This document shows, in pieces, positions 1 through 64,000 of a DNA stretch of 64,000 nt. Below the pieces are notes generated by a model. It did no database searches. It worked only from the letters and a program-made list of their open reading frames with translations, and was not told where the DNA came from. Position numbers and translations under genes: made by a program. The stretch is from Candidatus Bathyarchaeota archaeon (GTDB lineage Archaea; Thermoproteota; Bathyarchaeia; Bathyarchaeales; Bathycorpusculaceae): assembly GCA_029881805.1 (NCBI GenBank), contig JAOULW010000003.1, forward strand, positions 1-64,000, given 5' to 3'. Position 1 is the first letter of the stretch, and every line of letters begins with the position of its first letter.

Positions 1-1
1 G

Positions 2-175
2 CAGAGAATTAACGAGGAAATGAGAAAGTCTGTACAAAGAGAACTTGATGCATTGGAAGATGCCATAGAGAGAGCAGACCTTGCTGAGGTTTTACGTCAC
101 AAACTGATATTGGAAGTCTTACTGGGACAGCAATCTTCATCATCACCCAAAAGCGCTTCTGATTCGGTTTTATGA
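2..175 (+). CDS. C-terminal end of an unidentified protein (cut by window edge)
   Basis: An open frame enters from the left edge and stops with TGA at 173-175, giving 57 residues. The visible part is strongly charged and helical, with alternating acidic/basic and leucine positions typical of an amphipathic or coiled-coil tail. It ends in a serine-rich stretch (QQSSSSPKS). No catalytic motif is visible, so I cannot name the family. It is too short and startless to have a start codon here. The codon pattern and helical periodicity make it more likely coding than chance, but the evidence is modest. Confidence 0.5.
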   Translation, partial: QRINEEMRKSVQRELDALEDAIERADLAEVLRHKLILEVLLGQQSSSSPKSASDSVL

Positions 176-279
176 CTTGTGTAAGTACCATTGACTAGTT
201 ATCGGAGACTTTAGGCAAACATGATGGCGGAGGAGGAAAAGCCCGCTAAGGTTTTCTAGTATGAGCTTGAATATTATCT

Positions 280-516
280 ATGTTTAAGGTGCTGTTTGAA
301 TTGATTGAGTGGGAGTATAAGGTGATCCCGATAAAGACGCGGATTCATTCAGATCATTTCCAAGCTGACAGCAAGCCAATCATAGATGATGTTCAAAATG
401 ACCTTAATGCCCTAGGCCATGAAGGATGGGAACTTGTCAGCGTCCAAAACATTAGCCTGCCCGACGGCAGAATGTTCACTGTCGCCTACCTCAAGAGACG
501 AAAAAGGGTTAGCTAG
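280..516 (+). CDS. DUF4177-like small protein
   Basis: A 78-residue protein with the pattern of the DUF4177 family: an opening strand EWEYKVIPI, a central helix with LNALGHEGWELVSV, and a last strand FTVAYLKRRK. The family's function is unknown to me; members are small alpha/beta proteins. The ATG at 280 gives nine residues before the conserved WEYKV strand. GTG at 289 or TTG at 301 would give a length closer to the usual family start, and a weak AAGGTG lies at 285-290. There are no clear functional partners: the gene stands alone between a cut gene and a long non-coding stretch. Confidence 0.7.
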   Translation: MFKVLFELIEWEYKVIPIKTRIHSDHFQADSKPIIDDVQNDLNALGHEGWELVSVQNISLPDGRMFTVAYLKRRKRVS

Positions 517-1155
517 TGAGGAGCTATCCATAAAGGACAAGCTTGCTATTATAAACTATCATAAAGCTTGGAAAACCATGATCGACGAATCTTGCAAGTT
601 GATTTAATGGACAAGGATTTTCAGTGAGCCGACTCAATTGAGTGAAGGCTGCTCTTGGCAGATATGACAGTTTAAACGCTTGAGTGAAATCAAAACTTGC
701 CCAGAATTTGAAGTCGTTTTTACACCATGCTACGCTTGAAACAAGCGAAATTTGAGCGAAACTGATGGTTCGAATGTGGTGCGGGGGGTGGGACCCCCAC
801 CCGAGTTTACCAGTAAAGAGGCATACCTGATATGTTTAGCAAGAGTCGCAACTTCCTGGCCAAAAACAGATCCTAGTCAGGTCGACTTTCAAACTCTCGG
901 CTCAGTGATTGTGATGGAGGTTGGGTTTAAACATCGGTTGATATTCTCGGAACTTAAGCCTTACATAGATTTCTATTAACCCTTCAGTTCCCCTTGCTTG
1001 GGATTTTTACTTGTATCGCATGGCTTAGTGAGTACTTGTGAATTTGTCGCATGATCTAATCATTCTCCTTGATCAAAAATAGTTTATAAAATTGTGCAGA
1101 TCTAGTGGAAATTGGCTTCCGAAAAAAATATAATCCCTTGCATGCAAAAATTGAG
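517..1155. other. Long intergenic stretch with hairpin and short repeats
   Basis: No convincing gene is present. A perfect hairpin with a 7-bp stem (GGGTGGG/CCCACCC, loop ACC) lies at 786-802. The 12-bp palindrome ACTCAATTGAGT is at 632-643. The motif TTGAGTGAA occurs near 637 and 680, and a variant TTGAGCGAA near 751. The 15 bases at 779-793 repeat exactly at the 3' end of the tRNA-Leu gene (2081-2095). A 75-codon frame at 752-979 exists but reads through the hairpin and resembles nothing I recognise. A TATA box (TTTATAAA, about 1083-1090) for the next gene closes the region. Confidence 0.5.
1083..1090 (+). promoter_or_regulatory. TATA box of the secreted-protein gene
   Basis: TTTATAAA lies about 70 nt before the chosen ATG at 1156. 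Archaeal transcription starts about 25 nt after the box centre, near 1112. That excludes the in-frame GTG at 1105 as the start and supports ATG 1156 or 1165 with a leader of about 45-55 nt. Confidence 0.5.
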
Positions 1156-1902
1156 ATGAAAGTTATGAACATTAGGAACACATTACTATGTCTACTCCTG
1201 ATTTCCTTCACACTTTCGTCTCTAAGTAATATTTCGTTGGCATTTGAGCATGGTTCAGAAAAACTTCAAGTAGAAACTGACGACAGTTTACACTTTAAGA
1301 TCACCAAACTTTACGGGATAAACAGCACTATTGAGGGAAACTATAGTATCTTCTTAATGGACACAAACCCACCTCCATGGAGCATGTTCGCATTTGGACG
1401 GTTGGATTGGACTTACTTCGCTTCATACCCGCTCGCTTCTGGATTCACTTTTGGCACTATGAACATGACCATTTACAGTAATGGCGGTTTGTCTTCCTAC
1501 ATAGATGTGTCAATCGGCTGGTTTGATGATCAAGGAAACGCGAACTTTTATCAGAATGAAAGTAGGCAGTCGTCGGGAACTGGAATTGACTCAATAACAG
1601 TGGATGTTAATCTGCAATTGCAAGCGGGACAAAGGTTGATGATAGGTGTGAGGGTTATTGAAGGACAGATGCTTCAGACCTTCTGGTTTGGCGATGACGA
1701 ACATGACAGTAGAGTTCAGTACATTGGAACTGCACAATTTATACCAGAGTTTTCGTCTATCACCATTATGCTCACATTTATGATTACTATGATCTTTTTG
1801 CTGCGATTGCGAAAGCGCTTCAAAAACCATTCTGGCGACACACTTTTCCAATTTACAGAAAATCAAGTTTCCTTAACTAAACAGACAAAAATTGAAAAAT
1901 AG
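1156..1902 (+). CDS. Secreted, membrane-anchored protein with PEF-type C-terminal signal
   Basis: A protein of about 248 residues. It starts with a signal peptide (basic MKVMNIR, then a hydrophobic run ending near NISLAFEHG). The body of about 180 residues is rich in Tyr, Phe, Ser, Gly and Asn with alternating strand-like hydrophobicity, as in an extracellular beta-sandwich. The C-terminus has the tripartite sorting pattern of archaea: IPEFSS, a transmembrane helix (TIMLTFMITMIFLLRL), and a basic tail (RLRKRFK). This is the PEF-CTERM-like arrangement linked to archaeosortases or simple membrane anchoring. The ATG at 1156 fits the upstream TATA box. Its role is unknown; it is probably displayed on the cell surface. 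No archaeosortase is in the window. Confidence 0.72.
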   Translation: MKVMNIRNTLLCLLLISFTLSSLSNISLAFEHGSEKLQVETDDSLHFKITKLYGINSTIEGNYSIFLMDTNPPPWSMFAFGRLDWTYFASYPLASGFTFGTMNMTIYSNGGLSSYIDVSIGWFDDQGNANFYQNESRQSSGTGIDSITVDVNLQLQAGQRLMIGVRVIEGQMLQTFWFGDDEHDSRVQYIGTAQFIPEFSSITIMLTFMITMIFLLRLRKRFKNHSGDTLFQFTENQVSLTKQTKIEK

Positions 1903-2081
1903 AGAAGAATGTGAATGTAATAGAACTCCTAAGTGACTAACTCATGCAGCTGTCCAGTGTTAAGAGCCCTCTTAATCTCTAATACTGTTCGGTCGCCAGT
2001 GCTCATTGGTTTTTTATGTTTGCGTATTGGGAGCCTAAGCTTTTAAAAAGCAGAGAATTCAAACGCAGCTCGCTTTCTAAG

Positions 2082-2166
2082 TGCGGGGGGTGGGATTTGA
2101 ACCCACGAACCCCTACGGGACAGGCTCCTGAAGCCTGCGCCTTTGACCAGGCTTGGCGACCCCCGC
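2082..2166 (-). tRNA. tRNA-Leu (anticodon CAG)
   Basis: The full cloverleaf reads on the minus strand: a 7-bp acceptor stem GCGGGGG/CCCCCGC, a D-arm, an anticodon stem CAGGC/GCCTG around the loop TTCAGGA (anticodon CAG), a long class II variable arm with a CCC/GGG pairing, and a T-arm GTGGG/CCCAC with loop TTCAAAT. The discriminator is A, as required for leucine. It is 85 nt, has no intron and does not encode CCA. Confidence 0.95.
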
Positions 2167-2447
2167 AACAACACGAAAATACGCTAAGAAAAGGTTTAAG
2201 AGTTGCTGTAAACTCTTACATGGAACAGGTGTATTGGAATGCCTACACACGGTTCACTCTCTAAGGCTGGAAAGGTTAGATCACAGACTCCGAAAATCCA
2301 GCCCATGCGAAAAAAGAAACCGACGCCACGCTTCAGAAACAAGCGAAACTACGAAAAAAGAATAGTCATGCAAAGAAAAGCTGGACAAAACTGGATTTAG
2401 CACACACTCTTTAAGGCTTTTATCTTTTTCATGCATAATTAACCTCT

Positions 2448-4013
2448 ATGTTAGAGGCTACACTTGCGATTTTGAATGGTAAGGTTATGACTCTGAATCC
2501 AAATCAGCCAAAAGCCGAAGCAGTGGCAATACAAGACGGAAAAATAGTCGCCGTGGGTTCAAACAAAGAAATCCGCAAATACGCAGGCAATAAGACGAAG
2601 ATTATCAATGCAAAAGGTAAGATGGTCATTCCAGGTTTTGTTGATTGTCATGTGCACTTGACGGGGTTTGGCAAGATCTTGCAAACTTTAGAATTGAGAA
2701 ACACTAAGTCCATAAAAGAAATGCAGCAGAAACTGCGAGAATATGCTGAAAAAAACCCTGAAAAGAGCTGGATTCGTGGAGGAAGATGGGATCAGGAGAG
2801 GTTTGCCGAAAAACGCTATCCCATTCGCTCGGACTTAGATGCCGCAGTCGCGGGCAAACCGGTTTTTCTCGTTCGAGTTTGTGGACACATTGCTGTTGCC
2901 AACAGCAAAGCCTTGCAGCTGGCAGACATAAGAAAAGAAACAAAAATCGACGGTGGCAAGATAGATTTAGATGAAATCACAGGCGAGCCTAATGGCATAC
3001 TACGGGAAAACGCCATGGATCTAGTTTGGAAAGTAATCCCGAAACCCAGTCAAAATGAGAGCGAAGAAGCTTGTCTTGTGGCATGTGAAAAAGCCGTAGA
3101 AGCAGGTCTTACGTGTGTTCATTGGATTTTGGGTTCTGCGGATGATATGCGCGTAATACAAAAACTCGATGCAGAAGGAAAACTGCGTTTGAGGGTCTAT
3201 GCAGGCATACCCGTAGATTGTCTTGATGAATTGATTAATCTAGGATTGCTTACAGGCTTCGGAAATGACATGGTGAAGATAGGCTTTGTCAAAATTCTAG
3301 CAGACGGCTCGCTCGGCGGACGCACAGCCGCACTGAAAAAGCCGTATTTTGACGAACCAGAAACAAGCGGTATGCTGCTTTACACCCAAAAAGATCTGAG
3401 CCAACTTGTCCTGAAGGCTCATAAGGCAGGCTTACAGCTGGCTGTACATGCCATAGGCGACCACGCAATGGAAGTCGTTCTAGAGACTTTAGAGAAAGCT
3501 TTGAAAGCGCATCCGCGTAAAAATCATAGACACAGAATTGAACATTGCTCTGTCCTTAACCCAAAACTAATAAAACGCATGAAACACTCAAAGATAATAG
3601 CCTCAGTCCAGCCTCACTTCATCGTTTCCGACTTTTGGGTGCCTGACCGCTTAGGTAGGAAAAGAGCACCTTGGGTCTACCCACTCAAAACGCTCCTGAC
3701 GGAAGGAATAGTTGTTGCGTCTGGCTCAGACTGCCCTGTAGAACCCATAAATCCAATCTTGGGCGTCTGGGCTGCAGTAGCAAGAAAGAGCTTTACGAGA
3801 GAAAGCCTAACAGTTCAAGAAGCCCTAAAAACTTATACTATAAATGCTGCTTACGCCTCCTTTGACGATGGCAAAAAAGGAACAATCGAAGCTGGAAAAC
3901 TTGCAGACATAACAATTCTATCAGCAAACTTGTTTGAGGTTCAACCAGACGAAATCAAGAATGCCAAGGTGGTAATGACGATTGTTGGCGGAAAAATTGT
4001 TTATGCAAGCTAG
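2448..4013 (+). CDS. Metal-dependent amidohydrolase (amidohydrolase family 3, YtcJ-like)
   Basis: The 521-residue protein has the layout of amidohydrolase family 3. A small N-terminal beta domain (ATLAILNGKVMTLNPN, AVAIQDGKIVAVG) is followed by the metal motif PGFVDCHVHL (residues ~63-72). Later histidines sit in LAVHAIGDHAME and HRIEHCSVL, and the metal Asp in VASGSDCPVEP. The closing strand domain is GKLADITIL. Family members hydrolyse C-N bonds of amides or ureides; the substrate cannot be read from sequence. A T-rich TATA-like element (GCTTTTATCT near 2417-2426) lies so close to the ATG that the mRNA is probably leaderless. It precedes elp3 by 34 nt but need not share its function. Confidence 0.9.
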   Translation: MLEATLAILNGKVMTLNPNQPKAEAVAIQDGKIVAVGSNKEIRKYAGNKTKIINAKGKMVIPGFVDCHVHLTGFGKILQTLELRNTKSIKEMQQKLREYAEKNPEKSWIRGGRWDQERFAEKRYPIRSDLDAAVAGKPVFLVRVCGHIAVANSKALQLADIRKETKIDGGKIDLDEITGEPNGILRENAMDLVWKVIPKPSQNESEEACLVACEKAVEAGLTCVHWILGSADDMRVIQKLDAEGKLRLRVYAGIPVDCLDELINLGLLTGFGNDMVKIGFVKILADGSLGGRTAALKKPYFDEPETSGMLLYTQKDLSQLVLKAHKAGLQLAVHAIGDHAMEVVLETLEKALKAHPRKNHRHRIEHCSVLNPKLIKRMKHSKIIASVQPHFIVSDFWVPDRLGRKRAPWVYPLKTLLTEGIVVASGSDCPVEPINPILGVWAAVARKSFTRESLTVQEALKTYTINAAYASFDDGKKGTIEAGKLADITILSANLFEVQPDEIKNAKVVMTIVGGKIVYAS

Positions 4014-4047
4014 CGGAGTTTATTTGCTGGGTTCATCTTAGTGTATT

Positions 4048-5658
4048 GTGGTTGCCGTTAGCTTGAGTACAAAAAAAGCCTTGAGAGAAATAATTGAGAA
4101 GTTGATGCGCATTCCTTCACCAAGTAATCGCGACGTCAACCACGTCAAAATGCAGGTTTCTGCTAACTATCATCTGGAAAAAACGCCGTCAAACTCACAG
4201 ATCATACGGTTACTTAGAGCTGAAGAAAAACGTAAGCTTCTGCCACTTCTGAGAAGGAAGACAACCCGTACTATATCAGGTGTAACAATTGTAGCCGTAA
4301 TGACGAAACCTTACCCATGTCCACAGCCTCAGCCCTGCGCGTACTGTCCAGGCGGACCGCCATTTGGAGTTCCCCAAAGTTATACTGGTTTCGAACCAGC
4401 CGCAATGCGTGGGCTTCAAAACAATTTTGACCCTTATTTGCAGGTAAGAAGCCGAATTGAACAGCTCCAAGCCATAGGGCACGCTGTGGACAAAATCGAA
4501 TTGATTATAATGGGTGGAACGTTCCCAGCCACACCAACGGATTATCAAACATGGTTTATTAAGCGATGCCTAGACGCCATTGCAGAGAAGGAATCCGCAA
4601 GTCTTGAAGAGGCAAAAAACAACGCGGAAAAAAGCAGAATTCGCAATGTTGGTATAACCGTTGAGACACGTCCAGACTGGGCTAAGGAATCTCACGTAGA
4701 CCAAATGCTCAACATGGGTGTGACACGGGTGGAATTGGGTGTTCAAAACCCTAATGACGAAATTTATCATCTTGCAGGCCGAACGCATTCGGTTCAGGAT
4801 GTTTTGGAGGCTACACGTGTAACGAAGGATTCTGGATTAAAAGTGGTATATCACTTAATGCCGGGAATGCCAGGCTCAGACATGGAAAAGGATATGGAGA
4901 TTTTCAGAGAGATTTTCGCAAATCCAGGTTTCAAGCCAGACATGATTAAAATTTATCCATGCCTAGTTCTGAAAGACACAAAAGCGTACAAATGGTACTG
5001 CGAAGGCACGTATAGGCCATACACAAACGATGAAGCCGCAAACTTTGTTTCAGAAATTAAGAAGAGTATTCCACGTTGGATACGAATAATGCGCGTCCAG
5101 CGTGACATTCCAGCCCCATTAATAGTTGCTGGAGTCAACAGAAGCAACTTGCGCCAACTAGTTCAGCAGAAGCTAAAGGAACAGGGTATAAGATGTAGGT
5201 GCATACGCTGCAGAGAAGTAGGTCACAGAATTGCAGCTGATGAAATAAAACCTGACCCAGATGAGGTGAAGATTTTAGCCACTCGATACACAGCGTCTGA
5301 AGGTGAAGAAATCTTCATTTCAGCCGAAGACACCAAAAATGATGCTCTAATTGGTTATTTACGACTGCGCATACCCTCAAAAAAGGCCCATAGACCAGAA
5401 ATAAAAGCAAAGCCATGCTCCATAGTGCGAGAACTTCATGTTTATGGACCACTTGTTCCCGTTGGCAAACACTTAGCCAAAGCATGGCAACACAAAGGCT
5501 ACGGCAACATTCTATTAGCCGAGGGTGAACGTGTGTCGAATGAGGATCATAATTTAAAAAAGGTTCTAGTAATAAGTGCTCTTGGAACAAAACAGTACTA
5601 CATGCGGTTCGGCTACCAATATGATGGAGTTTACATGTCAAAAATGTTGGAGAATTAA
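4048..5658 (+). CDS. elp3: tRNA uridine-34 modification enzyme Elp3 (radical SAM plus acetyltransferase)
   Basis: Archaeal Elp3 makes carboxymethyl-type modifications at the wobble uridine of tRNAs, using radical SAM chemistry and acetyl-CoA. The 536-residue protein shows the expected order. A basic N-terminal helical tRNA-binding segment is followed by the radical SAM cluster motif with cysteines near residues 91, 97 and 100 (CPQPQPCAYCPGGP). Next come GITVETRPD and GVTRVELGVQ in the barrel, a zinc-region set (IRCRCIRCREVGH), and a C-terminal GNAT domain with ELHVYGPLVPVG and HKGYGNILL. The start is GTG at 4048; it follows the amidohydrolase by 34 nt and ends 2 nt before gatD. The length is close to normal for the family. 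Confidence 0.95.
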   Translation: MVAVSLSTKKALREIIEKLMRIPSPSNRDVNHVKMQVSANYHLEKTPSNSQIIRLLRAEEKRKLLPLLRRKTTRTISGVTIVAVMTKPYPCPQPQPCAYCPGGPPFGVPQSYTGFEPAAMRGLQNNFDPYLQVRSRIEQLQAIGHAVDKIELIIMGGTFPATPTDYQTWFIKRCLDAIAEKESASLEEAKNNAEKSRIRNVGITVETRPDWAKESHVDQMLNMGVTRVELGVQNPNDEIYHLAGRTHSVQDVLEATRVTKDSGLKVVYHLMPGMPGSDMEKDMEIFREIFANPGFKPDMIKIYPCLVLKDTKAYKWYCEGTYRPYTNDEAANFVSEIKKSIPRWIRIMRVQRDIPAPLIVAGVNRSNLRQLVQQKLKEQGIRCRCIRCREVGHRIAADEIKPDPDEVKILATRYTASEGEEIFISAEDTKNDALIGYLRLRIPSKKAHRPEIKAKPCSIVRELHVYGPLVPVGKHLAKAWQHKGYGNILLAEGERVSNEDHNLKKVLVISALGTKQYYMRFGYQYDGVYMSKMLEN

Positions 5659-5660
5659 GA

Positions 5661-7001
5661 ATGAGTAAGAAGGAAGAATTTTTTGGTTATAAAAGCAAGG
5701 CGTTTGAAGCCCTTAGAAAAGCTGAAGCCGAAATTGGCGATATGATAAGAATAACAAGAAACGGAGAAGTCTATGAGGGAATTCTGATTCCACGCTCGGA
5801 ATATAGTGATGAAAAGCATATTGCTTTGAAGTTGAAGAGCGGCTACAACGTCGGCGTGCACATTACTTCAAGCACAAAAATAGAAAAAACGGGGAAAGGA
5901 GCAAAACCAACCTTCACCTTGCCACCACTTCCAGAACAAAATCCGGAACTTCCAAAAGTCACCATAATAAGCACTGGCGGAACCATTGCAAGCCGTGTAG
6001 ACTACAGAACAGGAGCAGTACGACCAGCCTTGACAGCAAGCGACTTGTACAGTGTAGTGCCTGAACTAGCCAACATAGCACGCGTGGACACCCAAATATT
6101 GTTCAGTCTGTTCAGTGAAAACATAACGCCCAAACATTGGACAGAAATAGCGAAGGCTGTCGCCAAGCAAATATCTCAAAGCATTGACGGTGTTGTAATC
6201 GCCCATGGAACAGACACAATGGGGTACACGGCTGCAGCCCTAAGCTTTGCATTACAAAACCTTCCAATTCCTGTCATACTTGTAGGTTCACAGCGTTCAG
6301 CAGATCGCCCAAGCTCCGACGCGGCAACAAACCTTGTAGGTGCAGTTACAGCTGCGGCAAAGGCTCCTTTTGCAGAAGTCACTGTGGCAATGCATGAAAC
6401 ACCTTCAGACGCTTCAATAATATTCCATAAAGGGACAAAAGTCCGAAAATGTCACACAAGCAGAAGGGACGCTTTCAAGTCTGTTAATGCATCACCAATA
6501 GCGAGGATACAAGACCGAAAAATGATCATGCTTACAGACGATTACACAAAACGTAATCCTGCAAATAAGCTCATCTTAAAGCCAGAATTCAACGACAAAG
6601 TCGCGCTGATAAAGTTTTATCCAAGCATAAACCCTACAATGATAGACTGGTATGCACAGAAAGGCTATAAAGGCTTGATTTTTGAAGGAACAGGCTTAGG
6701 TCACGTCGGTAACTGCTTTCATGAGCCTATACGAAATGCAATAAAGCAGAACGTTTTGATTGCCATGACTTCTCAGTGCATTTGGGGACGAGTAAACATG
6801 AACGTCTACGATTCAGGCCGCGACTTGCAGGCTTTAGGCGTAATCCCATTGGAAGATATGCTCCCAGAAACGGCCGTCGTTAAACTTATGTGGATTTTTG
6901 GACAGACCGAAAACTTGGAAAAAGCGAAGACCCTTATGAAAGAGAACATTGTGGGAGAGCTTTCTCCAAGAACTCTTCCAGAAAAAACAGGCACGGAGTG
7001 A
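5661..7001 (+). CDS. gatD: Glu-tRNA(Gln) amidotransferase subunit D
   Basis: GatD is the asparaginase-like subunit of the archaeal GatDE complex. It releases ammonia from glutamine or asparagine for the conversion of Glu-tRNA(Gln) to Gln-tRNA(Gln) in the cytoplasm. The N-terminal ~90 residues form the small beta-barrel typical of GatD (GDMIRITRNGEVYEGILIPR). The asparaginase core has the nucleophile motif ISTGGTIASR and the second catalytic motif AHGTDTMGYTAA. Near the C-terminus TSQCIWGRVNMNVYDSGR is a conserved family block. At 446 residues the length is normal. ATG 5661 follows elp3 by 2 nt, and gatE starts about 25 nt downstream, so the three genes are probably one operon. Confidence 0.96.
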   Translation: MSKKEEFFGYKSKAFEALRKAEAEIGDMIRITRNGEVYEGILIPRSEYSDEKHIALKLKSGYNVGVHITSSTKIEKTGKGAKPTFTLPPLPEQNPELPKVTIISTGGTIASRVDYRTGAVRPALTASDLYSVVPELANIARVDTQILFSLFSENITPKHWTEIAKAVAKQISQSIDGVVIAHGTDTMGYTAAALSFALQNLPIPVILVGSQRSADRPSSDAATNLVGAVTAAAKAPFAEVTVAMHETPSDASIIFHKGTKVRKCHTSRRDAFKSVNASPIARIQDRKMIMLTDDYTKRNPANKLILKPEFNDKVALIKFYPSINPTMIDWYAQKGYKGLIFEGTGLGHVGNCFHEPIRNAIKQNVLIAMTSQCIWGRVNMNVYDSGRDLQALGVIPLEDMLPETAVVKLMWIFGQTENLEKAKTLMKENIVGELSPRTLPEKTGTE

Positions 7002-7026
7002 GGAGTGTGCAAACATAGAATTGGAT

Positions 7027-8943
7027 ATGGATTATGAAAAAATCGGGTTAAAAGTCGGTCTGGAAATTCACCAACAATTGAACACGTCTGAAAAGCTATT
7101 CTGCGGCTGCAAGCCCGAGCTCTTTAAAGAAGAGCCAGAAATAACCTTTCTTCGTAGACTTAGACCCACCCAGAGCGAGTTGGGTCAAATAGACCGCGCA
7201 GCCTACTTCGAATTTCAGAAAGGAGTAAAAATACTTTATGAAGCGAACAAAACGACTTCATGCCTTGTGGAGATGGATGAAGAACCGCCTCATTCACTGA
7301 ACATAGAAGCTGTTGAGATTGCTTTAACCGTGGCCATGATGGTGAAAGCTAAGACAGTCAGCGAAATTCATGTAATGCGCAAAACAGTGATAGACGGCTC
7401 GAACACCACTGGTTTTCAAAGGACATGCGTGATAGCTTTAGATGGTGGAATTAAGGTTGGAGAAAAGAGTATCCCAATTCAGCACATAGGTCTAGAAGAA
7501 GACGCAGCTAGAAAAATGGGTGAAGAAGACAACATTATACGCTACCGCATAGACCGCTTAGGTATACCATTAATAGAAGCTGCAACTGCGCCAGTCATAA
7601 GATCACCTGAAGAAGCACAACAGGTAGCCTTGGCAATTGGAGGAATCTTTAGAGCCACTGGAAAAGTCATTCGAGGCCTAGGCACGATACGCCAAGATGT
7701 AAACATATCAATTCCAAAGGGTGCATTAATAGAAATCAAAGGAGTTCAGGAGCTTGAACTCATCTCTCTTGTCGTGGAGTATGAAGTTCAGCGCCAATTA
7801 AACCTCATAAAAATAAGTGAAGAACTAAGGAAACTTGGGGCAAAAGAAGAGGAAATAATTGAAGAATTTTTTGATGTGACAGATATTTTCAAGCAGACAA
7901 AAGGCAAAGTCATTCAAAAAGCTTTGGAACAAAATCAGCAGGTGTTAGCGGTAAAACTTCCAAAATTCAAGGGTTTTCTGAAGCGTGAGCTTATGCCAAA
8001 CTTTCGTCTTGGAACAGAAATGGCAGACAGGGCACGTTTCTGGGGAAAAGTTGGCGGAATATTCCACACAGACGAGCTTCCAGCCTACGGAATAACAACA
8101 GAGGAAGTTGAAAAGTTGAGAACTGCTGTAAACGCGGAAGAACAAGATGCTATAATATTCGTTGCAGATAACCTAGAAAACGCTAGGGACGCGCTAAAAG
8201 CTGTAGCGAAAAGGGCAAGAGAAGCAATAAGAGGAGTGCCAGAGGAAACCAGAGCGCCAAATTCCGATGGAACAACACGTTACATGAGACCGAGACCCGG
8301 GGCAGCGCGAATGTATCCAGAAACAGACATTCCACCAACCCAAATAACAGAAGATTACATAAAAAAGATTAGTTCCAACCTGCCCGAGTTCCTAGAACAA
8401 AAACTTCAACGTTTAATGAGTGAGTATGAGCTAAATCAGAAATTAGCTAAGCAAGTTCTGGATTCTGAATACGGTGAACTCTTTGAAGTCATCGCAAAAG
8501 AAATCAGCGTTTCACCAACAACTGTAGCAGCATTTTTGACTGAAACATTAAAGGCGTTAAAACGCGAAGGCATCCAAATAGAGAAAGTTTCTGAAAATCA
8601 AATTCGTGAGATCTTCAAACACGTAAGCATAGGGGAACTTACCAAAGAAGCAATATCAGACGTTGTAGTTTGGCTCTCGAAACACGAAGACAAAAGCTTA
8701 CAAGAAGCAATCGAAGGTACTGGACTAAGGCTGCTTTCAGAAGAAGAGCTAAAGAAAATCATCGACGATGCGATTAAGAATAGTAAAGACTTGATTGAGA
8801 AAAGCGGAGCGAAAACTTTCGGTCCACTCATGGGCATGGTAATGAAAGAAGCAAGGGGTAAAGCAGACCCGAACACAGTCAGCGCATTGATAAAGAAGAA
8901 GCTAGAACAGCTTGAGAGAAAGCTTGGACAACGATTTAATTAG
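7027..8943 (+). CDS. gatE: Glu-tRNA(Gln) amidotransferase subunit E
   Basis: GatE is the GatB-like kinase/transamidase subunit that binds Glu-tRNA(Gln), phosphorylates the Glu and transfers ammonia from GatD. The start of the GatB-type cradle domain is clear (IGLKVGLEIHQQL), followed by FQRTCVIALDGG, GLEEDAARK and RQDVNISI. The middle holds the AspRS-like insertion of archaeal GatE, and RYMRPRPGAARMYPETDIPP follows. The last ~150 residues are the helical YqeY-like tRNA tail. ATG 7027 begins right at the conserved region; TTG 7021 is a possible alternative, with GAGGAG at 7002-7007. The frame opens further upstream inside gatD, but that is not needed. The stop overlaps the convergent 50-aa gene by 4 nt. 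Confidence 0.95.
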   Translation: MDYEKIGLKVGLEIHQQLNTSEKLFCGCKPELFKEEPEITFLRRLRPTQSELGQIDRAAYFEFQKGVKILYEANKTTSCLVEMDEEPPHSLNIEAVEIALTVAMMVKAKTVSEIHVMRKTVIDGSNTTGFQRTCVIALDGGIKVGEKSIPIQHIGLEEDAARKMGEEDNIIRYRIDRLGIPLIEAATAPVIRSPEEAQQVALAIGGIFRATGKVIRGLGTIRQDVNISIPKGALIEIKGVQELELISLVVEYEVQRQLNLIKISEELRKLGAKEEEIIEEFFDVTDIFKQTKGKVIQKALEQNQQVLAVKLPKFKGFLKRELMPNFRLGTEMADRARFWGKVGGIFHTDELPAYGITTEEVEKLRTAVNAEEQDAIIFVADNLENARDALKAVAKRAREAIRGVPEETRAPNSDGTTRYMRPRPGAARMYPETDIPPTQITEDYIKKISSNLPEFLEQKLQRLMSEYELNQKLAKQVLDSEYGELFEVIAKEISVSPTTVAAFLTETLKALKREGIQIEKVSENQIREIFKHVSIGELTKEAISDVVVWLSKHEDKSLQEAIEGTGLRLLSEEELKKIIDDAIKNSKDLIEKSGAKTFGPLMGMVMKEARGKADPNTVSALIKKKLEQLERKLGQRFN

Positions 8944-9092
8944 AATATTAACACGGTGACTATTATCACGATTATCAAAAGAATCAGAAGGATAATGAGT
9001 ATGGGAAGAAGGGCGGTCGTCAGTAACGCGATTATTATAGCGACGTAATCTTTCCAGCCAAGTCGTTGCTTCTCTTTCTTTTCATCACCCAT
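8940..9092 (-). CDS. 50-residue single-span membrane protein coupled to oppF
   Basis: A short frame starting at ATG 9092 encodes 50 residues: a charged N-terminus (MGDEKKEKQRLGWKD) and then one long hydrophobic helix made almost only of I, L, V, A and T (residues ~17-50). The ATG overlaps the oppF stop codon by 8 nt (ATGGGTGA), the arrangement of translational coupling, so it is probably made with the peptide transporter. The stop overlaps the convergent gatE stop region by 4 nt. The helix is unbroken and the frame fills the exact space between the two genes, which supports coding. Its function is unknown; it might be a small accessory subunit of the transporter. Confidence 0.65.
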   Translation of the reverse strand: MGDEKKEKQRLGWKDYVAIIIALLTTALLPILIILLILLIIVIIVTVLIF

Positions 9093-10131
9093 CAGCGGAT
9101 TCACCAGTTCTCATTTCAGCCGAAAAATCTATTTCAGAATGACAGGCAACGAAATGCCCATCTTTTTCGACAAGATTTGGCTCTACTTTCCTACACTTTT
9201 CTTTTGCATATTTGCATCTCGGATGAAAACGGCAACCAAGTGGAATATTTATGGGGCTTGGAACATCCCCCTCTAGAAGTATCTCCTTCTTTTTTGCCTC
9301 TGGGTTTGGCACGGGTATAGCCGCCATAAGCTGAAATGTATAGGGGTGTTTGGGGTTGCGATAGATAGTGTTTTTGTCCGCCAACTCGACTATCTTGCCC
9401 AGATACATGACTGCGACTCTGTTACTCATGTGATGGACGACGGCCAAGTTGTGAGTGATGAACATATAAGTTAAATTGAGATCTTTTTGAAGATCCTTAA
9501 GTAGGTTGAGAACTGATGCTTGGACAGAAACGTCGAGGAAGGATGTGGGTTCATCTAATATTAGGAATTCAGCGTTCGCAACAAGAGCCCGCGCTACTGC
9601 TATTCTTTGTCTTTGACCGCCGCTAAATTCGTGTGGAAAACGGTATAAATGCTCCTCGTCCAATCCGACCTTTCTGAGAAGCTTCAGAGATTTTTCGGTG
9701 GCTTCAGATTTACTTTTCACAACACCATGAATATGCATTGCCTCGCGCAATAGCGAACTGACAGTTTGTCTAGGGTCCAAAGAGGCGTATGGATCCTGAA
9801 AGATTATCTGCACTTTCTGACGCAAAGTTTTCATTTGTTGTCTATTTGCCTTTGGTATGTTTATGCCATCGAAACGGACCTCACCCGCTGTTGGTTTTAC
9901 CAGCCTCAGAATAGCCCTAGCAAGGGTGGTTTTGCCGGAGCCAGATTCACCCACAACTCCTAGAGTTTCATTTTTTTTCACACTAAAGCTGACTCCATCA
10001 ACAGCTTTTACGTGTCCTATTGTCTTTTGAATGACACCACTCTTTATTGGAAACCATACCTTCAGGTTTTTGACAACTAGTGGATCGATTGTTTTGACTG
10101 CATTTTTAGTAGAGATAACATGCGACCTCAT
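9085..10131 (-). CDS. oppF: Oligopeptide/dipeptide ABC importer, ATP-binding protein (OppF-like)
   Basis: One of two ATPases that power the peptide importer on the inner face of the membrane. About 348 residues from ATG 10131. Walker A GESGSGKTT, Q-loop IIFQDPYASLDPRQTV, signature FSGGQRQRI and Walker B FLILDEPTSFLD with the H-loop THNLAVVHHM are all intact. The C-terminal oligopeptide-transporter extension (GCRFHPRCKYAKEKC) carries the cysteines found in Opp/Dpp ATPases that can bind an iron-sulfur cluster. The first ATG of the open frame (10188) lies deep inside oppD; ATG 10131 has AGGAC just before it and overlaps oppD by 26 nt. Which peptides are carried is not evident. Confidence 0.93.
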   Translation of the reverse strand: MRSHVISTKNAVKTIDPLVVKNLKVWFPIKSGVIQKTIGHVKAVDGVSFSVKKNETLGVVGESGSGKTTLARAILRLVKPTAGEVRFDGINIPKANRQQMKTLRQKVQIIFQDPYASLDPRQTVSSLLREAMHIHGVVKSKSEATEKSLKLLRKVGLDEEHLYRFPHEFSGGQRQRIAVARALVANAEFLILDEPTSFLDVSVQASVLNLLKDLQKDLNLTYMFITHNLAVVHHMSNRVAVMYLGKIVELADKNTIYRNPKHPYTFQLMAAIPVPNPEAKKKEILLEGDVPSPINIPLGCRFHPRCKYAKEKCRKVEPNLVEKDGHFVACHSEIDFSAEMRTGESADG

Positions 10132-11200
10132 GTCCTTTCTCAACCTCCTTGAGTCTAGGCCTCTTTTTAGTGCATGCGTCCATGGCATATTTGCATCTTG
10201 GGTGAAAACGGCAGCCGGGTGGAGGATCGATCATTTCCGGAACAGTTCCAGGTATAGCTTCTAATCTGCTCGTCGGATTTTCTATGTTCGGTATCGCCTT
10301 CAGAAGCATTTGGGCATAGGGGTGGAAGGGTCTTCTAAACAACACTACACTAGAAGCAACTTCTACAACATTTCCACCATACATGACAGCTATTCTGTCA
10401 GCCGTTTCAGCAGCCACTGAAAGATCATGAGTGATCATCAAAGTTGACGCGTCAATCTTGTCCCTGAGCTCTTTAAGCAAATGAAGTATTTGAGCTTGAA
10501 TTGTTACATCCAAGGCTGTTGTAATTTCGTCAGCTATAAAAATGGAAGGCCTTCTAGCGAGAGCCATGGCAATCATCGCCCTTTGTCGCATGCCACCAGA
10601 AAGTTCAAAGGGATACTGCTTCAAAATTCTTTCTTGATCTGGAAGTTTAACCAAACTCAAGATAGCAGCGCATAGTCTCTTGGCAATTCTTTTGGTTTCT
10701 CGCCTTGAAATCTTCAAATTCTTAGGTTCAGTTGCAGAATCATCCATTTTAATAAGGTCAGTAAAATCTAATTTCTGTTTTGGTTTCTCTATAGCTATGG
10801 CCTCGACCAGAAGATCTTTGTCCATAGTAACAACCTCTTCCAGTTGCGTTCCAATTGTTAAAACAGGGTTTAAGAACGTCATTGGATCCTGAAAGACTAT
10901 GGCCAGGTCGTGTGTCCTCAATATTCGCATTTCTTCTTTTGTTTTGTTTATTAGGTTGTCACCATCGAGGATTATTTCTCCTTCAAGAACAGAAGCATTT
11001 TCGGGTAATAGCCCTATTAGGGTTTGTACAGTTACTGATTTTCCGCAGCCAGATTCGCCTACAAGAGCGAGAACTTCTTTGCAACAGAGTTTCAAATCTA
11101 CTCCGTTTAGTGCTTTGACTTCCCCTCTGTAAGTGTGAAAATTGACTTTTAGATTTTTTATTTCAAGCACAGTATCTTTTGCATTTCTCTTGTCACTCAA
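10106..11200 (-). CDS. oppD: Oligopeptide/dipeptide ABC importer, ATP-binding protein (OppD-like)
   Basis: The second ATPase of the peptide importer, about 364 residues. Walker A is GESGCGKSVT, Q-loop AIVFQDPMTFLNPV, signature LSGGMRQRAMIA, Walker B IFIADEITTALD and H-loop THDLSVAAET. It ends with the Opp-type cysteine region (GCRFHPRCKYAMDACTKK). An unusual acidic/basic insert of about 60 residues sits between the Q-loop and the signature (from VVTMDKDLLVEA to KLPDQERIL), longer than in OppF. No ATG or GTG fits the junction with oppC; the best start is TTG 11200, 5 nt after the oppC stop, with AAGG upstream. Confidence 0.92.
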   Translation of the reverse strand: MSDKRNAKDTVLEIKNLKVNFHTYRGEVKALNGVDLKLCCKEVLALVGESGCGKSVTVQTLIGLLPENASVLEGEIILDGDNLINKTKEEMRILRTHDLAIVFQDPMTFLNPVLTIGTQLEEVVTMDKDLLVEAIAIEKPKQKLDFTDLIKMDDSATEPKNLKISRRETKRIAKRLCAAILSLVKLPDQERILKQYPFELSGGMRQRAMIAMALARRPSIFIADEITTALDVTIQAQILHLLKELRDKIDASTLMITHDLSVAAETADRIAVMYGGNVVEVASSVVLFRRPFHPYAQMLLKAIPNIENPTSRLEAIPGTVPEMIDPPPGCRFHPRCKYAMDACTKKRPRLKEVEKGHEVACYLY

Positions 11201-11205
11201 ATTGA

Positions 11206-12171
11206 TTACCTTCTTAGTCTCGGATCCAAGACGTCTCTTAATCCGTCGCCTACGAGGTTGAAGGCTAGTGATATTATTAGCATTGTCAATCCTGAGAAGA
11301 GTATTACCCATGGAGCGCTGAAAATGGCATTGTACCCGTCAGCCGCAAGATTTCCCAGTTCTGGAAGAGATTTGCTAGGTGAAAATCCTAGAAACATCAA
11401 AGCCGAAAAAGTCAAAATTACACCACCCAAATCCATTGTTGCTTGTACAAGTATAGGGTAGATTGCATTCAGCATGACATGTCTAAAGAGAACCCGCAGG
11501 TGACCAGCTCCCAAAGCCTTCAATGCTTCAACGTACGGCTTTTCTTTTTCACTTAATACTTGGCCGCGCATGAGCCTGACGTAGGGGGGCCACCAAACCA
11601 AGATAATTGCAAATTGCAAAGTTTCGATTGATCGGCCAAACATCGATGCGAAAACCAATGCCAAAACTAATCCTGGAAAGGCAAAGAAGACATCTGTAAT
11701 TCTGAGCACAGCTTCATCAAAGATGCCTCCTGCATACCCAGCTAGGGCGCCTAAAGTAGTGCCCAAAAGAGCTGCTACGACCACTATAATAAAGGCATTA
11801 TAAAGATCTACTGGTAACGCAAGAATTATCATGCTCAGTAGATCTCGACCCCAGCCATCCGTTCCTAGATAGAAAAATTCTGGACCATCATGCAAAGCTA
11901 TGTCAGGGCCCCAAACTATAGGGTGATTCGCACTCCACATGTACTTTCTTTCGAAAGGATATGATCCACCTGTATATCCTTCAGTGGTAGCCAGTCTTGG
12001 ATCTACTATGAAGTTCGCCAACAAGGCTACTATGATAAAAAACAAGGAAATTATCGTGCCCGTCATTACGAGTGGGTTTTTTCTAAAAAGATGTATCATG
12101 TATTTTATGTCTGCCAGTCTTGCTTCCCATTCGCCTCTTCTAACTTCTGAGTCTTTTTGCATTCCATGCAC
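11206..12171 (-). CDS. oppC: Peptide ABC importer, permease (OppC/DppC-like)
   Basis: A 321-residue membrane protein with about six helices and the periplasmic-type loop after the first helix, as in OppC. The cytoplasmic EAA coupling motif that contacts the ATPase is YVEALKALGAGHLRVLFRHVMLN. The N-terminal ~25 residues are cytoplasmic and charged. It starts at ATG 12171, 1 nt after the oppB stop, and ends 5 nt before oppD, so it is an operon member. It pairs with OppB to form the translocation channel. Confidence 0.93.
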   Translation of the reverse strand: MHGMQKDSEVRRGEWEARLADIKYMIHLFRKNPLVMTGTIISLFFIIVALLANFIVDPRLATTEGYTGGSYPFERKYMWSANHPIVWGPDIALHDGPEFFYLGTDGWGRDLLSMIILALPVDLYNAFIIVVVAALLGTTLGALAGYAGGIFDEAVLRITDVFFAFPGLVLALVFASMFGRSIETLQFAIILVWWPPYVRLMRGQVLSEKEKPYVEALKALGAGHLRVLFRHVMLNAIYPILVQATMDLGGVILTFSALMFLGFSPSKSLPELGNLAADGYNAIFSAPWVILFSGLTMLIISLAFNLVGDGLRDVLDPRLRR

Positions 12172-12172
12172 C

Positions 12173-13198
12173 TCAATACTTTATCCTCGGGTCAAGAAAG
12201 GCGTAGGCAACGTCTACTGCCAGATTGGCAAGGACAATTATTGTCGCAAAAACAAGACTGTAAAGCAGTATGAAATTGCTATCCCCTTGTCCAACAGCTA
12301 GCAACGCTGCCTGACCAACGCCAGGCCAAGAGAAAACATATTCAGTAATCATGGCACCGCCAAGAAGACTGGCAAAGAAAATTCCTGTAAGGGTCACGGC
12401 GGGGATTAAAGCGTTCTTTAACGCATGCCGGTAGATTACAACCCTTTCCCTGAGGCCTTTTGATCTTGCCATTGTAATGTAATCCTGTCTTAGAACTTCT
12501 AGCATGCTTGCTCTGACTATTCTTGCAAGGAAACCTAAGCTTATGAATGAAAGGCTGATGGATGGCAAAATCAAATGAACAAACTCGTTCCATACAAATC
12601 CAAGGTTGCCGGTCAGCAACCCATCTAAAATCGGTAGACCTGTGATGCGTGTAGCAATACTGGGAGCCCCACTGCTTGGGAGATTAGGTAGACCCCACAA
12701 GGAGAAGTAGTAGAAGAAGACCAATTGCAGGAGAAATCCGAACCAGTATGATGGAGTGGAGTATCCTGCTAAGGCTATTATTCGAGATATATGATCAGGA
12801 AGCTTATTGTTCTTTACCGCTGAGATTATTCCTAGCGGTATTCCAATACTGATGGTTAAGATGGTTGCGAAAACAGCTAACTCAACCGTGCGGGGAAAGC
12901 GATTAAAGAAAACTCTGTTCGCAGGCAGACCTAGTCCCCATGTTCCTGTAAGTCCCCACTCTCCGTTAAACACGTCCCTAAACCAATAAAAGTACTGCTC
13001 ATGTAAAGGCCTGTCAAATCCGTGGGCTTTTATCACTTCTTCTATCTGTTCTGCAGTCATTTTTTCATTAATGTAAGGTGCCCAAGGAGCAAAACCTCTT
13101 TCAAAGCCTCGTGTCAAATAGAAGATCAATACGCTGACGGCTAGCAATACAAAAACCAGTAAGATCAAACGTCGAATTATGTATTCGTATAGTTTCAT
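12173..13198 (-). CDS. oppB: Peptide ABC importer, permease (OppB/DppB-like)
   Basis: A 341-residue permease with the OppB hallmarks: helix 1 at YIIRRLILLVFVLLAVSVLIF, a long outside segment, and the EAA loop YITMARSKGLRERVVIYRHALKNALIP. The last helices end in LAVDVAYAFLDPRIKY, the typical family C-terminus. A TATA-like CTTTTATATTG near 13246-13256 on the minus strand would start transcription about 25 nt before the ATG, so oppBCDF-plus-small-protein can be transcribed apart from the upstream binding-protein gene. Confidence 0.93.
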   Translation of the reverse strand: MKLYEYIIRRLILLVFVLLAVSVLIFYLTRGFERGFAPWAPYINEKMTAEQIEEVIKAHGFDRPLHEQYFYWFRDVFNGEWGLTGTWGLGLPANRVFFNRFPRTVELAVFATILTISIGIPLGIISAVKNNKLPDHISRIIALAGYSTPSYWFGFLLQLVFFYYFSLWGLPNLPSSGAPSIATRITGLPILDGLLTGNLGFVWNEFVHLILPSISLSFISLGFLARIVRASMLEVLRQDYITMARSKGLRERVVIYRHALKNALIPAVTLTGIFFASLLGGAMITEYVFSWPGVGQAALLAVGQGDSNFILLYSLVFATIIVLANLAVDVAYAFLDPRIKY

Positions 13199-13308
13199 TC
13201 ATATAACCTTGCGATTTTAGTCATAGAAACCACAGACAAGTCTCAATATAAAAGCCTATCTGAATATCAATGCCTGCTGACAATTTCAAGAAAAAAGAGG
13301 GATTAAGT

Positions 13309-15585
13309 TTATGGCTGCTCGTAGTACATTGCTGACCAAAGGTCTACTCCGTATACTGGGTTCACGTACCATCCTTTTAGCCATGAGGAACGCGTAAAGT
13401 ACTCGGTGTCATGCCACCAAACCATGTACATCACGAGCTCATTGGCAATAGTGTTCATTTGGTTGCTTATTTCCACGAGTCTTGTAAAGTTTCCTTCCTC
13501 GTCCGCGGCGACTGCCTGATCATACAGATCGTCCAGTCCTGTTACGTTCCACAGGTTCCACGACGGATAGGTGCCTCGAGAATAGTACATTGGCATTAAC
13601 CAGTTGAGTACGTGGTTGTAGTCGGCTATCCACCCGCCCATGTAACCATCGATTTGATGTCTTGAAGCTAACGTGTATTGCTGACCGCCAGGCACGATGA
13701 CGACACGAAATTCTAAGCCTGATCTTGTTCCTGTTATGCTTCGAGTTATTAGGTTCAGGTTATCAGTTAATGTTGTCAGGACCTGTTGGAATGTGTTTGC
13801 TCCGCTTTGCACATATATTTCAACCACTTTAGGATATGCTGTGCCGAATCTGTTATCGACCACTCCTGCGGGTATTTCTGTGCCGTTGTAGAAGTACATG
13901 TCGTAGTCCGTGCTGTTCAGTGGATTTGCATATGCGTCCTCGAGCAGTTCTCGTGTTCTTGTCAGGTTAAAGGAAAATGTAGGTGTGATACTTGGGTTGT
14001 ATGAACCTTCTGGGAATGTTCCTGGTGGAACTATGTTGTTTGCCAAGATGCTTAATCGGTTGTTGACGTATATGTTCATGTGCGTCATGTTAACCGCGCA
14101 AGCTACGGCCATTCTGATTCGCCAGTCGGAGAACGGCTGCCAGGATTTGTATGATCCATCTACGTTTGTGACGTTTGTGTTGAAGTCTATCCACCATGTG
14201 TTCAATGTGGGAACAACGCCGTGGACCGTCACACCAGCTATTATTGATTGTAGAATCCCTTGATCAAGCCATGTATCCCTGTCGACCACTGAGTAAATGT
14301 CTGTTTCTGATACAGCGATAGCTGTTGATGCTCCTTGTCTCAAGTTTAGCAATCGTGTTGCGAAGCTTGCGGTGTAAATATATTCTATTGTTGCAATTCT
14401 TGTCTTTCCAGTCGGCGGCAGATTCATATTGCCTGGTCCGCCCCAGTAGTTGTTGTAAGCTTTCAACACTATTTTGTAGGTCGATGTATCCACGCTTTCA
14501 ACATAGTAGGCGCCTGTGCCGAATTTCCAGCCAGTTTCCGGAAGATTGAAGTATGTGTCACCAACCCCTGCCATGTGAACAAGATATTTTGTGAGGTTGT
14601 ATTGTGGTTGCTGTTCAGCCGCAAAATTCCAAGCATGATACGCGTAATCTTTCGTAATAGTTTCTGTAGGTGAAACGATGCCTGCCCAAGTACCCGCGAG
14701 TATGACAAGCAGTTGTGATGTCGGTGTCGCAAGGTTAAGCCTTATTGTGTAATTGTCAATTATTTCTACGAAATTCAGGTCCAAAACCGACTTTACCCAG
14801 TCTTCGTCATAGGATGGATCAGCACCCAATGCAGTGAAGTAATCTCCATCAGGGTCGACCAATTGCTGGACCATCCATGCTGCTTGGCTTCCGCGTACAC
14901 CAGTGCCGCTTGTTCCATCCATCACAAAAAGTCTGTTAAGACTGAACCACACTGCTGTGGCGTTGAATGGTGTTCCATCTTGGAAGGTTATCCCTTGTCT
15001 CAACGCAAAATCATATGTGGTCTCATTTACCATTGTCCAGCTACTTGCCAACCATGGAATCAGATCTGTGGCGCTGCTCTTGTTATACCACATGAGCGTT
15101 TCAACGCTGTGCCAAAGTATCCAATAGTCATATTGATAGTATGAAACGTGGGGATCGAGCCACTGGAACGTTGCGCCAGCTTCATAAACCAATTTGTTCT
15201 CTGTAACGAAAGTCGGAGTTGGTAATGGTGTTTTTGTGATAAGAGCGTTAGCAGTATATGTCTGTGCATCTGTTGCACTGACAGTCGTAGAGTAAGTCTG
15301 ATAACCTGCCGCAGTAATCGCAAGCGTATAAGTACCTAAAGGCACGGCCAAGGAGTAATTTCCGTCTGGACCGGAAGTGGCGACGTATCCATCAGCAGCC
15401 ACAGTAGCACCAGAAATAGTAACGTTTGTAGCTGAATCTTTAATCACTCCAGTAATCATGGCAACTGGTCCTGCAGGTGGTGGTAGAGTAATGAAGTAGG
15501 CGACTGTTCCAACTAATCCCGCTGCTAGAATTATAACTGCCGATATTAAGATCATAATGTTTCTTGCAATGCCTTTCATATTCAT
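13309..15585 (-). CDS. Extracellular peptide-binding protein (SBP family 5) with N-terminal carboxypeptidase-regulatory-like domain
   Basis: The substrate-binding component of the adjacent importer, about 758 residues. It begins with a membrane anchor/signal helix (NIMILISAVIILAAGLVGTVAYF) and has no lipobox cysteine. Residues ~40-120 form an Ig-like carboxypeptidase-regulatory-type repeat (ITGVIKDSATNVTISGATV ... DGNYSLAVPLGTYTLAI ... GYQTYSTTV), then a short TP-rich linker. The family 5 SBP fold follows: LVYEAGATFQWLDPH, WLASSWTMVNETTYDFALRQG, FQDGTPFNATAVWFSLNR. The extra domain is not part of ordinary OppA/DppA and may lift the binding domain through the S-layer. The ATG at 15585 fits the TATA box at 15622-15631; an upstream GTG (15606) would precede the expected transcript start. 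Confidence 0.9.
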   Translation of the reverse strand: MNMKGIARNIMILISAVIILAAGLVGTVAYFITLPPPAGPVAMITGVIKDSATNVTISGATVAADGYVATSGPDGNYSLAVPLGTYTLAITAAGYQTYSTTVSATDAQTYTANALITKTPLPTPTFVTENKLVYEAGATFQWLDPHVSYYQYDYWILWHSVETLMWYNKSSATDLIPWLASSWTMVNETTYDFALRQGITFQDGTPFNATAVWFSLNRLFVMDGTSGTGVRGSQAAWMVQQLVDPDGDYFTALGADPSYDEDWVKSVLDLNFVEIIDNYTIRLNLATPTSQLLVILAGTWAGIVSPTETITKDYAYHAWNFAAEQQPQYNLTKYLVHMAGVGDTYFNLPETGWKFGTGAYYVESVDTSTYKIVLKAYNNYWGGPGNMNLPPTGKTRIATIEYIYTASFATRLLNLRQGASTAIAVSETDIYSVVDRDTWLDQGILQSIIAGVTVHGVVPTLNTWWIDFNTNVTNVDGSYKSWQPFSDWRIRMAVACAVNMTHMNIYVNNRLSILANNIVPPGTFPEGSYNPSITPTFSFNLTRTRELLEDAYANPLNSTDYDMYFYNGTEIPAGVVDNRFGTAYPKVVEIYVQSGANTFQQVLTTLTDNLNLITRSITGTRSGLEFRVVIVPGGQQYTLASRHQIDGYMGGWIADYNHVLNWLMPMYYSRGTYPSWNLWNVTGLDDLYDQAVAADEEGNFTRLVEISNQMNTIANELVMYMVWWHDTEYFTRSSWLKGWYVNPVYGVDLWSAMYYEQP

Positions 15586-15621
15586 TTTTGAACCCTTCAG
15601 TTTCACTTATTCTATTGTAAC

Positions 15622-15631
15622 ATTATATAAA
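15622..15631 (-). promoter_or_regulatory. TATA box of the peptide-binding-protein gene
   Basis: The minus-strand TTTATATAAT is followed about 25 nt later by the predicted transcript start near 15600, giving a leader of about 15 nt to ATG 15585. This strong separate promoter is consistent with the binding protein being made in excess over the permease. Confidence 0.55.
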
Positions 15632-15807
15632 CTTTTATGCAATTAACCAACGTCGCTTCAAGGAGTAGATTCTAGAACCAAAATAAAGAAATGGCGATTC
15701 GTGCATTAGCATGTACAAAAAAATGTTAATCCATGCACGTTAATTGTAAACAAACTGTGAATTGATGTTTTTCAATTATAACCCATATGACATAAGAATA
15801 ATAGTTG

Positions 15808-16443
15808 TCATCTGTAGTCTTTAAGTGAAACCACATTTTCTGGAAGAGGCTTCATCTTCTCGCCACAGTAGGGGCAAGTCTTGAATTCTGGCAACAATGG
15901 TTTTCCACACGCAGGACAGGAATTCGAGAAATGAATCCTTTCCTCAACTTTTTTGATTTCTTTCTTAAGACTACTTAATTCAGTCTTTATTTTCTCCATA
16001 TTCTCTTTTAGCGGACGCAGTTCTTTAACATCCGCCCTAACATTGCACATCAAATCCTTAACTTGCCCAAGGATTTCGTTATCCGATTCTATGGTTTCAT
16101 ACATCGCATCAAGCAGTTCACTTTTGTCTTCGAGTAGTTGGGTTTCAACGGCACCTTGCTTCTTAGCGTCTGAAAGTATCTTGTTCAAAAAAGCCTCCAC
16201 AGGATTGTCGAAGGCTACGACGCACGTAATTCCCCAAAGAATAAAGGTTGACGCTGCGCTCACCCAAAAGTAGGCTATGGGTGTTATTAGTTGCAGTTTT
16301 CCGCCTAAAAAAGGATAGAGCTGAAGGAGCTTGATTTCATTGCTGAAAATCAACGCAGAAATTGCATCAATCAGATGTGCGAGAGCCATGAAAGTTAGAG
16401 AGCTAAAGATCCATACTGCTATCCCTTTTTTGCCCAATGACAT
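15808..16443 (-). CDS. Membrane protein with coiled coil and C-terminal zinc ribbon
   Basis: A 211-residue protein with three visible parts. Two transmembrane helices lie at about residues 9-32 and 52-80. A long charged coiled coil follows at ~85-170 (ELRPLKENMEKIKTELSSLKKEIKKVEERI). A zinc ribbon sits at ~175-200 (SCPACGKPLL ... FKTCPYCGEKM, two CxxC pairs). The ribbon and coiled coil should be cytoplasmic. I do not recognise a named family. It is divergent from the winged-helix cluster, and both promoters share the region with the palindrome at 16510-16529, suggesting common control. A role in membrane-linked signalling is possible but is inference only. Confidence 0.75.
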   Translation of the reverse strand: MSLGKKGIAVWIFSSLTFMALAHLIDAISALIFSNEIKLLQLYPFLGGKLQLITPIAYFWVSAASTFILWGITCVVAFDNPVEAFLNKILSDAKKQGAVETQLLEDKSELLDAMYETIESDNEILGQVKDLMCNVRADVKELRPLKENMEKIKTELSSLKKEIKKVEERIHFSNSCPACGKPLLPEFKTCPYCGEKMKPLPENVVSLKDYR

Positions 16444-16509
16444 TCCTCTTGCCTTAGCGTGAGCACAAAAACTAATTATGGTATCTTACTATTTAATACG
16501 ATATTCCTA

Positions 16510-16529
16510 ATCTCGACATATGTCGAGAT
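16510..16529. promoter_or_regulatory. Perfect 20-bp palindrome in a divergent promoter region
   Basis: ATCTCGACATATGTCGAGAT reads identically on both strands. It lies between the zinc-ribbon membrane gene (start 16443) and the winged-helix gene (start ~16598), about 30 nt before a TATA-like TTTATATT near 16557. This is the size and symmetry of an operator for a dimeric winged-helix regulator; one of the three neighbouring wHTH proteins is the obvious candidate (inference). The apparent ATG inside it (16520) is therefore unlikely to be a start codon. Confidence 0.6.
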
Positions 16530-16597
16530 ACGTAAATCCTAAAAGGAGTACCGTTGTTTATATTGTGTTGTTGATTTGCGTGGAGGGTCATTGGAGA

Positions 16598-17053
16598 TTG
16601 GAGGGAAACTTTGTCTTTCGCGTGAAATTGGGCGAGTACGAGGTTGAGATTTGTGGCGTTCGCGAGGAGGTTTTGAAGACAGTAGAGGACTTGCCTGATT
16701 TGATGGCTAGTGTCTACAGTGCATTTGAGAAGGTGAGGCCTAAGACCGTGACCACACTCACTGTAAAGTCAGAGGCGCCCAAAGAGGAAGTATCAGGTCA
16801 AAAATACCCAAAAATTTCGCGTACACAAGACTGTGATGAAGCTATCTTGAAGATTCTTGAAACAGATTGGGGAAAATGGCGACCGCGCAACATAGGGGAA
16901 CTGAAAGAGGCGTTGAAGGCTAACGGGCTGCAGTATTCAGGACGCGTTTTCGCTGGAGTTCTCTTAGGGCTTGTTAGGAAGAAAAAGGTCAGACGTTGGA
17001 AGACCGACGCGGGTCACGTGTACATACTTGCTGAAAAGGAGACATTAGCCTGA
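16598..17053 (+). CDS. Two-domain winged-helix protein, paralogue 1
   Basis: About 151 residues. The N-terminal module is a pair of short strands then a helix (FVFRVKLGEYEVEICGVREEVLKTVEDL). A low-complexity linker leads to a C-terminal winged-helix DNA-binding domain (residues ~85-150: AILKILETDWGKWRPRNIGELKEAL, then FAGVLLGLVRKKKVRRWK). TTG 16598 is preferred because GGAGGG lies 11 nt before it, a TATA-like box (16557) precedes it at the right distance, and the two downstream paralogues also begin right before the strand pair. The frame opens at ATG 16520, but that codon lies in the palindrome. It heads a three-gene set of paralogues and is probably a regulator or nucleoid-type DNA binder; the family is not one I can name. 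Confidence 0.75.
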   Translation: MEGNFVFRVKLGEYEVEICGVREEVLKTVEDLPDLMASVYSAFEKVRPKTVTTLTVKSEAPKEEVSGQKYPKISRTQDCDEAILKILETDWGKWRPRNIGELKEALKANGLQYSGRVFAGVLLGLVRKKKVRRWKTDAGHVYILAEKETLA

Positions 17054-17066
17054 GAGGAGATGCCGG

Positions 17067-17537
17067 ATGAAAAAAATTGAAGTGCGGATAAAGACGCCTT
17101 TCGGCGAAATTCTGATCGAAGGCGAAAACCCGCAAGAGATTCTCAGCATGCTTGGAACTTTTCCAGAAAATTTTATGGAGAAAATTGCAGATTTCGTTTC
17201 AAACCGGCTGATTCCTTCAGGGGTCCAGTTGAAAGGCATAGTTGAATTTACAACGGAAGGTCCTGTAATAGTGACTAGGGAGAAACTCACCCATTACGAG
17301 GCTATAGGCTTGACATTATACGCTTCAGAGGATAAAAAGGGCACGGCAGCGCAGATACATAAGCTTTTGGAATCAAGTGGAATAAAATCTATGGTTCCAG
17401 CCCGCTTGAATGAGATGACTAAGAGAGGTCAAGTTTTCAAGCCAGACCCTAGCAAGCCGGAGTTTAAGTTGACCATGCAGGGCGAGAGATGGATTGAAGA
17501 TGACGTTCTAGCCAAGCTTAGAGGCAAAATGAGTTGA
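17067..17537 (+). CDS. Two-domain winged-helix protein, paralogue 2
   Basis: 156 residues with the same architecture as its neighbours: a strand pair and helix at the N-terminus (IEVRIKTPFGEILIEGENPQEILSML), a middle segment with a strand pair (VEFTTEGPVIVTREKLTHYEAI), and a C-terminal winged helix (residues ~85-150: AAQIHKLLESSG, VPARLNEMTKRGQVFKP). The ATG at 17067 has GAGGAGATG just upstream. It follows paralogue 1 by 13 nt and overlaps paralogue 3 by 4 nt, so the three form an operon. The acidic strand pair looks like a small dimerisation or ligand domain (inference). Confidence 0.78.
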   Translation: MKKIEVRIKTPFGEILIEGENPQEILSMLGTFPENFMEKIADFVSNRLIPSGVQLKGIVEFTTEGPVIVTREKLTHYEAIGLTLYASEDKKGTAAQIHKLLESSGIKSMVPARLNEMTKRGQVFKPDPSKPEFKLTMQGERWIEDDVLAKLRGKMS

Positions 17538-18043
17538 CCGGACCAGCGGATAATATTCTAATCCAAGTAAAATACAAGGACGTTGAAAAGACTTTTTCTG
17601 GTAGTCCAGAAGAAGTTTGGTTGTTGTTGAACAAGTTTTTCAGGGAGTTTCTTCCTTCTTTTGAAATTGCGAGTAGACTTATGCTTAGTATTGATTTGCA
17701 GAAGCTTGCAAATGAATGCGACGGTATAATTGCTTTTTCAAAGGAAGGTCCTAACTTGCTGGTTTCTAAGACTAGGTTGACGGATAATGAAACATTGACT
17801 TTGTGGCTTCTAGCGGCATACGTGGGGTGCAAGTTGGGCTTTATTGGATGCGATTGTATCTCTAGGGAGGAGTTGCAGTCTAAGCTTGGAAAGAGTGCAA
17901 AAATTACGAGTACGCGTCTTGGAGAACTCGTTAAAAACGATATGGTTGTGAAGACTACTGATGATAAATACAGGATTACCACTTTTGGGATATTGCAGAT
18001 GCAGAAGGATTTTATTCCGAAAATAAAGGCGAAAATAGGTTAG
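17534..18043 (+). CDS. Two-domain winged-helix protein, paralogue 3
   Basis: 169 residues. The N-terminal module (NILIQVKYKDVEKTFSGSPEEVWLLLNKF) matches the strand-strand-helix of paralogues 1 and 2. The middle part (DGIIAFSKEGPNLLVSKTRLTDNETLTLWLLAAYVG) aligns with EGPVIVTREKLTHYEAIGL of paralogue 2. The C-terminal winged helix has SREELQSKLGKSAKITSTRLGELVKNDMV. Three cysteines (GCKLGFIGCDC) are unique to this copy. The start is TTG 17534, overlapping the stop of paralogue 2 (TTGA), with GAGG upstream. It is the last gene of the set; about 140 nt follow before the tRNA-like sequence. Confidence 0.76.
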   Translation: MTGPADNILIQVKYKDVEKTFSGSPEEVWLLLNKFFREFLPSFEIASRLMLSIDLQKLANECDGIIAFSKEGPNLLVSKTRLTDNETLTLWLLAAYVGCKLGFIGCDCISREELQSKLGKSAKITSTRLGELVKNDMVVKTTDDKYRITTFGILQMQKDFIPKIKAKIG

Positions 18044-18187
18044 CTAGAATGATTTTGGGTTCTGATGCTCTGCAGTGAGCAGCCCCTATCTTATTAAATA
18101 GATTGAACTTTGCCCAAGCATAGCTTTCATATTGCTGTGACGTGAAGTTTGTAGGAACAATGAGTTTATAGCAGAACTCTCATTACA

Positions 18188-18259
18188 GGGGATGCGCAGA
18201 AACCGCGAGGTTTTTGCTTCGCAATGCGGAAGTCGTAGGTTCAAATCTTGCTAGGTCCA
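18188..18259 (+). other. tRNA-like sequence, possibly a degenerate tRNA or split-tRNA half
   Basis: A 72-nt stretch ends with a good tRNA 3' half: a GGTTCAAATC T-loop and then AGGTCCA, with genomic CCA at 18257-18259. A TATA-like TTTATA lies about 25 nt before 18188, where a transcript would start. The 5' part does not complete a cloverleaf: only about five of seven acceptor pairs form and the anticodon stem around TTCGCAA does not pair. The T-stem is also weak. It may be a decayed tRNA, a 3' half joined in trans, or chance. I do not call a tRNA. Confidence 0.3.
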
Positions 18260-18314
18260 TAATTGAACTTGAACTTTTTTGGGTTTCCCAGAATTATTCA
18301 CACAGCAAGCAGTC

Positions 18315-19865
18315 CTACTCGATTATCAGCTGTCGAAAGTGTTTCCTTAGCGCGTGCATTACGTCACTTCTTGTTAGGATTCCTAGTAATGTACGTTTGT
18401 CTCTTTTGTGAACAACAAGGAGTCTTCCAACATTGTATTTGCTCATTTTTTCAAACGCTTCAATGACTGAATCTTCGGGAAACACTACAACGAGACTTTT
18501 CGTACAAATCTCATCAAGAAGAACACTGTTTCGCTTCTCTTTATCAACTTTCATTGCGTCCTGCAAAGTAATAATCCCGACAATTTTATTTGATTCGCTC
18601 ATTATTGGGAAGCCAATGTGATGGTGCTTAGCGATTTCATCTAGTAGCTCATTAACTGTCATGCTTGGCGTCAAGGTGACTACTTTTTTTGTCATTACTT
18701 CTCCTACTTTCACTTCTTTTAGCGTACTGATTTCGCTGGCTATCGGTCCTGCGGAAAACTTTGCTGCTGTGGGAATCGGGATGTTTGCTCTTTGCATGGC
18801 TTCGATCTCATTTAACGCAGCGTTTCTTTTATGAGCAGACAACTGGATCAGATGAGCCAAAGGTTCCGGCTCGGTGTCTATCTCCTTGGTTGTTATAATA
18901 CCTTCTTTAATAGCTCGGTTGAGAAAATCTTCACCTTTCTTGGTTCTGATAATAACTATTGACCAGTCTTCCAATGGGCTTGCTCCGCCAATACTTAGGT
19001 CAGCAAGTTCTGATGTAAAGTCGGTACAGGTTCTACAGCGGTTCATGATGTGAGATTCAACTTCTGCTATAGGAATTCGAACAACACGGTTCTCTGCAGT
19101 CACAACATATTCGTTCACTGTCAAATCGACGTGCTGGATTTCGTTAGCTGCAATTTTATGTTCTTGCAGAAGATACTCTAGCAGTCGACCTAGAGAAAAA
19201 GTCCAGAGGCAAAAGAGTCCTATAGTTATCTCTAGGCTGTCCATCAGTTTGTGTTGCCAAGCTTCAAGTTTTCTAAGGGCTAGAATGTGACAAGGTACGC
19301 CAACGAATGCAATGTGGACCTTGCCATGTTCAAAAGCCGCACGACCGAAAGCCTCGGCCACAGCGGACGGCACGATTTTCGTGTCAACTGCGGAGAGCGT
19401 ATCATCTGGAACAAGGTTTATGGAAGGTCTAACCTTTATCGGGACTCTTGACGATGCTTCAGAAACGATTGCACTGTCAATTATTTTTCTGCCAATGGCA
19501 AAATTAAGAAGAGCATTTACAACTCCCCCGCTTCTACTAGCATCTCTCAGAGTAGGATTAGTTGAGTGCGCAAGCAAAATCTTTCTATAATGACCCAGGT
19601 TTTCTCTTCTATGAGGTGCATCAGCGACAAACCTCAATGTCTCAAACAAGAGCTCGTCAGTGTGCGGACATATATCATAACAGATTGGACAGGAATCCAG
19701 ATGCTCAGAGCAATCGTGAAGCCTAACTGGCTTCTCATCCTCTACTTTTATTGCGTGAACTGGACATGCAGCTTCGCAAGCGCCGCACATAGTGCAAAAT
19801 CCTGGTTTTATTATAAAGCGTTCTAGATCATCAAACGCTATAAGCTTGCTCTTCTTGTTTGGCAC
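18315..19865 (-). CDS. FrhB/FpoF-type F420-linked iron-sulfur flavoprotein fused to two CBS domains
   Basis: 516 residues. A ferredoxin-like N-terminus has C24, C27, C30 and C34 (FCTMCGACEAACP), then C52, C59, C62 and C66. The body is the FrhB/FdhB-type module that binds flavin and exchanges electrons with coenzyme F420 (ASRSGGVVNALLNFA, FVGVPCHILALRKLE, FCLWTFS, CRTCTDFTSELADLSIGG). The last ~130 residues are a CBS pair (VGEVMTKKVVTLTPSMTVNELL ... LLVVHKRDKRTLLGILTRSDVM), which usually binds adenine nucleotides. The gene lies 67 nt downstream of the last hydrogenase gene on the same strand, the place of an electron-input subunit like FpoF. The CBS fusion is unusual and suggests control by energy charge (inference). 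Confidence 0.85.
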   Translation of the reverse strand: MPNKKSKLIAFDDLERFIIKPGFCTMCGACEAACPVHAIKVEDEKPVRLHDCSEHLDSCPICYDICPHTDELLFETLRFVADAPHRRENLGHYRKILLAHSTNPTLRDASRSGGVVNALLNFAIGRKIIDSAIVSEASSRVPIKVRPSINLVPDDTLSAVDTKIVPSAVAEAFGRAAFEHGKVHIAFVGVPCHILALRKLEAWQHKLMDSLEITIGLFCLWTFSLGRLLEYLLQEHKIAANEIQHVDLTVNEYVVTAENRVVRIPIAEVESHIMNRCRTCTDFTSELADLSIGGASPLEDWSIVIIRTKKGEDFLNRAIKEGIITTKEIDTEPEPLAHLIQLSAHKRNAALNEIEAMQRANIPIPTAAKFSAGPIASEISTLKEVKVGEVMTKKVVTLTPSMTVNELLDEIAKHHHIGFPIMSESNKIVGIITLQDAMKVDKEKRNSVLLDEICTKSLVVVFPEDSVIEAFEKMSKYNVGRLLVVHKRDKRTLLGILTRSDVMHALRKHFRQLIIE

Positions 19866-19932
19866 AGTTTAGCCTTCCATTAATAAAAAGACGAATCATG
19901 TTTTAAATACATATCCAAATTTTTCAAGAAAA

Positions 19933-21438
19933 TTACGGCGTGAACGGAAGCTGCTGTATTACGTGTTCGATGAGGTTTAAAACGATTGTTGGATAAATGC
20001 CCAAAACAATTATTGCAGCGACGAGAATGAAAATGGGAATAAGTAGCTTTTTTGGCTCCCTGATTTTGGCCTCTTCTTCTAGTCTTTTTGCAAACATATA
20101 ATTGATCAACCTTACCAAATATGCTGCTTGGATCACGCTGGCTAAGACTCCGACGACTGCCAGCCAGCTTAGGTTAGCCTCTATTGCTGCTGTGAAGACC
20201 AGATATTTTGCGATGAAACCTGCAAGAGGCGGAATGCCTGCAAAAGAAAAGGCGCCTAGAAGCAAAGCTAAACTTGTAAGCGGCGCTTTTCTACCTACTC
20301 CTGAAAAATCCTCCAAGGTTTCAAATCCCATGCGGTTCAAAATTCCTACGGTCATAAAAGAAAGTGCCGTGGTTACACCTCCGATAAGAAAGAAATAAAG
20401 GTTGCCCATGATTCCAAGCGGTGTCACGCTTGTTATCGCTACAAGATTGTAGCCCACATCTGCTATGCAGACATATGCAATCAAGCGTTTCACATTTTTT
20501 TCAGTTAATGCGAGTAAATTGCCTACAACCATTGTCAACGCAGACAAGACAGCAAGCATTAACGTCCAACCTAAAACGGTAGGAGGCGTCAGAATGTAGA
20601 TAAGGACCCTTAAGAGAACGTAATAGCTTCCTTGGTCAATAAGTGCTGAAAGAAAGGCGGAAGAGGATGCTGGTGCTGCAGTGTAGGCGTCTGGAAGCCA
20701 CATGTGGAAGGGCACAACTGCAGCCTCAATAGCATATCCGACTGCAATGAAAATGAAAGCAACTACAAGTAGATGCTTATCCTCCAAAGCCATTAACGCA
20801 TTTTTCACTGTCCAAAAATTTAGTGTGCCAGTAATGCCATACACTATTGAAAGACCGTAGATTATGAAAGCCGAGGCGATGATTATCATAACAAGATATT
20901 TTAACGTGGCATGCATAGACTCAGGCGTTTTCTTATAGAGCATCAGGAAGCTTGAACCAGCAGCTGAGGCTTCCCAGAAGATGAATAGGGTCAGAAGGTC
21001 TCCTGCAAAGGCAGCGCCTATTATGCAACCAGTAATTATCAACATAACTGAGTAGTATCTCTCCGAGAGTCTTTCGCTAGGGTCAACGTAAAACATGCTA
21101 TAGAAAAAAACGATTGCACCAACAACTGTGAAGATTATTGCCATGTAAATTGATATTGCGTCTATCATAAAGGTGCTTGAGAATATGGTGAACGGTTCAC
21201 TTGTTAGTGTTATGTTCAAGAAAGGTTGAGGTGACGCCTGTTCATAATATTTTGTTGCCAAATTCGCTACGGTTATGCCTACTGTAATAAAAATCGTTGC
21301 GAACCAAACAAGCGTAATAAGGGTTTTTCTCGTTTTTGCTTTGCGGATAGCCTTAACTACAGGAATTGTTAGGAGCGAAAACAGAACGAAGCTAATTATC
21401 GGTAATGAAACGTCCAAAATTTCTATCATACGCCTCAC
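19933..21438 (-). CDS. Antiporter-like membrane subunit (NuoN/HyfF-like)
   Basis: A 501-residue protein with about 14 transmembrane helices of the Mrp-antiporter/complex I family. Proton-path residues include the Glu in FIFWEASAAGSSFLMLYKK, the HMWLPDAYTAAPASSSAFLSALIDQGSYYVLLR block (here split for reading: HMWLPDAY, then SSAFLSALIDQG) and Lys near LTEKNVKRLIAY. It acts in the membrane as one of three ion-translocating subunits of the hydrogenase complex. The start overlaps the stop of the M-like gene by 1 nt. It is the last membrane gene of the operon. Confidence 0.9.
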   Translation of the reverse strand: MRRMIEILDVSLPIISFVLFSLLTIPVVKAIRKAKTRKTLITLVWFATIFITVGITVANLATKYYEQASPQPFLNITLTSEPFTIFSSTFMIDAISIYMAIIFTVVGAIVFFYSMFYVDPSERLSERYYSVMLIITGCIIGAAFAGDLLTLFIFWEASAAGSSFLMLYKKTPESMHATLKYLVMIIIASAFIIYGLSIVYGITGTLNFWTVKNALMALEDKHLLVVAFIFIAVGYAIEAAVVPFHMWLPDAYTAAPASSSAFLSALIDQGSYYVLLRVLIYILTPPTVLGWTLMLAVLSALTMVVGNLLALTEKNVKRLIAYVCIADVGYNLVAITSVTPLGIMGNLYFFLIGGVTTALSFMTVGILNRMGFETLEDFSGVGRKAPLTSLALLLGAFSFAGIPPLAGFIAKYLVFTAAIEANLSWLAVVGVLASVIQAAYLVRLINYMFAKRLEEEAKIREPKKLLIPIFILVAAIIVLGIYPTIVLNLIEHVIQQLPFTP

Positions 21439-22961
21439 TAAACAAAACTAACTGTTGAAATGAGTTGAATAAAAAATGTAGGCCACACGCCGAGAATAAT
21501 AACGAGCACCATCAAGACAACCATTGCTAGCTTCATAAAAAACGGAGCCTCCTTGGCTTTTTCAAGTTTTCCCGATCCCAAAAAAACATGGCTTACATAT
21601 CTTAAAGCGTACGCGAGCGACAAAACAGTGGCTATCAACATCAGCGCTGTTGGCAGAAGGTAGAAATTGTCGTTGTTAATTGTTTGAAAGGCTCCAACAA
21701 ATATTAGAAATTCGCTGATGAAACATGCGAAGGGAGGAATCCCTGCGATGCTTAGCGCCGCTGTCATTGAAGATATGGCAGTGATAGGCATCTGCCCAGC
21801 GAGTCCGCCCATTTCGCGTATGTCTCGGATTTCAAGCTGTTTCATAATGGTGCCAGCTGACAAAAAGAACAAGCCTTTACTCACAGCGTGATTTACGAGA
21901 TGTAGCACTGTCCCGGTTATGACTTCTGGATGTAGTACTGTTCCGCTCATGATTTCTTGGAATGGAAAGAGTGAGAGTCCAAAAAGAACGTATCCCATGT
22001 GAGCTATGCTTGAATATGCGATTATTCTTTTTATGTCATTTTCTACTAACGCAATAAGAGTACCAAAGAACGCGGACATGACTCCGAACACGGCCAAGCC
22101 ATGCAGAAACTGGTTTCCGAAATCAATTGCCATGACAGCGACGGCGGGGAACACTGTTCCTAACGATACTCGTAGTATTGCATACGCTCCAGCGCTGATT
22201 ATGACTCCGCTTAGAAGAGCAGACATCGGTGCAGGTGCCTCTGAGTGGGCATCTGGTAACCACATATGTACTGGCACGATGGCCATTTTAACGGCGAAAC
22301 CTGCGGTGAGAGATAACAGGATCCACTTGACAAGTTCAGGCTGAGCGGACATCAACGCAGTTTGTGCTTGAAACATGTCTAGGTCACCTGTAACCATGAA
22401 GATTGCCCCTATGCCTAAAAGAACAAACACAGCGCCTGCATGGGTGAATATAAAAAACTTGAACGCTGCTCTATAAGGCTCTTTGTAACCCCATCCGCCA
22501 ATTATAAAGTATGCTGGTACCAGCATTAGTTCCCAACAGAAGTAGAAAAGCATAAGATTTGATGTAATGAAGACACCGACAAGACCTATGAACAACAATG
22601 TCAAAAGCGCATAGTATTCAGCAAGGCCTTTCTTTTCATGCATGTAATTCATTGAGAAAAGTGTAGCTGTAAGAATAAGTATCAAAGTTATAATCGCAAT
22701 GGACAAACTGACTCCATCAACAAAAAGCGTAAAAGAAGAACCTAGAATAGGAATCCAATAATAAGACTCAACATACTTGTGCTCTGCTGCAGGAGCGGAA
22801 TCAAGAACGACGGGCACAGTTGTTAAAAGCAACGCGATATCAGCTATTGCAATTAAGGCAACTAGAAGTGCAGCTGCTTTTACGGATTTTTTTCCCAGTA
22901 AATAGACAATAGGAACTGCCAATGTAGGCATGAGTAGCGTTAACAGGAGTGTGTTTTGCAT
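21438..22961 (-). CDS. Antiporter-like membrane subunit (NuoM/HyfD-like)
   Basis: A 507-residue polytopic protein. It has the family Glu helix (FYFCWELMLVPAYFIIGGWG), the block HMWLPDAHSEAPAPMSALLSG, and Lys/His positions around VENDIKRIIAYSSIAHMGYV and HLVNHAVSKGLFFLSAG. These are the ion-channel residues conserved from MrpD to NuoM. It is the second of three antiporter-like subunits. A 6-nt gap from the L-like gene and a 1-nt overlap with the N-like gene show tight operon packing. Confidence 0.92.
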   Translation of the reverse strand: MQNTLLLTLLMPTLAVPIVYLLGKKSVKAAALLVALIAIADIALLLTTVPVVLDSAPAAEHKYVESYYWIPILGSSFTLFVDGVSLSIAIITLILILTATLFSMNYMHEKKGLAEYYALLTLLFIGLVGVFITSNLMLFYFCWELMLVPAYFIIGGWGYKEPYRAAFKFFIFTHAGAVFVLLGIGAIFMVTGDLDMFQAQTALMSAQPELVKWILLSLTAGFAVKMAIVPVHMWLPDAHSEAPAPMSALLSGVIISAGAYAILRVSLGTVFPAVAVMAIDFGNQFLHGLAVFGVMSAFFGTLIALVENDIKRIIAYSSIAHMGYVLFGLSLFPFQEIMSGTVLHPEVITGTVLHLVNHAVSKGLFFLSAGTIMKQLEIRDIREMGGLAGQMPITAISSMTAALSIAGIPPFACFISEFLIFVGAFQTINNDNFYLLPTALMLIATVLSLAYALRYVSHVFLGSGKLEKAKEAPFFMKLAMVVLMVLVIILGVWPTFFIQLISTVSFV

Positions 22962-22967
22962 TTCATG

Positions 22968-25001
22968 TCACCTTAAGATTGTAATTATTATTAATATTAA
23001 GAGTATGAAAAATCCGAGTATAGCTGCTGCTATGAAGTGCTGAAGGGAGCTGGAATGTATTCTCTTAATTTTAGAAGCAGATGACAACGTTCTGTTTGCC
23101 ATGATGTACAGCATTTCATCGACAAAGAGGTCAAAGTACTTATGAGTGCCATGAGCTAGACTTATTACTTTATTTGCAATAGATTGGGGTAAACGGTCAA
23201 AGATTGCATTTTCAACGTATTTTTGAATGTTGTGGGAGATTTCGACAATCCCGTCAGCAAAAAGGTAAGGTAAACGTCCAAAACCAGTCACTTCAACGTA
23301 CCGGAGACCTTCACAGAGTCTGATGAATCCCTTAGCGACGACTTTTTGGTAGAAATCATCGAAGAAGTAGCCATGCTCCAGAATCGTATTTAACGGAGCT
23401 AGCAGTGTCCTTTTAACTCTTTCTATCAATGTGGATTTCCGATAGTATGTAGCATAAACAGGGAAGCCACCCAATAAGAGAACGACTATGAAAATCAAAG
23501 TTGTTGAACTGAAGACCTCACTTAGTCCCATTTCGACGGCAACGTGCATAAACTTGCCAACCAAAGGTCCCAGAAAACCCCAAGCGAAACACAAAACAGC
23601 AAGTATGCCTGAGGAAAGGAGCATTATTTTCGGAGCTTCTTGTAACTGAATTTTCTTCAGATATCCTGATTTTTCACGCAGAAAGGTGAGTATAATAAAT
23701 CGTAGGGTGTAGGCAAACGTGACTGCCGTAGAAGCATAAATCGCAAGCACTAGCAGAAAATCCCCGGTTGACCAAAGACTGCTTATGATGAAGCCTTTGC
23801 TGAAAAAACTTGCGAACGGAGGAACCCCAGTGCGGGCCAACATAACAACTATACTGAGCCCAAACGTAATCGGCATTGCTTTCCGCAGTCCTCCCATCTG
23901 TCGCATGTCACGAGTTCCAAGCGTGTGAACGATTCCGCCTATCGTCAGAAAACCGAGGCCTTGAAAGAAAGCGTGACTTAACATATGAAATAGTCCCGCA
24001 AACCAGCCTAGTGAATAAGATAACGGAGCGGCGCCCAGTGCTGCCATCATAAATCCTATCTGACTAACGGTTGAGTAGGCTGGCACTCCTTTTATGTCAG
24101 GCGTGTGCAATGCCAAGGTTGCTCCAATGAATGCTGTAATTGCGCCGATCCAAGCAATGCAAGGCAACCACATGGGGATCAATGTAACTTGAGCACCGAA
24201 CAGTAGGAGCAATCTTGCAATCAAGTAAACGCCTGCTTTTACCATGGTTGCTCCATGTAAAAGCGCACTGACAGAGGTTGGCGCCTCCATAGCGCTGTAA
24301 AGCCAAGTATGTAGAGGTAGCTGAGCTGACTTCGCAACAGCTCCACCGAGCATCAGGAAGGCAACTGCAGTTAGGGTTGGTAAAGGTAAGGACCCTATGT
24401 GGCCAATCACGTAGGAAAAAGAAAACGAGCCCAAGCTCGCGTAAAGAAGAACAATTGCCGCTAGAAGACAAACATCTCCCACACGAGTCATGAGGAAAAC
24501 TTTGACGCCAGCCCGAACAGTTTCTGGGCGTTTGTACCAGAAAGAAACCAGCGAATAAGAACAAAGTCCAACCATTTCCCAGAAGATAAACATCTGAAGG
24601 AAATTATCTGACATGACGAGTCCAGTCATTGACCCGATGAAAAGAAGCATGAAAAAGTAGTATCGTGTTAAACCTTCTTCGCCCGTCATATAACCCAAAG
24701 AATAAATGATGATAACTAGACCAAAAAAGGCGATTAGACTCGCAAATAGAATGCTTAGTGAATCAATGAGCACTCCGGCACTTATACCCAACGCGGGAAT
24801 CCATGATATGTTAGACTCTGGGACTGCCAAAGAGTTAAAGTAGACATCAGGGACCATGGAAAATGCAGAAACAGTAGCGGCCAAGCTCACTATTACTGCA
24901 AAGCGGTCTCTTGCTTTTCCGCCTAGCTTTGCGACGAGTGGAATAAATAGGCTGGAAACAGTTGGAATAATCCAAACAAGCCACGGTGCATAAGGAAACA
25001 A
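22968..25001 (-). CDS. Antiporter-like membrane subunit with long C-terminal arm (NuoL/HyfB-like)
   Basis: 677 residues, with the antiporter core at ~1-500 (FIFWEMVGLCSYSLVSFWYKR, LHTWLYSAMEAPTSVSALLHGATMVKAGVYL, in two blocks) and a C-terminal extension of ~150 residues ending in a final transmembrane helix (FIAAAILGFFILLILIIITIL). NuoL-type subunits use this extension as the lateral helix that ties the antiporter modules together. The first residues MFPYAPWLVWIIP start directly in helix 1. The start codon follows the K-like stop immediately. With the M- and N-like genes it gives three antiporter modules, as in complex I and Hyf. Confidence 0.92.
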   Translation of the reverse strand: MFPYAPWLVWIIPTVSSLFIPLVAKLGGKARDRFAVIVSLAATVSAFSMVPDVYFNSLAVPESNISWIPALGISAGVLIDSLSILFASLIAFFGLVIIIYSLGYMTGEEGLTRYYFFMLLFIGSMTGLVMSDNFLQMFIFWEMVGLCSYSLVSFWYKRPETVRAGVKVFLMTRVGDVCLLAAIVLLYASLGSFSFSYVIGHIGSLPLPTLTAVAFLMLGGAVAKSAQLPLHTWLYSAMEAPTSVSALLHGATMVKAGVYLIARLLLLFGAQVTLIPMWLPCIAWIGAITAFIGATLALHTPDIKGVPAYSTVSQIGFMMAALGAAPLSYSLGWFAGLFHMLSHAFFQGLGFLTIGGIVHTLGTRDMRQMGGLRKAMPITFGLSIVVMLARTGVPPFASFFSKGFIISSLWSTGDFLLVLAIYASTAVTFAYTLRFIILTFLREKSGYLKKIQLQEAPKIMLLSSGILAVLCFAWGFLGPLVGKFMHVAVEMGLSEVFSSTTLIFIVVLLLGGFPVYATYYRKSTLIERVKRTLLAPLNTILEHGYFFDDFYQKVVAKGFIRLCEGLRYVEVTGFGRLPYLFADGIVEISHNIQKYVENAIFDRLPQSIANKVISLAHGTHKYFDLFVDEMLYIMANRTLSSASKIKRIHSSSLQHFIAAAILGFFILLILIIITILR

Positions 25002-25331
25002 CTAGGCATCACCCTCGCCTATCTCACTGCCATTTTCCTTATTCCGCTCTAGCCGCGCTAGTTTTCTGATGTCACGCGTTCCATATTTTCTAGAGAAGAT
25101 AACTAACAAAGCCAAGATAATAGCGGTTACACAGGTGTCCGTGGAAAAGGCAAGTATCAGAAAAGCTTCGCCCAACGCTTTGTTTAACGAAGAAGCAAGC
25201 AATACGAAATTCATTGATGCAGCTGTCGCGATTAACTCAATTGATACTAACACTTTCAACAGATGGCGCTTAGTTAGTAGACCGTAAATGCCGATTGCCA
25301 ATAAAGTAACAGAGAGAATTACATAGTTCAT
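25002..25331 (-). CDS. Small membrane subunit (NuoK/MrpC/HyfE-like)
   Basis: 109 residues with three transmembrane helices. The helix-2 Glu expected in NuoK is visible in LLKVLVSIELIATAASMNFVLLA, and the third helix carries AFSTDTCVTAIILALLVIFSRKYG. These glutamates belong to the central ion path. The C-terminal 20 residues are charged and cytoplasmic. The start overlaps the J-like stop by 1 nt, and the stop abuts the L-like gene. Confidence 0.92.
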   Translation of the reverse strand: MNYVILSVTLLAIGIYGLLTKRHLLKVLVSIELIATAASMNFVLLASSLNKALGEAFLILAFSTDTCVTAIILALLVIFSRKYGTRDIRKLARLERNKENGSEIGEGDA

Positions 25332-25807
25332 CAGTTTTTTCCTCCCCTTTTTTCGTATAAAACTATGGCAATGCCTAAAGCAACGGTCATTATCACCATG
25401 CCTTGCAAAACAACATCAATTGCTCTCAAGTTCCACAACGCTTCTGGAAAAGAAACTCCAGAAGTAACATTGGTCTGGATAGCCTTTGCAGAGAGTAAAA
25501 TCGATGGAATCGACAAAAGTAGTGCTCCTGCTATTGCTAAAAACAGATTTCTTAGAGATTTTTTACCACTTGGTTTCTCGCTAAGCATTTCACCTGACAA
25601 AAAGAGAACCGCCAAAGTTCCTGCACTTATTGCCAGCTGAAAAACTGCGGCGAAATTGGCGTCACTTAGCGAGTATAAAATTGCCATAAGAATAAACGTG
25701 CATGTTAAAGAGACAATTGAGTAGACTGCTTCGTCAAGATGAACCGCCAGAACAGCTGAAACAATCAATCCTGCTGCAAGCAACTCCAGAATCATATTAT
25801 GCGTCAT
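25331..25807 (-). CDS. Membrane subunit (NuoJ-like)
   Basis: 158 residues with about five transmembrane helices. The family feature is the helix-3 region AVFQLAISAGTLAVLFLSGEML, where NuoJ has a conserved pi-bulge and a Glu/Tyr. Residues DVVLQGMVIMTVALGIAIVLYEKRGG form the last helix. It overlaps the iron-sulfur subunit gene by 4 nt and the K-like gene by 1 nt. The sequence is divergent, so the call leans on topology, length and position between I and K. Confidence 0.85.
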   Translation of the reverse strand: MTHNMILELLAAGLIVSAVLAVHLDEAVYSIVSLTCTFILMAILYSLSDANFAAVFQLAISAGTLAVLFLSGEMLSEKPSGKKSLRNLFLAIAGALLLSIPSILLSAKAIQTNVTSGVSFPEALWNLRAIDVVLQGMVIMTVALGIAIVLYEKRGGKN

Positions 25808-26178
25808 TCCCCTTCTTCAGACTTATTAGGTTTTACAACCAAGTCAGATTTATCAGTTGAGGCAAGTTCAAAAGCCTTCGAGCTCTTTATCGCATTTCTG
25901 GGGCAACTTTCGGCACACTGATAGCAAAAAATGCAAAGGTCAAGATGAAATAACGGTCTGTTCTTTCCTTCAACATCCACCATCTCAATGGCTTTTGCGG
26001 AACAATCTCTAGCACACAAGCCGCAGCTAATGCAGAGATCAATATTAAATATCTGTCTTCCCCGGAAGCCTTCAGGAATTTTCGGTTTGACCTCGGGATA
26101 TTTTTGAGTAGCGGGCTTTCTGAAAATTTGAGAAACCACCTCTTTTAACATAGGCGACATCTTGCTTTTCTTAGCCAT
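25804..26178 (-). CDS. Two-cluster ferredoxin subunit (NuoI/HyfH-like)
   Basis: About 124 residues. Two [4Fe-4S] motifs are intact: C49, C52, C55, C59 (CISCGLCARDCS) and C82, C85, C88, C92 (CIFCYQCAESCP). It passes electrons between the input partner and the small subunit's cluster. The open frame reaches back to 26232 inside the H-like gene, but ATG 26178 lies 5 nt after that gene's stop and begins MAKKSKMSP, the natural start. The stop overlaps the J-like start by 4 nt. Confidence 0.93.
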   Translation of the reverse strand: MAKKSKMSPMLKEVVSQIFRKPATQKYPEVKPKIPEGFRGRQIFNIDLCISCGLCARDCSAKAIEMVDVEGKNRPLFHLDLCIFCYQCAESCPRNAIKSSKAFELASTDKSDLVVKPNKSEEGE

Positions 26179-26182
26179 TTTC

Positions 26183-27175
26183 TTATCCCACCAGTGGATT
26201 AAGCCAAAAAGCCACAGCGGTAGTCGCAACAAGTGATAGAATTGAGAGTGGTATCAGCACCTTCCAATTAATAGCTAATACTTGATCAATGCGTAGTCTT
26301 GCAAATATGCAGGTTAAATATTCCGAGATCACAACAACAAAGAGAACCTTAAGCACAAACCACAACGAGTACCAAAATGCGCGTAAGTCAAAAAACACTG
26401 GTCCATATGGACCATTTAAGAATAGCTCAACCACAATAACTGCACCTAAAACGATTTGCACATCTTTAGCAAGCTTAAGAAAAGCTAATCGCCGACCGCT
26501 GTATTCAGTTTCGTAGCCACCTACTATTTCGGTTTCAGCTTGAGGAATATCAAAGGGGTCTTTCTCCAACTCTGCTTGAAGAGTAACAATGAATAGTACA
26601 AAAGCCCACGGGATTAAGAGAGCAAACGGAACGGGTTGATTAGCTGCGATCGTTGAGACGCTGAGATCGTGTGCGAGGAAAGCGGGGGTCAACGCAAGAA
26701 TGAAAAGAGGTACGTCATAGCCGAGAAGTTGCGTTAGAACTCTAGCGGCACCAATTGCGCTGTAGGGGTTGGTTGAAGACCACCCAGAAAGAAAGAGAAA
26801 AAAGTTGGCAACTGATACCAATGTCAGAAGGAAAATCAAATCACCCTCAAAGCTTGAATTTGGAATGACATTTGCCCCATCAATGGGCAAGAAGAAAAAG
26901 GCAAAAACGAGGATTGAAAACGCAACTATAGGTGCAACCTTGAAGGTAACGCTCTTAGTGTTGCGTGGAACTATGTCTTCTTTTGTTAATAACTTGACGA
27001 AGTCAGCGAAGGGCTGCAGGATACCCGCAGGACCAGTGTAGGTGGGACCAATTCTGTTCTGCATCCGTGCCTCAATTTTTCTTTCAATCCAATCACAAAA
27101 CATAGTAAATAAGAAGATAAAGGTGAAGCCTGGAAAAACCAAGACTCGGAAAACAAATTCCAAATTTAAACTCAT
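26183..27175 (-). CDS. Membrane anchor subunit (NuoH/HycD/EchB-like)
   Basis: A 330-residue protein with about eight helices that anchors the catalytic arm and forms the quinone/ion coupling chamber in complex I relatives. Conserved blocks are DWIERKIEARMQNRIGPTYTGPAGILQPFADFVKLLTKED (read in parts: WIERKIEARMQNRIGP; GILQPFADFVKLLTKE) and the loop DPFDIPQAETEIVGGYETEYSG, whose acidic residues are family hallmarks. It starts 17 nt after the C-D gene. Confidence 0.94.
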   Translation of the reverse strand: MSLNLEFVFRVLVFPGFTFIFLFTMFCDWIERKIEARMQNRIGPTYTGPAGILQPFADFVKLLTKEDIVPRNTKSVTFKVAPIVAFSILVFAFFFLPIDGANVIPNSSFEGDLIFLLTLVSVANFFLFLSGWSSTNPYSAIGAARVLTQLLGYDVPLFILALTPAFLAHDLSVSTIAANQPVPFALLIPWAFVLFIVTLQAELEKDPFDIPQAETEIVGGYETEYSGRRLAFLKLAKDVQIVLGAVIVVELFLNGPYGPVFFDLRAFWYSLWFVLKVLFVVVISEYLTCIFARLRIDQVLAINWKVLIPLSILSLVATTAVAFWLNPLVG

Positions 27176-27192
27176 TTTTTAATCTTCGGCCC

Positions 27193-28782
27193 CTATCTGT
27201 CTGTGCATGAGAAGCAAGGATCCAGACTTACGAAACTAGCAGGCACATCCGCTACGTTGCCGCCCTCTGCGATATGGACGAAAGACAAGATATTTGCGAA
27301 TGTTGGAGTACGCACTTTAACACGTTCAGGGCACGCTGTGCCGTTGCCTTTCACGTAATAGAACAATTCACCTCTCGGTGCTTCAACACGGCTAAGTGCC
27401 TCGTCAGCGGGCACAATTCTTGGGACTCGAACCCTGTAAGGTCCACTTGGTAAGTTGTCTAATGCGTATTTTATTATGTCGATGCTCTCGCTGATTTCAT
27501 CTAAGCGAACCATAAGCCTTGCCCAAGAATCACCTTCGTTGTAAGTTATCATCCTAAAAGGGATATCGTCATATGCAGTGTAAGGGTCATCCTTCCTGAC
27601 GTCAATCTTCACATCTGAACCTCGAGCTACAGGACCCACAACAGACAATTTTAATGCGTCTCGTTTGTTTAGCACTCCAACATTTTTAGTTCGCATCTTT
27701 AAAGAGGGGTCACTCTCAAAAAGTTGTTTGTAGAAACCCATCTTCTTCTTCAAAATCGCTAGTTCTTCTTTGATTTTCGGAATCATTTCTTCTTTCAAGT
27801 CTCGTCGTACTCCCCCAATTGTGATAAACGAAGCAATGACTCTGTTACCAGTAAGCCACTCCATTATGTCCATTACTGTTTCTCGGTCACGCCACATGTA
27901 TTGAAAAAGTGATTCATACCCAATTTCAAGGCCAGCGTGGCCTAATAAAAGCATGTGACTCTGGATCCTGTTCAGCTCTAGAATTATTGTGCGTAGATAT
28001 TTAGCTCTAGATGGTGCACTTATTCCCGCTATTGCTTCTACCGTTTGACAAAAACATGTGGCGTGACAAGCATTGCAAATTCCACAGATCCTTTCAACCA
28101 GGTAAATATCCTGTAAGTAAGTACGTTGTTCTACAGCTTTTTCGATTCCTCTATGAACGTAACCGATGCGAGGTTCAACCTTTTCCACAATTTCGCCATC
28201 AACCTTCAAAGTAAACTTCTCAGGCTCTATCAAAGCAGGGTGTTGTGGTCCCATAACGATGTTTATCATATTACTACTCTCTAAAAACTGCTTATTCTCA
28301 TCCATCACGGTAGTTTTTTCCAAAGTATTTGTAACATGCGCGATCTCAGCGTCTTTTCTAAGTGGAAAAAGTCTTTTCGGCCAACCATCTGGAAGGACTA
28401 ATCTTTTCTGGTTTGGATGACCTTCGAATATTACACCTAACAGGTCTGCTACTTCTCTTTCGTGAAAATTCGCGCCTGGGATTAGGTCGGTTATGCTCTT
28501 GATCCGTGCATCTTCTTGTGGCACTTCAGTTCTAATCGTAACTATGGCGCCATGGGTGCGGACATGGTACATCAACTCGACCGCTTCACCCAAGTCCACG
28601 CCTGTAATCGCAGATATGCCCGCGCTTTCATCTTCATCGAGAAGGATTTTTAAAGCGTTTACGTGAACCCCAGCATTAACTCGGATAAAGATCTTTCTTG
28701 GCTGTGGATTTTGGGTTTGAAGGATTTTTTCTCCTAGTCTGTTACTAAGCGCTGTCAAGATTTTTCGGTCAACGTCCACCAT
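27193..28782 (-). CDS. Group 4 [NiFe]-hydrogenase large subunit, fused NuoC-NuoD type (HycE/HyfG-like)
   Basis: 529 residues: a NuoC-like domain (1-150, with GANFHEREVADLLGVIFEGHPNQKRLVLP read in parts: FHEREVADLLG, GHPNQKRL) fused to the large-subunit domain. Unlike NuoD or FpoD, it keeps both nickel-binding pairs: R231-I-C233-G-I-C236-NACH240 (L1) and C523/C526 in the terminal DPCFSCTDR (L2). It should therefore be a true H2-evolving or H2-using hydrogenase. The protein stops at the Arg after L2, so there is no C-terminal peptide for an endopeptidase to remove. It overlaps the small-subunit gene by 14 nt. C-D fusion is known from HycE/HyfG. Whether it is catalytically active cannot be told from sequence. 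Confidence 0.92.
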   Translation of the reverse strand: MVDVDRKILTALSNRLGEKILQTQNPQPRKIFIRVNAGVHVNALKILLDEDESAGISAITGVDLGEAVELMYHVRTHGAIVTIRTEVPQEDARIKSITDLIPGANFHEREVADLLGVIFEGHPNQKRLVLPDGWPKRLFPLRKDAEIAHVTNTLEKTTVMDENKQFLESSNMINIVMGPQHPALIEPEKFTLKVDGEIVEKVEPRIGYVHRGIEKAVEQRTYLQDIYLVERICGICNACHATCFCQTVEAIAGISAPSRAKYLRTIILELNRIQSHMLLLGHAGLEIGYESLFQYMWRDRETVMDIMEWLTGNRVIASFITIGGVRRDLKEEMIPKIKEELAILKKKMGFYKQLFESDPSLKMRTKNVGVLNKRDALKLSVVGPVARGSDVKIDVRKDDPYTAYDDIPFRMITYNEGDSWARLMVRLDEISESIDIIKYALDNLPSGPYRVRVPRIVPADEALSRVEAPRGELFYYVKGNGTACPERVKVRTPTFANILSFVHIAEGGNVADVPASFVSLDPCFSCTDR

Positions 28783-29221
28783 TGAACTTTACCTCCTTCA
28801 CTGATTTAAGTAGTTTGATAATTCCGTCAATTATCGCTTCAGGTTTCGGTGGGCAGCCTGGAATATATATGTCGACTGGAATAGCCTTGTCTACTCCTCC
28901 CAGCACGCTGTAATTTCCTTCGAATACGCCGCCTGAACAAGCACATGCACCTATTGCTACGACAAATTTGGGTTCAGGCATTTGTTCATAAACGCGCTTA
29001 AGTCTATCTACACATTGTCTAGTAACAACACCCGTAGTCAGTAGAACGTCAGCGTGTCTGGGTGATGGTTCAAGTAGTATTCCGAAGCGTTCGACATCAT
29101 ATCTAGGGGTTAATAGGGCAACAATTTCAATATCGCATCCGTTGCATGCCCCAGAATTAAAGTGGAGAACCCAAGGTGATTTCAGTCTTGCCCATTTTGT
29201 TGGACTAACAAGATGCGTTAT
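28769..29221 (-). CDS. [NiFe]-hydrogenase small subunit (EchC/HyfI/NuoB-like) with apparent AUA start
   Basis: About 150 residues. The proximal cluster ligands follow the hydrogenase pattern C26-NG-C29 (GACNGCDIEIV), not the CC pair of NuoB. Further cysteines are C93/C95 (GACACSGG) and C123 (PGCPPKPE). The only canonical start in frame (ATG 28981) would remove the first cluster ligands and half the protein. A perfect AGGAGG (29228-29233) lies 6 nt before ATA at 29219-29221, and this ATA overlaps the upstream stop as ATAA, like the usual ATGA overlap. I therefore take AUA as the initiator; a sequencing error for ATG is the alternative. Confidence 0.85.
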   Translation of the reverse strand: MTHLVSPTKWARLKSPWVLHFNSGACNGCDIEIVALLTPRYDVERFGILLEPSPRHADVLLTTGVVTRQCVDRLKRVYEQMPEPKFVVAIGACACSGGVFEGNYSVLGGVDKAIPVDIYIPGCPPKPEAIIDGIIKLLKSVKEVKFNGGR

Positions 29222-29550
29222 TCTTTGCCTCCTTCAAGAAGCAATGAAGTCGATGCAAGCAGTATAGCCAAGTAAAATATAAACAGCATAATATTTATCG
29301 TTCTGACTGCAAGCGAAGCAAAGGCAACGAGCAGTACCGACGAATCTAAAATCACAAAGTAGATAAGATATCTATACAACGACACATTAATCCTCAACTT
29401 TGGAAATGATGCTTTTTCTCCACATGCGTATGTTGATTGTACATTTTCGCCTTGGGTATGTTTAGGTGATAAACAACGACCAAATATGTAGATCAGGCAA
29501 GACGTTATAAATATTAAAATGAAAGCAACAACGAATTCATCAAACGTAAA
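29218..29550 (-). CDS. NuoA-like membrane subunit, start codon unresolved
   Basis: An open frame of 110 residues with three transmembrane helices and the NuoA loop motif YACGEKASFP (YECG-type). The C-terminus LLLEGGKE overlaps the small-subunit start. No ATG, GTG or TTG lies between the in-frame TAA (29551-29553) and the first helix. If that TAA were a sense codon, translation would begin at ATG 29562 (MGT, then FTFDEFVVAF). Alternatively ACG at 29545-29547, 8 nt after GGGGA, is used. It is either a gene with an unusual start, a nonsense mutation near the N-terminus, or a sequence error. It is the first gene of the hydrogenase operon. Confidence 0.75.
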   Translation of the reverse strand, partial: FTFDEFVVAFILIFITSCLIYIFGRCLSPKHTQGENVQSTYACGEKASFPKLRINVSLYRYLIYFVILDSSVLLVAFASLAVRTINIMLFIFYLAILLASTSLLLEGGKE

Positions 29551-29640
29551 TTATGTCCCCATTGGCAATACATGTTTCACACATTTAACTTTGCCTCACA
29601 CAAATTGAGGTCACTTTCTTCCTGACAAGATTTTTTCAAA

Positions 29641-29664
29641 TGTAGAGATGCCTACATATGTATG
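29641..29664. promoter_or_regulatory. Inverted repeats upstream of the hydrogenase operon
   Basis: TGTAG-N6-CTACA at 29641-29656 overlaps the 10-bp palindrome TACATATGTA (about 29653-29662). The site is about 90-110 nt before the NuoA-like gene and about 110 nt after the winged-helix gene. It could be an operator for the hydrogenase operon; no clear TATA box was recognised next to it, so confidence is low. Confidence 0.3.
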
Positions 29665-29774
29665 GGTCCACAGGATTTTCCATCTTACCTTTCAACACTT
29701 TGGAACCAAACACCAAGATTTAAAGTTTATCTGCAATTTTGGCTTAATTGGAAATTGCATCTTTATTCAAAACA

Positions 29775-30218
29775 TCATGGCGGTCTTTTTTGGGCGTATT
29801 GGTATCTGCGGGGTTTTCCTTGTCTGGTCAGGATTCCGTCTTTAACCAGGTCGATTAGTGCATGAGCTACTGCTGTTCGGTCATAGTGAAATCCGCGCCT
29901 TGCCATTTCGCTGTGCACTTCGCTCAAGCCTTTGGCTGTTGCGAACCAGCCTTCTGCCCAAAGTTTCTGTATTACGCCTTTGCACGTTTCTGCCCTCGGC
30001 GGCGCGGCAGCTCTTTCCGCTATTAGCGGCGTTTCTTTCAGTTTTTCTGTTACTGTGGAGAGGATTTTGTCTACTGTGGCTTGTATCTGGTCTTCTTGGC
30101 ATTCTATTTCGAACTCTATTTCGCCTATCTTCATTTTTACGCGGATGGGTGGTTTTTGTTTTGTTTCTGTCAATTTTTCACCTTGTTGTTTATTGTATTG
30201 CACATCTTGTTCATGCAC
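29775..30218 (-). CDS. Two-domain winged-helix protein, paralogue 4
   Basis: 147 residues. The strand-strand-helix module (IRVKMKIGEIEFEIECQEDQIQATVDKIL) matches the three paralogues at 16.6-18.0 kb. A linker (IAERAAAPPRAETCK) leads to a C-terminal winged helix (ARRGFHYDRTAVAHALIDLVKDGILTRQGKPRRYQY, here in parts: FHYDRTAVAHALIDLV, GILTRQGKPRRYQY). The family cannot be named. ATG 30218 gives an extra 15 polar residues; TTG 30173 with GGTGA just upstream would fit the paralogues' start and the shared TATA box better. It is divergent from nurA-herA and upstream of the hydrogenase operon, so it could regulate either. Confidence 0.78.
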   Translation of the reverse strand: MHEQDVQYNKQQGEKLTETKQKPPIRVKMKIGEIEFEIECQEDQIQATVDKILSTVTEKLKETPLIAERAAAPPRAETCKGVIQKLWAEGWFATAKGLSEVHSEMARRGFHYDRTAVAHALIDLVKDGILTRQGKPRRYQYAQKRPP

Positions 30219-30223
30219 AACAC

Positions 30224-30234
30224 TTAAATATGCC
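30224..30234. promoter_or_regulatory. Shared TATA-like element between wHTH gene and nurA
   Basis: CTTAAATATGC reads as a TATA box in both directions. On the plus strand it places a transcript start near 30255, just before the nurA start; on the minus strand near 30205, which favours the internal TTG start of the winged-helix gene. A regulator bound here could control both. Confidence 0.35.
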
Positions 30235-30267
30235 TTCAGCCAATCAATTGGCTATTGGTGAATCTTG

Positions 30268-31335
30268 GTGATTGAACAATACACTATTACAACAACACCA
30301 AAATATAATTTTCCACAACCCACCGTAGACACAACATTACCCCAACGCTTCATAGAACTAAGCATACGCTCACTAAAGACTGGGCAAAACCAAACCTTTC
30401 AATTAAATCAACAAACCATTCAACAAAGCCAAGTCCAAGCATTACAGCTTAATCCGCAACCAATACCGCTGAAACCTAGACGCACAGAAACCATAGTCGC
30501 GGCCGTGGACACTTCAAGTATGAAAATCGGCGAAACAAGCACAGGCATGCTCACAGCCGTCAGAGGCGCAACTGTATGGAAGCAAAACAGACGCTACAAG
30601 TACATGCGGCTCGGACCCTTCATATTTCACATTACAGAAGAAAACAAAAGAGAAGTCTATAACACACTAAAAATAGCCTACTTCAACAATAACCACGACC
30701 AGACACGTCAAGGCTTGCTAAACCTTCTGCAGATGCCGACACGCATAGCAAACGTCCTCGAAAGATGGCTCCAAACAATGCTGTCAAAAACATTAAACAA
30801 CAGCCTAATCCTCTTCGACGGTTCACTGACAGCAGGAATTGCCGACACTCCAACACAGCTCATGAAAGAAATTCTGTGCACGTCGAGAAAAAAAGGCAAC
30901 ATTGTGCTAGCTTTCTCAAAAATGACGACCTTGCGGGTCAATGGCCATCTCATAACAGATTTCATGCCGTTGTACAAGCCCCCTTACATGCTTGAGGCAG
31001 TCGGTTTGAAACCTAGACCCCCACTTGTATTGTTAGGTGACGTTTACGTGGCCAGATTAACCAACGGAAACTACGCATTCAGGCTAGACATAGACAAAGA
31101 AGCTTCCTCTGAACAGAAAATTGGGGCAGTTGAGAAACTCCTAGGAAATGATTTGCTCTTACAAAGCTATCCAGAAACCCTGCGCTTGGCACACATCCTC
31201 TGCACCTTCACGGCCAATGAAGTCATAGCCATGCAACACTTCATTGCACGTAAGTACGGTCTAAAAATAGTCAATAGACCAGACATTCATAGGCTTTTGT
31301 TTGGTCCCTTCGGTAAAGGGGAAAGCAGTTCATGA
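30268..31335 (+). CDS. nurA: NurA-domain nuclease
   Basis: About 355 residues. NurA nucleases resect DNA ends together with the HerA translocase. The NurA core is seen at ~75-330: the strand with the metal Asp (TIVAAVDTSSMKIGETSTGML), the second acidic strand NSLILFDGSLTAGI, and a late region TLRLAHILCTFTANEVIAMQHFIARKYGL (in parts: LRLAHILCTF, ALQHF-type helix) where NurA has its C-terminal metal ligands. The N-terminal 70 residues are Gln/Pro-rich and probably disordered. GTG 30268 sits 6 nt after GGTGA; TTG 30265 is equally in frame. The stop overlaps the herA ATG (ATGA), so the two are made together. No mre11-rad50 is beside it. Confidence 0.82.
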   Translation: MIEQYTITTTPKYNFPQPTVDTTLPQRFIELSIRSLKTGQNQTFQLNQQTIQQSQVQALQLNPQPIPLKPRRTETIVAAVDTSSMKIGETSTGMLTAVRGATVWKQNRRYKYMRLGPFIFHITEENKREVYNTLKIAYFNNNHDQTRQGLLNLLQMPTRIANVLERWLQTMLSKTLNNSLILFDGSLTAGIADTPTQLMKEILCTSRKKGNIVLAFSKMTTLRVNGHLITDFMPLYKPPYMLEAVGLKPRPPLVLLGDVYVARLTNGNYAFRLDIDKEASSEQKIGAVEKLLGNDLLLQSYPETLRLAHILCTFTANEVIAMQHFIARKYGLKIVNRPDIHRLLFGPFGKGESSS

Positions 31336-32795
31336 AGTTGTATAAGAAAGAAGGCAACGTCGTTCAGGTTCTCAGCTTCCCAAATGAAACAGTGGAAAAG
31401 GGCGACTATCTGCTTGTTGATGATTCTGACGCTAGAAAAGCTCTAATAGTGCAGGTTATCGACGTGCAATTCGCAAGCATTCCAGGAGTTCTTGAAGAGC
31501 TGCTCCGAAGTCTGCCTGACGGCGGAGAGCTAATTCGAGGAGAAGATTTTGATCCACTAGAGATTGCGCCCCACATCACGTACATTCAAGATGCAAGTCT
31601 ACTAATCTGCAAAATCCGTGCGACAATGGAAAGTGAGAATTTAAGCCCGAGCAGTTCGTGGCTCCCTTCGCGCTCGCAATCAGCAATAAGAAAACTTGCA
31701 ATCCCAACATTGTTGAAACTTGCAAAGGTTAATGGGAAACTTCCAATAGTTTTAGGCGGGACAAAGGATTCTTCGCTTTTGACAATTGATGCCTTGTCAT
31801 TGGATGGCAGATTAAACATAATAACCGGGAAGAAGGAGACTGGGAAATCACATTTGTCTAAACTTTTGATGTTGAACTTAATAGGATATAAGGCCACAGT
31901 TTTTGTTTTTGACTTGAATGGTGAATACCTGAGCTTAGGAATGACATCTGATGGGAAAAGAAACGCCTCCTACGATAAGATTCACGTTTTGACGCCGTCA
32001 CAAAACTTTAAGGTGTCCTTGAAACAGCTGAACCTTCACGTGTTGTTGGGCATTCTTATTCATGCACTTCATTTGCCTGGAACTTCCGCTCGCGAGTTTA
32101 GACGTATATGGCAATCGTTGAAAGAAAGAGACATGCTCAGCATGCATGAGCTAGGCGAAGCCATACGCAATTGGCACTGCAACCAGCACGTTCGTGACGC
32201 ACTGTTCTCGCGCTATTATGCACTAGTTAATTCGGGCTTTTTTGCAGATGAAATAGGCGGAACCATGCTTTTAGAAGAATGCCTATTTAAGGCTCGGGAA
32301 CATGGCGGAGCCATCATAATAAATCTGCGAAATACTTCTTCGATTGACCGTCAAATAGTCGTCGAATTTGTACTCGGGAAACTTGTTGAACTACTAACAA
32401 GCTGGAAGCTCAGGGCAGTCTTCCTTTTCGCCGAAGAAGCGCACTTATACCTTCGTGAAACTTATTGGGACGACATTGTAACTCGCATGCGGCATTTTGG
32501 AATCTTTACGACATTCATAACAAACCAGCCTGACACTATTCGGGAAAACATTTACCGTCAAGCTGACAATATATTTCTCTTTAACTTCATGAATGAGCAC
32601 GATTTGGAAGTTGTTTCGCGCGCGGCACGTGTTGACGCGGAAACAGTGAAGTCCATAGCCAGAGACTTGCCTCCGCATCACTGTCTTGCGCTTGGAAAAA
32701 TAGTCAAGGATTTTCCGATGGTTGTGAAGGTTAGGGCTTTAGACGTGAAAACAATGGGAGAAACAAGGCTTTTCTTCAAGGAACAAAATAGCTAA
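31332..32795 (+). CDS. herA: HerA-like DNA translocase ATPase
   Basis: 487 residues. An N-terminal HAS-type barrel (KGDYLLVDDSDARKALIVQVID, in parts: GDYLLVDDSD, ALIVQVIDV) precedes the FtsK/HerA-family ATPase. Walker A is G166-KKETGKS173, an atypical spelling of the usual GxTGSGKS. Walker B is AVFLFAEEAH (~362-371). A sensor/arginine-finger region follows (TRMRHFGIFTTFITNQPDTI), then DNIFLFNFMNEHDLEVV. HerA forms hexameric rings that push DNA into NurA. It overlaps nurA by 4 nt. The divergence of Walker A and the lack of Mre11-Rad50 neighbours mean it could be a specialised, not the housekeeping, pair. Confidence 0.85.
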   Translation: MKLYKKEGNVVQVLSFPNETVEKGDYLLVDDSDARKALIVQVIDVQFASIPGVLEELLRSLPDGGELIRGEDFDPLEIAPHITYIQDASLLICKIRATMESENLSPSSSWLPSRSQSAIRKLAIPTLLKLAKVNGKLPIVLGGTKDSSLLTIDALSLDGRLNIITGKKETGKSHLSKLLMLNLIGYKATVFVFDLNGEYLSLGMTSDGKRNASYDKIHVLTPSQNFKVSLKQLNLHVLLGILIHALHLPGTSAREFRRIWQSLKERDMLSMHELGEAIRNWHCNQHVRDALFSRYYALVNSGFFADEIGGTMLLEECLFKAREHGGAIIINLRNTSSIDRQIVVEFVLGKLVELLTSWKLRAVFLFAEEAHLYLRETYWDDIVTRMRHFGIFTTFITNQPDTIRENIYRQADNIFLFNFMNEHDLEVVSRAARVDAETVKSIARDLPPHHCLALGKIVKDFPMVVKVRALDVKTMGETRLFFKEQNS

Positions 32796-32862
32796 AGTTC
32801 TGTTAATTAAACATGCCATAGACCGTGTTGCAGTTATAAGGAAAAACCAGCCCATTTCCACG

Positions 32863-33309
32863 TCATGAACAACTATTTAATGTTTCTAGTTTTTGTCTGT
32901 TTCTTTGGAAGAATTCTCTGAACGTTATTGTAAGATCATATTTTTCCACTTCGTCAAATGCAATCCATTTCAATTCTTCTGCATCGCTTGAAGCTTTGAG
33001 CGTACCACCTTTAAGCTTCACAAAATAGTCGATTATGACAAAATGATACTTTATCTCATCATTCTTATCTCTGATTATGTTGTCAACAATATCGATGTGA
33101 TCAGGCTTTTCAACATTAAGACCTGTCTCTTCCCTAACCTCTCTAACCACTGTTTGGTCCAAGGTTTCGCCTAATTCAACTAAGCCGCCTGGAATGCTCC
33201 ATTTTCTCTTACCTGGATCGTTTTTTCTCTTTTCCAACAGAATTTTGTCATCACAAATTATGACTGCGCCAACGCCTACAATTGGTTGTTTAGGGTAGAG
33301 CCTCGTCAA
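32863..33309 (-). CDS. Nudix hydrolase
   Basis: 148 residues with a complete Nudix box: GLVELGETLDQTVVREVREETGL matches Gx5Ex7REUxEExGU (shown here in parts: GLVELGE, REVREETGL). Nudix enzymes split nucleoside diphosphates linked to another group, such as ADP-ribose or oxidised nucleotides, using Mg2+; the substrate cannot be read here. The start is TTG 33309. It follows the MacB-like permease by 26 nt on the same strand and faces herA's end. The length and fold are normal for a house-cleaning Nudix protein. Confidence 0.92.
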   Translation of the reverse strand: MTRLYPKQPIVGVGAVIICDDKILLEKRKNDPGKRKWSIPGGLVELGETLDQTVVREVREETGLNVEKPDHIDIVDNIIRDKNDEIKYHFVIIDYFVKLKGGTLKASSDAEELKWIAFDEVEKYDLTITFREFFQRNRQKLETLNSCS

Positions 33310-33335
33310 CGTGAAAGCCTCGACAAGCTATTGTC

Positions 33336-34604
33336 TTATTCGTATCTTAAAGCTTCTACTGGCTTAAGCCTAGAAGCCCGCCAAGCAGGATAAAGCCCAA
33401 AGATGAGGCTCACTACTAGCCCGAAGGCAAAAGCACCTATGAACACTGTTGGAGTCAAAACAGGCGTTATAGTCATTCTAGTCATTGCCCCTGCTTGAGT
33501 CCCCTGTTGAATGTTTCCTCCGACAAATCCAAATCGTGCAAATATGTTGGCTAGACCCCAGCCAGAAGCAATGCCAATGGTTGCACCCATTAATCCTATG
33601 ATCATAGTCTCGCCCAAGAAAATAGAAAGTACAGTTCGACTTTTCATGCCCAACGCCTTCAATATACCTATCTCTCGGGTTCGCTCCATCAACGAAACAA
33701 TCATAATATTCATTATCCCAATCCCAGCAACCAAAAGAGAAATACCAGCAATACCAGCTAAGAAAAGCTCCACACTCGCAAACACACCAGAAATAATGTC
33801 AAGTACCGCAGTAGGGGAAGTCACTTGAACCTGACCGCCAAATGCATTCTTTATCGCCTCAGAAACATCTTCAATAGTCGCCTCATCACTATTTTTTAAC
33901 TGCACAATTATCGCCTCACACTCATTAGTTTCAAAAAAGTTTTGCGCGTGCGAAATTGGAACATAAATGCCTAGATCAGAAGGTCCACCTAGACTGAAGC
34001 CTCCGATTTCATCAAGCACAGCAACCACCTGCCCAGCGTAAGTTTCTTCTATTGGGAGGCCAGTGACGTTTCGCTTAATCCAGGTAATTTCAACAACATC
34101 ACCAACATCAGCAAGTATTGTTCCATTTTGCCAAGGCTCACGTATTCTTGCACCGATTACAATTGACTCATTGTCTGGACTTGAGGATATTGTTCCGTTG
34201 GTGGGAACAAAAGTGCTTTCGTAAATACTCATGTACTTGGCGAAGTCTACCCCGATAATGTTGACTATAAAAGTTCTCCCGCGGGAGCTGACGTTGCATG
34301 TTTTCTGCATAATCGCTACTGACATACTAACGTTGGCTATTACATCAATCGTCTGCGTGTCAGCAACATATAGCGGAAAGCTTGACTCTGTCGCACCGAA
34401 ACTCCTCTGCGAAACAATCAAAGTATTAGTTGCAAATCCCTTCTCGAATTGAGCAGTTATCACATCCTGAAAGCCCTGAGCCAGTGAAAGCAAAGCAACA
34501 ATGGCTGCAATTCCTATAATTACGCCTAAAGTCGTTAATCCGGAGCGAAGTTTTCGCAATTTTATCGCGCTGAAGGCATAAGAGAAAATATCACTTGTCT
34601 GCAT
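33336..34604 (-). CDS. MacB/FtsX-type ABC transporter permease
   Basis: 422 residues in the MacB/LolCE layout: helix 1 near residue 20 (LTTLGVIIGIAAIVALLSLA), an extracellular MacB periplasmic core domain (~50-270), and three C-terminal helices with the FtsX domain (GIMNIMIVSLMERTREIGILKALG, in parts: MERTREIGILKALG; FLGETMIIGLMGATIGI). It works with the LolD-type ATPase just upstream to drive mechanotransmission or export at the membrane. The end PVEALRYE is the family hallmark. It starts 1 nt after the ATPase gene. Confidence 0.93.
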   Translation of the reverse strand: MQTSDIFSYAFSAIKLRKLRSGLTTLGVIIGIAAIVALLSLAQGFQDVITAQFEKGFATNTLIVSQRSFGATESSFPLYVADTQTIDVIANVSMSVAIMQKTCNVSSRGRTFIVNIIGVDFAKYMSIYESTFVPTNGTISSSPDNESIVIGARIREPWQNGTILADVGDVVEITWIKRNVTGLPIEETYAGQVVAVLDEIGGFSLGGPSDLGIYVPISHAQNFFETNECEAIIVQLKNSDEATIEDVSEAIKNAFGGQVQVTSPTAVLDIISGVFASVELFLAGIAGISLLVAGIGIMNIMIVSLMERTREIGILKALGMKSRTVLSIFLGETMIIGLMGATIGIASGWGLANIFARFGFVGGNIQQGTQAGAMTRMTITPVLTPTVFIGAFAFGLVVSLIFGLYPAWRASRLKPVEALRYE

Positions 34605-34605
34605 G

Positions 34606-35289
34606 TTAATTCACCCTCTCTTGAGTTACCATGCCATCAAACATCCGCACAATTCTTCTTGCTTCCGAAGCCAAAGGGCGATCATGAGTTACCATGATTA
34701 TCGTCACGCCCATTTCTTCGTTCAGCCGCTTAACAAGCTGAATTATTTCACTAGCAGTCTTCGAGTCGATGTTTCCCGTTGGCTCATCCATCAGAAGAAA
34801 ACCCGGATTGTTTGCTAAGGCTCTTGCAATTGCCACGCGCTGCTGTTCACCGCCGCTAAGCTCAGTCGGCTTATGATTCAGCCTCTCCTTCAGTCCCACA
34901 GTTTCTAGGAGCTCTTCAGCACGCTTTTTCCTTTCCTTCCCGCTCAAGCCAGCTATAGCCATAGACAACTCGACGTTCTGTCTTGCTGTAAGTCTCGGAA
35001 TCAGATTGAAAAACTGAAATACAAACCCAATTCTGCGTCTTAAATCAGCTAGTTTATTGTCAGTTAGTGTTGAAATGTCAACGTCTTCAATGAACACTTT
35101 TCCATCAGTAGGCTTGTCTAATGCGCCAATCAGATTCAGAAGAGTGGACTTACCGCTTCCAGAAGGTCCCAGAACTGCGAGAAAATCGCCTTTTTCAACT
35201 TTCAGATTCACGCCACGCAGAGCGTGAACTGGAACTTTTCCGAGCATGTAGGTTTTTTTCAAATCCACAGCCTCAACAATAGCCGCCAT
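34606..35289 (-). CDS. LolD/MacB-type ABC transporter ATP-binding protein
   Basis: About 227 residues. It has Walker [11 protein letters not shown]-loop [14 protein letters not shown], signature [14 protein letters not shown], Walker [12 protein letters not shown] and H-loop [13 protein letters not shown]. It begins [18 protein letters not shown], typical of LolD relatives. The frame opens at 35328 inside the previous gene, but ATG 35289 has GGGGGAG about 10 nt before it and starts 18 nt after the permease stop. It powers the MacB-like permease that follows at once. Confidence 0.93.
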
Positions 35290-35306
35290 GAGTGCTTCAT
35301 CTCCCC

Positions 35307-36209
35307 CTATTTGCTTAGATATCTCCAAGATAGGACAATGCCAATCGAAGTGAAAATTACAGCAAATACACTCAAATAAGCAAAGTCTATCATAAGCTGC
35401 ATAACATCCGTATTGTACAGAAGAAGCTGCCTCATGGCGTCGGTAGTGTAGGTTATTGGGTTAATCTTAGCTATAGTCTGTATCCAATCCGGCATCATCG
35501 AAGTTGCAAACAGCGTATTGCTTGTAAACATAAGCGGCAAGTTAAGCAAATTAACAATCGCCATCTGCGTTTCCCAACGTGAAGATCTTATAGCGATCAA
35601 CAAGAACAACGACGACAAGCCCAAGCATATTAAGAATATGACAGCGAAAACTCCAAGAATATTCAACGGACCGAAAGTAGGGCTGAGCTGCATACCCAAC
35701 AGCAACGCAAACACTATAACTATTGACGCCTGAACGATCGACCGAAGTGTCGCAGACAAAACTTTCGAAAAAATTATTGTACCTCTAGAAACTGGGGTGC
35801 TCAGCACTTTGTTCAGGAATCCTAAGCGTCTGTCCCAGACTATTGACATGCCACTGAACATTGTTGTGAAAAGCACAACGAAAGAGATCATACCGACTGA
35901 CATATAGGAAAAGTAATCTGCAATTCCAAAGGTATTCTCCAGCATCTTACTTGGAATATTTGACAGCGCCTGCTCAAGTTGAGCTTGTAGCTCGGGAGAA
36001 AGACCAAGGTTTGGTGGAAGAGTTATGGGATTATTAGTGAAAATAGCGCCTATATTCATGGCCTTTCCAAACAATCCCATCCAAATCGCAGGTTGAATTA
36101 TAGACATGAAAAGTATTATTGGCTCTTTGTACCACTTCTTGAGTTCTCGATTTGTCAAGGCCCAAAGTCCATGAAGTCTGCCCACGCGTTGCTCATTTAA
36201 TTGGCTCAT
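35307..36209 (-). CDS. ABC-2 type transporter permease (DrrB-like)
   Basis: A 300-residue protein with six transmembrane helices and an ABC-2 membrane domain: WALTNRELKKWYKEPIILFMSIIQPAIWMGLFGKAM at the N-terminus, a central GMSIVWDRRLGFLNKVLSTPVSR loop (in parts: WDRRLGFLNKVLSTPVSR) that is the family signature, and NPITYTTDAMRQLLLYN. An outside loop of ~60 residues lies between helices 1 and 2. Its ATPase partner is the upstream gene, overlapping by 4 nt. It probably exports a lipid-like compound or drug (inference from DrrB). Confidence 0.92.
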   Translation of the reverse strand: MSQLNEQRVGRLHGLWALTNRELKKWYKEPIILFMSIIQPAIWMGLFGKAMNIGAIFTNNPITLPPNLGLSPELQAQLEQALSNIPSKMLENTFGIADYFSYMSVGMISFVVLFTTMFSGMSIVWDRRLGFLNKVLSTPVSRGTIIFSKVLSATLRSIVQASIVIVFALLLGMQLSPTFGPLNILGVFAVIFLICLGLSSLFLLIAIRSSRWETQMAIVNLLNLPLMFTSNTLFATSMMPDWIQTIAKINPITYTTDAMRQLLLYNTDVMQLMIDFAYLSVFAVIFTSIGIVLSWRYLSK

Positions 36210-37210
36210 CTTCCTCTAGCCCTCCTTAAAGCTATTCTTTGAGTAACTAAACTTTCCCTCGACTCTTCCGCATCCCGCATGGACTTGCCAGTGTAATCCA
36301 AATAGACCTCGTTTAATGTTGGCTTTGTAAGCGAAAGCTTCGTTACAACATAGCCTTTTTTCCGTAAGGCTTCAATTATTAGAGGTGCTGTCAACTCACC
36401 GCTTTCAGCCTTAATCAAGTATGTATCGTCTTGCTTTTTGACTTCCTTCACATGCTCAACTTTCGCAACCAATCCGCCGATGTCAGCTTTTTCCTGAATG
36501 CTCAAAGTGATTATGTCTCCGCCTAAATTGTTCTTCAAATCCAAAGGCGAACCTGTCACAACTATTTTTCCATGGTCAATTATTGCAATTCGGTCGCATA
36601 GAGCATCTGCCTCTTCAAGATAATGTGTAGTCATGAAAAGCGTCATGCCAAACTCTTTCTTAAGCAGTCTAATGTAATTCCATGTCGCGGCGCGAGTTTG
36701 AACGTCTAAGCCTAAAGTCGGCTCGTCAAGGAAAAGCACCTTCGGTCTATTGATTAATCCACATGCGAGCTCGAGTCTCCTGCGCATCCCGCCTGAATAT
36801 GTTTCAACCTTTTTGTCCTTAAACTCTGTTAATTCAACAAGCTCCAAAAGCTCAAATGCGCGGTTTTTGGAAACTTTCCGCTTTATGCCATACAAATCTG
36901 CACATAGAATAATGTTCTCGTAGCCGGTTAGGTCTTCGTCTGCGGTATACTCCTGCGGCACAACGCCTATAACGTTTCTGACCTCACGCGCCTGTTTTAC
37001 AACATCGTATTCAAATACTGATGCTTTGCCTTCTGTTGGTCTTAAAATCGTTATAAGCATGTTAATGGTTGTCGTTTTTCCAGCACCATTTGGGCCTAAA
37101 AACCCGAAAATTTCGCCGGTATTTACACTGAAGTCCACGTGGTCTACTGCCTTTAGACGCTTGTTGAAAATTCTGGTTAATCCTTCGGCTTTGATTATTT
37201 CTTCAGTCAT
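36206..37210 (-). CDS. DrrA-type ABC transporter ATP-binding protein
   Basis: 334 residues: Walker A GPNGAGKTT, Q-loop VVPQEYTADEDLTGYENI, signature YSGGMRRRLELA, Walker B VLFLDEPTLGLD and H-loop TTHYLEEADAL. A C-terminal ~110-residue extension (KNNLGGDIITLSIQEK to LNEVYLDYTGKSM) is the DrrA-type domain. It is the ATPase of the ABC-2 permease. The start overlaps the PadR gene's end by 8 nt, and its end overlaps the permease by 4 nt, so padR and both ABC pairs form one operon. Confidence 0.93.
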   Translation of the reverse strand: MTEEIIKAEGLTRIFNKRLKAVDHVDFSVNTGEIFGFLGPNGAGKTTTINMLITILRPTEGKASVFEYDVVKQAREVRNVIGVVPQEYTADEDLTGYENIILCADLYGIKRKVSKNRAFELLELVELTEFKDKKVETYSGGMRRRLELACGLINRPKVLFLDEPTLGLDVQTRAATWNYIRLLKKEFGMTLFMTTHYLEEADALCDRIAIIDHGKIVVTGSPLDLKNNLGGDIITLSIQEKADIGGLVAKVEHVKEVKKQDDTYLIKAESGELTAPLIIEALRKKGYVVTKLSLTKPTLNEVYLDYTGKSMRDAEESRESLVTQRIALRRARGR

Positions 37211-37757
37211 CTCGAGTTCGCCTCATTTTTCGGTTTATTTCTTCAATTTTTTTCGCGGTTTCGTCCAAAACTTTGCAAGTTTCCTCGATGATTTGATCTG
37301 AAAAATGTTCTTCTAAGTTGGCGCCTAGCTCGAAAAAAGCAGAGAAGACTCTGGTTAAGGACCTTCGCAGTTCAATAGTTTTTTCTGGCGGTATACGAAA
37401 CCATAATGCGCCAAGAAAAGGAGGAGGCAAAAACTTCGCATCTTTCCTGAAGTTCATCTTGATTTTTCTTTGTTCTTCTAGTAGAGCTTTACCTTTATCT
37501 GTAAGAGAGTAACGTTTCATGCCACCTTCTTCAGTTGACGACTCTTTTGCGTAATTGTTGTCTTGTAACCAAGAAAGAAGTGGATACACCGAACCTGGAC
37601 TCGGTTTCCAACGCCCATCTGTCCTCCTCTCAATCTCAACCATTATTTCCGAACCAGACATGGATTTCTCGGCCAATAACTCGAGTACCTGATAACGTAT
37701 GAAACCCTTAGGTACCATAGCTGTATGCCTCATCCAGTGTTTTCGAAATGGAAGCAT
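37203..37757 (-). CDS. PadR-family transcription regulator
   Basis: About 184 residues. The N-terminal winged helix has the PadR pattern: FIRYQVLELLAEKSMSGSEIMVEIERRT, WKPSPGSVYPLLSWLQDNNYAKESS, RYSLTDKGKALLEEQ (each within 28 residues; key residues Y-L-L, PGSVYP, LTDKG). The C-terminal part is helical and probably dimerises. ATG 37757 has GGTGAT 5 nt upstream; further ATGs upstream (37769, 37790) would put the operator inside the gene. It leads the efflux operon and likely represses it, releasing when the exported drug binds (family knowledge). Confidence 0.9.
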   Translation of the reverse strand: MLPFRKHWMRHTAMVPKGFIRYQVLELLAEKSMSGSEIMVEIERRTDGRWKPSPGSVYPLLSWLQDNNYAKESSTEEGGMKRYSLTDKGKALLEEQRKIKMNFRKDAKFLPPPFLGALWFRIPPEKTIELRRSLTRVFSAFFELGANLEEHFSDQIIEETCKVLDETAKKIEEINRKMRRTRDD

Positions 37758-37768
37758 TTTTATCACCA

Positions 37769-37800
37769 TTGATATCAACGGCGATATCAACAGTGATATT
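37769..37800. promoter_or_regulatory. Repeated GATATC operator-like site before padR
   Basis: The stretch holds TTGATATCAA, then GCGATATCAAC, then GTGATA, with TATCAC at its left edge pairing with GTGATA at the right (nested inverted repeats). A minus-strand TATA-like TTTAAATA lies at its right edge (about 37797-37804), so a bound protein would cover the transcript start. Autoregulation by the PadR protein is the simplest reading. Confidence 0.5.
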
Positions 37801-37834
37801 TAAACATGTCGCCTGCGAAAAGAGGAAAGCCAAC

Positions 37835-38509
37835 CTAAACTATTACTGTTCCAACGTGTTTGCCCCTGATAACAGCCACAACGTTTTCAGGTTTAAACCC
37901 GTTCACAACAACAACCCTGACTTTTTTACGTTCCAGAATCTTAACTGCCTCTGGATCTATAATTTGGTGTATTCCAGCCTTATGTTTGTCTTCGGCAAAC
38001 ACGCTTGATAGATCCCTGAAGGTTAAGTGCTCAAGTTTGACTGCATCTGCATGTTTCTTAGGATCTTTATCGTATACGCCCTCTTGGTCTGTCGCCTTAA
38101 TGAGTAAGTCAGCATTTGCTTGTTCAACAATCAATGCCGCAACAGTATCCGTGGTCATGCCTGGTTCTAAACCGCCCATAACTGCAATCTTTCTTCTCTT
38201 CAAACATTTTACAGCATCTTCAATTGTCAATGGAACATTCTCGCAACTAAGTTTGCCGAGTTTCTTAAGGAAAAGTTGGGTGAAAATTCTTGAGACAGAG
38301 ATCGCAATTTCATCTTGAGCCTTCTCATCCAGTCCCAAAGTCTTTGCGGCTTTGATGAAATCCCTAGCTAAAGTCCCGCCGCCGACGACAACCGCCACTT
38401 CATGCCCGTGTTTCTTTAAATCCTTCAACAAAGCTGCATATTGACCAATTAAATCTGGATTTAGCGGCGAAGCAACGATTGAGCCGCCTATTCTCAACAC
38501 AATCTGCAT
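37835..38509 (-). CDS. pyrH: UMP kinase, archaeal type
   Basis: About 224 residues of the amino-acid-kinase fold. PyrH converts UMP to UDP with ATP in pyrimidine synthesis. The phosphate-binding start is QIVLRIGGSIVASPL (K of the bacterial motif replaced by R), then VAVVVGGGTLARDFI, LEPGMTTDTVAALI and IKATDQEGVYDKDPKK near the nucleotide site. ATG 38509 begins right at the first strand; ATG 38518 would add three residues. The length is typical for the archaeal enzyme, which is shorter than bacterial PyrH. It ends close to the divergent padR promoter region. Confidence 0.93.
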   Translation of the reverse strand: MQIVLRIGGSIVASPLNPDLIGQYAALLKDLKKHGHEVAVVVGGGTLARDFIKAAKTLGLDEKAQDEIAISVSRIFTQLFLKKLGKLSCENVPLTIEDAVKCLKRRKIAVMGGLEPGMTTDTVAALIVEQANADLLIKATDQEGVYDKDPKKHADAVKLEHLTFRDLSSVFAEDKHKAGIHQIIDPEAVKILERKKVRVVVVNGFKPENVVAVIRGKHVGTVIV

Positions 38510-38659
38510 AAATGTCACATCCTTTCCAGCGTATTATAAGACTTTTCCAATTAAATTCCTTTAGATAACCAAGTTTTTCCTAGATCTTGGCAATCCCAAG
38601 CCAAAAATAAATAAATTATAAGTTAAAAAATAATGAACTCTGAGTATGGAGGAAATCGA

Positions 38660-39106
38660 ATGGACTACGAGGAAGAGAAAAAGAGGTATGTTTCATTTTG
38701 CGGCTCATACTGTCACACTTGCGATTGGTTTACTGGAAAAATAAGAAGAACCTTTCAATCGGCATTGGATATGGTGGAGGAATACGGGTTTGGAAAACTT
38801 CTTGAAGGCAAAGCGGATGTGGAAAATTTGAAGTTGGGCCTGAAGATTCTTGCGAATTCGTCAATAGACTCAGGGTGCAAGGCCGAGGCGAAAGAAAATC
38901 CCGAAGACAGGTGTAAGATTCGTCAATGTTGTCTCAGAAGAGGGTTCGATTTGTGCAACGAATGCGATGATTTCCCATGTGATTTATTAAGGAGCAATCT
39001 CGGTGTAGTGAAATTTCATTGCATAGAAAATCTAATGGAAATAAAAGAAAAAGGAATAAAACATTGGATTGACAAACAATGGAAAGAACATTCAGTTTGC
39101 ACTTAG
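38660..39106 (+). CDS. Cysteine-rich DUF3795-like protein
   Basis: About 148 residues with cysteines grouped as in DUF3795: an opening FCGSYCHTCDWFTG, a middle SGCKAEA ... DRCKIRQCCLRRG, and LCNECDDFPCDLL (at least nine cysteines). Such proteins probably bind a metal or iron-sulfur cluster, but the function is not known. ATG 38660 has GGAGGA 7 nt upstream; the earlier ATG 38633 is less well placed. It converges with the MBL gene and overlaps it by 4 nt. It stands alone on its strand. Confidence 0.85.
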   Translation: MDYEEEKKRYVSFCGSYCHTCDWFTGKIRRTFQSALDMVEEYGFGKLLEGKADVENLKLGLKILANSSIDSGCKAEAKENPEDRCKIRQCCLRRGFDLCNECDDFPCDLLRSNLGVVKFHCIENLMEIKEKGIKHWIDKQWKEHSVCT

Positions 39107-39936
39107 AGAAATTTGTTTAAGCCTTGCCGAGTTTTTCTGTTCGTTTGTATTTTTATTGTTTCTCCAAAATTTATTAGCATTCCATCCACGGCAGCAACGG
39201 TGGGGACACCGGTTTTTTCTTCAACGAGTTTTGCCTCTTTTGCCGGTCCTGCGAATATCATTTGCATTCCAAGATGCGTCAAAACAGCGTGTTCTGGACG
39301 GGTGGCCTCGACTATTTTTATCGCGTCATTTGTTGTCATGTGGCCTTTCCATGGCTTTCCAGTAGGTCTCATCACGCATAGCATGAGAAGCCTTACGCCT
39401 TCATAATATCGGCTTATGCCTTCGAAGTATTCTGTGTCACTTGTATAGGCGAAGCCGCCGAATTCTTGGGTTTCAAATCTGAAGCCCACCGTGTCCGGAT
39501 CAGTGTGCCTTGCTTCAGTCACTGAAACGTTAACATCGTCCATTTGGAACTTCATGTTAGGCACGGCTTCGATTTTCTGCTCGGGCATTTGCTGATGATA
39601 CTTTGAAATTGAAGCTTCGCAAGTGTTACTTCCGTTTAAAACGCTTTTGGCAGCGACAAGCACTCCACGTTTTTTAGTGGTGCCCCGTGTCATGGCTTCA
39701 ATCAAAACCTCAGCATCAGTGTAGTGATCAGGATGACAATGCGAAACAAAAATAGCGTCAAGTTTCTGCGGGTCTAGCCCTTCATTAATCGAGTGAACAA
39801 GCGCCCCTGGCCCAGGGTCTAAGTGCATGTTCAAGCTGTTGCTTATTATTCGTATGCCGGCGGTGCGTCTTTTCTGTGTAATTGTAGCGAATCTTCCGCC
39901 GCCGGTGCCTAGGAATAATATTTCAAACTGGGGCAT
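39103..39936 (-). CDS. Metallo-beta-lactamase-fold hydrolase
   Basis: 277 residues. The metal-binding motif is VSHCHPDHYTDAEVL (HxHxDH), with a preceding strand FLGTGGGRFAT and MHLDPGPGALVHS, a later EARHTDPDTVGFRF, the Asp in AYTSDTEYFEG, and the late His in AVLTHLGMQM. It is of the RNase Z/UlaG-like branch that includes 5'-3' nucleases and phosphodiesterases; the exact substrate cannot be named. It starts ATG 39936 and is divergent from the cation exchanger, sharing a ~110-bp promoter region. Confidence 0.88.
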   Translation of the reverse strand: MPQFEILFLGTGGGRFATITQKRRTAGIRIISNSLNMHLDPGPGALVHSINEGLDPQKLDAIFVSHCHPDHYTDAEVLIEAMTRGTTKKRGVLVAAKSVLNGSNTCEASISKYHQQMPEQKIEAVPNMKFQMDDVNVSVTEARHTDPDTVGFRFETQEFGGFAYTSDTEYFEGISRYYEGVRLLMLCVMRPTGKPWKGHMTTNDAIKIVEATRPEHAVLTHLGMQMIFAGPAKEAKLVEEKTGVPTVAAVDGMLINFGETIKIQTNRKTRQGLNKFL

Positions 39937-40046
39937 GGATAAACTTATAGTGTCGACGTAATTTTTGCTTTATGCCAAACTTGGTAGGCAAACTGGGAAA
40001 ACGCTTTTAACGCTGTCTTAAAACCCATTAAGAGGAAGGAGTGTGA

Positions 40047-41036
40047 ATTGGTCTGTTAGAAGAATGGGGACTGCTGGGCAATGCACTAGTTCTTATAGCC
40101 TCACTGATTGCTCTCAATAAAGCCAGCGATTTAACAATCACTAATTCGGTAAAAGTCGCAGACATAACTGGCTTCGGGAAAACAAAAGTGGGATTCATTC
40201 TAGTTGCTTTTTCCACGTCTCTCCCAGAACTTTGCGTAGCCATCATCGCTGCTATACAACAGGAAAGCATAGGAGTAGCCATAGGAAACGTTTTAGGTTC
40301 AAACATAGTAAACATCTGCCTAATACTCGGCATCTGTCTCTTAATCATGACATTAAAAAGCTCAAATAACGTGAAGATTCTGCCATCAATGGCTAAAGAG
40401 GAGATAGGGAACCTATATTTTGGACTTTTTGTAGCTTCAATTATTCCGTTAACTCTACTTTACATCGGATACGCAAGCCAATTCATAGGAATAGTCCTCA
40501 TAGGAATTTTTGTGTTTTACGTTTATCAACTCTCAAGAATAAGAGCAGTGAAAGAAGAAAGCGCTTCGGGAGAAGAAAGACAAAGAATGTCTAGATACAC
40601 GTTTTTAACGCTTTTAGGTGCTGCGGGAGTTGTGATCAGCGCTTACTTCATTGTGGACTCTGCATCATACATTGCTGGAATCATAGGCATACCCCCCGTC
40701 GTTATTGGTGCCACAATAGTGGCCCTTGGTACAAGCTTGCCAGAACTAGCCACAAGCGTTAATTCAGTTCAAAGGAGACATTTAGACCTCGCACTGGGCA
40801 ACATCGTAGGAAGCTGCTTCATAAACATAACATGTATTTTAGGAGTCACCCTGATAGCTTCAACATTAAGGGTTAACATGTCCGCATTCTCCAATTTGGT
40901 CATGTTCTCGTTAATAACAAACCTCTTCTTCTGGTACTTCCTGTCAAGCGAAAGGATAAGCTGGAGAGAAGGCGCGGTTTTACTGTTTATGTATTTTGTA
41001 TTTCTAGTAACAAGCTTCGGCGGCTACAGAGTTTAG
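40047..41036 (+). CDS. Ca2+/cation exchanger (CaCA family) with apparent AUU start
   Basis: About 329 residues with ~10 transmembrane helices and the two alpha-repeats of Na+/Ca2+ exchangers: FSTSLPELCVAII/GNVLGSNIVNICLI and LGTSLPELATSVN/GNIVGSCFINITC. It exchanges Ca2+ or another cation for Na+ or H+. The first canonical start in frame, GTG 40188, would remove helix 1 and the NKASDLTITNSVKVADITG region that is conserved in the family. Upstream, AAGGAG (40036-40041) lies 5 nt before ATT 40047, directly after an in-frame TGA. AUU is thus the best start; sequence error is the alternative. Confidence 0.85.
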   Translation: MGLLEEWGLLGNALVLIASLIALNKASDLTITNSVKVADITGFGKTKVGFILVAFSTSLPELCVAIIAAIQQESIGVAIGNVLGSNIVNICLILGICLLIMTLKSSNNVKILPSMAKEEIGNLYFGLFVASIIPLTLLYIGYASQFIGIVLIGIFVFYVYQLSRIRAVKEESASGEERQRMSRYTFLTLLGAAGVVISAYFIVDSASYIAGIIGIPPVVIGATIVALGTSLPELATSVNSVQRRHLDLALGNIVGSCFINITCILGVTLIASTLRVNMSAFSNLVMFSLITNLFFWYFLSSERISWREGAVLLFMYFVFLVTSFGGYRV

Positions 41037-41085
41037 TCAAAAAGAGCGTTTAAATAAAAGCGTGAAAATGATAAAAAGATAGAAA

Positions 41086-42075
41086 GTGAAAACACTGAAG
41101 GCTCTAGGACTTCTGTCCGGTGGCTTGGACAGCACATTAGCCGTGAAGCTAATACTAGATCAGAGCATAGAAGTGGAGACCATAAACTTTGTGACCCCAT
41201 TTTGCCTCTGCAAAAAAGGTGGCTGCGGTGCACCTGAGGTCGCAAAAAAATTCAACGTACCGTTAAAAATCATGAGCACTGGCAACGATTACTTGAAAAT
41301 TGTAAGGACCCCAAAACATGGTTATGGTAGAAACATGAACCCCTGCATTGACTGCAGAATTTTCATGCTGAAAAAAGCAAAGAAACATGCGAAAGAAGTC
41401 AATGCCTCTTTCATTTTCACAGGAGAAGTCATAGGCGAAAGACCCATGTCTCAACACAGAAAGGCATTAAAGCTCATAGAAAAAGAGGCAGGATTGGAAG
41501 GAAAAATCCTGAGACCTTTATCCGCAAGATTATTGCCAGAAACGGAAGCTGAGAAAAAAGGATGGGTGAACAGAGAAACCTTTATGGATATCAGAGGAAG
41601 ATCAAGAAAAAAACAGATTGCGCTTGCTAGAAAATTTGCAGTAGCAGATTATCCTTGCCCAGCCGGAGGCTGCTTATTGACTTATAAAGAGTTTGCAGAT
41701 AAGCTGAGAGACTTGTTTGAGTATAAAAAGAGAATCTCCCTAAAAGATGTGCAATTGCTGAAGAGTGGAAGGCATTTTAGATATGGTAAAAACAAGATAG
41801 TTGTCGGAAGAAACGAAAGTGAAAATCAAATTTTGCTGAAACATAAAACTAAAGAACATTACTACTTTGAAGCCCAAGGTTGCGGAAGCCCAATCACCTT
41901 GCTTCAAGGACCAAAAACAAAAGAAGCTGTCAAAAAGGCAGCTGGTTTAACAGCCCATTACTCAGATCAGAAAACTGGGAAAGTACTCGTAAAATTCGGT
42001 AGAAAAAACCTAGACAAATCAGTAACCGTTGCCATTCCAGGTCGAGAAGAAATAGAAGAGTTAAGAATCAAATAG
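41086..42075 (+). CDS. PP-loop tRNA sulfurtransferase-like protein
   Basis: 329 residues. The ATP pyrophosphatase motif is LLSGGLDSTLAVKLI; it adenylates a target base, typically of tRNA. Cysteines suited to sulfur transfer or metal lie in CLCKKGGCG, PCIDCRIFM and YPCPAGGCLLT. The C-terminal ~120 residues (GKNKIVVGRNESENQILLKH) resemble the NFACT-R/DUF814 fold. This pairing is known in archaeal thiouridylase-like proteins related to MnmA/ThiI. GTG 41086 starts right at the first strand. The target base is unknown. Confidence 0.85.
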   Translation: MKTLKALGLLSGGLDSTLAVKLILDQSIEVETINFVTPFCLCKKGGCGAPEVAKKFNVPLKIMSTGNDYLKIVRTPKHGYGRNMNPCIDCRIFMLKKAKKHAKEVNASFIFTGEVIGERPMSQHRKALKLIEKEAGLEGKILRPLSARLLPETEAEKKGWVNRETFMDIRGRSRKKQIALARKFAVADYPCPAGGCLLTYKEFADKLRDLFEYKKRISLKDVQLLKSGRHFRYGKNKIVVGRNESENQILLKHKTKEHYYFEAQGCGSPITLLQGPKTKEAVKKAAGLTAHYSDQKTGKVLVKFGRKNLDKSVTVAIPGREEIEELRIK

Positions 42076-42127
42076 CGGAATCAATAACTAACTTCTTTTT
42101 ATTTGGATCCACAGTTATTTAGATGTT

Positions 42128-43027
42128 ATGTCGTCAGCTGAAGTTGCGGTTCAAGTCTTTCGCAAACTTGAAAACGAAGACCTCAGAGTGTTGCAGGTCA
42201 TAGAAACAGCCATGAGCAAACATGAATTCGTTCCGAAGGAGCAAATTGCAAAATTCTCTGAATTCAGCATGCGAGAAACAGACTTCCGTTTAAGCCGACT
42301 TAACAAGTTATGGCTAATCCGCCAAACGCGGGGCGCCTATGTTGGCCACACGTTGAATTACGCAGGTTATGATTGCCTAGCAATAAACGCCCTGGTCAAA
42401 GCCAGCGTTCTTGAAGCCTTTGGTAAACCTTTAGGAGTAGGTAAGGAGGCGGACGTTTACGACGCATTAAGCCCTGAAAGGGAGCGAATTGCCGTGAAAT
42501 TTCATAGATTGGGTAGAATCAGCTTTCGCCAAACAAGGCGAAAAAGAAACTACACCGCTCAGCGTGTCAACTGGCTTTTTCAGTCTAGACGTGCAGCAGA
42601 AAAAGAATTTAAAGCTCTGAAGCTGGTCTCCCAGAAGAGGGTTGCAGTTCCAAGGCCGATAAGCCAAAACCGACATGTCATAGTCATGGGGATGATTGAA
42701 GGAGCAGAACTTGCAGAATGGAAAGAAATTCCAAAACCAACAAAAATTTTGGAAGAAATACTTTTCAACATCCGAAAAGCCTACATAAAGGCTGGCGTCA
42801 TCCACGCAGACTTAAGCGAATACAATGTCATTTTGAAGCCCAACATGAGAATTCTCATAATCGACTGGCCGCAATACGTTACGAAAGAGCACCCGAACGC
42901 CCAACAACTTCTAGCTCGAGATGTCAAGAACATCCTAGGATATTTTGAACGCAAGCGTATGCTAAAGACTAAACTCAAAAAAGCATTGGCATATGTAACT
43001 GGAAACAGCAAAGCAGCTAGCTTTTAG
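42128..43027 (+). CDS. rio2: Rio2-type serine kinase/ATPase
   Basis: 299 residues. An N-terminal winged helix (residues 1-90) precedes the atypical RIO kinase domain. The P-loop-like GVGKEADVYDA, the Lys in IAVKFHRLG, the catalytic HADLSEYNVIL and the metal motif IIDWPQYV are all present. Rio2 acts in the last steps of small ribosomal subunit assembly in archaea and eukaryotes. The start is ATG 42128. It converges with the Sm-like gene, overlapping by 4 nt. Confidence 0.94.
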   Translation: MSSAEVAVQVFRKLENEDLRVLQVIETAMSKHEFVPKEQIAKFSEFSMRETDFRLSRLNKLWLIRQTRGAYVGHTLNYAGYDCLAINALVKASVLEAFGKPLGVGKEADVYDALSPERERIAVKFHRLGRISFRQTRRKRNYTAQRVNWLFQSRRAAEKEFKALKLVSQKRVAVPRPISQNRHVIVMGMIEGAELAEWKEIPKPTKILEEILFNIRKAYIKAGVIHADLSEYNVILKPNMRILIIDWPQYVTKEHPNAQQLLARDVKNILGYFERKRMLKTKLKKALAYVTGNSKAASF

Positions 43028-43257
43028 TGTGAGTTCAAGGCTATGTATAGCACGTTGTTTCCACGTAGCAAGACATTTCCATAATTGGCAATCAGCTGAT
43101 CGTCTCTGGACTCGGTTGCTCCTTCAAGTAGCATATTCATATGCCCGTCGCACTTGATCATTTTCCCCTTGTATTCGCAACCGTTCTTCAGCACTACAGC
43201 AATGTTAACGTTCAATTGCTTAATCAGCACATTTAATGGCTTTTTGCTAGGCTCCAT
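43024..43257 (-). CDS. Sm-like archaeal RNA-binding protein
   Basis: 77 residues with the Sm1 motif (VAVVLKNGCEYKGKMIKCDGHMNMLLEGA; key residues L-x-N-G-x-E-Y-x-G and D-x-H-M-N) and the Sm2 motif (NVLLRGNNVLYIAL, the RGNNV signature). SmAPs form hexa- or heptameric rings that bind U-rich RNA. The length is normal. It starts ATG 43257 and overlaps rio2's 3' end by 4 nt in convergent direction. Confidence 0.95.
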   Translation of the reverse strand: MEPSKKPLNVLIKQLNVNIAVVLKNGCEYKGKMIKCDGHMNMLLEGATESRDDQLIANYGNVLLRGNNVLYIALNSH

Positions 43258-43402
43258 GCAGGCACCTTAGCCCATCATCTCAATATCCATATCCACAAGC
43301 CATCAGATATAAAAGTTTTATGAAAGCCATTTCTGAAATTTGAAGTCAATTTAATCACATTCCGAATTTTTTAAGCTATTTCTAAAAATAAATCCCGTTT
43401 CA

Positions 43403-43594
43403 TCATAGCTTTTTCAGTATTGACAAGGCTGCAATGACTAAGAATGCAATTCCAGTCCACCACAGGTTTCCTGTGAGAAACCAGACTACAAAGGCAACGA
43501 TGGCTGCGGGAATTAGTACTAAAAGTAGCCGAATGACGAGAATAATTATTATGCCAATTATGATTAGACCGATAATTCCGACGATGTCGTACAT
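43403..43594 (-). CDS. Small two-helix membrane protein
   Basis: 63 residues: two almost purely hydrophobic helices (GIIGLIIIGIIIILVIRLLLVLIPAAIVAFVVWF region, then WWTGIAFLVIAALSI) ending in basic ILKKL. There are no motifs and no recognised family. Starting at ATG 43594 with GGGGA upstream. It stands between the Sm-like gene and the AIM24 gene. It is probably real because the hydrophobic pattern is continuous, but its function is unknown. Confidence 0.65.
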   Translation of the reverse strand: MYDIVGIIGLIIIGIIIILVIRLLLVLIPAAIVAFVVWFLTGNLWWTGIAFLVIAALSILKKL

Positions 43595-43709
43595 AATCGA
43601 ACTCCCCTAATTCCTAAGAGGCAATGTATATCTTGGAAGGTAATAAATAATGTTTTGCAAAAGACTAAAAAACAAAATTCCTCAACATATCAGAAGAGAG
43701 GAATTCCAA

Positions 43710-44405
43710 ATGAAATACGAGATAAAATACAAACCATCATACTCAATGCTCGTTGTCAATCTGGAACAAAACGAAAAAATAACAGCAGAATCTGGAGCGA
43801 TGACCTACATGGACCCAAACATAAAAGCGCACACAAGGAAAAGAGAAAAAAGCCTTCTAGGAAGCTTAGGCCTTTCGATTGTTGGACGGCAATCTTTCTG
43901 GGTAAATGACTACACAGCCTCAAGAGGCCAAGGAGAAGTGGCCTTTGTCTCCGCTCCAGTAGGCGACATAGAAACATTAGAAGTAAAGCTAAATCAAGGC
44001 TACATAATACAAAAATCCGCGTACATAGCGTCAACGGAAAATGTGGATTTAGACGTTAAATGGGAAGGCTTCACGAAAGGACTATTCGGTCAAGGCTTAT
44101 TCATGCTGAAAGCCAAAGGTGACGGTATCCTCTTCATAAACACCTTCGGAGCAATAGACAAACATACCCTGAAGCCAGGGCAAACAATGATAGTTGACAA
44201 CTTCCACCTAGTGGCCTTCAGCGACACATGCAGCTACAAAGTCACAAAATTCGGAGGATTAAAAGAAACTTTGCTAGGCGGAGAAGGCTTAGTCACCCAA
44301 ATCACAGGCCCGGGAGACATTTACATACAGACAAAAAATTTGAGAGAATTCGTAGAATGGCTCTGGACACTGCTAGAGCCGAGAGTCAGATCGAGAGCAC
44401 GCTAA
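43710..44405 (+). CDS. AIM24/TIGR00266-family protein
   Basis: About 231 residues with the family pattern: MKYEIKYKPSYSMLVVNLEQNEKI, AESGAMTYMD, then KSLLGSLG, glycine/Phe-rich strands (TKGLFGQGLFMLKAKGDGILFIN) and HTLKPGQTMIVDNFHLVAFSDTCSYKV. The fold is a beta-solenoid/prism. Its molecular function is unknown; the yeast relative works in the mitochondrial inner membrane. ATG 43710 has GAGAGG about 8 nt upstream, and the ATG at 43650 is upstream of it in frame but not conserved. It stands alone before hutH. Confidence 0.9.
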   Translation: MKYEIKYKPSYSMLVVNLEQNEKITAESGAMTYMDPNIKAHTRKREKSLLGSLGLSIVGRQSFWVNDYTASRGQGEVAFVSAPVGDIETLEVKLNQGYIIQKSAYIASTENVDLDVKWEGFTKGLFGQGLFMLKAKGDGILFINTFGAIDKHTLKPGQTMIVDNFHLVAFSDTCSYKVTKFGGLKETLLGGEGLVTQITGPGDIYIQTKNLREFVEWLWTLLEPRVRSRAR

Positions 44406-44519
44406 GAACCCCATTTTCTTTTTCTGAAAGAGGCAGTGGAAGTCCAAGCGAAAATAGGTTAAATGCTCCCAAAGGATTAAAACTTGAAAAGTTCCTATTG
44501 CCCTAGTGGAGAGAATCGT

Positions 44520-46079
44520 ATGCACGAAGTGCATATTGACGGCGAAACATTAACGATTGAAGACATTGTAAAAGTTGCACGAGAAAACTGGACGGTTACA
44601 ATTCCAGAAAAAGCGAAGAACCGAGTCAAAAAAAGCCGAAAGGTCTTAGAAAGGCTGGTTGAGGAAAATAATGTAATCTATGGTGTTAACACTGGTTTCG
44701 GAGCTCTAAGCAATGTAGTAATTCCTCCAGAAGAAATTAACCAGTTGCAATCAAATCTCATCAGAAGTCACTCAACAGGTGTCGGAAAACCTTTAAACAC
44801 CGAAATTGTTCGTGCCTCAATGCTTTTACGCGCAAATACATTGGCAAAGGGATATTCTGGCATACGTTTAGAGACCTTGGAAACCCTTGTGGAGATGTTG
44901 AATAAAAAAGTACACCCAATAATCCCAGCCAAGGGCTCCGTAGGCGCAAGTGGAGACCTAGCCCCATTATCCCACATGATTCTAGTGCTCATAGGTGAAG
45001 GAAAAGCCGAATACCAAGGCAGAATTATGAGCGGAAAAGAAGCCATGGAAAAGGCTGGAATAAAACCAGTCAAGCTAAAGTCCAAGGAAGGAGTGGCCCT
45101 AAACAACGGCACGCAAGTTATGACGGCAATCGCAGCATTAACGATACACGACGCTGAAAACCTAATTAAAACAGCAGAGGTTGCAACCGCTTTAACACTA
45201 GAAACGCTGTTGGGAGTTACTGACGCATTCGACGAGAGAATCCATAAAGTTAGAGCACACGGTGGACAAGCCATAACGGCAAAAAACATTAAGGAAATGA
45301 TCGCCGGAAGCACCCTTGTCCAAACAGGAAAAAAAGCCATGAAAACAACGCGACGCCCCCACGACCCTTATAGTCTGAGGTGCGCACCGCAAGTTCTAGG
45401 TGCTGCAAGAGATGCCATAGCATATTGCAGAAGAGTTGTGGAAGTTGAAATCAACTCAGCCACCGACAATCCTTTAGTCTTTCCAGACGAGGAAATTTGC
45501 CTCTCAGGAGGAAACTTTCATGGTCAGCCCATATCCATTGCCATGGACATGCTTGGAATAGCCTTAACGATGATTGGCAACATTTCTGAAAGAAGGACAG
45601 CCAGACTACTCGATGAAAAACTAAACAATGGCTTACCCGCATTCCTAATCCCGCCTCAAGCCAAAACTGGATTAAACAGTGGCTTAATGACCATCCAATA
45701 CACAGCAGTCGCCTTAACATCAGAAAACAAGATTCTAGCCCATCCCGCATGTGTTGATTCGATTCCAACATCAGCAAACTTTGAAGACTTCGTGAGTATG
45801 GGAACCACAGCCGCTCAGAAAGCTCTGCAGATTCTAGAAAACACAGAGTACATAATAGCCATAGAACTGTTGTGCGCGGCTCAAGCAGCAGAATTCCGCA
45901 GACCAGGAAAACTTGGAAAAGGAACAGAAATAGCCTATTCCACAATTAGAAAATTTGCACAACCAGCCAAAGAGGACAAGGCCTTAAGTGAAAATATAGA
46001 AAAGGTCAGGCAGACAATCAGAAATCACGTAATACTTAATGAGATTAAGAACAAAATGAAATCCTTCTTGTTTCGTTGA
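44520..46079 (+). CDS. hutH: Histidine ammonia-lyase
   Basis: 519 residues. It converts histidine to urocanate plus ammonia. The MIO-forming Ala-Ser-Gly is in GSVGASGDLAPLSH. Other family blocks are YGVNTGFGALSN, RANTLAKGYSGIR, NNGTQVMTAI, ATDNPLVF and GGNFHGQPISIAMDMLG. ATG 44520 has GGAGA just upstream; an earlier in-frame ATG (44484) has none. No other hut gene is in the window, so the pathway cannot be shown; the enzyme could also be another aromatic-amino-acid ammonia-lyase. The length fits HAL. Confidence 0.9.
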   Translation: MHEVHIDGETLTIEDIVKVARENWTVTIPEKAKNRVKKSRKVLERLVEENNVIYGVNTGFGALSNVVIPPEEINQLQSNLIRSHSTGVGKPLNTEIVRASMLLRANTLAKGYSGIRLETLETLVEMLNKKVHPIIPAKGSVGASGDLAPLSHMILVLIGEGKAEYQGRIMSGKEAMEKAGIKPVKLKSKEGVALNNGTQVMTAIAALTIHDAENLIKTAEVATALTLETLLGVTDAFDERIHKVRAHGGQAITAKNIKEMIAGSTLVQTGKKAMKTTRRPHDPYSLRCAPQVLGAARDAIAYCRRVVEVEINSATDNPLVFPDEEICLSGGNFHGQPISIAMDMLGIALTMIGNISERRTARLLDEKLNNGLPAFLIPPQAKTGLNSGLMTIQYTAVALTSENKILAHPACVDSIPTSANFEDFVSMGTTAAQKALQILENTEYIIAIELLCAAQAAEFRRPGKLGKGTEIAYSTIRKFAQPAKEDKALSENIEKVRQTIRNHVILNEIKNKMKSFLFR

Positions 46080-46087
46080 AAGTGTCT

Positions 46088-46252
46088 TGGTCGGGCGGGC
46101 AGGATTTGAACCTGCGACACTCCGGTTTCTGTTTGTGCGCTTAGTAGGCTGGGTGACACCCACCGTGGGCAGATGTCTACAGCGTCTCCGCCAGCTATTC
46201 AGCCTTATGCCTATGCTGGCTCGGAAGCTCTACCAAGCTGAGCTACCGCCCG
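46088..46252 (-). tRNA. tRNA-Tyr (anticodon GTA) with two introns
   Basis: Minus-strand gene with C1-G72, the mark of archaeal tRNA-Tyr, A73 and an encoded CCA (46088-46090). Exons are 46222-46252, 46177-46183 (GCTGTAG, anticodon GTA) and 46088-46126. Intron 1 (46184-46221, 38 nt, position 30/31) forms a bulge-helix-bulge: CTTC pairs with GGAG, and GCCAGC/GCTGGC makes the intron stem. Intron 2 (46127-46176, 50 nt, canonical position 37/38) has central helix CTGT/ACAG with 3-nt bulges AG^A and AA^A. Spliced, the anticodon stem TCCGG/CCGGA, the D-arm GCTC/GAGC and the T-arm GCAGG/CCTGC pair perfectly. The boundaries are inferred from the fold. Confidence 0.92.
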
Positions 46253-46317
46253 ACCAGAATTACAGAAAACAGAATATATGATTTATGCGTTTCGTTCCTT
46301 TTCTTCAGATTTCGGCT

Positions 46318-47214
46318 TCACGACTTTTCTAGCATATTCTTCAACAGATTTTCAATATCCTTTCTTTCTTCGTCGTCTAATGGCAATGCTGGTCTACGCG
46401 GATAGCCGCTGGGCAAGCCTCGCAGCTGCAATGCTGTTTTAATAGCTGATAGCTGGTTGTGCCTTTTCACGAGGACCTCGTTGATGTAGGAGATGCGTCG
46501 TTGTAGTTCCTTTGCCTCTTCATAATCGCTTCTTTTAAAAGCTTTGTATAGGTCACTGCACATTTTGGGATATACGTTTGCAACCGCTATTACAGCACCA
46601 GTTCCTCCCAGCATCAATGTTGGAAGAGTCACGGAAGCCGCTCCAGCCAACACGGAGATTCTGTCGCCGACCAACCTTATGATCTCGACTATGTTGTCGA
46701 TGCTTCCGCCACTATCCTTCACTCCTACGACGTTGTCGTATTTGGATGCAATTTGAGAAATCACGCTTGGTTCTAGAGAAAAACCCGTGAATTTTGGAAC
46801 ACTGTATAAGATGACTGATAGATCGACGGCTTCAAACAGAGCTGAGTAATGTTCACGGACCTCTCTGTTTGAAAGTTTGAAGTAAAACGGCGTCACAACG
46901 AGAGCAGCGTCCGCTCCCAGATCTTTCGCATCCTTAGTGAACAAGATGGTTTCTCTAGTGCTCATGCTGCCAGTTCCAGCAATCACTGGAACTTTTCCAT
47001 TCACCTCGTCTATTACGATCTTGATTACTCTCATTCTTTCTTCTCTAGATAGGTAAGGAGCCTCACCATTACTTCCACATGGCACCAGTCCCGAGACCCC
47101 ACCTTCCACCCAAAAGCTTACACATGTTCTCAACGCTTCTTCATCAATGTTGCCGTCAGGGGCAAAAGGGGTCACATGAGGCACAAATATACCATTTAGC
47201 CTAGTTCTTTGCAT
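46318..47214 (-). CDS. DapA/N-acetylneuraminate-lyase family aldolase
   Basis: 298 residues of the class I aldolase (TIM-barrel) family. Key blocks are VPCGSNGEAPYLSREER (the GxxGE phosphate-type loop), the Tyr of VILYSVPKFTG and the Schiff-base Lys in VVGVKDSGGSI. Such enzymes make or split keto-acid C-C bonds with pyruvate or a similar keto acid: dihydrodipicolinate synthase, KDG aldolase or NAL. The GSNGE variant of the GTTGE motif argues against plain DapA, so the substrate is left open. It is divergent from the dehydrogenase gene. Confidence 0.85.
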   Translation of the reverse strand: MQRTRLNGIFVPHVTPFAPDGNIDEEALRTCVSFWVEGGVSGLVPCGSNGEAPYLSREERMRVIKIVIDEVNGKVPVIAGTGSMSTRETILFTKDAKDLGADAALVVTPFYFKLSNREVREHYSALFEAVDLSVILYSVPKFTGFSLEPSVISQIASKYDNVVGVKDSGGSIDNIVEIIRLVGDRISVLAGAASVTLPTLMLGGTGAVIAVANVYPKMCSDLYKAFKRSDYEEAKELQRRISYINEVLVKRHNQLSAIKTALQLRGLPSGYPRRPALPLDDEERKDIENLLKNMLEKS

Positions 47215-47289
47215 GTCTGTTCCCGCAGAACTTTAAGATGGGATATTATATATCAATTTACATTTACCGCCTAAGAATGGGGGAATTCA

Positions 47290-48231
47290 TTGAAAAAAGA
47301 TCTCAACATAGTTGTTGTTGAGCCTATCCACGTAGAAGGGATAAAAATCTTGAAAAGATATGGAAAGGTCATCCAACTCTCTTCAAGTTCTACAGAGGAT
47401 GACCTCTTGAGAGTTTCTGGAAAAGCTGATGCGTTTATCACGCGTGGCTTCATGAAAATCTCTGAGAAGGTTTTTAGGACTACAGAAAGACTCAAGGTAA
47501 TCGGGGTTCACGGTGTTGGCGTTGACCACATAGACATAGATTTTGCACAGAAAAAGGGAATACAGATAGTTCGTACGCCTAGTGCACTGGCCGTTACGGT
47601 GGCTGAGTTCACAATTGGGTTGATGCTGTCTCTTTTGAGAAATATACCTAAAGCAGATTTAGCTGTTAGAAAGGGACAGTGGGGCAAGAAATACAGTGAG
47701 TTGATAGGTGTTGATTTGACACGTAAGACGGTTGGGATTATAGGGCTTGGAACTATAGGAAGCGAAGTAGCTAGGAGGCTAAAAGCGTTTAACGTGGAAA
47801 TAGTCTACTATAAACGAGTCAGAAATCATGAGCTTGAAAAGCAGCTGGACGTTAAATATGTCTCTCTTAAGCGGCTTTTGGAGATAGTTGACATAATATC
47901 GATACATGTTCCATTAACCCTTGAAACCCACCACATGATTTCCACTGAAGAATTTGCGTTGATGAAGCACGGCGTGTACATCATAAATACTTCCAGAGGA
48001 GCCGTAATAGAAGAAAAAGCATTGTACGAAGCTTTAGTCTCAAGGAGAGTGGCAGGCGCGGCATTAGATGTCTTTGAATCTGAACCCATCTGCCCTGACA
48101 GCCAATTGATCAAGCTTGACAGAGTTATTTTGACCCCTCATTTGGCTGCCAGTAGCGAAGAGGCTTTGAGAAGAATGTCAGTTGCCGTTGCAGAGGAAGT
48201 CATTGGAATCCTAGTGCCGAGCAAAACGTAA
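47290..48231 (+). CDS. D-isomer-specific 2-hydroxyacid dehydrogenase (phosphoglycerate-dehydrogenase-like)
   Basis: 313 residues. It oxidises a D-2-hydroxyacid with NAD+. The nucleotide-binding motif is VGIIGLGTIGSEVARRL (GxGxxG). Catalytic residues are Arg in NTSRGAVIEEKALYE, Glu in DVFESEPI, and His in LTPHLAASSEEA. The length is that of short SerA relatives without an ACT domain. The start is TTG 47290. The divergent aldolase gene lies 75 bp away, with a shared TATA-like ATTATATATC between; both could serve the same keto/hydroxy-acid route. Confidence 0.88.
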   Translation: MKKDLNIVVVEPIHVEGIKILKRYGKVIQLSSSSTEDDLLRVSGKADAFITRGFMKISEKVFRTTERLKVIGVHGVGVDHIDIDFAQKKGIQIVRTPSALAVTVAEFTIGLMLSLLRNIPKADLAVRKGQWGKKYSELIGVDLTRKTVGIIGLGTIGSEVARRLKAFNVEIVYYKRVRNHELEKQLDVKYVSLKRLLEIVDIISIHVPLTLETHHMISTEEFALMKHGVYIINTSRGAVIEEKALYEALVSRRVAGAALDVFESEPICPDSQLIKLDRVILTPHLAASSEEALRRMSVAVAEEVIGILVPSKT

Positions 48232-48247
48232 TGAGACAAATTAAAGC

Positions 48248-48436
48248 TCAAAGCTGGGCTTGTCGATCTTTTCTGCAAGCACGAATCCAGAGCGCCCCAA
48301 AGATTATAATAACGACTAGCGTACTCCAGAAAAGAAATATCAGAGTCCGAACAGCGTCGGAAGCAATTTCTTCAAACATTTTAGGCCTTCTCAACAATTC
48401 TTCTCTCTCCGAAGCTAAAAAACGAAGTTTCCACAT
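48248..48436 (-). CDS. Putative small single-span membrane protein
   Basis: About 62 residues from ATG 48436: a charged start (MWKLRFLASEREELLRRPKMFEEIASDAV), one hydrophobic helix (LIFLFWSTLVVIIIFGALWI) and a basic tail (RACRKDRQAQL), a positive-inside pattern. TTTATAAA at 48501-48508 could be its promoter on the minus strand, putting the transcript start near 48478. A 69-codon frame on the opposite strand (48231-48440) lacks such order and is rejected. No homology is recognised; it is moderately likely to be real. Confidence 0.45.
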   Translation of the reverse strand: MWKLRFLASEREELLRRPKMFEEIASDAVRTLIFLFWSTLVVIIIFGALWIRACRKDRQAQL

Positions 48437-48602
48437 ATGAAATAAGTATGCAAGAGACATATTTTGGCAGAAGATATATGCCAACGTAGACAGCAAGGAT
48501 TTTATAAACATTTGACGTATACAGTTTTAGCCAGCAGGGTGAAAGGGGAAGGCTTCTATCACTCTTTTTTTGAATAGAAAATTTGGAAAAGATACTTCAG
48601 GC

Positions 48603-50888
48603 TTAGCGGGTTTTACGTCGTAAATCATAACCGTAATACCAAGCAGCCCAACCTTTATAGAAATCCTCATCAGATGTCCTTCTCCTTCTACGGTAAAGCA
48701 AAGCAATCAGAAAAATCATGAGCGCAACTGAAAGGGACAGCAAAAGAAGCCAATAAAACCATTCTGGAACATACCAGCCCTCAACACGTAAACTGAAGTG
48801 GGCTGTAGCTACGTGAGGGCTATCCATGTACACTGTTATGGTCTTGACTCCTGTGCTCCGTGAGACCCCGTCAACATCCCAGTATCCAAAGTCATATTTG
48901 TCAACGGGTGAAGCGGTCAAAAGGACATTTTCAAATTGGTCATACCAACCTTCTCCCGGAATAGTCAATAATCCGGACGGATCAGTTTCTACAGCCAAAT
49001 AGTATTGGCTTTTATAGTTGCCTGAAACCGTCACCGAGTTTGTTACGGTCATTGGAGACGCCAAGCCTATGATGCTTGTTAAAATGAAACGTTTACCCGT
49101 GACTGAGCTTGAAATGTCACTATATGTGTAAGTAATCACAGCGCCGTGATCTACCCAAAGAGTATAAGGCAATTCACCGAATGTTTTGGGATTCTCATTA
49201 ATGGTCACAATCCAGCCAAGGGCTGAAGAATCAAGCCCGGTATGGTTAAAGATTACTCCATACTGGACTTTCCAGTTTGCCACTGCAGTTTTTGGTCTAT
49301 CCATGATTATCGGATTACTTTTAGCATAGTCTGTTCCAAAGGCGTCAGAGCTCCAATGAGTGAATACTCTGCGGGTGCCATTTCCAAGGTCAACGATACC
49401 GGCGTCTAACGTAGCATAGGCTGTCGTGATGGTGTCGTACCAACCTTCGCCGCCTGTGTTGCCATAAGGCGAAATCACGAACAAATAATTTTGGAGAACG
49501 TAGTGAGCGGTGGCTACATGATTAGTATCCATAATCACTGGAATAGGATTATCAGAACTAGGTGTTTCGTCAACGTCCCAGTGGCTAAACCTGTAACGAA
49601 CACCTGTGGACACTAAAACATACTCCGGAGCAGTCAGAGTCACAGTCACGCCTTCATTATACAAACCCTCGCCAGAAATAGATGTGACGTCATATGGGTC
49701 GGTTCTCACGGTCAAGTAGTACTGCTTTATTGCGGGTACAATTTCAATGACTCCATCAAAAAGCTGGTTATCTGTAAGATCTGCCTCTCCAATCAGGTAT
49801 GGGATGAAAGCATTTATTGTGTAGTTTCCTGGATCAAGTCCTGTTGTGTTAAACGTGAATAGCAGAATCATTGAGGAATAAGGTTCCAAAGCAGTGACTG
49901 TAGATGTGCCGATGAGGTTATCATCATGGTAAGCTCTAACGTTGAAACTTTCCTCGGTAGTCCCTTCATTCCTAACAGTTATGCCGATAGAGACGGGCTC
50001 ACCTGACATGACTGAAGTGACAGAAGGTACAATCTTCACTATTGCCGCGTCACGAAAATCTAATGTTAGCGGTTGATAGACTGAGACAAGAAACTCAGCT
50101 GATAGAGCTGGACAGAAGGAAACTCCACCTTGATCTGCAGGAGCAGTGAGCACTGATACAATAGCATTCGCGTTTCCTATGTGTGTCCATTTGGGAATGT
50201 ACATTTTGCAGTAGAGAAAAACCATTTTTTCATTGGGCTGAACCTCAAAATAGTTTATTGCAATAGAACTGACTGGAACTGTCAATTCGTCTTGTACAAC
50301 AACAGCAAGTGTAGCATTTCTTATGCTCATGGCTATGCTTCTCAGAGCAATTTCTAAGCCCACGTCTCCTCCGATTCCGAACTCGCTGCGAGAAGTGAGA
50401 TTCTCGTCAATGACTCGTACTGAAAGAAGCTTCACAACCCAATCCACTCTGAAGGTTAAAGAGTCTTGAAGAAGATCGTCCATAACAAGTACATTTGTCA
50501 AAACAGACCATTCCCCAAAAAAGTCAGTCAAATCTTCATGTCTTTGCGGTATCGAGAAATTGATTGTAGCAATTCCACTTGCATTGGTTCTGGCCGTGAG
50601 ACTAAATGATGAGCTGTCAGGCGCTTCCACATGAAACGTCACAATTAGATTCGGCACTGAAACTTCGCCATAGGTTACTAGCGAATACAAGATGACAATA
50701 TCGCCTGGACCAAATGCATCACTTGGCATGTTTGGTCCCCTTCCGCTGAAGAGCTCTTTTTGAGTGAAGAGATCCACGTTTCCACCGGCGCCTTGCGAAA
50801 ACGCAATCTCTACGTTTGCCAATGTAAAAGTCAAAAGAATTACGATCATTGCTAGCATAGCAGCTAGTTTTTCCAGCCTCGAATTCAT
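48603..50888 (-). CDS. Large surface-anchored protein with CARDB and repeat domains
   Basis: About 761 residues. A signal peptide (MNSRLEKLAAMLAMIVILLTFTLANVEIAFS start) leads to an N-terminal beta region, a CARDB domain (~270-400: IVPSVTSVMSGEPVSIGITVRNEG ... GNYTINAFI), then three related repeats of ~80 residues, each opening YYLTVRTDP/YLFVISP/YYLAVETDP, with GEGWYD-type turns and ATAHY/ATAHF ends. A last transmembrane helix (WLLLLSLSVALMIFLIALLY) and RRRRR tail anchor it. It is an outside-facing adhesin or S-layer-like protein. ATG 50888 is chosen at the signal; a longer frame to 51008 is not needed. Confidence 0.85.
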   Translation of the reverse strand: MNSRLEKLAAMLAMIVILLTFTLANVEIAFSQGAGGNVDLFTQKELFSGRGPNMPSDAFGPGDIVILYSLVTYGEVSVPNLIVTFHVEAPDSSSFSLTARTNASGIATINFSIPQRHEDLTDFFGEWSVLTNVLVMDDLLQDSLTFRVDWVVKLLSVRVIDENLTSRSEFGIGGDVGLEIALRSIAMSIRNATLAVVVQDELTVPVSSIAINYFEVQPNEKMVFLYCKMYIPKWTHIGNANAIVSVLTAPADQGGVSFCPALSAEFLVSVYQPLTLDFRDAAIVKIVPSVTSVMSGEPVSIGITVRNEGTTEESFNVRAYHDDNLIGTSTVTALEPYSSMILLFTFNTTGLDPGNYTINAFIPYLIGEADLTDNQLFDGVIEIVPAIKQYYLTVRTDPYDVTSISGEGLYNEGVTVTLTAPEYVLVSTGVRYRFSHWDVDETPSSDNPIPVIMDTNHVATAHYVLQNYLFVISPYGNTGGEGWYDTITTAYATLDAGIVDLGNGTRRVFTHWSSDAFGTDYAKSNPIIMDRPKTAVANWKVQYGVIFNHTGLDSSALGWIVTINENPKTFGELPYTLWVDHGAVITYTYSDISSSVTGKRFILTSIIGLASPMTVTNSVTVSGNYKSQYYLAVETDPSGLLTIPGEGWYDQFENVLLTASPVDKYDFGYWDVDGVSRSTGVKTITVYMDSPHVATAHFSLRVEGWYVPEWFYWLLLLSLSVALMIFLIALLYRRRRRTSDEDFYKGWAAWYYGYDLRRKTR

Positions 50889-51027
50889 TGTTATCAAACA
50901 TTTAATTAACACAGAATACTTTAACAAATATTCCGTAATCACAAATATTACTATAAAAGATGGGTCCCTAGTCAGCAAAGACACATGTTTTTTACTAGAA
51001 AATGTCAAAATCGAAACTATTTATAAG

Positions 51028-51123
51028 CGGGCCCGCCGGGAATTGAACCCGGGACCCCCGGGTTTCTTTGCAATTCTAAACGCTTAAAAGCCCGGTGCTC
51101 TATCCTTACTGAGCTACGGGCCC
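51028..51123 (-). tRNA. tRNA-Lys (anticodon TTT) with one intron
   Basis: Minus strand: acceptor GGGCCCG/CGGGCCC, D-arm GCTC/GAGC, anticodon stem CCGGG/CCCGG with loop CTTTTAA (anticodon TTT), T-arm CCGGG/CCCGG with loop TTCAATT, and discriminator G. A 21-nt intron (51064-51084) sits at the canonical 37/38 site. The BHB has central helix CTTT/AAAG with bulges TA^A and AA^A, so removing it restores the loop. CCA is not encoded. Confidence 0.95.
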
Positions 51124-51359
51124 TTTTGGGCTTTTGCTTTCGCTTCTAGAGAAGTAGTGAAGGTATTTTTTAGTATTTCGATTCACTTAGTTTAGTAGAA
51201 AAGCTTCAAGCAGCAGATTGGGCTTTGACAGGATTTGTTATGAAGTCTTTTTGACCTTGTGGCGCATTCTGTTTCAAATTAATTCGAATCTTAAATTAGA
51301 AGTCCACATAATCTCACATAAATTTTATAAAAAATATGAGTGACCCTATCACTATTACT

Positions 51360-52283
51360 ATGAGCAGAGGAAGTCTGATGAAGAGAATATCCGCGCGTAA
51401 GGTAATATACAGCTTTTCTCGAAAACACAAACCAGTGGAACATGTCACGACAAAAGAGAAGGTTTTGCTGGAGACTGAGGATGCTTTTGGCGGTCAGGTT
51501 AAGGACGAAAATATGTCAATAGAACAACTTGACTGGACAAAAGTCAACGGTGCTACTGGGCCAGTTTTTGTTGATGAAGCCAAACCAGGTGATACACTTG
51601 TCGTCGCCATCGAAGAGATAAGGATACCAGATAAGGGCGTCATAGCGGTTATACCAAATCAAGGGGCGTTAAGGAATAAATCCTTCAGTGCTGTTGTGAA
51701 GATCATTCCACTACATGAAGGGCAGGTACACTTTGAAAGAGAAATCAAGGTGAAAGCCAACCCTATGATCGGCACCATAGGAGTTGCTCCTTTAGTCGGA
51801 GAAATTCCGACAGGCAGTTTGGGCAGGCATGGGGGAAATATGGATGTCAAGGAAGTGACGAGCAGAACAAAACTGTATTTACCGGTTTTTGTGGAGGGAG
51901 CTCTTTTTGCAGCCGGAGACCTCCACGCTGTTCAAGCGGATGGTGAAGTCTGTGTGTCAGCGGTTGAAGTTCCAGGTGAGATAATCTTAAGCTTTGATAT
52001 TATAAAGGGAAAAAGTGTGTCTTGGCCTATTCTTGAAACACAAAATAGCTACGCTATCCTTGCATGTGGAGATTCCCTTGATGAGGCTTCTGCTTTGGCT
52101 GTTGATGCAGCTGTGGAGGCTTTTATGCGAGAATATAATTGGTCTTTTGAGAAGGCATACATGTTTAGCAGCCTAGTTGTTGACCTTAAGGTTAATCAAG
52201 TTGTAGATCCGAAAAAAGGCATCAGGGCGAATATTCCCAAAAGTTTGATGTCGCTTGAAAGTTTATGCCACGGAAATTCATGA
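51360..52283 (+). CDS. Formamidase/acetamidase (FmdA/AmdA family)
   Basis: About 307 residues of the formamidase family, which splits formamide or acetamide to the acid and ammonia. Family blocks are EDAFGGQVKDE, VNGATGPVFVDEAKPGDTL, the catalytic-site region MIGTIGVAP ... TGSLGRHGGNMD, and LFAAGDLHAVQADGEVC. ATG 51360 fits the TATA box TTTATAAAA (about 51324-51332), whose start site would be near 51352; an ATG at 51336 is closer to the box than transcription would begin. The product ammonia would feed nitrogen metabolism. The length is normal. Confidence 0.9.
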   Translation: MSRGSLMKRISARKVIYSFSRKHKPVEHVTTKEKVLLETEDAFGGQVKDENMSIEQLDWTKVNGATGPVFVDEAKPGDTLVVAIEEIRIPDKGVIAVIPNQGALRNKSFSAVVKIIPLHEGQVHFEREIKVKANPMIGTIGVAPLVGEIPTGSLGRHGGNMDVKEVTSRTKLYLPVFVEGALFAAGDLHAVQADGEVCVSAVEVPGEIILSFDIIKGKSVSWPILETQNSYAILACGDSLDEASALAVDAAVEAFMREYNWSFEKAYMFSSLVVDLKVNQVVDPKKGIRANIPKSLMSLESLCHGNS

Positions 52284-52457
52284 CAGTTCTAGTAATGAAA
52301 TGTTTCAAACTTTCAGTTATATTAGAGGGCAATAGATTAGTTACTTTTTAAACGTAGTTCTTTATCTAAAGGCTAAAAGCTGCCGTTTTTAACAGTCAGC
52401 GATATATCTACATGTTAAAAAATGTTATTTCTTTCTATTGCGGCTAAAAAAGGGACG

Positions 52458-53138
52458 GTGTTAAAATTGATTTCGTGGAAGCATTCTTTTAAGAGATTAA
52501 ACGAAGAAAGTGAGATGGCGAAGAAAAAGAAGCAAGCTTTGGACAGTTTATTAAGTGGAGGCAGAATTTCGCAGTCTACATTCGAAATATTCAGCGAAGA
52601 GATAAGCCAGGCGCTTGCAGAAATTGAAAGGCAACAGAAAGCTTTGCTGGAGAAAATGAATTCTAAAATGGATGAGCTTGAAACTCAGATTAAAACTTTA
52701 GAAATACTTCTTGCAAACTTTGAAATTCAACATGTAACAGGAGAAGTGGAAGAGGAAGTCTATCAGCGTGAAATTAGTCTTCTATCTGCTGGACTTGAAA
52801 CTTCAAGGCATGAATTAGAAATTGTTAAAGAAGCTATAGGTCAGCTCTCAAGTGGTATACAAACTCCCACAGATGAAGCTGTAGCACAGCAGGGAATGGA
52901 ACAGCAACCTCAACCTCAGGAGAATATTGATGTTTCTAATGCCGAAGTTGAAATTACAGAAGAACAGGCTTCGATTGTGGAAGAGAACTTGCCAGAACCT
53001 CCAGTAGAACCTTTACAGGTCAGCGAAACTGATACATCTCAGACTCCACAGGCTGAATCACAAGAATTTTTTCAAAGCGCCGAAGAAACGCAGGCGACGG
53101 AGACGAACGTCGAAGGTGAGGAAAAACAAGAAGCATAA
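52458..53138 (+). CDS. Coiled-coil protein, CdvA-like
   Basis: About 226 residues. It starts with a short domain (SWKHSFKRLNEESEMAKKKKQALDSLL), then a long coiled coil (~35-130: FSEEISQALAEIERQQKALLEKMNSKMDELE and ISLLSAGLETSRHELEIVKEAIGQ) and a low-complexity Glu/Gln/Pro tail. The layout matches proteins labelled CdvA-like in related archaea, the membrane-binding partner of the ESCRT-type cell-division system; I recall that label but cannot check it. No CdvB or CdvC is in the window. Start: GTG 52458 with AGGGAC before it; TTG 52467 with GGTG is the alternative. The upstream ATG (52422) is non-conserved in look. Confidence 0.65.
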   Translation: MLKLISWKHSFKRLNEESEMAKKKKQALDSLLSGGRISQSTFEIFSEEISQALAEIERQQKALLEKMNSKMDELETQIKTLEILLANFEIQHVTGEVEEEVYQREISLLSAGLETSRHELEIVKEAIGQLSSGIQTPTDEAVAQQGMEQQPQPQENIDVSNAEVEITEEQASIVEENLPEPPVEPLQVSETDTSQTPQAESQEFFQSAEETQATETNVEGEEKQEA

Positions 53139-53257
53139 TCGAAAAGAGTAGCCACTTTCCCTTTTTCTATTTTGCAGATTTGAATGAGCTACAGAATTTT
53201 ATATAATTGGTTTTAGTAATCTTGATTCGAGAGTGGCTTTACTTGCCAGAAAAAGTG

Positions 53258-54316
53258 ATGCTGACATTTCATGAAAAATTTAAGCAATATGACTTAGGTG
53301 AAGGCCACCCCTTCAGAGGTGATAGGTTTGTAAATGTGATGAAGCTTTTTGAAAGTCAAGGCTTGCTTAGTCTTTCTGACGTTGTTCTTGCTGAACCCAA
53401 GCCTGCATTAAAGGAGGATTTGTTAAGGGTTCATGAAGGCGGCTATGTTGATTTGATTTTTCGTTTGGCAAAGGAAGGCAAGCCTTATGATTTTGAGACA
53501 CCTGTTTCACCGGAAATTCTGGAGGCAGCACTGCTAATTGTAGGCGGCGCAATTGAATGCGGCAAGGCAGTTTATGAGGGAAAAGTGAAACACGCAATCT
53601 CCTTAGGCAGCGGTTACCATCACGCTGGAAGAAATTATGGCGGAGGATTCTGCATATTTAACGACATAGCTATCTTAGTTGAGTATTTGCGGGCGGGATA
53701 TGGCGTTGAACGGTTCTTAGTATTGGATTATGATGTTCACTTTGGAAACGGCACAAGTGACATCTATTACAAAGATCCTTCTGTGCTTTTCATTTCTTTG
53801 CATCAAGACCCCCGGACGATTTATCCGGGGACTGGATTCACGTGGCAAATTGGAGAAGGCAGGGGAGAAGGCTACAACGTTAATGTGCCGTTGCCTCCTG
53901 GAACGGGTGACAGCACGTATCTTTATGCTTTGAAAGAGATTTTTGTTCCTTTAGTAGAAGAGTTTAGGCCTCAGATTATTATTGCGAATGGTGGAAGTGA
54001 CCCGCATTTTGCTGACGTTCTTGGAGACTTGAGTTTGACTGTTAAAGGCTTTTTTGATTTGTCTCGTTTGATTAGGGAAACTGCCATAAAAGTTTGTGAC
54101 GGTAAACTTGTTTTAATGCCTGGCAGCGGATACAACCCTGAAGTTTTGCCGCGTTGCTGGTATGCGCTTGTTGCGGGTGTCGTCGGTTTAGAGGAAATTA
54201 ATGTTAGTGATCCTTATGTTCCGCCGAAAGAGCCGTTGTATTGTCGAGAAAAGGTGGAAGACATCTTAAATGAATTAAAGAGTTTGCTAAAGAAGAAGTG
54301 GAAGTGTTTCGTTTGA
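53258..54316 (+). CDS. Histone deacetylase-family (arginase-fold) amidohydrolase
   Basis: About 352 residues. Such enzymes remove acetyl groups from lysines, polyamines or other amines with zinc. The start YDLGEGHPFRGDR is the family opening. The histidine pair is in GSGYHHAGRNYGGGFCIFNDIA, the metal DxH in VLDYDVHFGNGT, then FISLHQDPR and IIIANGGSDPHFADVL, and the Asp in the last motif. The late Tyr/Gly motif LMPGSGYNPEVLPRCWYAL is normal. ATG 53258 starts at the first strand; longer frames begin upstream of or at the expected transcript start (TATA near 53197-53205). The native substrate is unknown. Confidence 0.88.
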   Translation: MLTFHEKFKQYDLGEGHPFRGDRFVNVMKLFESQGLLSLSDVVLAEPKPALKEDLLRVHEGGYVDLIFRLAKEGKPYDFETPVSPEILEAALLIVGGAIECGKAVYEGKVKHAISLGSGYHHAGRNYGGGFCIFNDIAILVEYLRAGYGVERFLVLDYDVHFGNGTSDIYYKDPSVLFISLHQDPRTIYPGTGFTWQIGEGRGEGYNVNVPLPPGTGDSTYLYALKEIFVPLVEEFRPQIIIANGGSDPHFADVLGDLSLTVKGFFDLSRLIRETAIKVCDGKLVLMPGSGYNPEVLPRCWYALVAGVVGLEEINVSDPYVPPKEPLYCREKVEDILNELKSLLKKKWKCFV

Positions 54317-54381
54317 AGCTGAACAGTGTCTAGATTGTGGCAAATGTTTTATATTGCCATTGGAGAAATTTAAATTTGGGT

Positions 54382-54972
54382 ATGCTGTTGAAGGAGTTTC
54401 TTAAGTCATGCTCAGATGTTCTTCTTGCTAGAGGCAAAATGTTCGTGGTTTTGAATGGGTTGTTTTTTGTTGTTGTTTTGGCCTCGGCTTTAGTAGCGTC
54501 TTTTGTTTTTGTTCTTCCGCCTCTTGAAGAAGGTACTAGCGTAATTCAAAATGGTTTGTTTGGTGACAGTTGGGTGTTGACCTTTCTGTTCATTTTCTTT
54601 TCGAATTTGATTCTCAGTGCCTTTTTGGTTGTCACTCTACCGGGCCTTGCGTTTTTTGTTTTGTCATGCCTTTTGCTCTCGTATAGGAGTGTTTTTTGGG
54701 GTTCGCTTTTGGCTTTCTCGCCCATTTCTCAGTTTCTGGCTGCTTTGCCTACCATTGTCCTAGAGGGTGAAGCCTACGTCATCGCGGCGGTTGCGGGAAC
54801 CACTTTGGGCTTGTCTTGGTTTAAGCCGAACTGGGTGTTTAGGGGAGAGAGTCTTTCGAGGAGAGAGGCTTTGGTGCGGGCTTTTAAAGAATGTTTTAGT
54901 CTGTACTTTTGGGTTGTTTTGGTTCTTTTTGTCGCGGCGATTGTGGAAACGTTAACGATTTACCTTTTATGA
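54382..54972 (+). CDS. SpoIIM/DUF95-like membrane protein
   Basis: About 196 residues with five to six transmembrane helices. It has the opening helix MFVVLNGLFFVVVLASALVAS, a mid loop, and the family's conserved LPTIVLEGEAYVIAAVAGTTLGLSW helix, matching the Glu-Ala...Gly pattern of SpoIIM/DUF95. The function outside sporulating bacteria is unknown. A TATA-like TTTTATATT (about 54347-54355) puts the transcript start ~5 nt before ATG 54382, so the mRNA is nearly leaderless. An upstream ATG (54337) would precede the transcript start. Confidence 0.72.
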   Translation: MLLKEFLKSCSDVLLARGKMFVVLNGLFFVVVLASALVASFVFVLPPLEEGTSVIQNGLFGDSWVLTFLFIFFSNLILSAFLVVTLPGLAFFVLSCLLLSYRSVFWGSLLAFSPISQFLAALPTIVLEGEAYVIAAVAGTTLGLSWFKPNWVFRGESLSRREALVRAFKECFSLYFWVVLVLFVAAIVETLTIYLL

Positions 54973-55113
54973 CCTTGAGAAGTTTCGGTTGGGTTTAAAA
55001 AATGTCTAGAATGTCTGCTTTCTGGATTGTTTGCCACGCATGATTGTACTATGAGATTGTTTCATAAAGCTTTTAAGTAGTTGTCTCAAATAGTTATATG
55101 GGTGGTGCGCGCG

Positions 55114-55767
55114 GTGACTTTACCTTCTAATCGCAAATGGCTTTCAATAACGCTTCTTGCGATAATAGTCCCAGTGGGACTGCTAACGACTTTTAAAATA
55201 ACAGGAATAATAAGAGAGCCGCTCGCACCAGAGATTGTCAATGTAGAAGCGGTTTTTGGGAATGTTACAAGGCCAGAAAGCTACACATTCATTGATAGAG
55301 TCGTGGAAAACCATTATGACAATGGGTTCAGCAGAGTGAAGATGTACGCTCACGTGATTGATTATGAGGAAAAGCATCCTACATTTGGCGAGCACATATG
55401 GCTAAGCATAACCGCGACTGCACAACTGCAAGAGGGCTTCATTTACTCTATGCTACTCAAGCTCTCAGTCCACGACGCCGACAGTTGTTTGGTTATAGTC
55501 CTATTGTTCCCTTGGGGTGCCCCTCTTACTGAGAATCTAAAAACTGAGAGAACCGACACAACTGGTACACAGACCAATGAAGCTTACGTTTATGCAACTG
55601 GAATTGATGAACCGAAGAACTGTTTCATCAGAATTATAGTCACTTGGCAGTTTCTTGACAGGAGAATTCTGGACCATTGGATGACTGCGACCTTGGAAAC
55701 TACGTATTTTAATGGAACAGCCTATCAAAAAGTGATTATACCAGTTAAGATTGGAGTTTTAGTTTAA
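55114..55767 (+). CDS. Membrane-anchored extracellular protein sharing modules with the next gene
   Basis: About 217 residues. An N-terminal anchor/signal helix (WLSITLLAIIVPVGLL) precedes an extracellular beta region. Two motifs recur in the following protein: YEEKHPTFGEHIWLSITATA (compare YEENQPTFNDGMWLRIATTA there) and WQFLDRRILDHWMTATLE (compare WEFLDWATNDQNHWLNVTAE there). The function is unknown. GTG 55114 lies after GGGTGGTG; the frame opens at TTG 55081. It ends 1 nt into the next gene's ATG (TAATG), so they are one operon. Confidence 0.68.
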   Translation: MTLPSNRKWLSITLLAIIVPVGLLTTFKITGIIREPLAPEIVNVEAVFGNVTRPESYTFIDRVVENHYDNGFSRVKMYAHVIDYEEKHPTFGEHIWLSITATAQLQEGFIYSMLLKLSVHDADSCLVIVLLFPWGAPLTENLKTERTDTTGTQTNEAYVYATGIDEPKNCFIRIIVTWQFLDRRILDHWMTATLETTYFNGTAYQKVIIPVKIGVLV

Positions 55768-56924
55768 TGAAAAGAGTCTATTCGATAATGCTTTTAGTAA
55801 TACTGCTATTATCAATTATACCAACAGCATTTGCTTGGGAGATGGAAAGACCAGCTAATAATGTGACATTTGAGTCAGAAACAGTGGCAAACGCCACTAC
55901 TAATGGTGAGGCTACAATTGGCTTAGGCGTTCACGTCGAAAGTTATGAAGAAAACCAGCCAACTTTCAATGATGGTATGTGGTTAAGAATAGCTACCACT
56001 GCAAACACCAGAAAAGGAATAAAATATGGATGGGGCAATGTTAGTTATTCTTGGGTGGATATAGATGTTCCTGGGCTTAACCCTCAAGTTTTAATGAGCC
56101 CAGACTATCCTTTTTTCTTTGTAGGGATTTCCCTCTTTTGTAGTGTTCGTTTCTATGGCGGACCAAAAAGTGCCGAGTTCGCGTCACTCTATGTATCCAA
56201 TAATGGCGTTCTTTGTTTCGATAATAGATTGAATGAGACACAGCAACTTCCAGTGCCTGATGCCTTTTATGGCAATGAGATTCCAAGTACCGAAGGACTT
56301 AACGCCTTTATTGCACCGTTCTGGAGAGAGCTCAATCCGCACTTAGGAGGTAGAGTGTTATATGTAGATCACATTTATATTCAGCCGCCGGGTGAATATG
56401 ATCCAAATCGTCACTGCGCAGTCATAAGCTGGATTGATGTTCCGGACAAATTCGGTAATCCACAGACTTTCCAAGTGATCATAGAATTATCAAGACCACA
56501 AGGGTATGCATATAGGCAAAACCTGATTTGGTTCCAATATAAAAACGTCACATTTGATCAGGAGACAATTGTTGGAATAGAAGACCACGGAGGTTGGGAC
56601 GGTTTCTCAATAGACCCTCAAATTCCTCAAGCAATTCAAGGGAACAAGGCAATAAAAATTGGGCAAGTATACGGATGCAATAGCTTTCTCGTTTCAGCAA
56701 TAACCATCAAATTAAGTTCGCAAGACTCTGGTTCGGACTCATATATTGTTCCCTATTCAGGCTGGATAAGAGGGTACAACGTGGAACTAAACAGCACATT
56801 GCCTGATGATGAACTAAGATACGCTCTCGCGTTTGGAAATGTCCTCTCGTTGGGCCTAGACGCTTTTGGCATGCTCGTCGGAGGACTCTTTGGAGCAATA
56901 GTTAGTGGGGGGGCTTTTTCCTAG
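55767..56924 (+). CDS. Large extracellular protein, 5' part (before -1 frameshift)
   Basis: 385 residues. A signal peptide (MKRVYSIMLLVILLLSIIPTAFAWE) is followed by the module shared with the upstream protein, then a jelly-roll/lectin-like region (~90-300) with NGVLCFDNRLNET and GGWDGFSID, typical of nidogen-like or NIDO-type outer domains. Near the end a Gly-rich hydrophobic helix starts (LAFGNVLSLGLDAFGMLVGGLFGAIVSGG). The frame stops with TAG just after seven G (56907-56913). A -1 shift there joins it without a break to the downstream frame and completes the helix, so this is probably the 5' part of one gene of about 1,060 codons. Confidence 0.75.
   Translation: MKRVYSIMLLVILLLSIIPTAFAWEMERPANNVTFESETVANATTNGEATIGLGVHVESYEENQPTFNDGMWLRIATTANTRKGIKYGWGNVSYSWVDIDVPGLNPQVLMSPDYPFFFVGISLFCSVRFYGGPKSAEFASLYVSNNGVLCFDNRLNETQQLPVPDAFYGNEIPSTEGLNAFIAPFWRELNPHLGGRVLYVDHIYIQPPGEYDPNRHCAVISWIDVPDKFGNPQTFQVIIELSRPQGYAYRQNLIWFQYKNVTFDQETIVGIEDHGGWDGFSIDPQIPQAIQGNKAIKIGQVYGCNSFLVSAITIKLSSQDSGSDSYIVPYSGWIRGYNVELNSTLPDDELRYALAFGNVLSLGLDAFGMLVGGLFGAIVSGGAFS
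56907..56913 (+). other. Run of seven G at the frame junction
   Basis: GGGGGGG is read as GGG-GGG-G in the first frame, and TAG follows at 56922-56924. Moving back one base gives GGC-TTT-TTC-CTA, an uninterrupted frame of more than 2 kb. A G7 run is a classic site for polymerase slippage or -1 ribosomal frameshifting, and also for assembly error. Confidence 0.7.
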
Positions 56925-56989
56925 GTTGCGGTCTAGTCATTGTTGAATTAGCTGATATCGCTGCAAGAAATCAGGCTGAGGCTAGACTT

Positions 56990-58951
56990 TTGGAACTTGA
57001 AACTAAAGAGGCTACAGCACATGCAGATGGTGAGGTGGTTGACGCATCATTTGATGTTCTTGCCTATTGGGAGTTTCTGGATTGGGCGACAAATGATCAG
57101 AATCATTGGCTTAATGTTACGGCAGAACTATCTTATATGGAAATTTCAGTTGATGGTGTCTTGGTTGACACCAATATGACATCAACTTCAGTGATCCTGA
57201 AAACTGTGCCAGACGCAGGAAACACCATTAATGCCCCAAACGTTAGAGAAATTAGCCCAGGAACTTACAAGGCATTTGTAGGAGTAAATATTCCTTGGCC
57301 TGGATTCAATGATACGGACGATTATTACAAAATCTATGTTGGCATAGGCATGGTTTTACACTTAACTATGAAGCCACATACTAACACAGACTTTGACTTG
57401 TATCTTTATAATCCAAACGGTCAATTCATTAAATCCTCGAAAAGAGGAACAAATGCTATTGAGGAGATTTACCACCCTACCAATATGACTGGGTATTGGT
57501 TCATAAGAGTTAACGCAGTTGCAAGTTATGGAATTTATGCGCTTACGATAGATCAGCCTTATCCTGCTCCGTGGGTGACTGTTTTAGCCAAAATCACACC
57601 TAGTGAAGCTGAAATTAGAGATGTTTTTGTTATGATAGGAATGGGCGGAGTCTACTCTTTCTCTCCGGTTACTGTGGCTGTTTTGCCAGAATATTACTAC
57701 ATTGGTGTTGAATCACCATTTACTAGAGAGCATTACAGCTATACCTTCCATCACTGGGCTGACAACAACTCAACATTTCAGTCAAGATACGAAAACATAC
57801 AAAGCAACAAAACATTCATAGCATACTATACAGAACAGTTCTTCAACAATCCGCCAAACATCCCTCAGAAGCCTGAGGGCAAAACCAATGGTCACGTATA
57901 CACTAATTACCCTTACTATACAAACACAACAGACTCCGAAGGAGACGATCTCCGATACGAGTTTAGCTGGGGAGACGAAACAAGCAACACATTAACAAGC
58001 TGGTTCACATCCGGAGCCAACGCAAGTGCATCACATTCTTGGACTAGACCCGGAACATACAGTGTTTCGGTTCGAGCACAAGACAGCTACACTCTATGGA
58101 GCAGTTGGTCCACCACCTTAACAGTAAATATCAACCAGAACGACGCAGGCACAGGCTATGATGCTGGCAACAGCTTCACTGCGGCCACCTACGTGAGTCC
58201 AAGCTCGTACACAGGCGCACTATACCAATCCAACCCGACCGACACAACCGATTGGTATCAGTTCTGCGCCGCAGAAGGCCAGATCATAGGCATAACCATG
58301 ACGCCTCCATCCAACGCCAACTTCAACCTAGAGCTTTACGATCCAAGCGGAACCTTCAAGGATGGATCCTATCTCGGAACTGGTTATATGGACAGCGTCT
58401 CCTACACCGCCGACGCAAGCGGCAATTGGAGAGCCAAGATCTACATCGCAAACGGAGAAGGCCAATACTCGTTCTCTGTTACGGTTAGTTCTTCGGGCGG
58501 AGGTGAGGGAGGCTGTCCAATCCTTTATGTTTACAGCAACGAAGAATACGTCTGCGAAGGTTTACTGGATATTCACAATCCCGAAGGTATAGACATCATA
58601 ACATACCACAACTTGGCGGCTATACCTCAATCTGTCAAAGGCACTTACCTTTTCCGACTGATTGAACATCCCTACACGTGTAGCCACATAGACCAGATCA
58701 AGCTCTACGCTGTCCTAGAGAATGGAAGGGTGATTAAGCTACCGCTCGTATGGGCTTGGCACTCGGAAGACGGCAGCGTACTGCCACAACTACTATTCAG
58801 CGACGACTACAAAACAGACACACTAGGCGCAATCCATAACAACGGAACAAGCCAAAGTATAAACGTAAGATTCATAGCACTACCACGAAACCTCAAAATC
58901 ATAAGATTCATATTCCAAATAGAAGGAAATAACCCAGAATTCAAAACCTAG
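56990..58951 (+). CDS. Large extracellular protein, 3' part: PPC, PKD-like and C-terminal domains
   Basis: 653 residues from TTG 56990, but the open frame reaches back to the G run at 56907-56913, adding 26 codons that finish the transmembrane helix (FFLGCGLVIVELADI). Order: the shared WEFLD...HW module (~20-60), a PPC domain (~110-185: KIYVGIGMVLHLTMKPHTNTDFDLYLYNPNG), a spacer with HHWADNNSTF, a PKD/Ig-like domain (~300-390: YEFSWGDETS, WTRPGTYSVSVRAQDSY), a second PPC domain (~395-500: DWYQFCAAEGQIIGITMTPPSNANFNLELYDPSG), and a C-terminal domain opening PILYVYSNEEYVCEGLLDIHNPEG. PPC and PKD domains occur in secreted peptidases and surface proteins; no catalytic motif is seen. Confidence 0.75.
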   Translation: MELETKEATAHADGEVVDASFDVLAYWEFLDWATNDQNHWLNVTAELSYMEISVDGVLVDTNMTSTSVILKTVPDAGNTINAPNVREISPGTYKAFVGVNIPWPGFNDTDDYYKIYVGIGMVLHLTMKPHTNTDFDLYLYNPNGQFIKSSKRGTNAIEEIYHPTNMTGYWFIRVNAVASYGIYALTIDQPYPAPWVTVLAKITPSEAEIRDVFVMIGMGGVYSFSPVTVAVLPEYYYIGVESPFTREHYSYTFHHWADNNSTFQSRYENIQSNKTFIAYYTEQFFNNPPNIPQKPEGKTNGHVYTNYPYYTNTTDSEGDDLRYEFSWGDETSNTLTSWFTSGANASASHSWTRPGTYSVSVRAQDSYTLWSSWSTTLTVNINQNDAGTGYDAGNSFTAATYVSPSSYTGALYQSNPTDTTDWYQFCAAEGQIIGITMTPPSNANFNLELYDPSGTFKDGSYLGTGYMDSVSYTADASGNWRAKIYIANGEGQYSFSVTVSSSGGGEGGCPILYVYSNEEYVCEGLLDIHNPEGIDIITYHNLAAIPQSVKGTYLFRLIEHPYTCSHIDQIKLYAVLENGRVIKLPLVWAWHSEDGSVLPQLLFSDDYKTDTLGAIHNNGTSQSINVRFIALPRNLKIIRFIFQIEGNNPEFKT

Positions 58952-59033
58952 AAGAAGACTTCCAAAACTTATCAAAGACCACTTTTTTGCTGGCACTAAA
59001 GCAGTATTGGAATCTTAAAAAGGGAAAAGTAAT

Positions 59034-60857
59034 TCAATTTTTTAATTTGCGGTTGAAGAAGTCTATTAGTATCTTGAACGTTCTAGTGCGCATCGTCATG
59101 TCCGTGTAAGCCCCGTGTCCTTCGTCGCCGAATTCAACATACTCAAAGTCCGCTCCTTCCTTCTTACCCAACTCAATGAGCTTGTCCCTGAACTGCCTGC
59201 TTTCTTCGACAGGACAGCGGGGATCATTCTTCCCATGAACCATCAATAATGGACATCTCAAGTTTTGCGCGTAGTTCAATGCGCTTCTGTCTTCCCAAAG
59301 CTTCGAATTCTTCTCCGGGTCACCCAAATGCATCCTTACAAAGTACCTGAAATGTGGCTGTGAACGCTCATAGAACGTTTTGAGATGCGAAATTCCAATC
59401 CACGCGACTGCGGCAGCCCATAAATCAGGCTTCTTCGTGACTGCAAGAAAAGTCATGAACCCACCGTAACTTCCTCCGAAAACACCTAGTTTCGCCTTGT
59501 CCACGTATGGAAGAGCCTTGAGATACTTCGCACCGGCAACCACATCCTCAAGATCAGCACCTCCCCAATCCATGAGGTTCATATCTTGAAACTTCCTGCC
59601 GTATCCAGTGCTTCCTCTCACATTAGGCAGCAGCAGAACATAGCCCTCATTCGCCAAAATCTGCCCCATAATGTGAAAATCATAGAAATATTGAGCCGTC
59701 GGTCCTCCGTGAGGCATTATGAGAGCTGGAAGCTTCTTTCCTTCAAAAATATCCTTAGGCTTGTAGACAATGGCTGGAATCTGTACCCCATCAAAGGACT
59801 CATATTTAACATATTCAGGCATCACAAAGAATTTCGAATCCACCTCGCCATACTGTGGTTCAATCAAATATTTGATTTTCCTGTTTCCGATGTCGTAGGC
59901 AACGAACGCGCTTGGAATGGTCGGAGTATTTATGGCTGAGACCAAAAATCGGTCGTCCAATGCAAACTGAACACTCATCGCTATGCCTTTCGGATATTGG
60001 GTCTCTTCACAGTTCCCAGTTTCAACATCGTAGATGACTGGAAAAACCGTGGCTTCACAGTTTCTCAAGCAAACAAGTTTCTTCCCATCGTCAGAAAAGT
60101 CTGCGGCAGTTTCCTCATATTCTAACTTGCCTAACAGCTTTGTCTCTCCTGTTTCAAGGTTGTATATGCCCGCTTGCTTAACGCCGTTTGCATCAGTTGT
60201 AAACGCAAGCAGCTTCCCATCTTTGTTCCATCTGGCAACCGTGTCCTGCGAACCTTCTTTTACGCTTACTATTCTCTTCTTTTCACTTCCGTCTGTTCGC
60301 ACAAGCCAAATGTCCATGTTTCGCATGTCTTTGGTTTCGTTCACATCGTACGCAATCCAATCGTGTTTCGGATTCCAAGAACAACCTCCCCAAGTGGGAT
60401 TTGCATGGTCAGTTAGCTCAATCACTTCCTTGCTCTGCAAATCCAGCCTAAACAGGTTAAGTTGTCCCTTTCTCGTCGAAATCATTGCTAGGAATCTGCT
60501 ATCTGAGCTTGTGTCTGCAGCATACTCCTGATATTCCGGAGTATTAGTCAGTGAATCGGTTTTTCCAGAGGCGACGTTGATTTTTATCAAATCGTGGTTT
60601 TCGTTGCCATATTTGTCTTTTGCAAAAATTATGTCTCTATCATCTATAGTCCAGACAAAGCCTGCACGCAACGCTCTAGGACATTCACCATGGCTCACTT
60701 GATTTATTCCATTCGTCCTCAAATCGCACACGTACATTTCTATTATGCCAGTCTTGTCAAAGTAGAAAGCCACTTTATCCCTTGAGTGGCTTACAACCGG
60801 CAACCATATCTGCGGTATTTTCGACAAAGTATCAATCGTATACTCTTTCTCGCCCAT
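59034..60857 (-). CDS. S9-family peptidase (prolyl-oligopeptidase/acylaminoacyl-peptidase-like)
   Basis: About 607 residues. The N-terminal two thirds form a WD40/TolB-type beta-propeller (repeats such as IDDRDIIFAKDKYGNENHDL, SWNPKHDWIAYDVNE, ARWNKDGKLLAFTTD). The C-terminal alpha/beta-hydrolase has the nucleophile motif GVFGGSYGGFMTF, the Asp in HGKNDPRCPVEESRQF and the His in FGDEGHGAYTD. It cleaves short peptides, probably in the cytoplasm (no signal peptide). ATG 60857 has GAGAGG ~8 nt before it, and an earlier ATG (60872) does not. It could process peptides from the Opp importer. Confidence 0.93.
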   Translation of the reverse strand: MGEKEYTIDTLSKIPQIWLPVVSHSRDKVAFYFDKTGIIEMYVCDLRTNGINQVSHGECPRALRAGFVWTIDDRDIIFAKDKYGNENHDLIKINVASGKTDSLTNTPEYQEYAADTSSDSRFLAMISTRKGQLNLFRLDLQSKEVIELTDHANPTWGGCSWNPKHDWIAYDVNETKDMRNMDIWLVRTDGSEKKRIVSVKEGSQDTVARWNKDGKLLAFTTDANGVKQAGIYNLETGETKLLGKLEYEETAADFSDDGKKLVCLRNCEATVFPVIYDVETGNCEETQYPKGIAMSVQFALDDRFLVSAINTPTIPSAFVAYDIGNRKIKYLIEPQYGEVDSKFFVMPEYVKYESFDGVQIPAIVYKPKDIFEGKKLPALIMPHGGPTAQYFYDFHIMGQILANEGYVLLLPNVRGSTGYGRKFQDMNLMDWGGADLEDVVAGAKYLKALPYVDKAKLGVFGGSYGGFMTFLAVTKKPDLWAAAVAWIGISHLKTFYERSQPHFRYFVRMHLGDPEKNSKLWEDRSALNYAQNLRCPLLMVHGKNDPRCPVEESRQFRDKLIELGKKEGADFEYVEFGDEGHGAYTDMTMRTRTFKILIDFFNRKLKN

Positions 60858-61016
60858 ATATAATCCTCTCAAAGAGAGAAATTCTTACGAGCACCTTGCT
60901 TAAAAAATTTACTTCGAACTCCAAGATGAACAAATCTGACGATTACGGCTCACCTTGAGACTTTAATAGCTGATACTACTAACTAGAGCTATCACCATAA
61001 GCTGGATGAAGTTTAC

Positions 61017-62141
61017 ATGAAAGACATTGAAAAGATCCGTGAACAATTTCCAATAACTAAAAGCAAGGTTTTTTTAAATCATGCCGCGATGTCTCCACTT
61101 CCAAAACCTGTTGCTGAAACAGTTCGCAAGTGCGTTGACGAATTCTCAAATCTTGGAACTACTTCAATTGAGTGGAATAATGGCGGAAAACCATTCTTTG
61201 CAAAACTAGTTCGAGCCGAACCACAAGAAATAGCCCTTGTCGAAAACACCTCCACTGGCTTAAACATAGCTGCCAACGTACTTTGCTATCCGCCTGGCTC
61301 AAAAATCGTCACAACAGACTTGGAGTATCCTTCTGTAGTCTATCCTTGGCTGCGCAAAAGCCTAGGCGTGAAAGTGCACTATGTGAAGAATATTGATGGA
61401 AAAATTCTGCTGAAGGACATAGAGAAGGCGGTTGACGACAAAACTGTGGCTGTTGCAGTAAGCCACGTTGAATACGTTAATGGTTTCCGACACAACTTGC
61501 AAGCTTTAAGTGAAATAGCCCACGAGCATGGAGCCTATCTAATTGTTGATGCAATACAGTCAGCTGGCGCCATGCAAATTGACGTCAAAAGAGACAACGT
61601 CGATTTTCTGACGACTGCCTGCTACAAATGGCTTCTAAGTCCACCAGGAGCAGGTTATCTTTATGTAAAGAAGGAACTAATCGAAGAGTTTGAACCCCCA
61701 TTCGTCGGCTGGGCAAGCGTAAAACAAGAGATATTCGAGACAATAGATTTCTGGGACATTTGGAGTCTGAGGCTTTCTGAGACTGCAAGCCGTTTTGAAG
61801 TTGGTTCTCCAAGTTTCATAAGCTTAATAGGGACTACAGAGGCACTCAAAATATTTTTAGACATTGGCATTGAAAACGTTGAAAGGAAAATATTGAAGCT
61901 GACGGACTATTTGATAAAGACTATTAAAAATTTGGGACTCAAACTTCAGACACCAGAAGAACAACAATGTCGTTCAGGCATAGTAAATTTAAAAATAGAT
62001 AGACCGCAAGAAATGGTGGAAAAGTTAAGCCATAAAGGCATAATTGTCTCTGCTAGAGCTCATGGATTAAGAATTTCACCCCACTTTTACAATACCGAAG
62101 GAGAAATTGACAAGCTAGCAGACGCAATCAAAAAGGGGTAA
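61017..62141 (+). CDS. Class V aminotransferase (cysteine-desulfurase-like PLP enzyme)
   Basis: 374 residues. PLP binding is shown by the Lys in TACYKWLLSPPGAGYLYV, with LVENTSTGLNIAANVL at the phosphate site, SHVEYVNGFRHNL and LIVDAIQSAGAMQID (Asp stacking). The start VFLNHAAMSPLPKPVAE is the family opening (N-H-A-A in place of the usual N-h-G-s). It may transaminate, desulfurate or lyase an amino acid; there is no clear cysteine at the desulfurase position, so a desulfurase role is not established. ATG 61017 follows a divergent promoter. It is 11 nt upstream of the HAD gene, so the next two genes are likely co-transcribed. Confidence 0.88.
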   Translation: MKDIEKIREQFPITKSKVFLNHAAMSPLPKPVAETVRKCVDEFSNLGTTSIEWNNGGKPFFAKLVRAEPQEIALVENTSTGLNIAANVLCYPPGSKIVTTDLEYPSVVYPWLRKSLGVKVHYVKNIDGKILLKDIEKAVDDKTVAVAVSHVEYVNGFRHNLQALSEIAHEHGAYLIVDAIQSAGAMQIDVKRDNVDFLTTACYKWLLSPPGAGYLYVKKELIEEFEPPFVGWASVKQEIFETIDFWDIWSLRLSETASRFEVGSPSFISLIGTTEALKIFLDIGIENVERKILKLTDYLIKTIKNLGLKLQTPEEQQCRSGIVNLKIDRPQEMVEKLSHKGIIVSARAHGLRISPHFYNTEGEIDKLADAIKKG

Positions 62142-62152
62142 AGAATAACTGC

Positions 62153-62827
62153 ATGACTATAGCGGTTTTATTCGATTTAGAAGACACATTAATCCAGACC
62201 CCATGGTCAAATTGGCAGCACGTTCTAGAATTCAGACGCAAAACCAGGGAACAATTAATGGACCTTGGTATTCCGCACAGCGTGCTTGAAGGAATAGAAC
62301 GCGCTACCATAATGCGTAACAAAGCCGTTGAACACATTGAGAAAAACTTTACCCGAGTAGAAGCAGAAAAATTTCATCAAGAACTCAGCAAGTTCTTTAG
62401 CCAATATGAATTGGAATCAGCTAAAAAATCAAAGCTCCTTCCAGAAACAATACCTACTTTAGAGAAATTAAGAAAAATCGGAGCAAGAATTGGGCTTGTC
62501 ACAAATACATCAAGTAAAGCAGTGGAAATCGCTTTTCAACTTCATGGTTTGGAGAAATATTTTGACATTGTTGTGACTAGAGAGAAAGTGAAAAAACTGA
62601 AGCCTGACCCAGAAGGCGTCTTGTTGGCTGCAAAAACGCTTGGTGTTAAACGTTTCTGTATGGTTGGCGATTTAGTCTTTGATGTGTTAGCCGCTAGAAA
62701 CGCTAATGGAGTATCAATCTTTGTTAAAGGAAGTTTTCAGGAAAAAATAGATCCTCCAGCGGATTATATCGTTCGATCTCTGAGCGAGATTCCAGCAATT
62801 GTTAAAAGAGAGATGGAGAAATCTTGA
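62153..62827 (+). CDS. HAD-superfamily hydrolase with Glu in motif I
   Basis: 224 residues, HAD subfamily IA layout. Motif I is VLFDLEDTLI: the nucleophile Asp is present, but the second Asp (acid/base) is Glu. Motif II is GLVTNTSS, motif III the Lys in KKLKPDPEG, and motif IV MVGDLVFDVLAARN. The cap is a helical bundle. Such enzymes dephosphorylate small molecules. The Glu change is unusual and may slow or alter the reaction. It starts 11 nt after the aminotransferase and ends overlapping the GNAT gene (TGATG). Confidence 0.9.
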   Translation: MTIAVLFDLEDTLIQTPWSNWQHVLEFRRKTREQLMDLGIPHSVLEGIERATIMRNKAVEHIEKNFTRVEAEKFHQELSKFFSQYELESAKKSKLLPETIPTLEKLRKIGARIGLVTNTSSKAVEIAFQLHGLEKYFDIVVTREKVKKLKPDPEGVLLAAKTLGVKRFCMVGDLVFDVLAARNANGVSIFVKGSFQEKIDPPADYIVRSLSEIPAIVKREMEKS

Positions 62828-63618
62828 TGGTCGTAGTTGAGAAGGTTGATGAAAGCAATAGGCAGCACGTTATTGATTCCCTTAAGTCAGATGTTGTTAG
62901 GCACGTTTTCGCGTTCCACGACATTCAATACGATCCTCAACACACGACTACTTATGTAGCTTTTGAAAATGGAAAATTGACTGGGTATATCCTCATCTAC
63001 ACTGCTCTGGAGTTTCCAAGCGTAATTTTAGAAAGTGAAAAAGACGCAACAGGAAAACTGATTGAACATGCACCGGAAAATCGGTTCATTATGCATGCTC
63101 CACCAGAACTTTTGCCAATCATAAAGAGAAGATTTCCTGATGCCAAGTATTATGCTGAAAATTGGATGCTAGTCAAAAAAGGACAAGCAAGATTTTTCAA
63201 ATCAGACGCTGTTCGCAGATTGCGCACCAAAGATGATGCTATCAGGCTTGCAGGTCTCCCCTCGTCGCGTGAAGACCGTTCAAGAAGCGGTATAAAGAAA
63301 TATTTGGATTTGATCGGCAGGATGATAATGTATGGCGTTTTTATCGATGAGGAACTAGTTGCTTATGCCGGTTCTTTTCTGCAGCTTCCACAGATTTGGA
63401 TGATAGGTAGAGTGTATACACATCAAGACCACAGGAACAAAGGATATGCAACTTCAGCAACCTCAGCGGTGACAGAAGAGGCTCTGAACAATTCGGAATC
63501 CGCAGCCCTATTTGTAAGATCAGACAACTACTCGGCTATTAGGGTTTATGAGAAGATTGGCTATGAGAAAATAGGCGAAAAACTTTGGGTAGACATGGGG
63601 ACAGGAGTAAAACCCTAA
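62827..63618 (+). CDS. GNAT-family N-acetyltransferase
   Basis: 263 residues. The C-terminal GNAT core holds the acetyl-CoA motif VYTHQDHRNKGYATSATSAVTEEAL (the RxxGxA pattern) and FVRSDNYSAIRVYEKIGYEKIGEK, the last family strands. The N-terminal ~120 residues are a second, degenerate GNAT-like half, as in double-GNAT proteins. It acetylates an unknown amine. ATG 62827 overlaps the HAD stop (TGATG); TTG 62824 is one codon earlier. It is the last gene of the set. Confidence 0.88.
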   Translation: MVVVEKVDESNRQHVIDSLKSDVVRHVFAFHDIQYDPQHTTTYVAFENGKLTGYILIYTALEFPSVILESEKDATGKLIEHAPENRFIMHAPPELLPIIKRRFPDAKYYAENWMLVKKGQARFFKSDAVRRLRTKDDAIRLAGLPSSREDRSRSGIKKYLDLIGRMIMYGVFIDEELVAYAGSFLQLPQIWMIGRVYTHQDHRNKGYATSATSAVTEEALNNSESAALFVRSDNYSAIRVYEKIGYEKIGEKLWVDMGTGVKP

Positions 63619-63621
63619 AAG

Positions 63622-64000
63622 CTAATATTTGCTGACAAAACTTATCTCTGAAAATTCTTGGATTTGTCTGCCCCTTCCTTTCTCCGATAATATTTCGAGC
63701 TCTAAGATTTTGCAGGTTCCTGCAACGTCGTCCTTGCTTTCATTGATTATTTGCGTGAATTCGCTGTTTGCGGCATAGATTTTCACCTTTTTTATTGGCG
63801 TATTTAGGGGTTTTCTATTCTCAGACTTCTCTCGTCTAATCTCGGTTATCAAAGCCATAATCAAGTCGCCCTTCTTCTCAGCGTCTTCATCAATTTTTCG
63901 CATATCAGGCTCAGGCCAAGAAGCCAATTGTAAACTTCTGTGACCTATAGTGTCAGCGTACATTGTTTGATATATTTCCTCAGCAATGTGGGGCGATATT
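63622..64000 (-). CDS. valS: Valyl-tRNA synthetase, C-terminal part (runs off window)
   Basis: The minus-strand frame runs past 63963 to the right edge without a start. The opening visible residues ISPHIAEEIYQTMYADTIG are the end of the class I anticodon-binding helix bundle (APHIxEEIY pattern). LQLASWPEPDMRKIDEDAEKKGD and IMALITEIRREKSENRKPLNTPIKKVKIYA (in two blocks) match the C-terminus of archaeal ValRS. It charges tRNA-Val. The C-terminus KY is close to that expected. The 5' part lies outside the window. Confidence 0.85.
   Translation of the reverse strand, partial: ISPHIAEEIYQTMYADTIGHRSLQLASWPEPDMRKIDEDAEKKGDLIMALITEIRREKSENRKPLNTPIKKVKIYAANSEFTQIINESKDDVAGTCKILELEILSEKGRGRQIQEFSEISFVSKY

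Follow-up and report, generated by a model that had tools for sequence, protein, structure and literature searches.

A one-base frame change near a short G run divides the gene for a putative surface protein in a Bathyarchaeia genome

Inactivation and phase variation at homopolymer tracts were described for prokaryotic genes in a survey that stresses poly-A and poly-T tracts (PMC2831843). A frame change can also be resolved during translation, as found for fucA of Saccharolobus solfataricus, whose alpha-L-fucosidase is produced by -1 programmed frameshifting with the participation of a slippery heptamer (defined as an in-phase X-XXY-YYZ motif), rare codons and a putative stem-loop (PMC8211752). 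The protein family relevant here comprises exported NIDO/PPC proteins from Bathyarchaeia (genomes G051, G112, G100, G179, G120 and G091), which share the order signal peptide, NIDO-like domain, hydrophobic hairpin, beta domain and PPC domain, the latter matched by Pfam in some members only.

The gene under study lies in the window, the whole 64,000-nt stretch that was analysed (bases 1-64000 of contig C16, in a genome of 2.2 Mb distributed over 39 contigs). Like the genes of the homopolymer-tract systems, it codes a surface protein, carries a homopolymer and has lost its frame by one base, but its run of seven G residues (G7) is short and, instead of being close to the 5' end, is found midway through the gene. 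It shares with fucA the -1 frame change at a homopolymer in an archaeal gene whose relatives are full-length, while it lacks both a slippery heptamer and a significant RNA structure. The domain order of the NIDO/PPC proteins is conserved in the window copy and a similar partner gene is present in several of the genomes; the relatives are encoded in one frame while the window copy is split, and this copy has an additional PKD domain and a second PPC domain. The G120 and G179 proteins feature dockerin-like repeats at their carboxyl terminus instead (L099:1489-3723 and L097:1447-4452; Dockerin_1 E-values of 5e-4 and 0.009, respectively, both below the cut-off). The interpretation favoured, with a probability of roughly 0.58, is that the window carries a broken or switched-off allele generated by a one-base slippage indel, fixed and reversible forms being taken together.

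Frame 0 is open from 55749. It terminates at a TAG codon (56922-56924) positioned 9 nt beyond G7, while the -1 frame is open for more than 2 kb, both as proposed in an earlier sequence-only reading of this DNA. The frame change is confined to a stretch of 16 nt because no other place has the two frames open together (Table 1). The frame 0 codons at the junction are AGT GGG GGG GCT TTT TCC TAG, and since a T5 run is found within the same 16 nt the indel is not attributable to G7 alone. G7 is the only run of at least seven G or C in the window. Shuffled window sequences hold about 1.8 such runs, so that the occurrence of G7 is unremarkable and what is remarkable is its position: with 24 runs in 2.2 Mb, simple arithmetic gives a chance of about 2-3 in 10,000 that a 16-nt stretch touches one of them. 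Codon bias, learned from the long ORFs of the same genome, follows frame 0 up to G7 and changes to the -1 frame immediately beyond.

Table 1. Features of the split gene and its surroundings (positions in the window).
Feature	Position	Strand	Remarks
Upstream partner	55081..55767	+	228 aa; shorter paralogue, has motifs in common with either half
N-terminal part, frame 0	55767..56924	+	signal peptide, NIDO-like domain, hydrophobic tail
NIDO-like domain	56184..56534	+	Pfam PF06119, E 3.4e-5, 24.4 bits; just below cut-off of 25
Hydrophobic region	56823..56944	+	residues 353-393 of the joined protein; probable helical hairpin; frame changes within
Only 16 nt with both frames open	56906..56921	+	site of frame change
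C-terminal part, -1 frame	56906..58951	+	681 codons open
G7 run	56907..56913	+	GGG GGG G in frame 0
T5 run	56915..56919	+	alternative indel site
Possible internal start	56978..56992	+	GAGG (56978-56981) 8 nt before TTG 56990
PKD-like domain	57920..58126	+	sub-threshold match
PPC domain	58247..58444	+	PF04151, E 3e-5, just below cut-off; two PPC stretches in the protein

That the two frames derive from one ancestral gene for an exported protein, as the sequence-only reading had suggested, is well supported by sequence comparison. Homologues from six genera, each in a different Bathyarchaeia genome, are single ORFs across the equivalent point; they measure 850 aa (G051), 738 aa (G112), 596 aa (G100), 1001 aa (G179) and 744 aa (G120), while the G091 homologue runs into the end of its contig and is incomplete. 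The frame is thus uninterrupted in all six relatives and is interrupted in the window copy by the TAG codon. When the joined window protein is compared to each of the six, a single local alignment of 442-645 columns crosses the junction in every case. Comparison of the window DNA to the proteins of the relatives localizes the shift closely: the G179 match ends in frame +2 at 56903, and those of G100 and G120 start again at 56909 in frame +1. The 228-aa protein encoded upstream gives a further indication, also put forward earlier: it matches both the N-terminal part (E 1e-9, in the PTF..WL region) and the C-terminal part (E 4e-4, in the W-FLD..HW region). Adjacent partner genes of this kind are found also in G051, G052, G091 and G100, and on sequence grounds the surface-protein gene and its shorter paralogue are a conserved two-gene module.

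The genomes searched include no second member of the source genus, and the comparison is thus among relatives, not strains. A homologue search at the contig level yielded two Bathyarchaeia matches, A05DMB-4 (G112) and GMC4_bin_42_sub (G100), which belong to the same order and have full-length homologues; the remaining matches were weaker and came from other phyla, and no sister strain was found. No relatives of the surface protein were detected in the viral contigs searched. An interrupted copy of the gene exists elsewhere too, since the orthologue in G052 carries an in-frame TAG (minus strand, at about L026:7809) where the close relative G051 encodes Trp. This codon may be a nonsense mutation or, less likely, may encode pyrrolysine. 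In the former case it would fit the broken-allele reading, as a sign that another genome tolerates losing the gene.

Judged from its domains, the intact product would likely be a multi-domain protein anchored at the surface and serving in adhesion or binding. The NIDO-like match exceeds the Pfam cut-off in the G120 homologue. The C-terminal part starts with the second hydrophobic helix, followed by the beta domain with the W-FLD..HW motif, PPC, PKD, PPC again and a C-terminal domain common to the G051 and G112 proteins. The hydrophobic region spanning the frame change is also present in relatives and probably folds as a helical hairpin; in the predicted structure of the G100 homologue (mean pLDDT of 33) the only hint of it is a pair of low-confidence helices at residues 345-367 and 372-400. 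The earlier proposal that the shift completes a transmembrane helix needs correction. The N-terminal part by itself already ends in a hydrophobic stretch of membrane-spanning length, and what is gained by the shift is the other half of an apparent two-helix hairpin. As written in the assembly, the frame 0 product is a 385-aa polypeptide that has the NIDO-like domain and the hydrophobic tail and lacks the whole C-terminal half.

In the favoured interpretation a single base would have been gained or lost in the G7/T5 stretch of this adhesin-like gene, in the cells themselves and not in the assembly alone. The broken allele would be recent, because the C-terminal part remains open over its full length with normal codon bias. 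Replication slippage would be the origin of the indel, left unrepaired in a cell without MutS. A search for MutS_I found nothing in this genome but was positive in 11 of 14 control genomes, and EndoMS/NucS leaves indels of 1-2 bp unrepaired in mycobacteria (PMC11551767). Slippage products would thus be expected to persist.

The alternative that survives best, although an unlikely one, is an assembly or base-calling error, in which case the run would be in frame in the cells and the gene unbroken. The sequence is that of an assembled genome, and errors of this kind are classically located in homopolymers. The 24 runs of at least seven G or C found genome-wide bear on this possibility in both directions. 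The reading frame is the same on both sides of 16 of them, switches at two and is one-sided at six. The two frame-switching runs are the window G7 and the only G9 of the genome, both in genes of exported or membrane type. Each is consistent with one base having been under-called, and the genome has no G8 run. Against an error, the 16 in-frame runs include many in housekeeping genes (by appearance of the sequence, resembling those for mevalonate kinase, HisRS and SdhA), no A or T run of at least nine breaks a frame, and the breaks are located in exported or membrane genes. They affect three of seven genes of exported type and none of about 12 others, numbers that are small and that include one doubtful break; the excess in exported-type genes is suggestive at best. 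With the same caution on small numbers, tolerated mutation accounts for the pattern better than miscalling at random would. A scan for frame breaks over 874 kb, the sequence stretches covering about 40% of the genome, revealed no other convincing case, the candidates examined being ordinary neighbouring genes. It counts little toward assembly quality because its strict filter had a sensitivity of only 16% on simulated deletions.

The G9 run (contig C5 67331-67339; L036:1501-1509, L168:11331-11339) breaks a second gene. It separates a signal-peptide-like N-terminal part of 111 aa from a C-terminal part of at most 777 codons, in which membrane helices and a kinase-like domain were recognized, the latter below the cut-off (Pkinase E 4e-6). 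No homologue of this protein was found in 90 relatives. Another G7 run is positioned toward the end of a gene for a membrane protein on contig C14 (7232-7238; L047:1501-1507), where the next frame past the run reads GGLLFLILLPFAFTVIIGIWRER, similar to a membrane helix. A third break, directed to +1, is possible at this run, but the other frames there are hydrophobic too; a search of the relatives for homologues of the protein gave none. Contig C10 has three G7 runs within 5.3 kb (295373-300643; L043, L044, L045) in neighbouring genes whose frames are all intact; two of these genes are long and encode proteins of exported type.

Within the reading of a broken allele, a reversible form would be one in which the G run slips both ways and switches the full-length protein on and off. 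Phase variation of this type, one of the two explanations offered in the sequence-only reading, is doubtful. In its favour, the run is inside a surface-protein gene, MutS was not found, the second break coincides with the only G9 and affects the kinase-like membrane protein, and the possible third one, at the C14 G7, affects a membrane protein too. A run of seven is nevertheless short for a contingency tract, undisturbed G7 runs are found in housekeeping genes too, and no G run is present at the equivalent site in the DNA of the three relatives inspected (G051, G112 and G100). The wider proposition that an archaeon devoid of MutS switches exported proteins by G-run slippage, the NIDO/PPC protein at G7 and the kinase-like membrane protein at G9, is equally improbable. 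The literature searches made did not turn up any paper that deals with phase variation in Bathyarchaeia.

Relatives from the same family have poly-G tracts of 14 to more than 50 Gs, mostly in genus g5. These long tracts were considered as evidence for contingency loci and dropped, being largely intergenic or at contig ends. Very long G runs inside contigs are found at G009:C6:50881-50908, G017:C13:78337-78352 and G032:C2:435576-435590.

The other explanation offered earlier was programmed -1 ribosomal frameshifting, which, like transcriptional slippage, would yield a short and a full-length protein from one mRNA. The direction of the shift is indeed -1, the stop codon closely follows the run and a GGG codon in the P-site allows pairing to be restored once it has slipped by -1. 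The elements expected for recoding are however missing: the junction has no in-phase X-XXY-YYZ heptamer, the run is not conserved at this site in the three relatives inspected, and the downstream RNA, where a stimulatory structure would be expected at a distance of 5-9 nt, is not stabler than its shuffles. The latter was assessed on 100 nt (56914-57013), with structures without pseudoknots, against 200 shuffled sequences, of which 40 fold as well (z -0.77). Programmed frameshifting is not supported, and recoding of either type is quite improbable here; it is retained because intact relatives do not exclude it, as in the archaeal fucosidase precedent, whose interrupted gene is expressed though most relatives are full-length (PMC8211752).

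Two separate proteins, the second initiated at TTG 56990, are highly improbable: the earlier statement that the second frame has no good start is weakened by the GAGG upstream of this codon, and TTG starts look common in the genome, but the relatives are fused, homology and codon bias begin at the junction, upstream of the TTG, and the product would carry extracellular-type domains without a signal peptide.

If the window carries a broken allele, or if the assembly slipped, the consequence is mainly one of annotation: two genes that would be listed as 'hypothetical' are one exported protein of Bathyarchaeia with a conserved partner. If the length of the run varies among cells, the locus would be a case of surface proteins that phase-vary by slippage, in an uncultured class of archaea.
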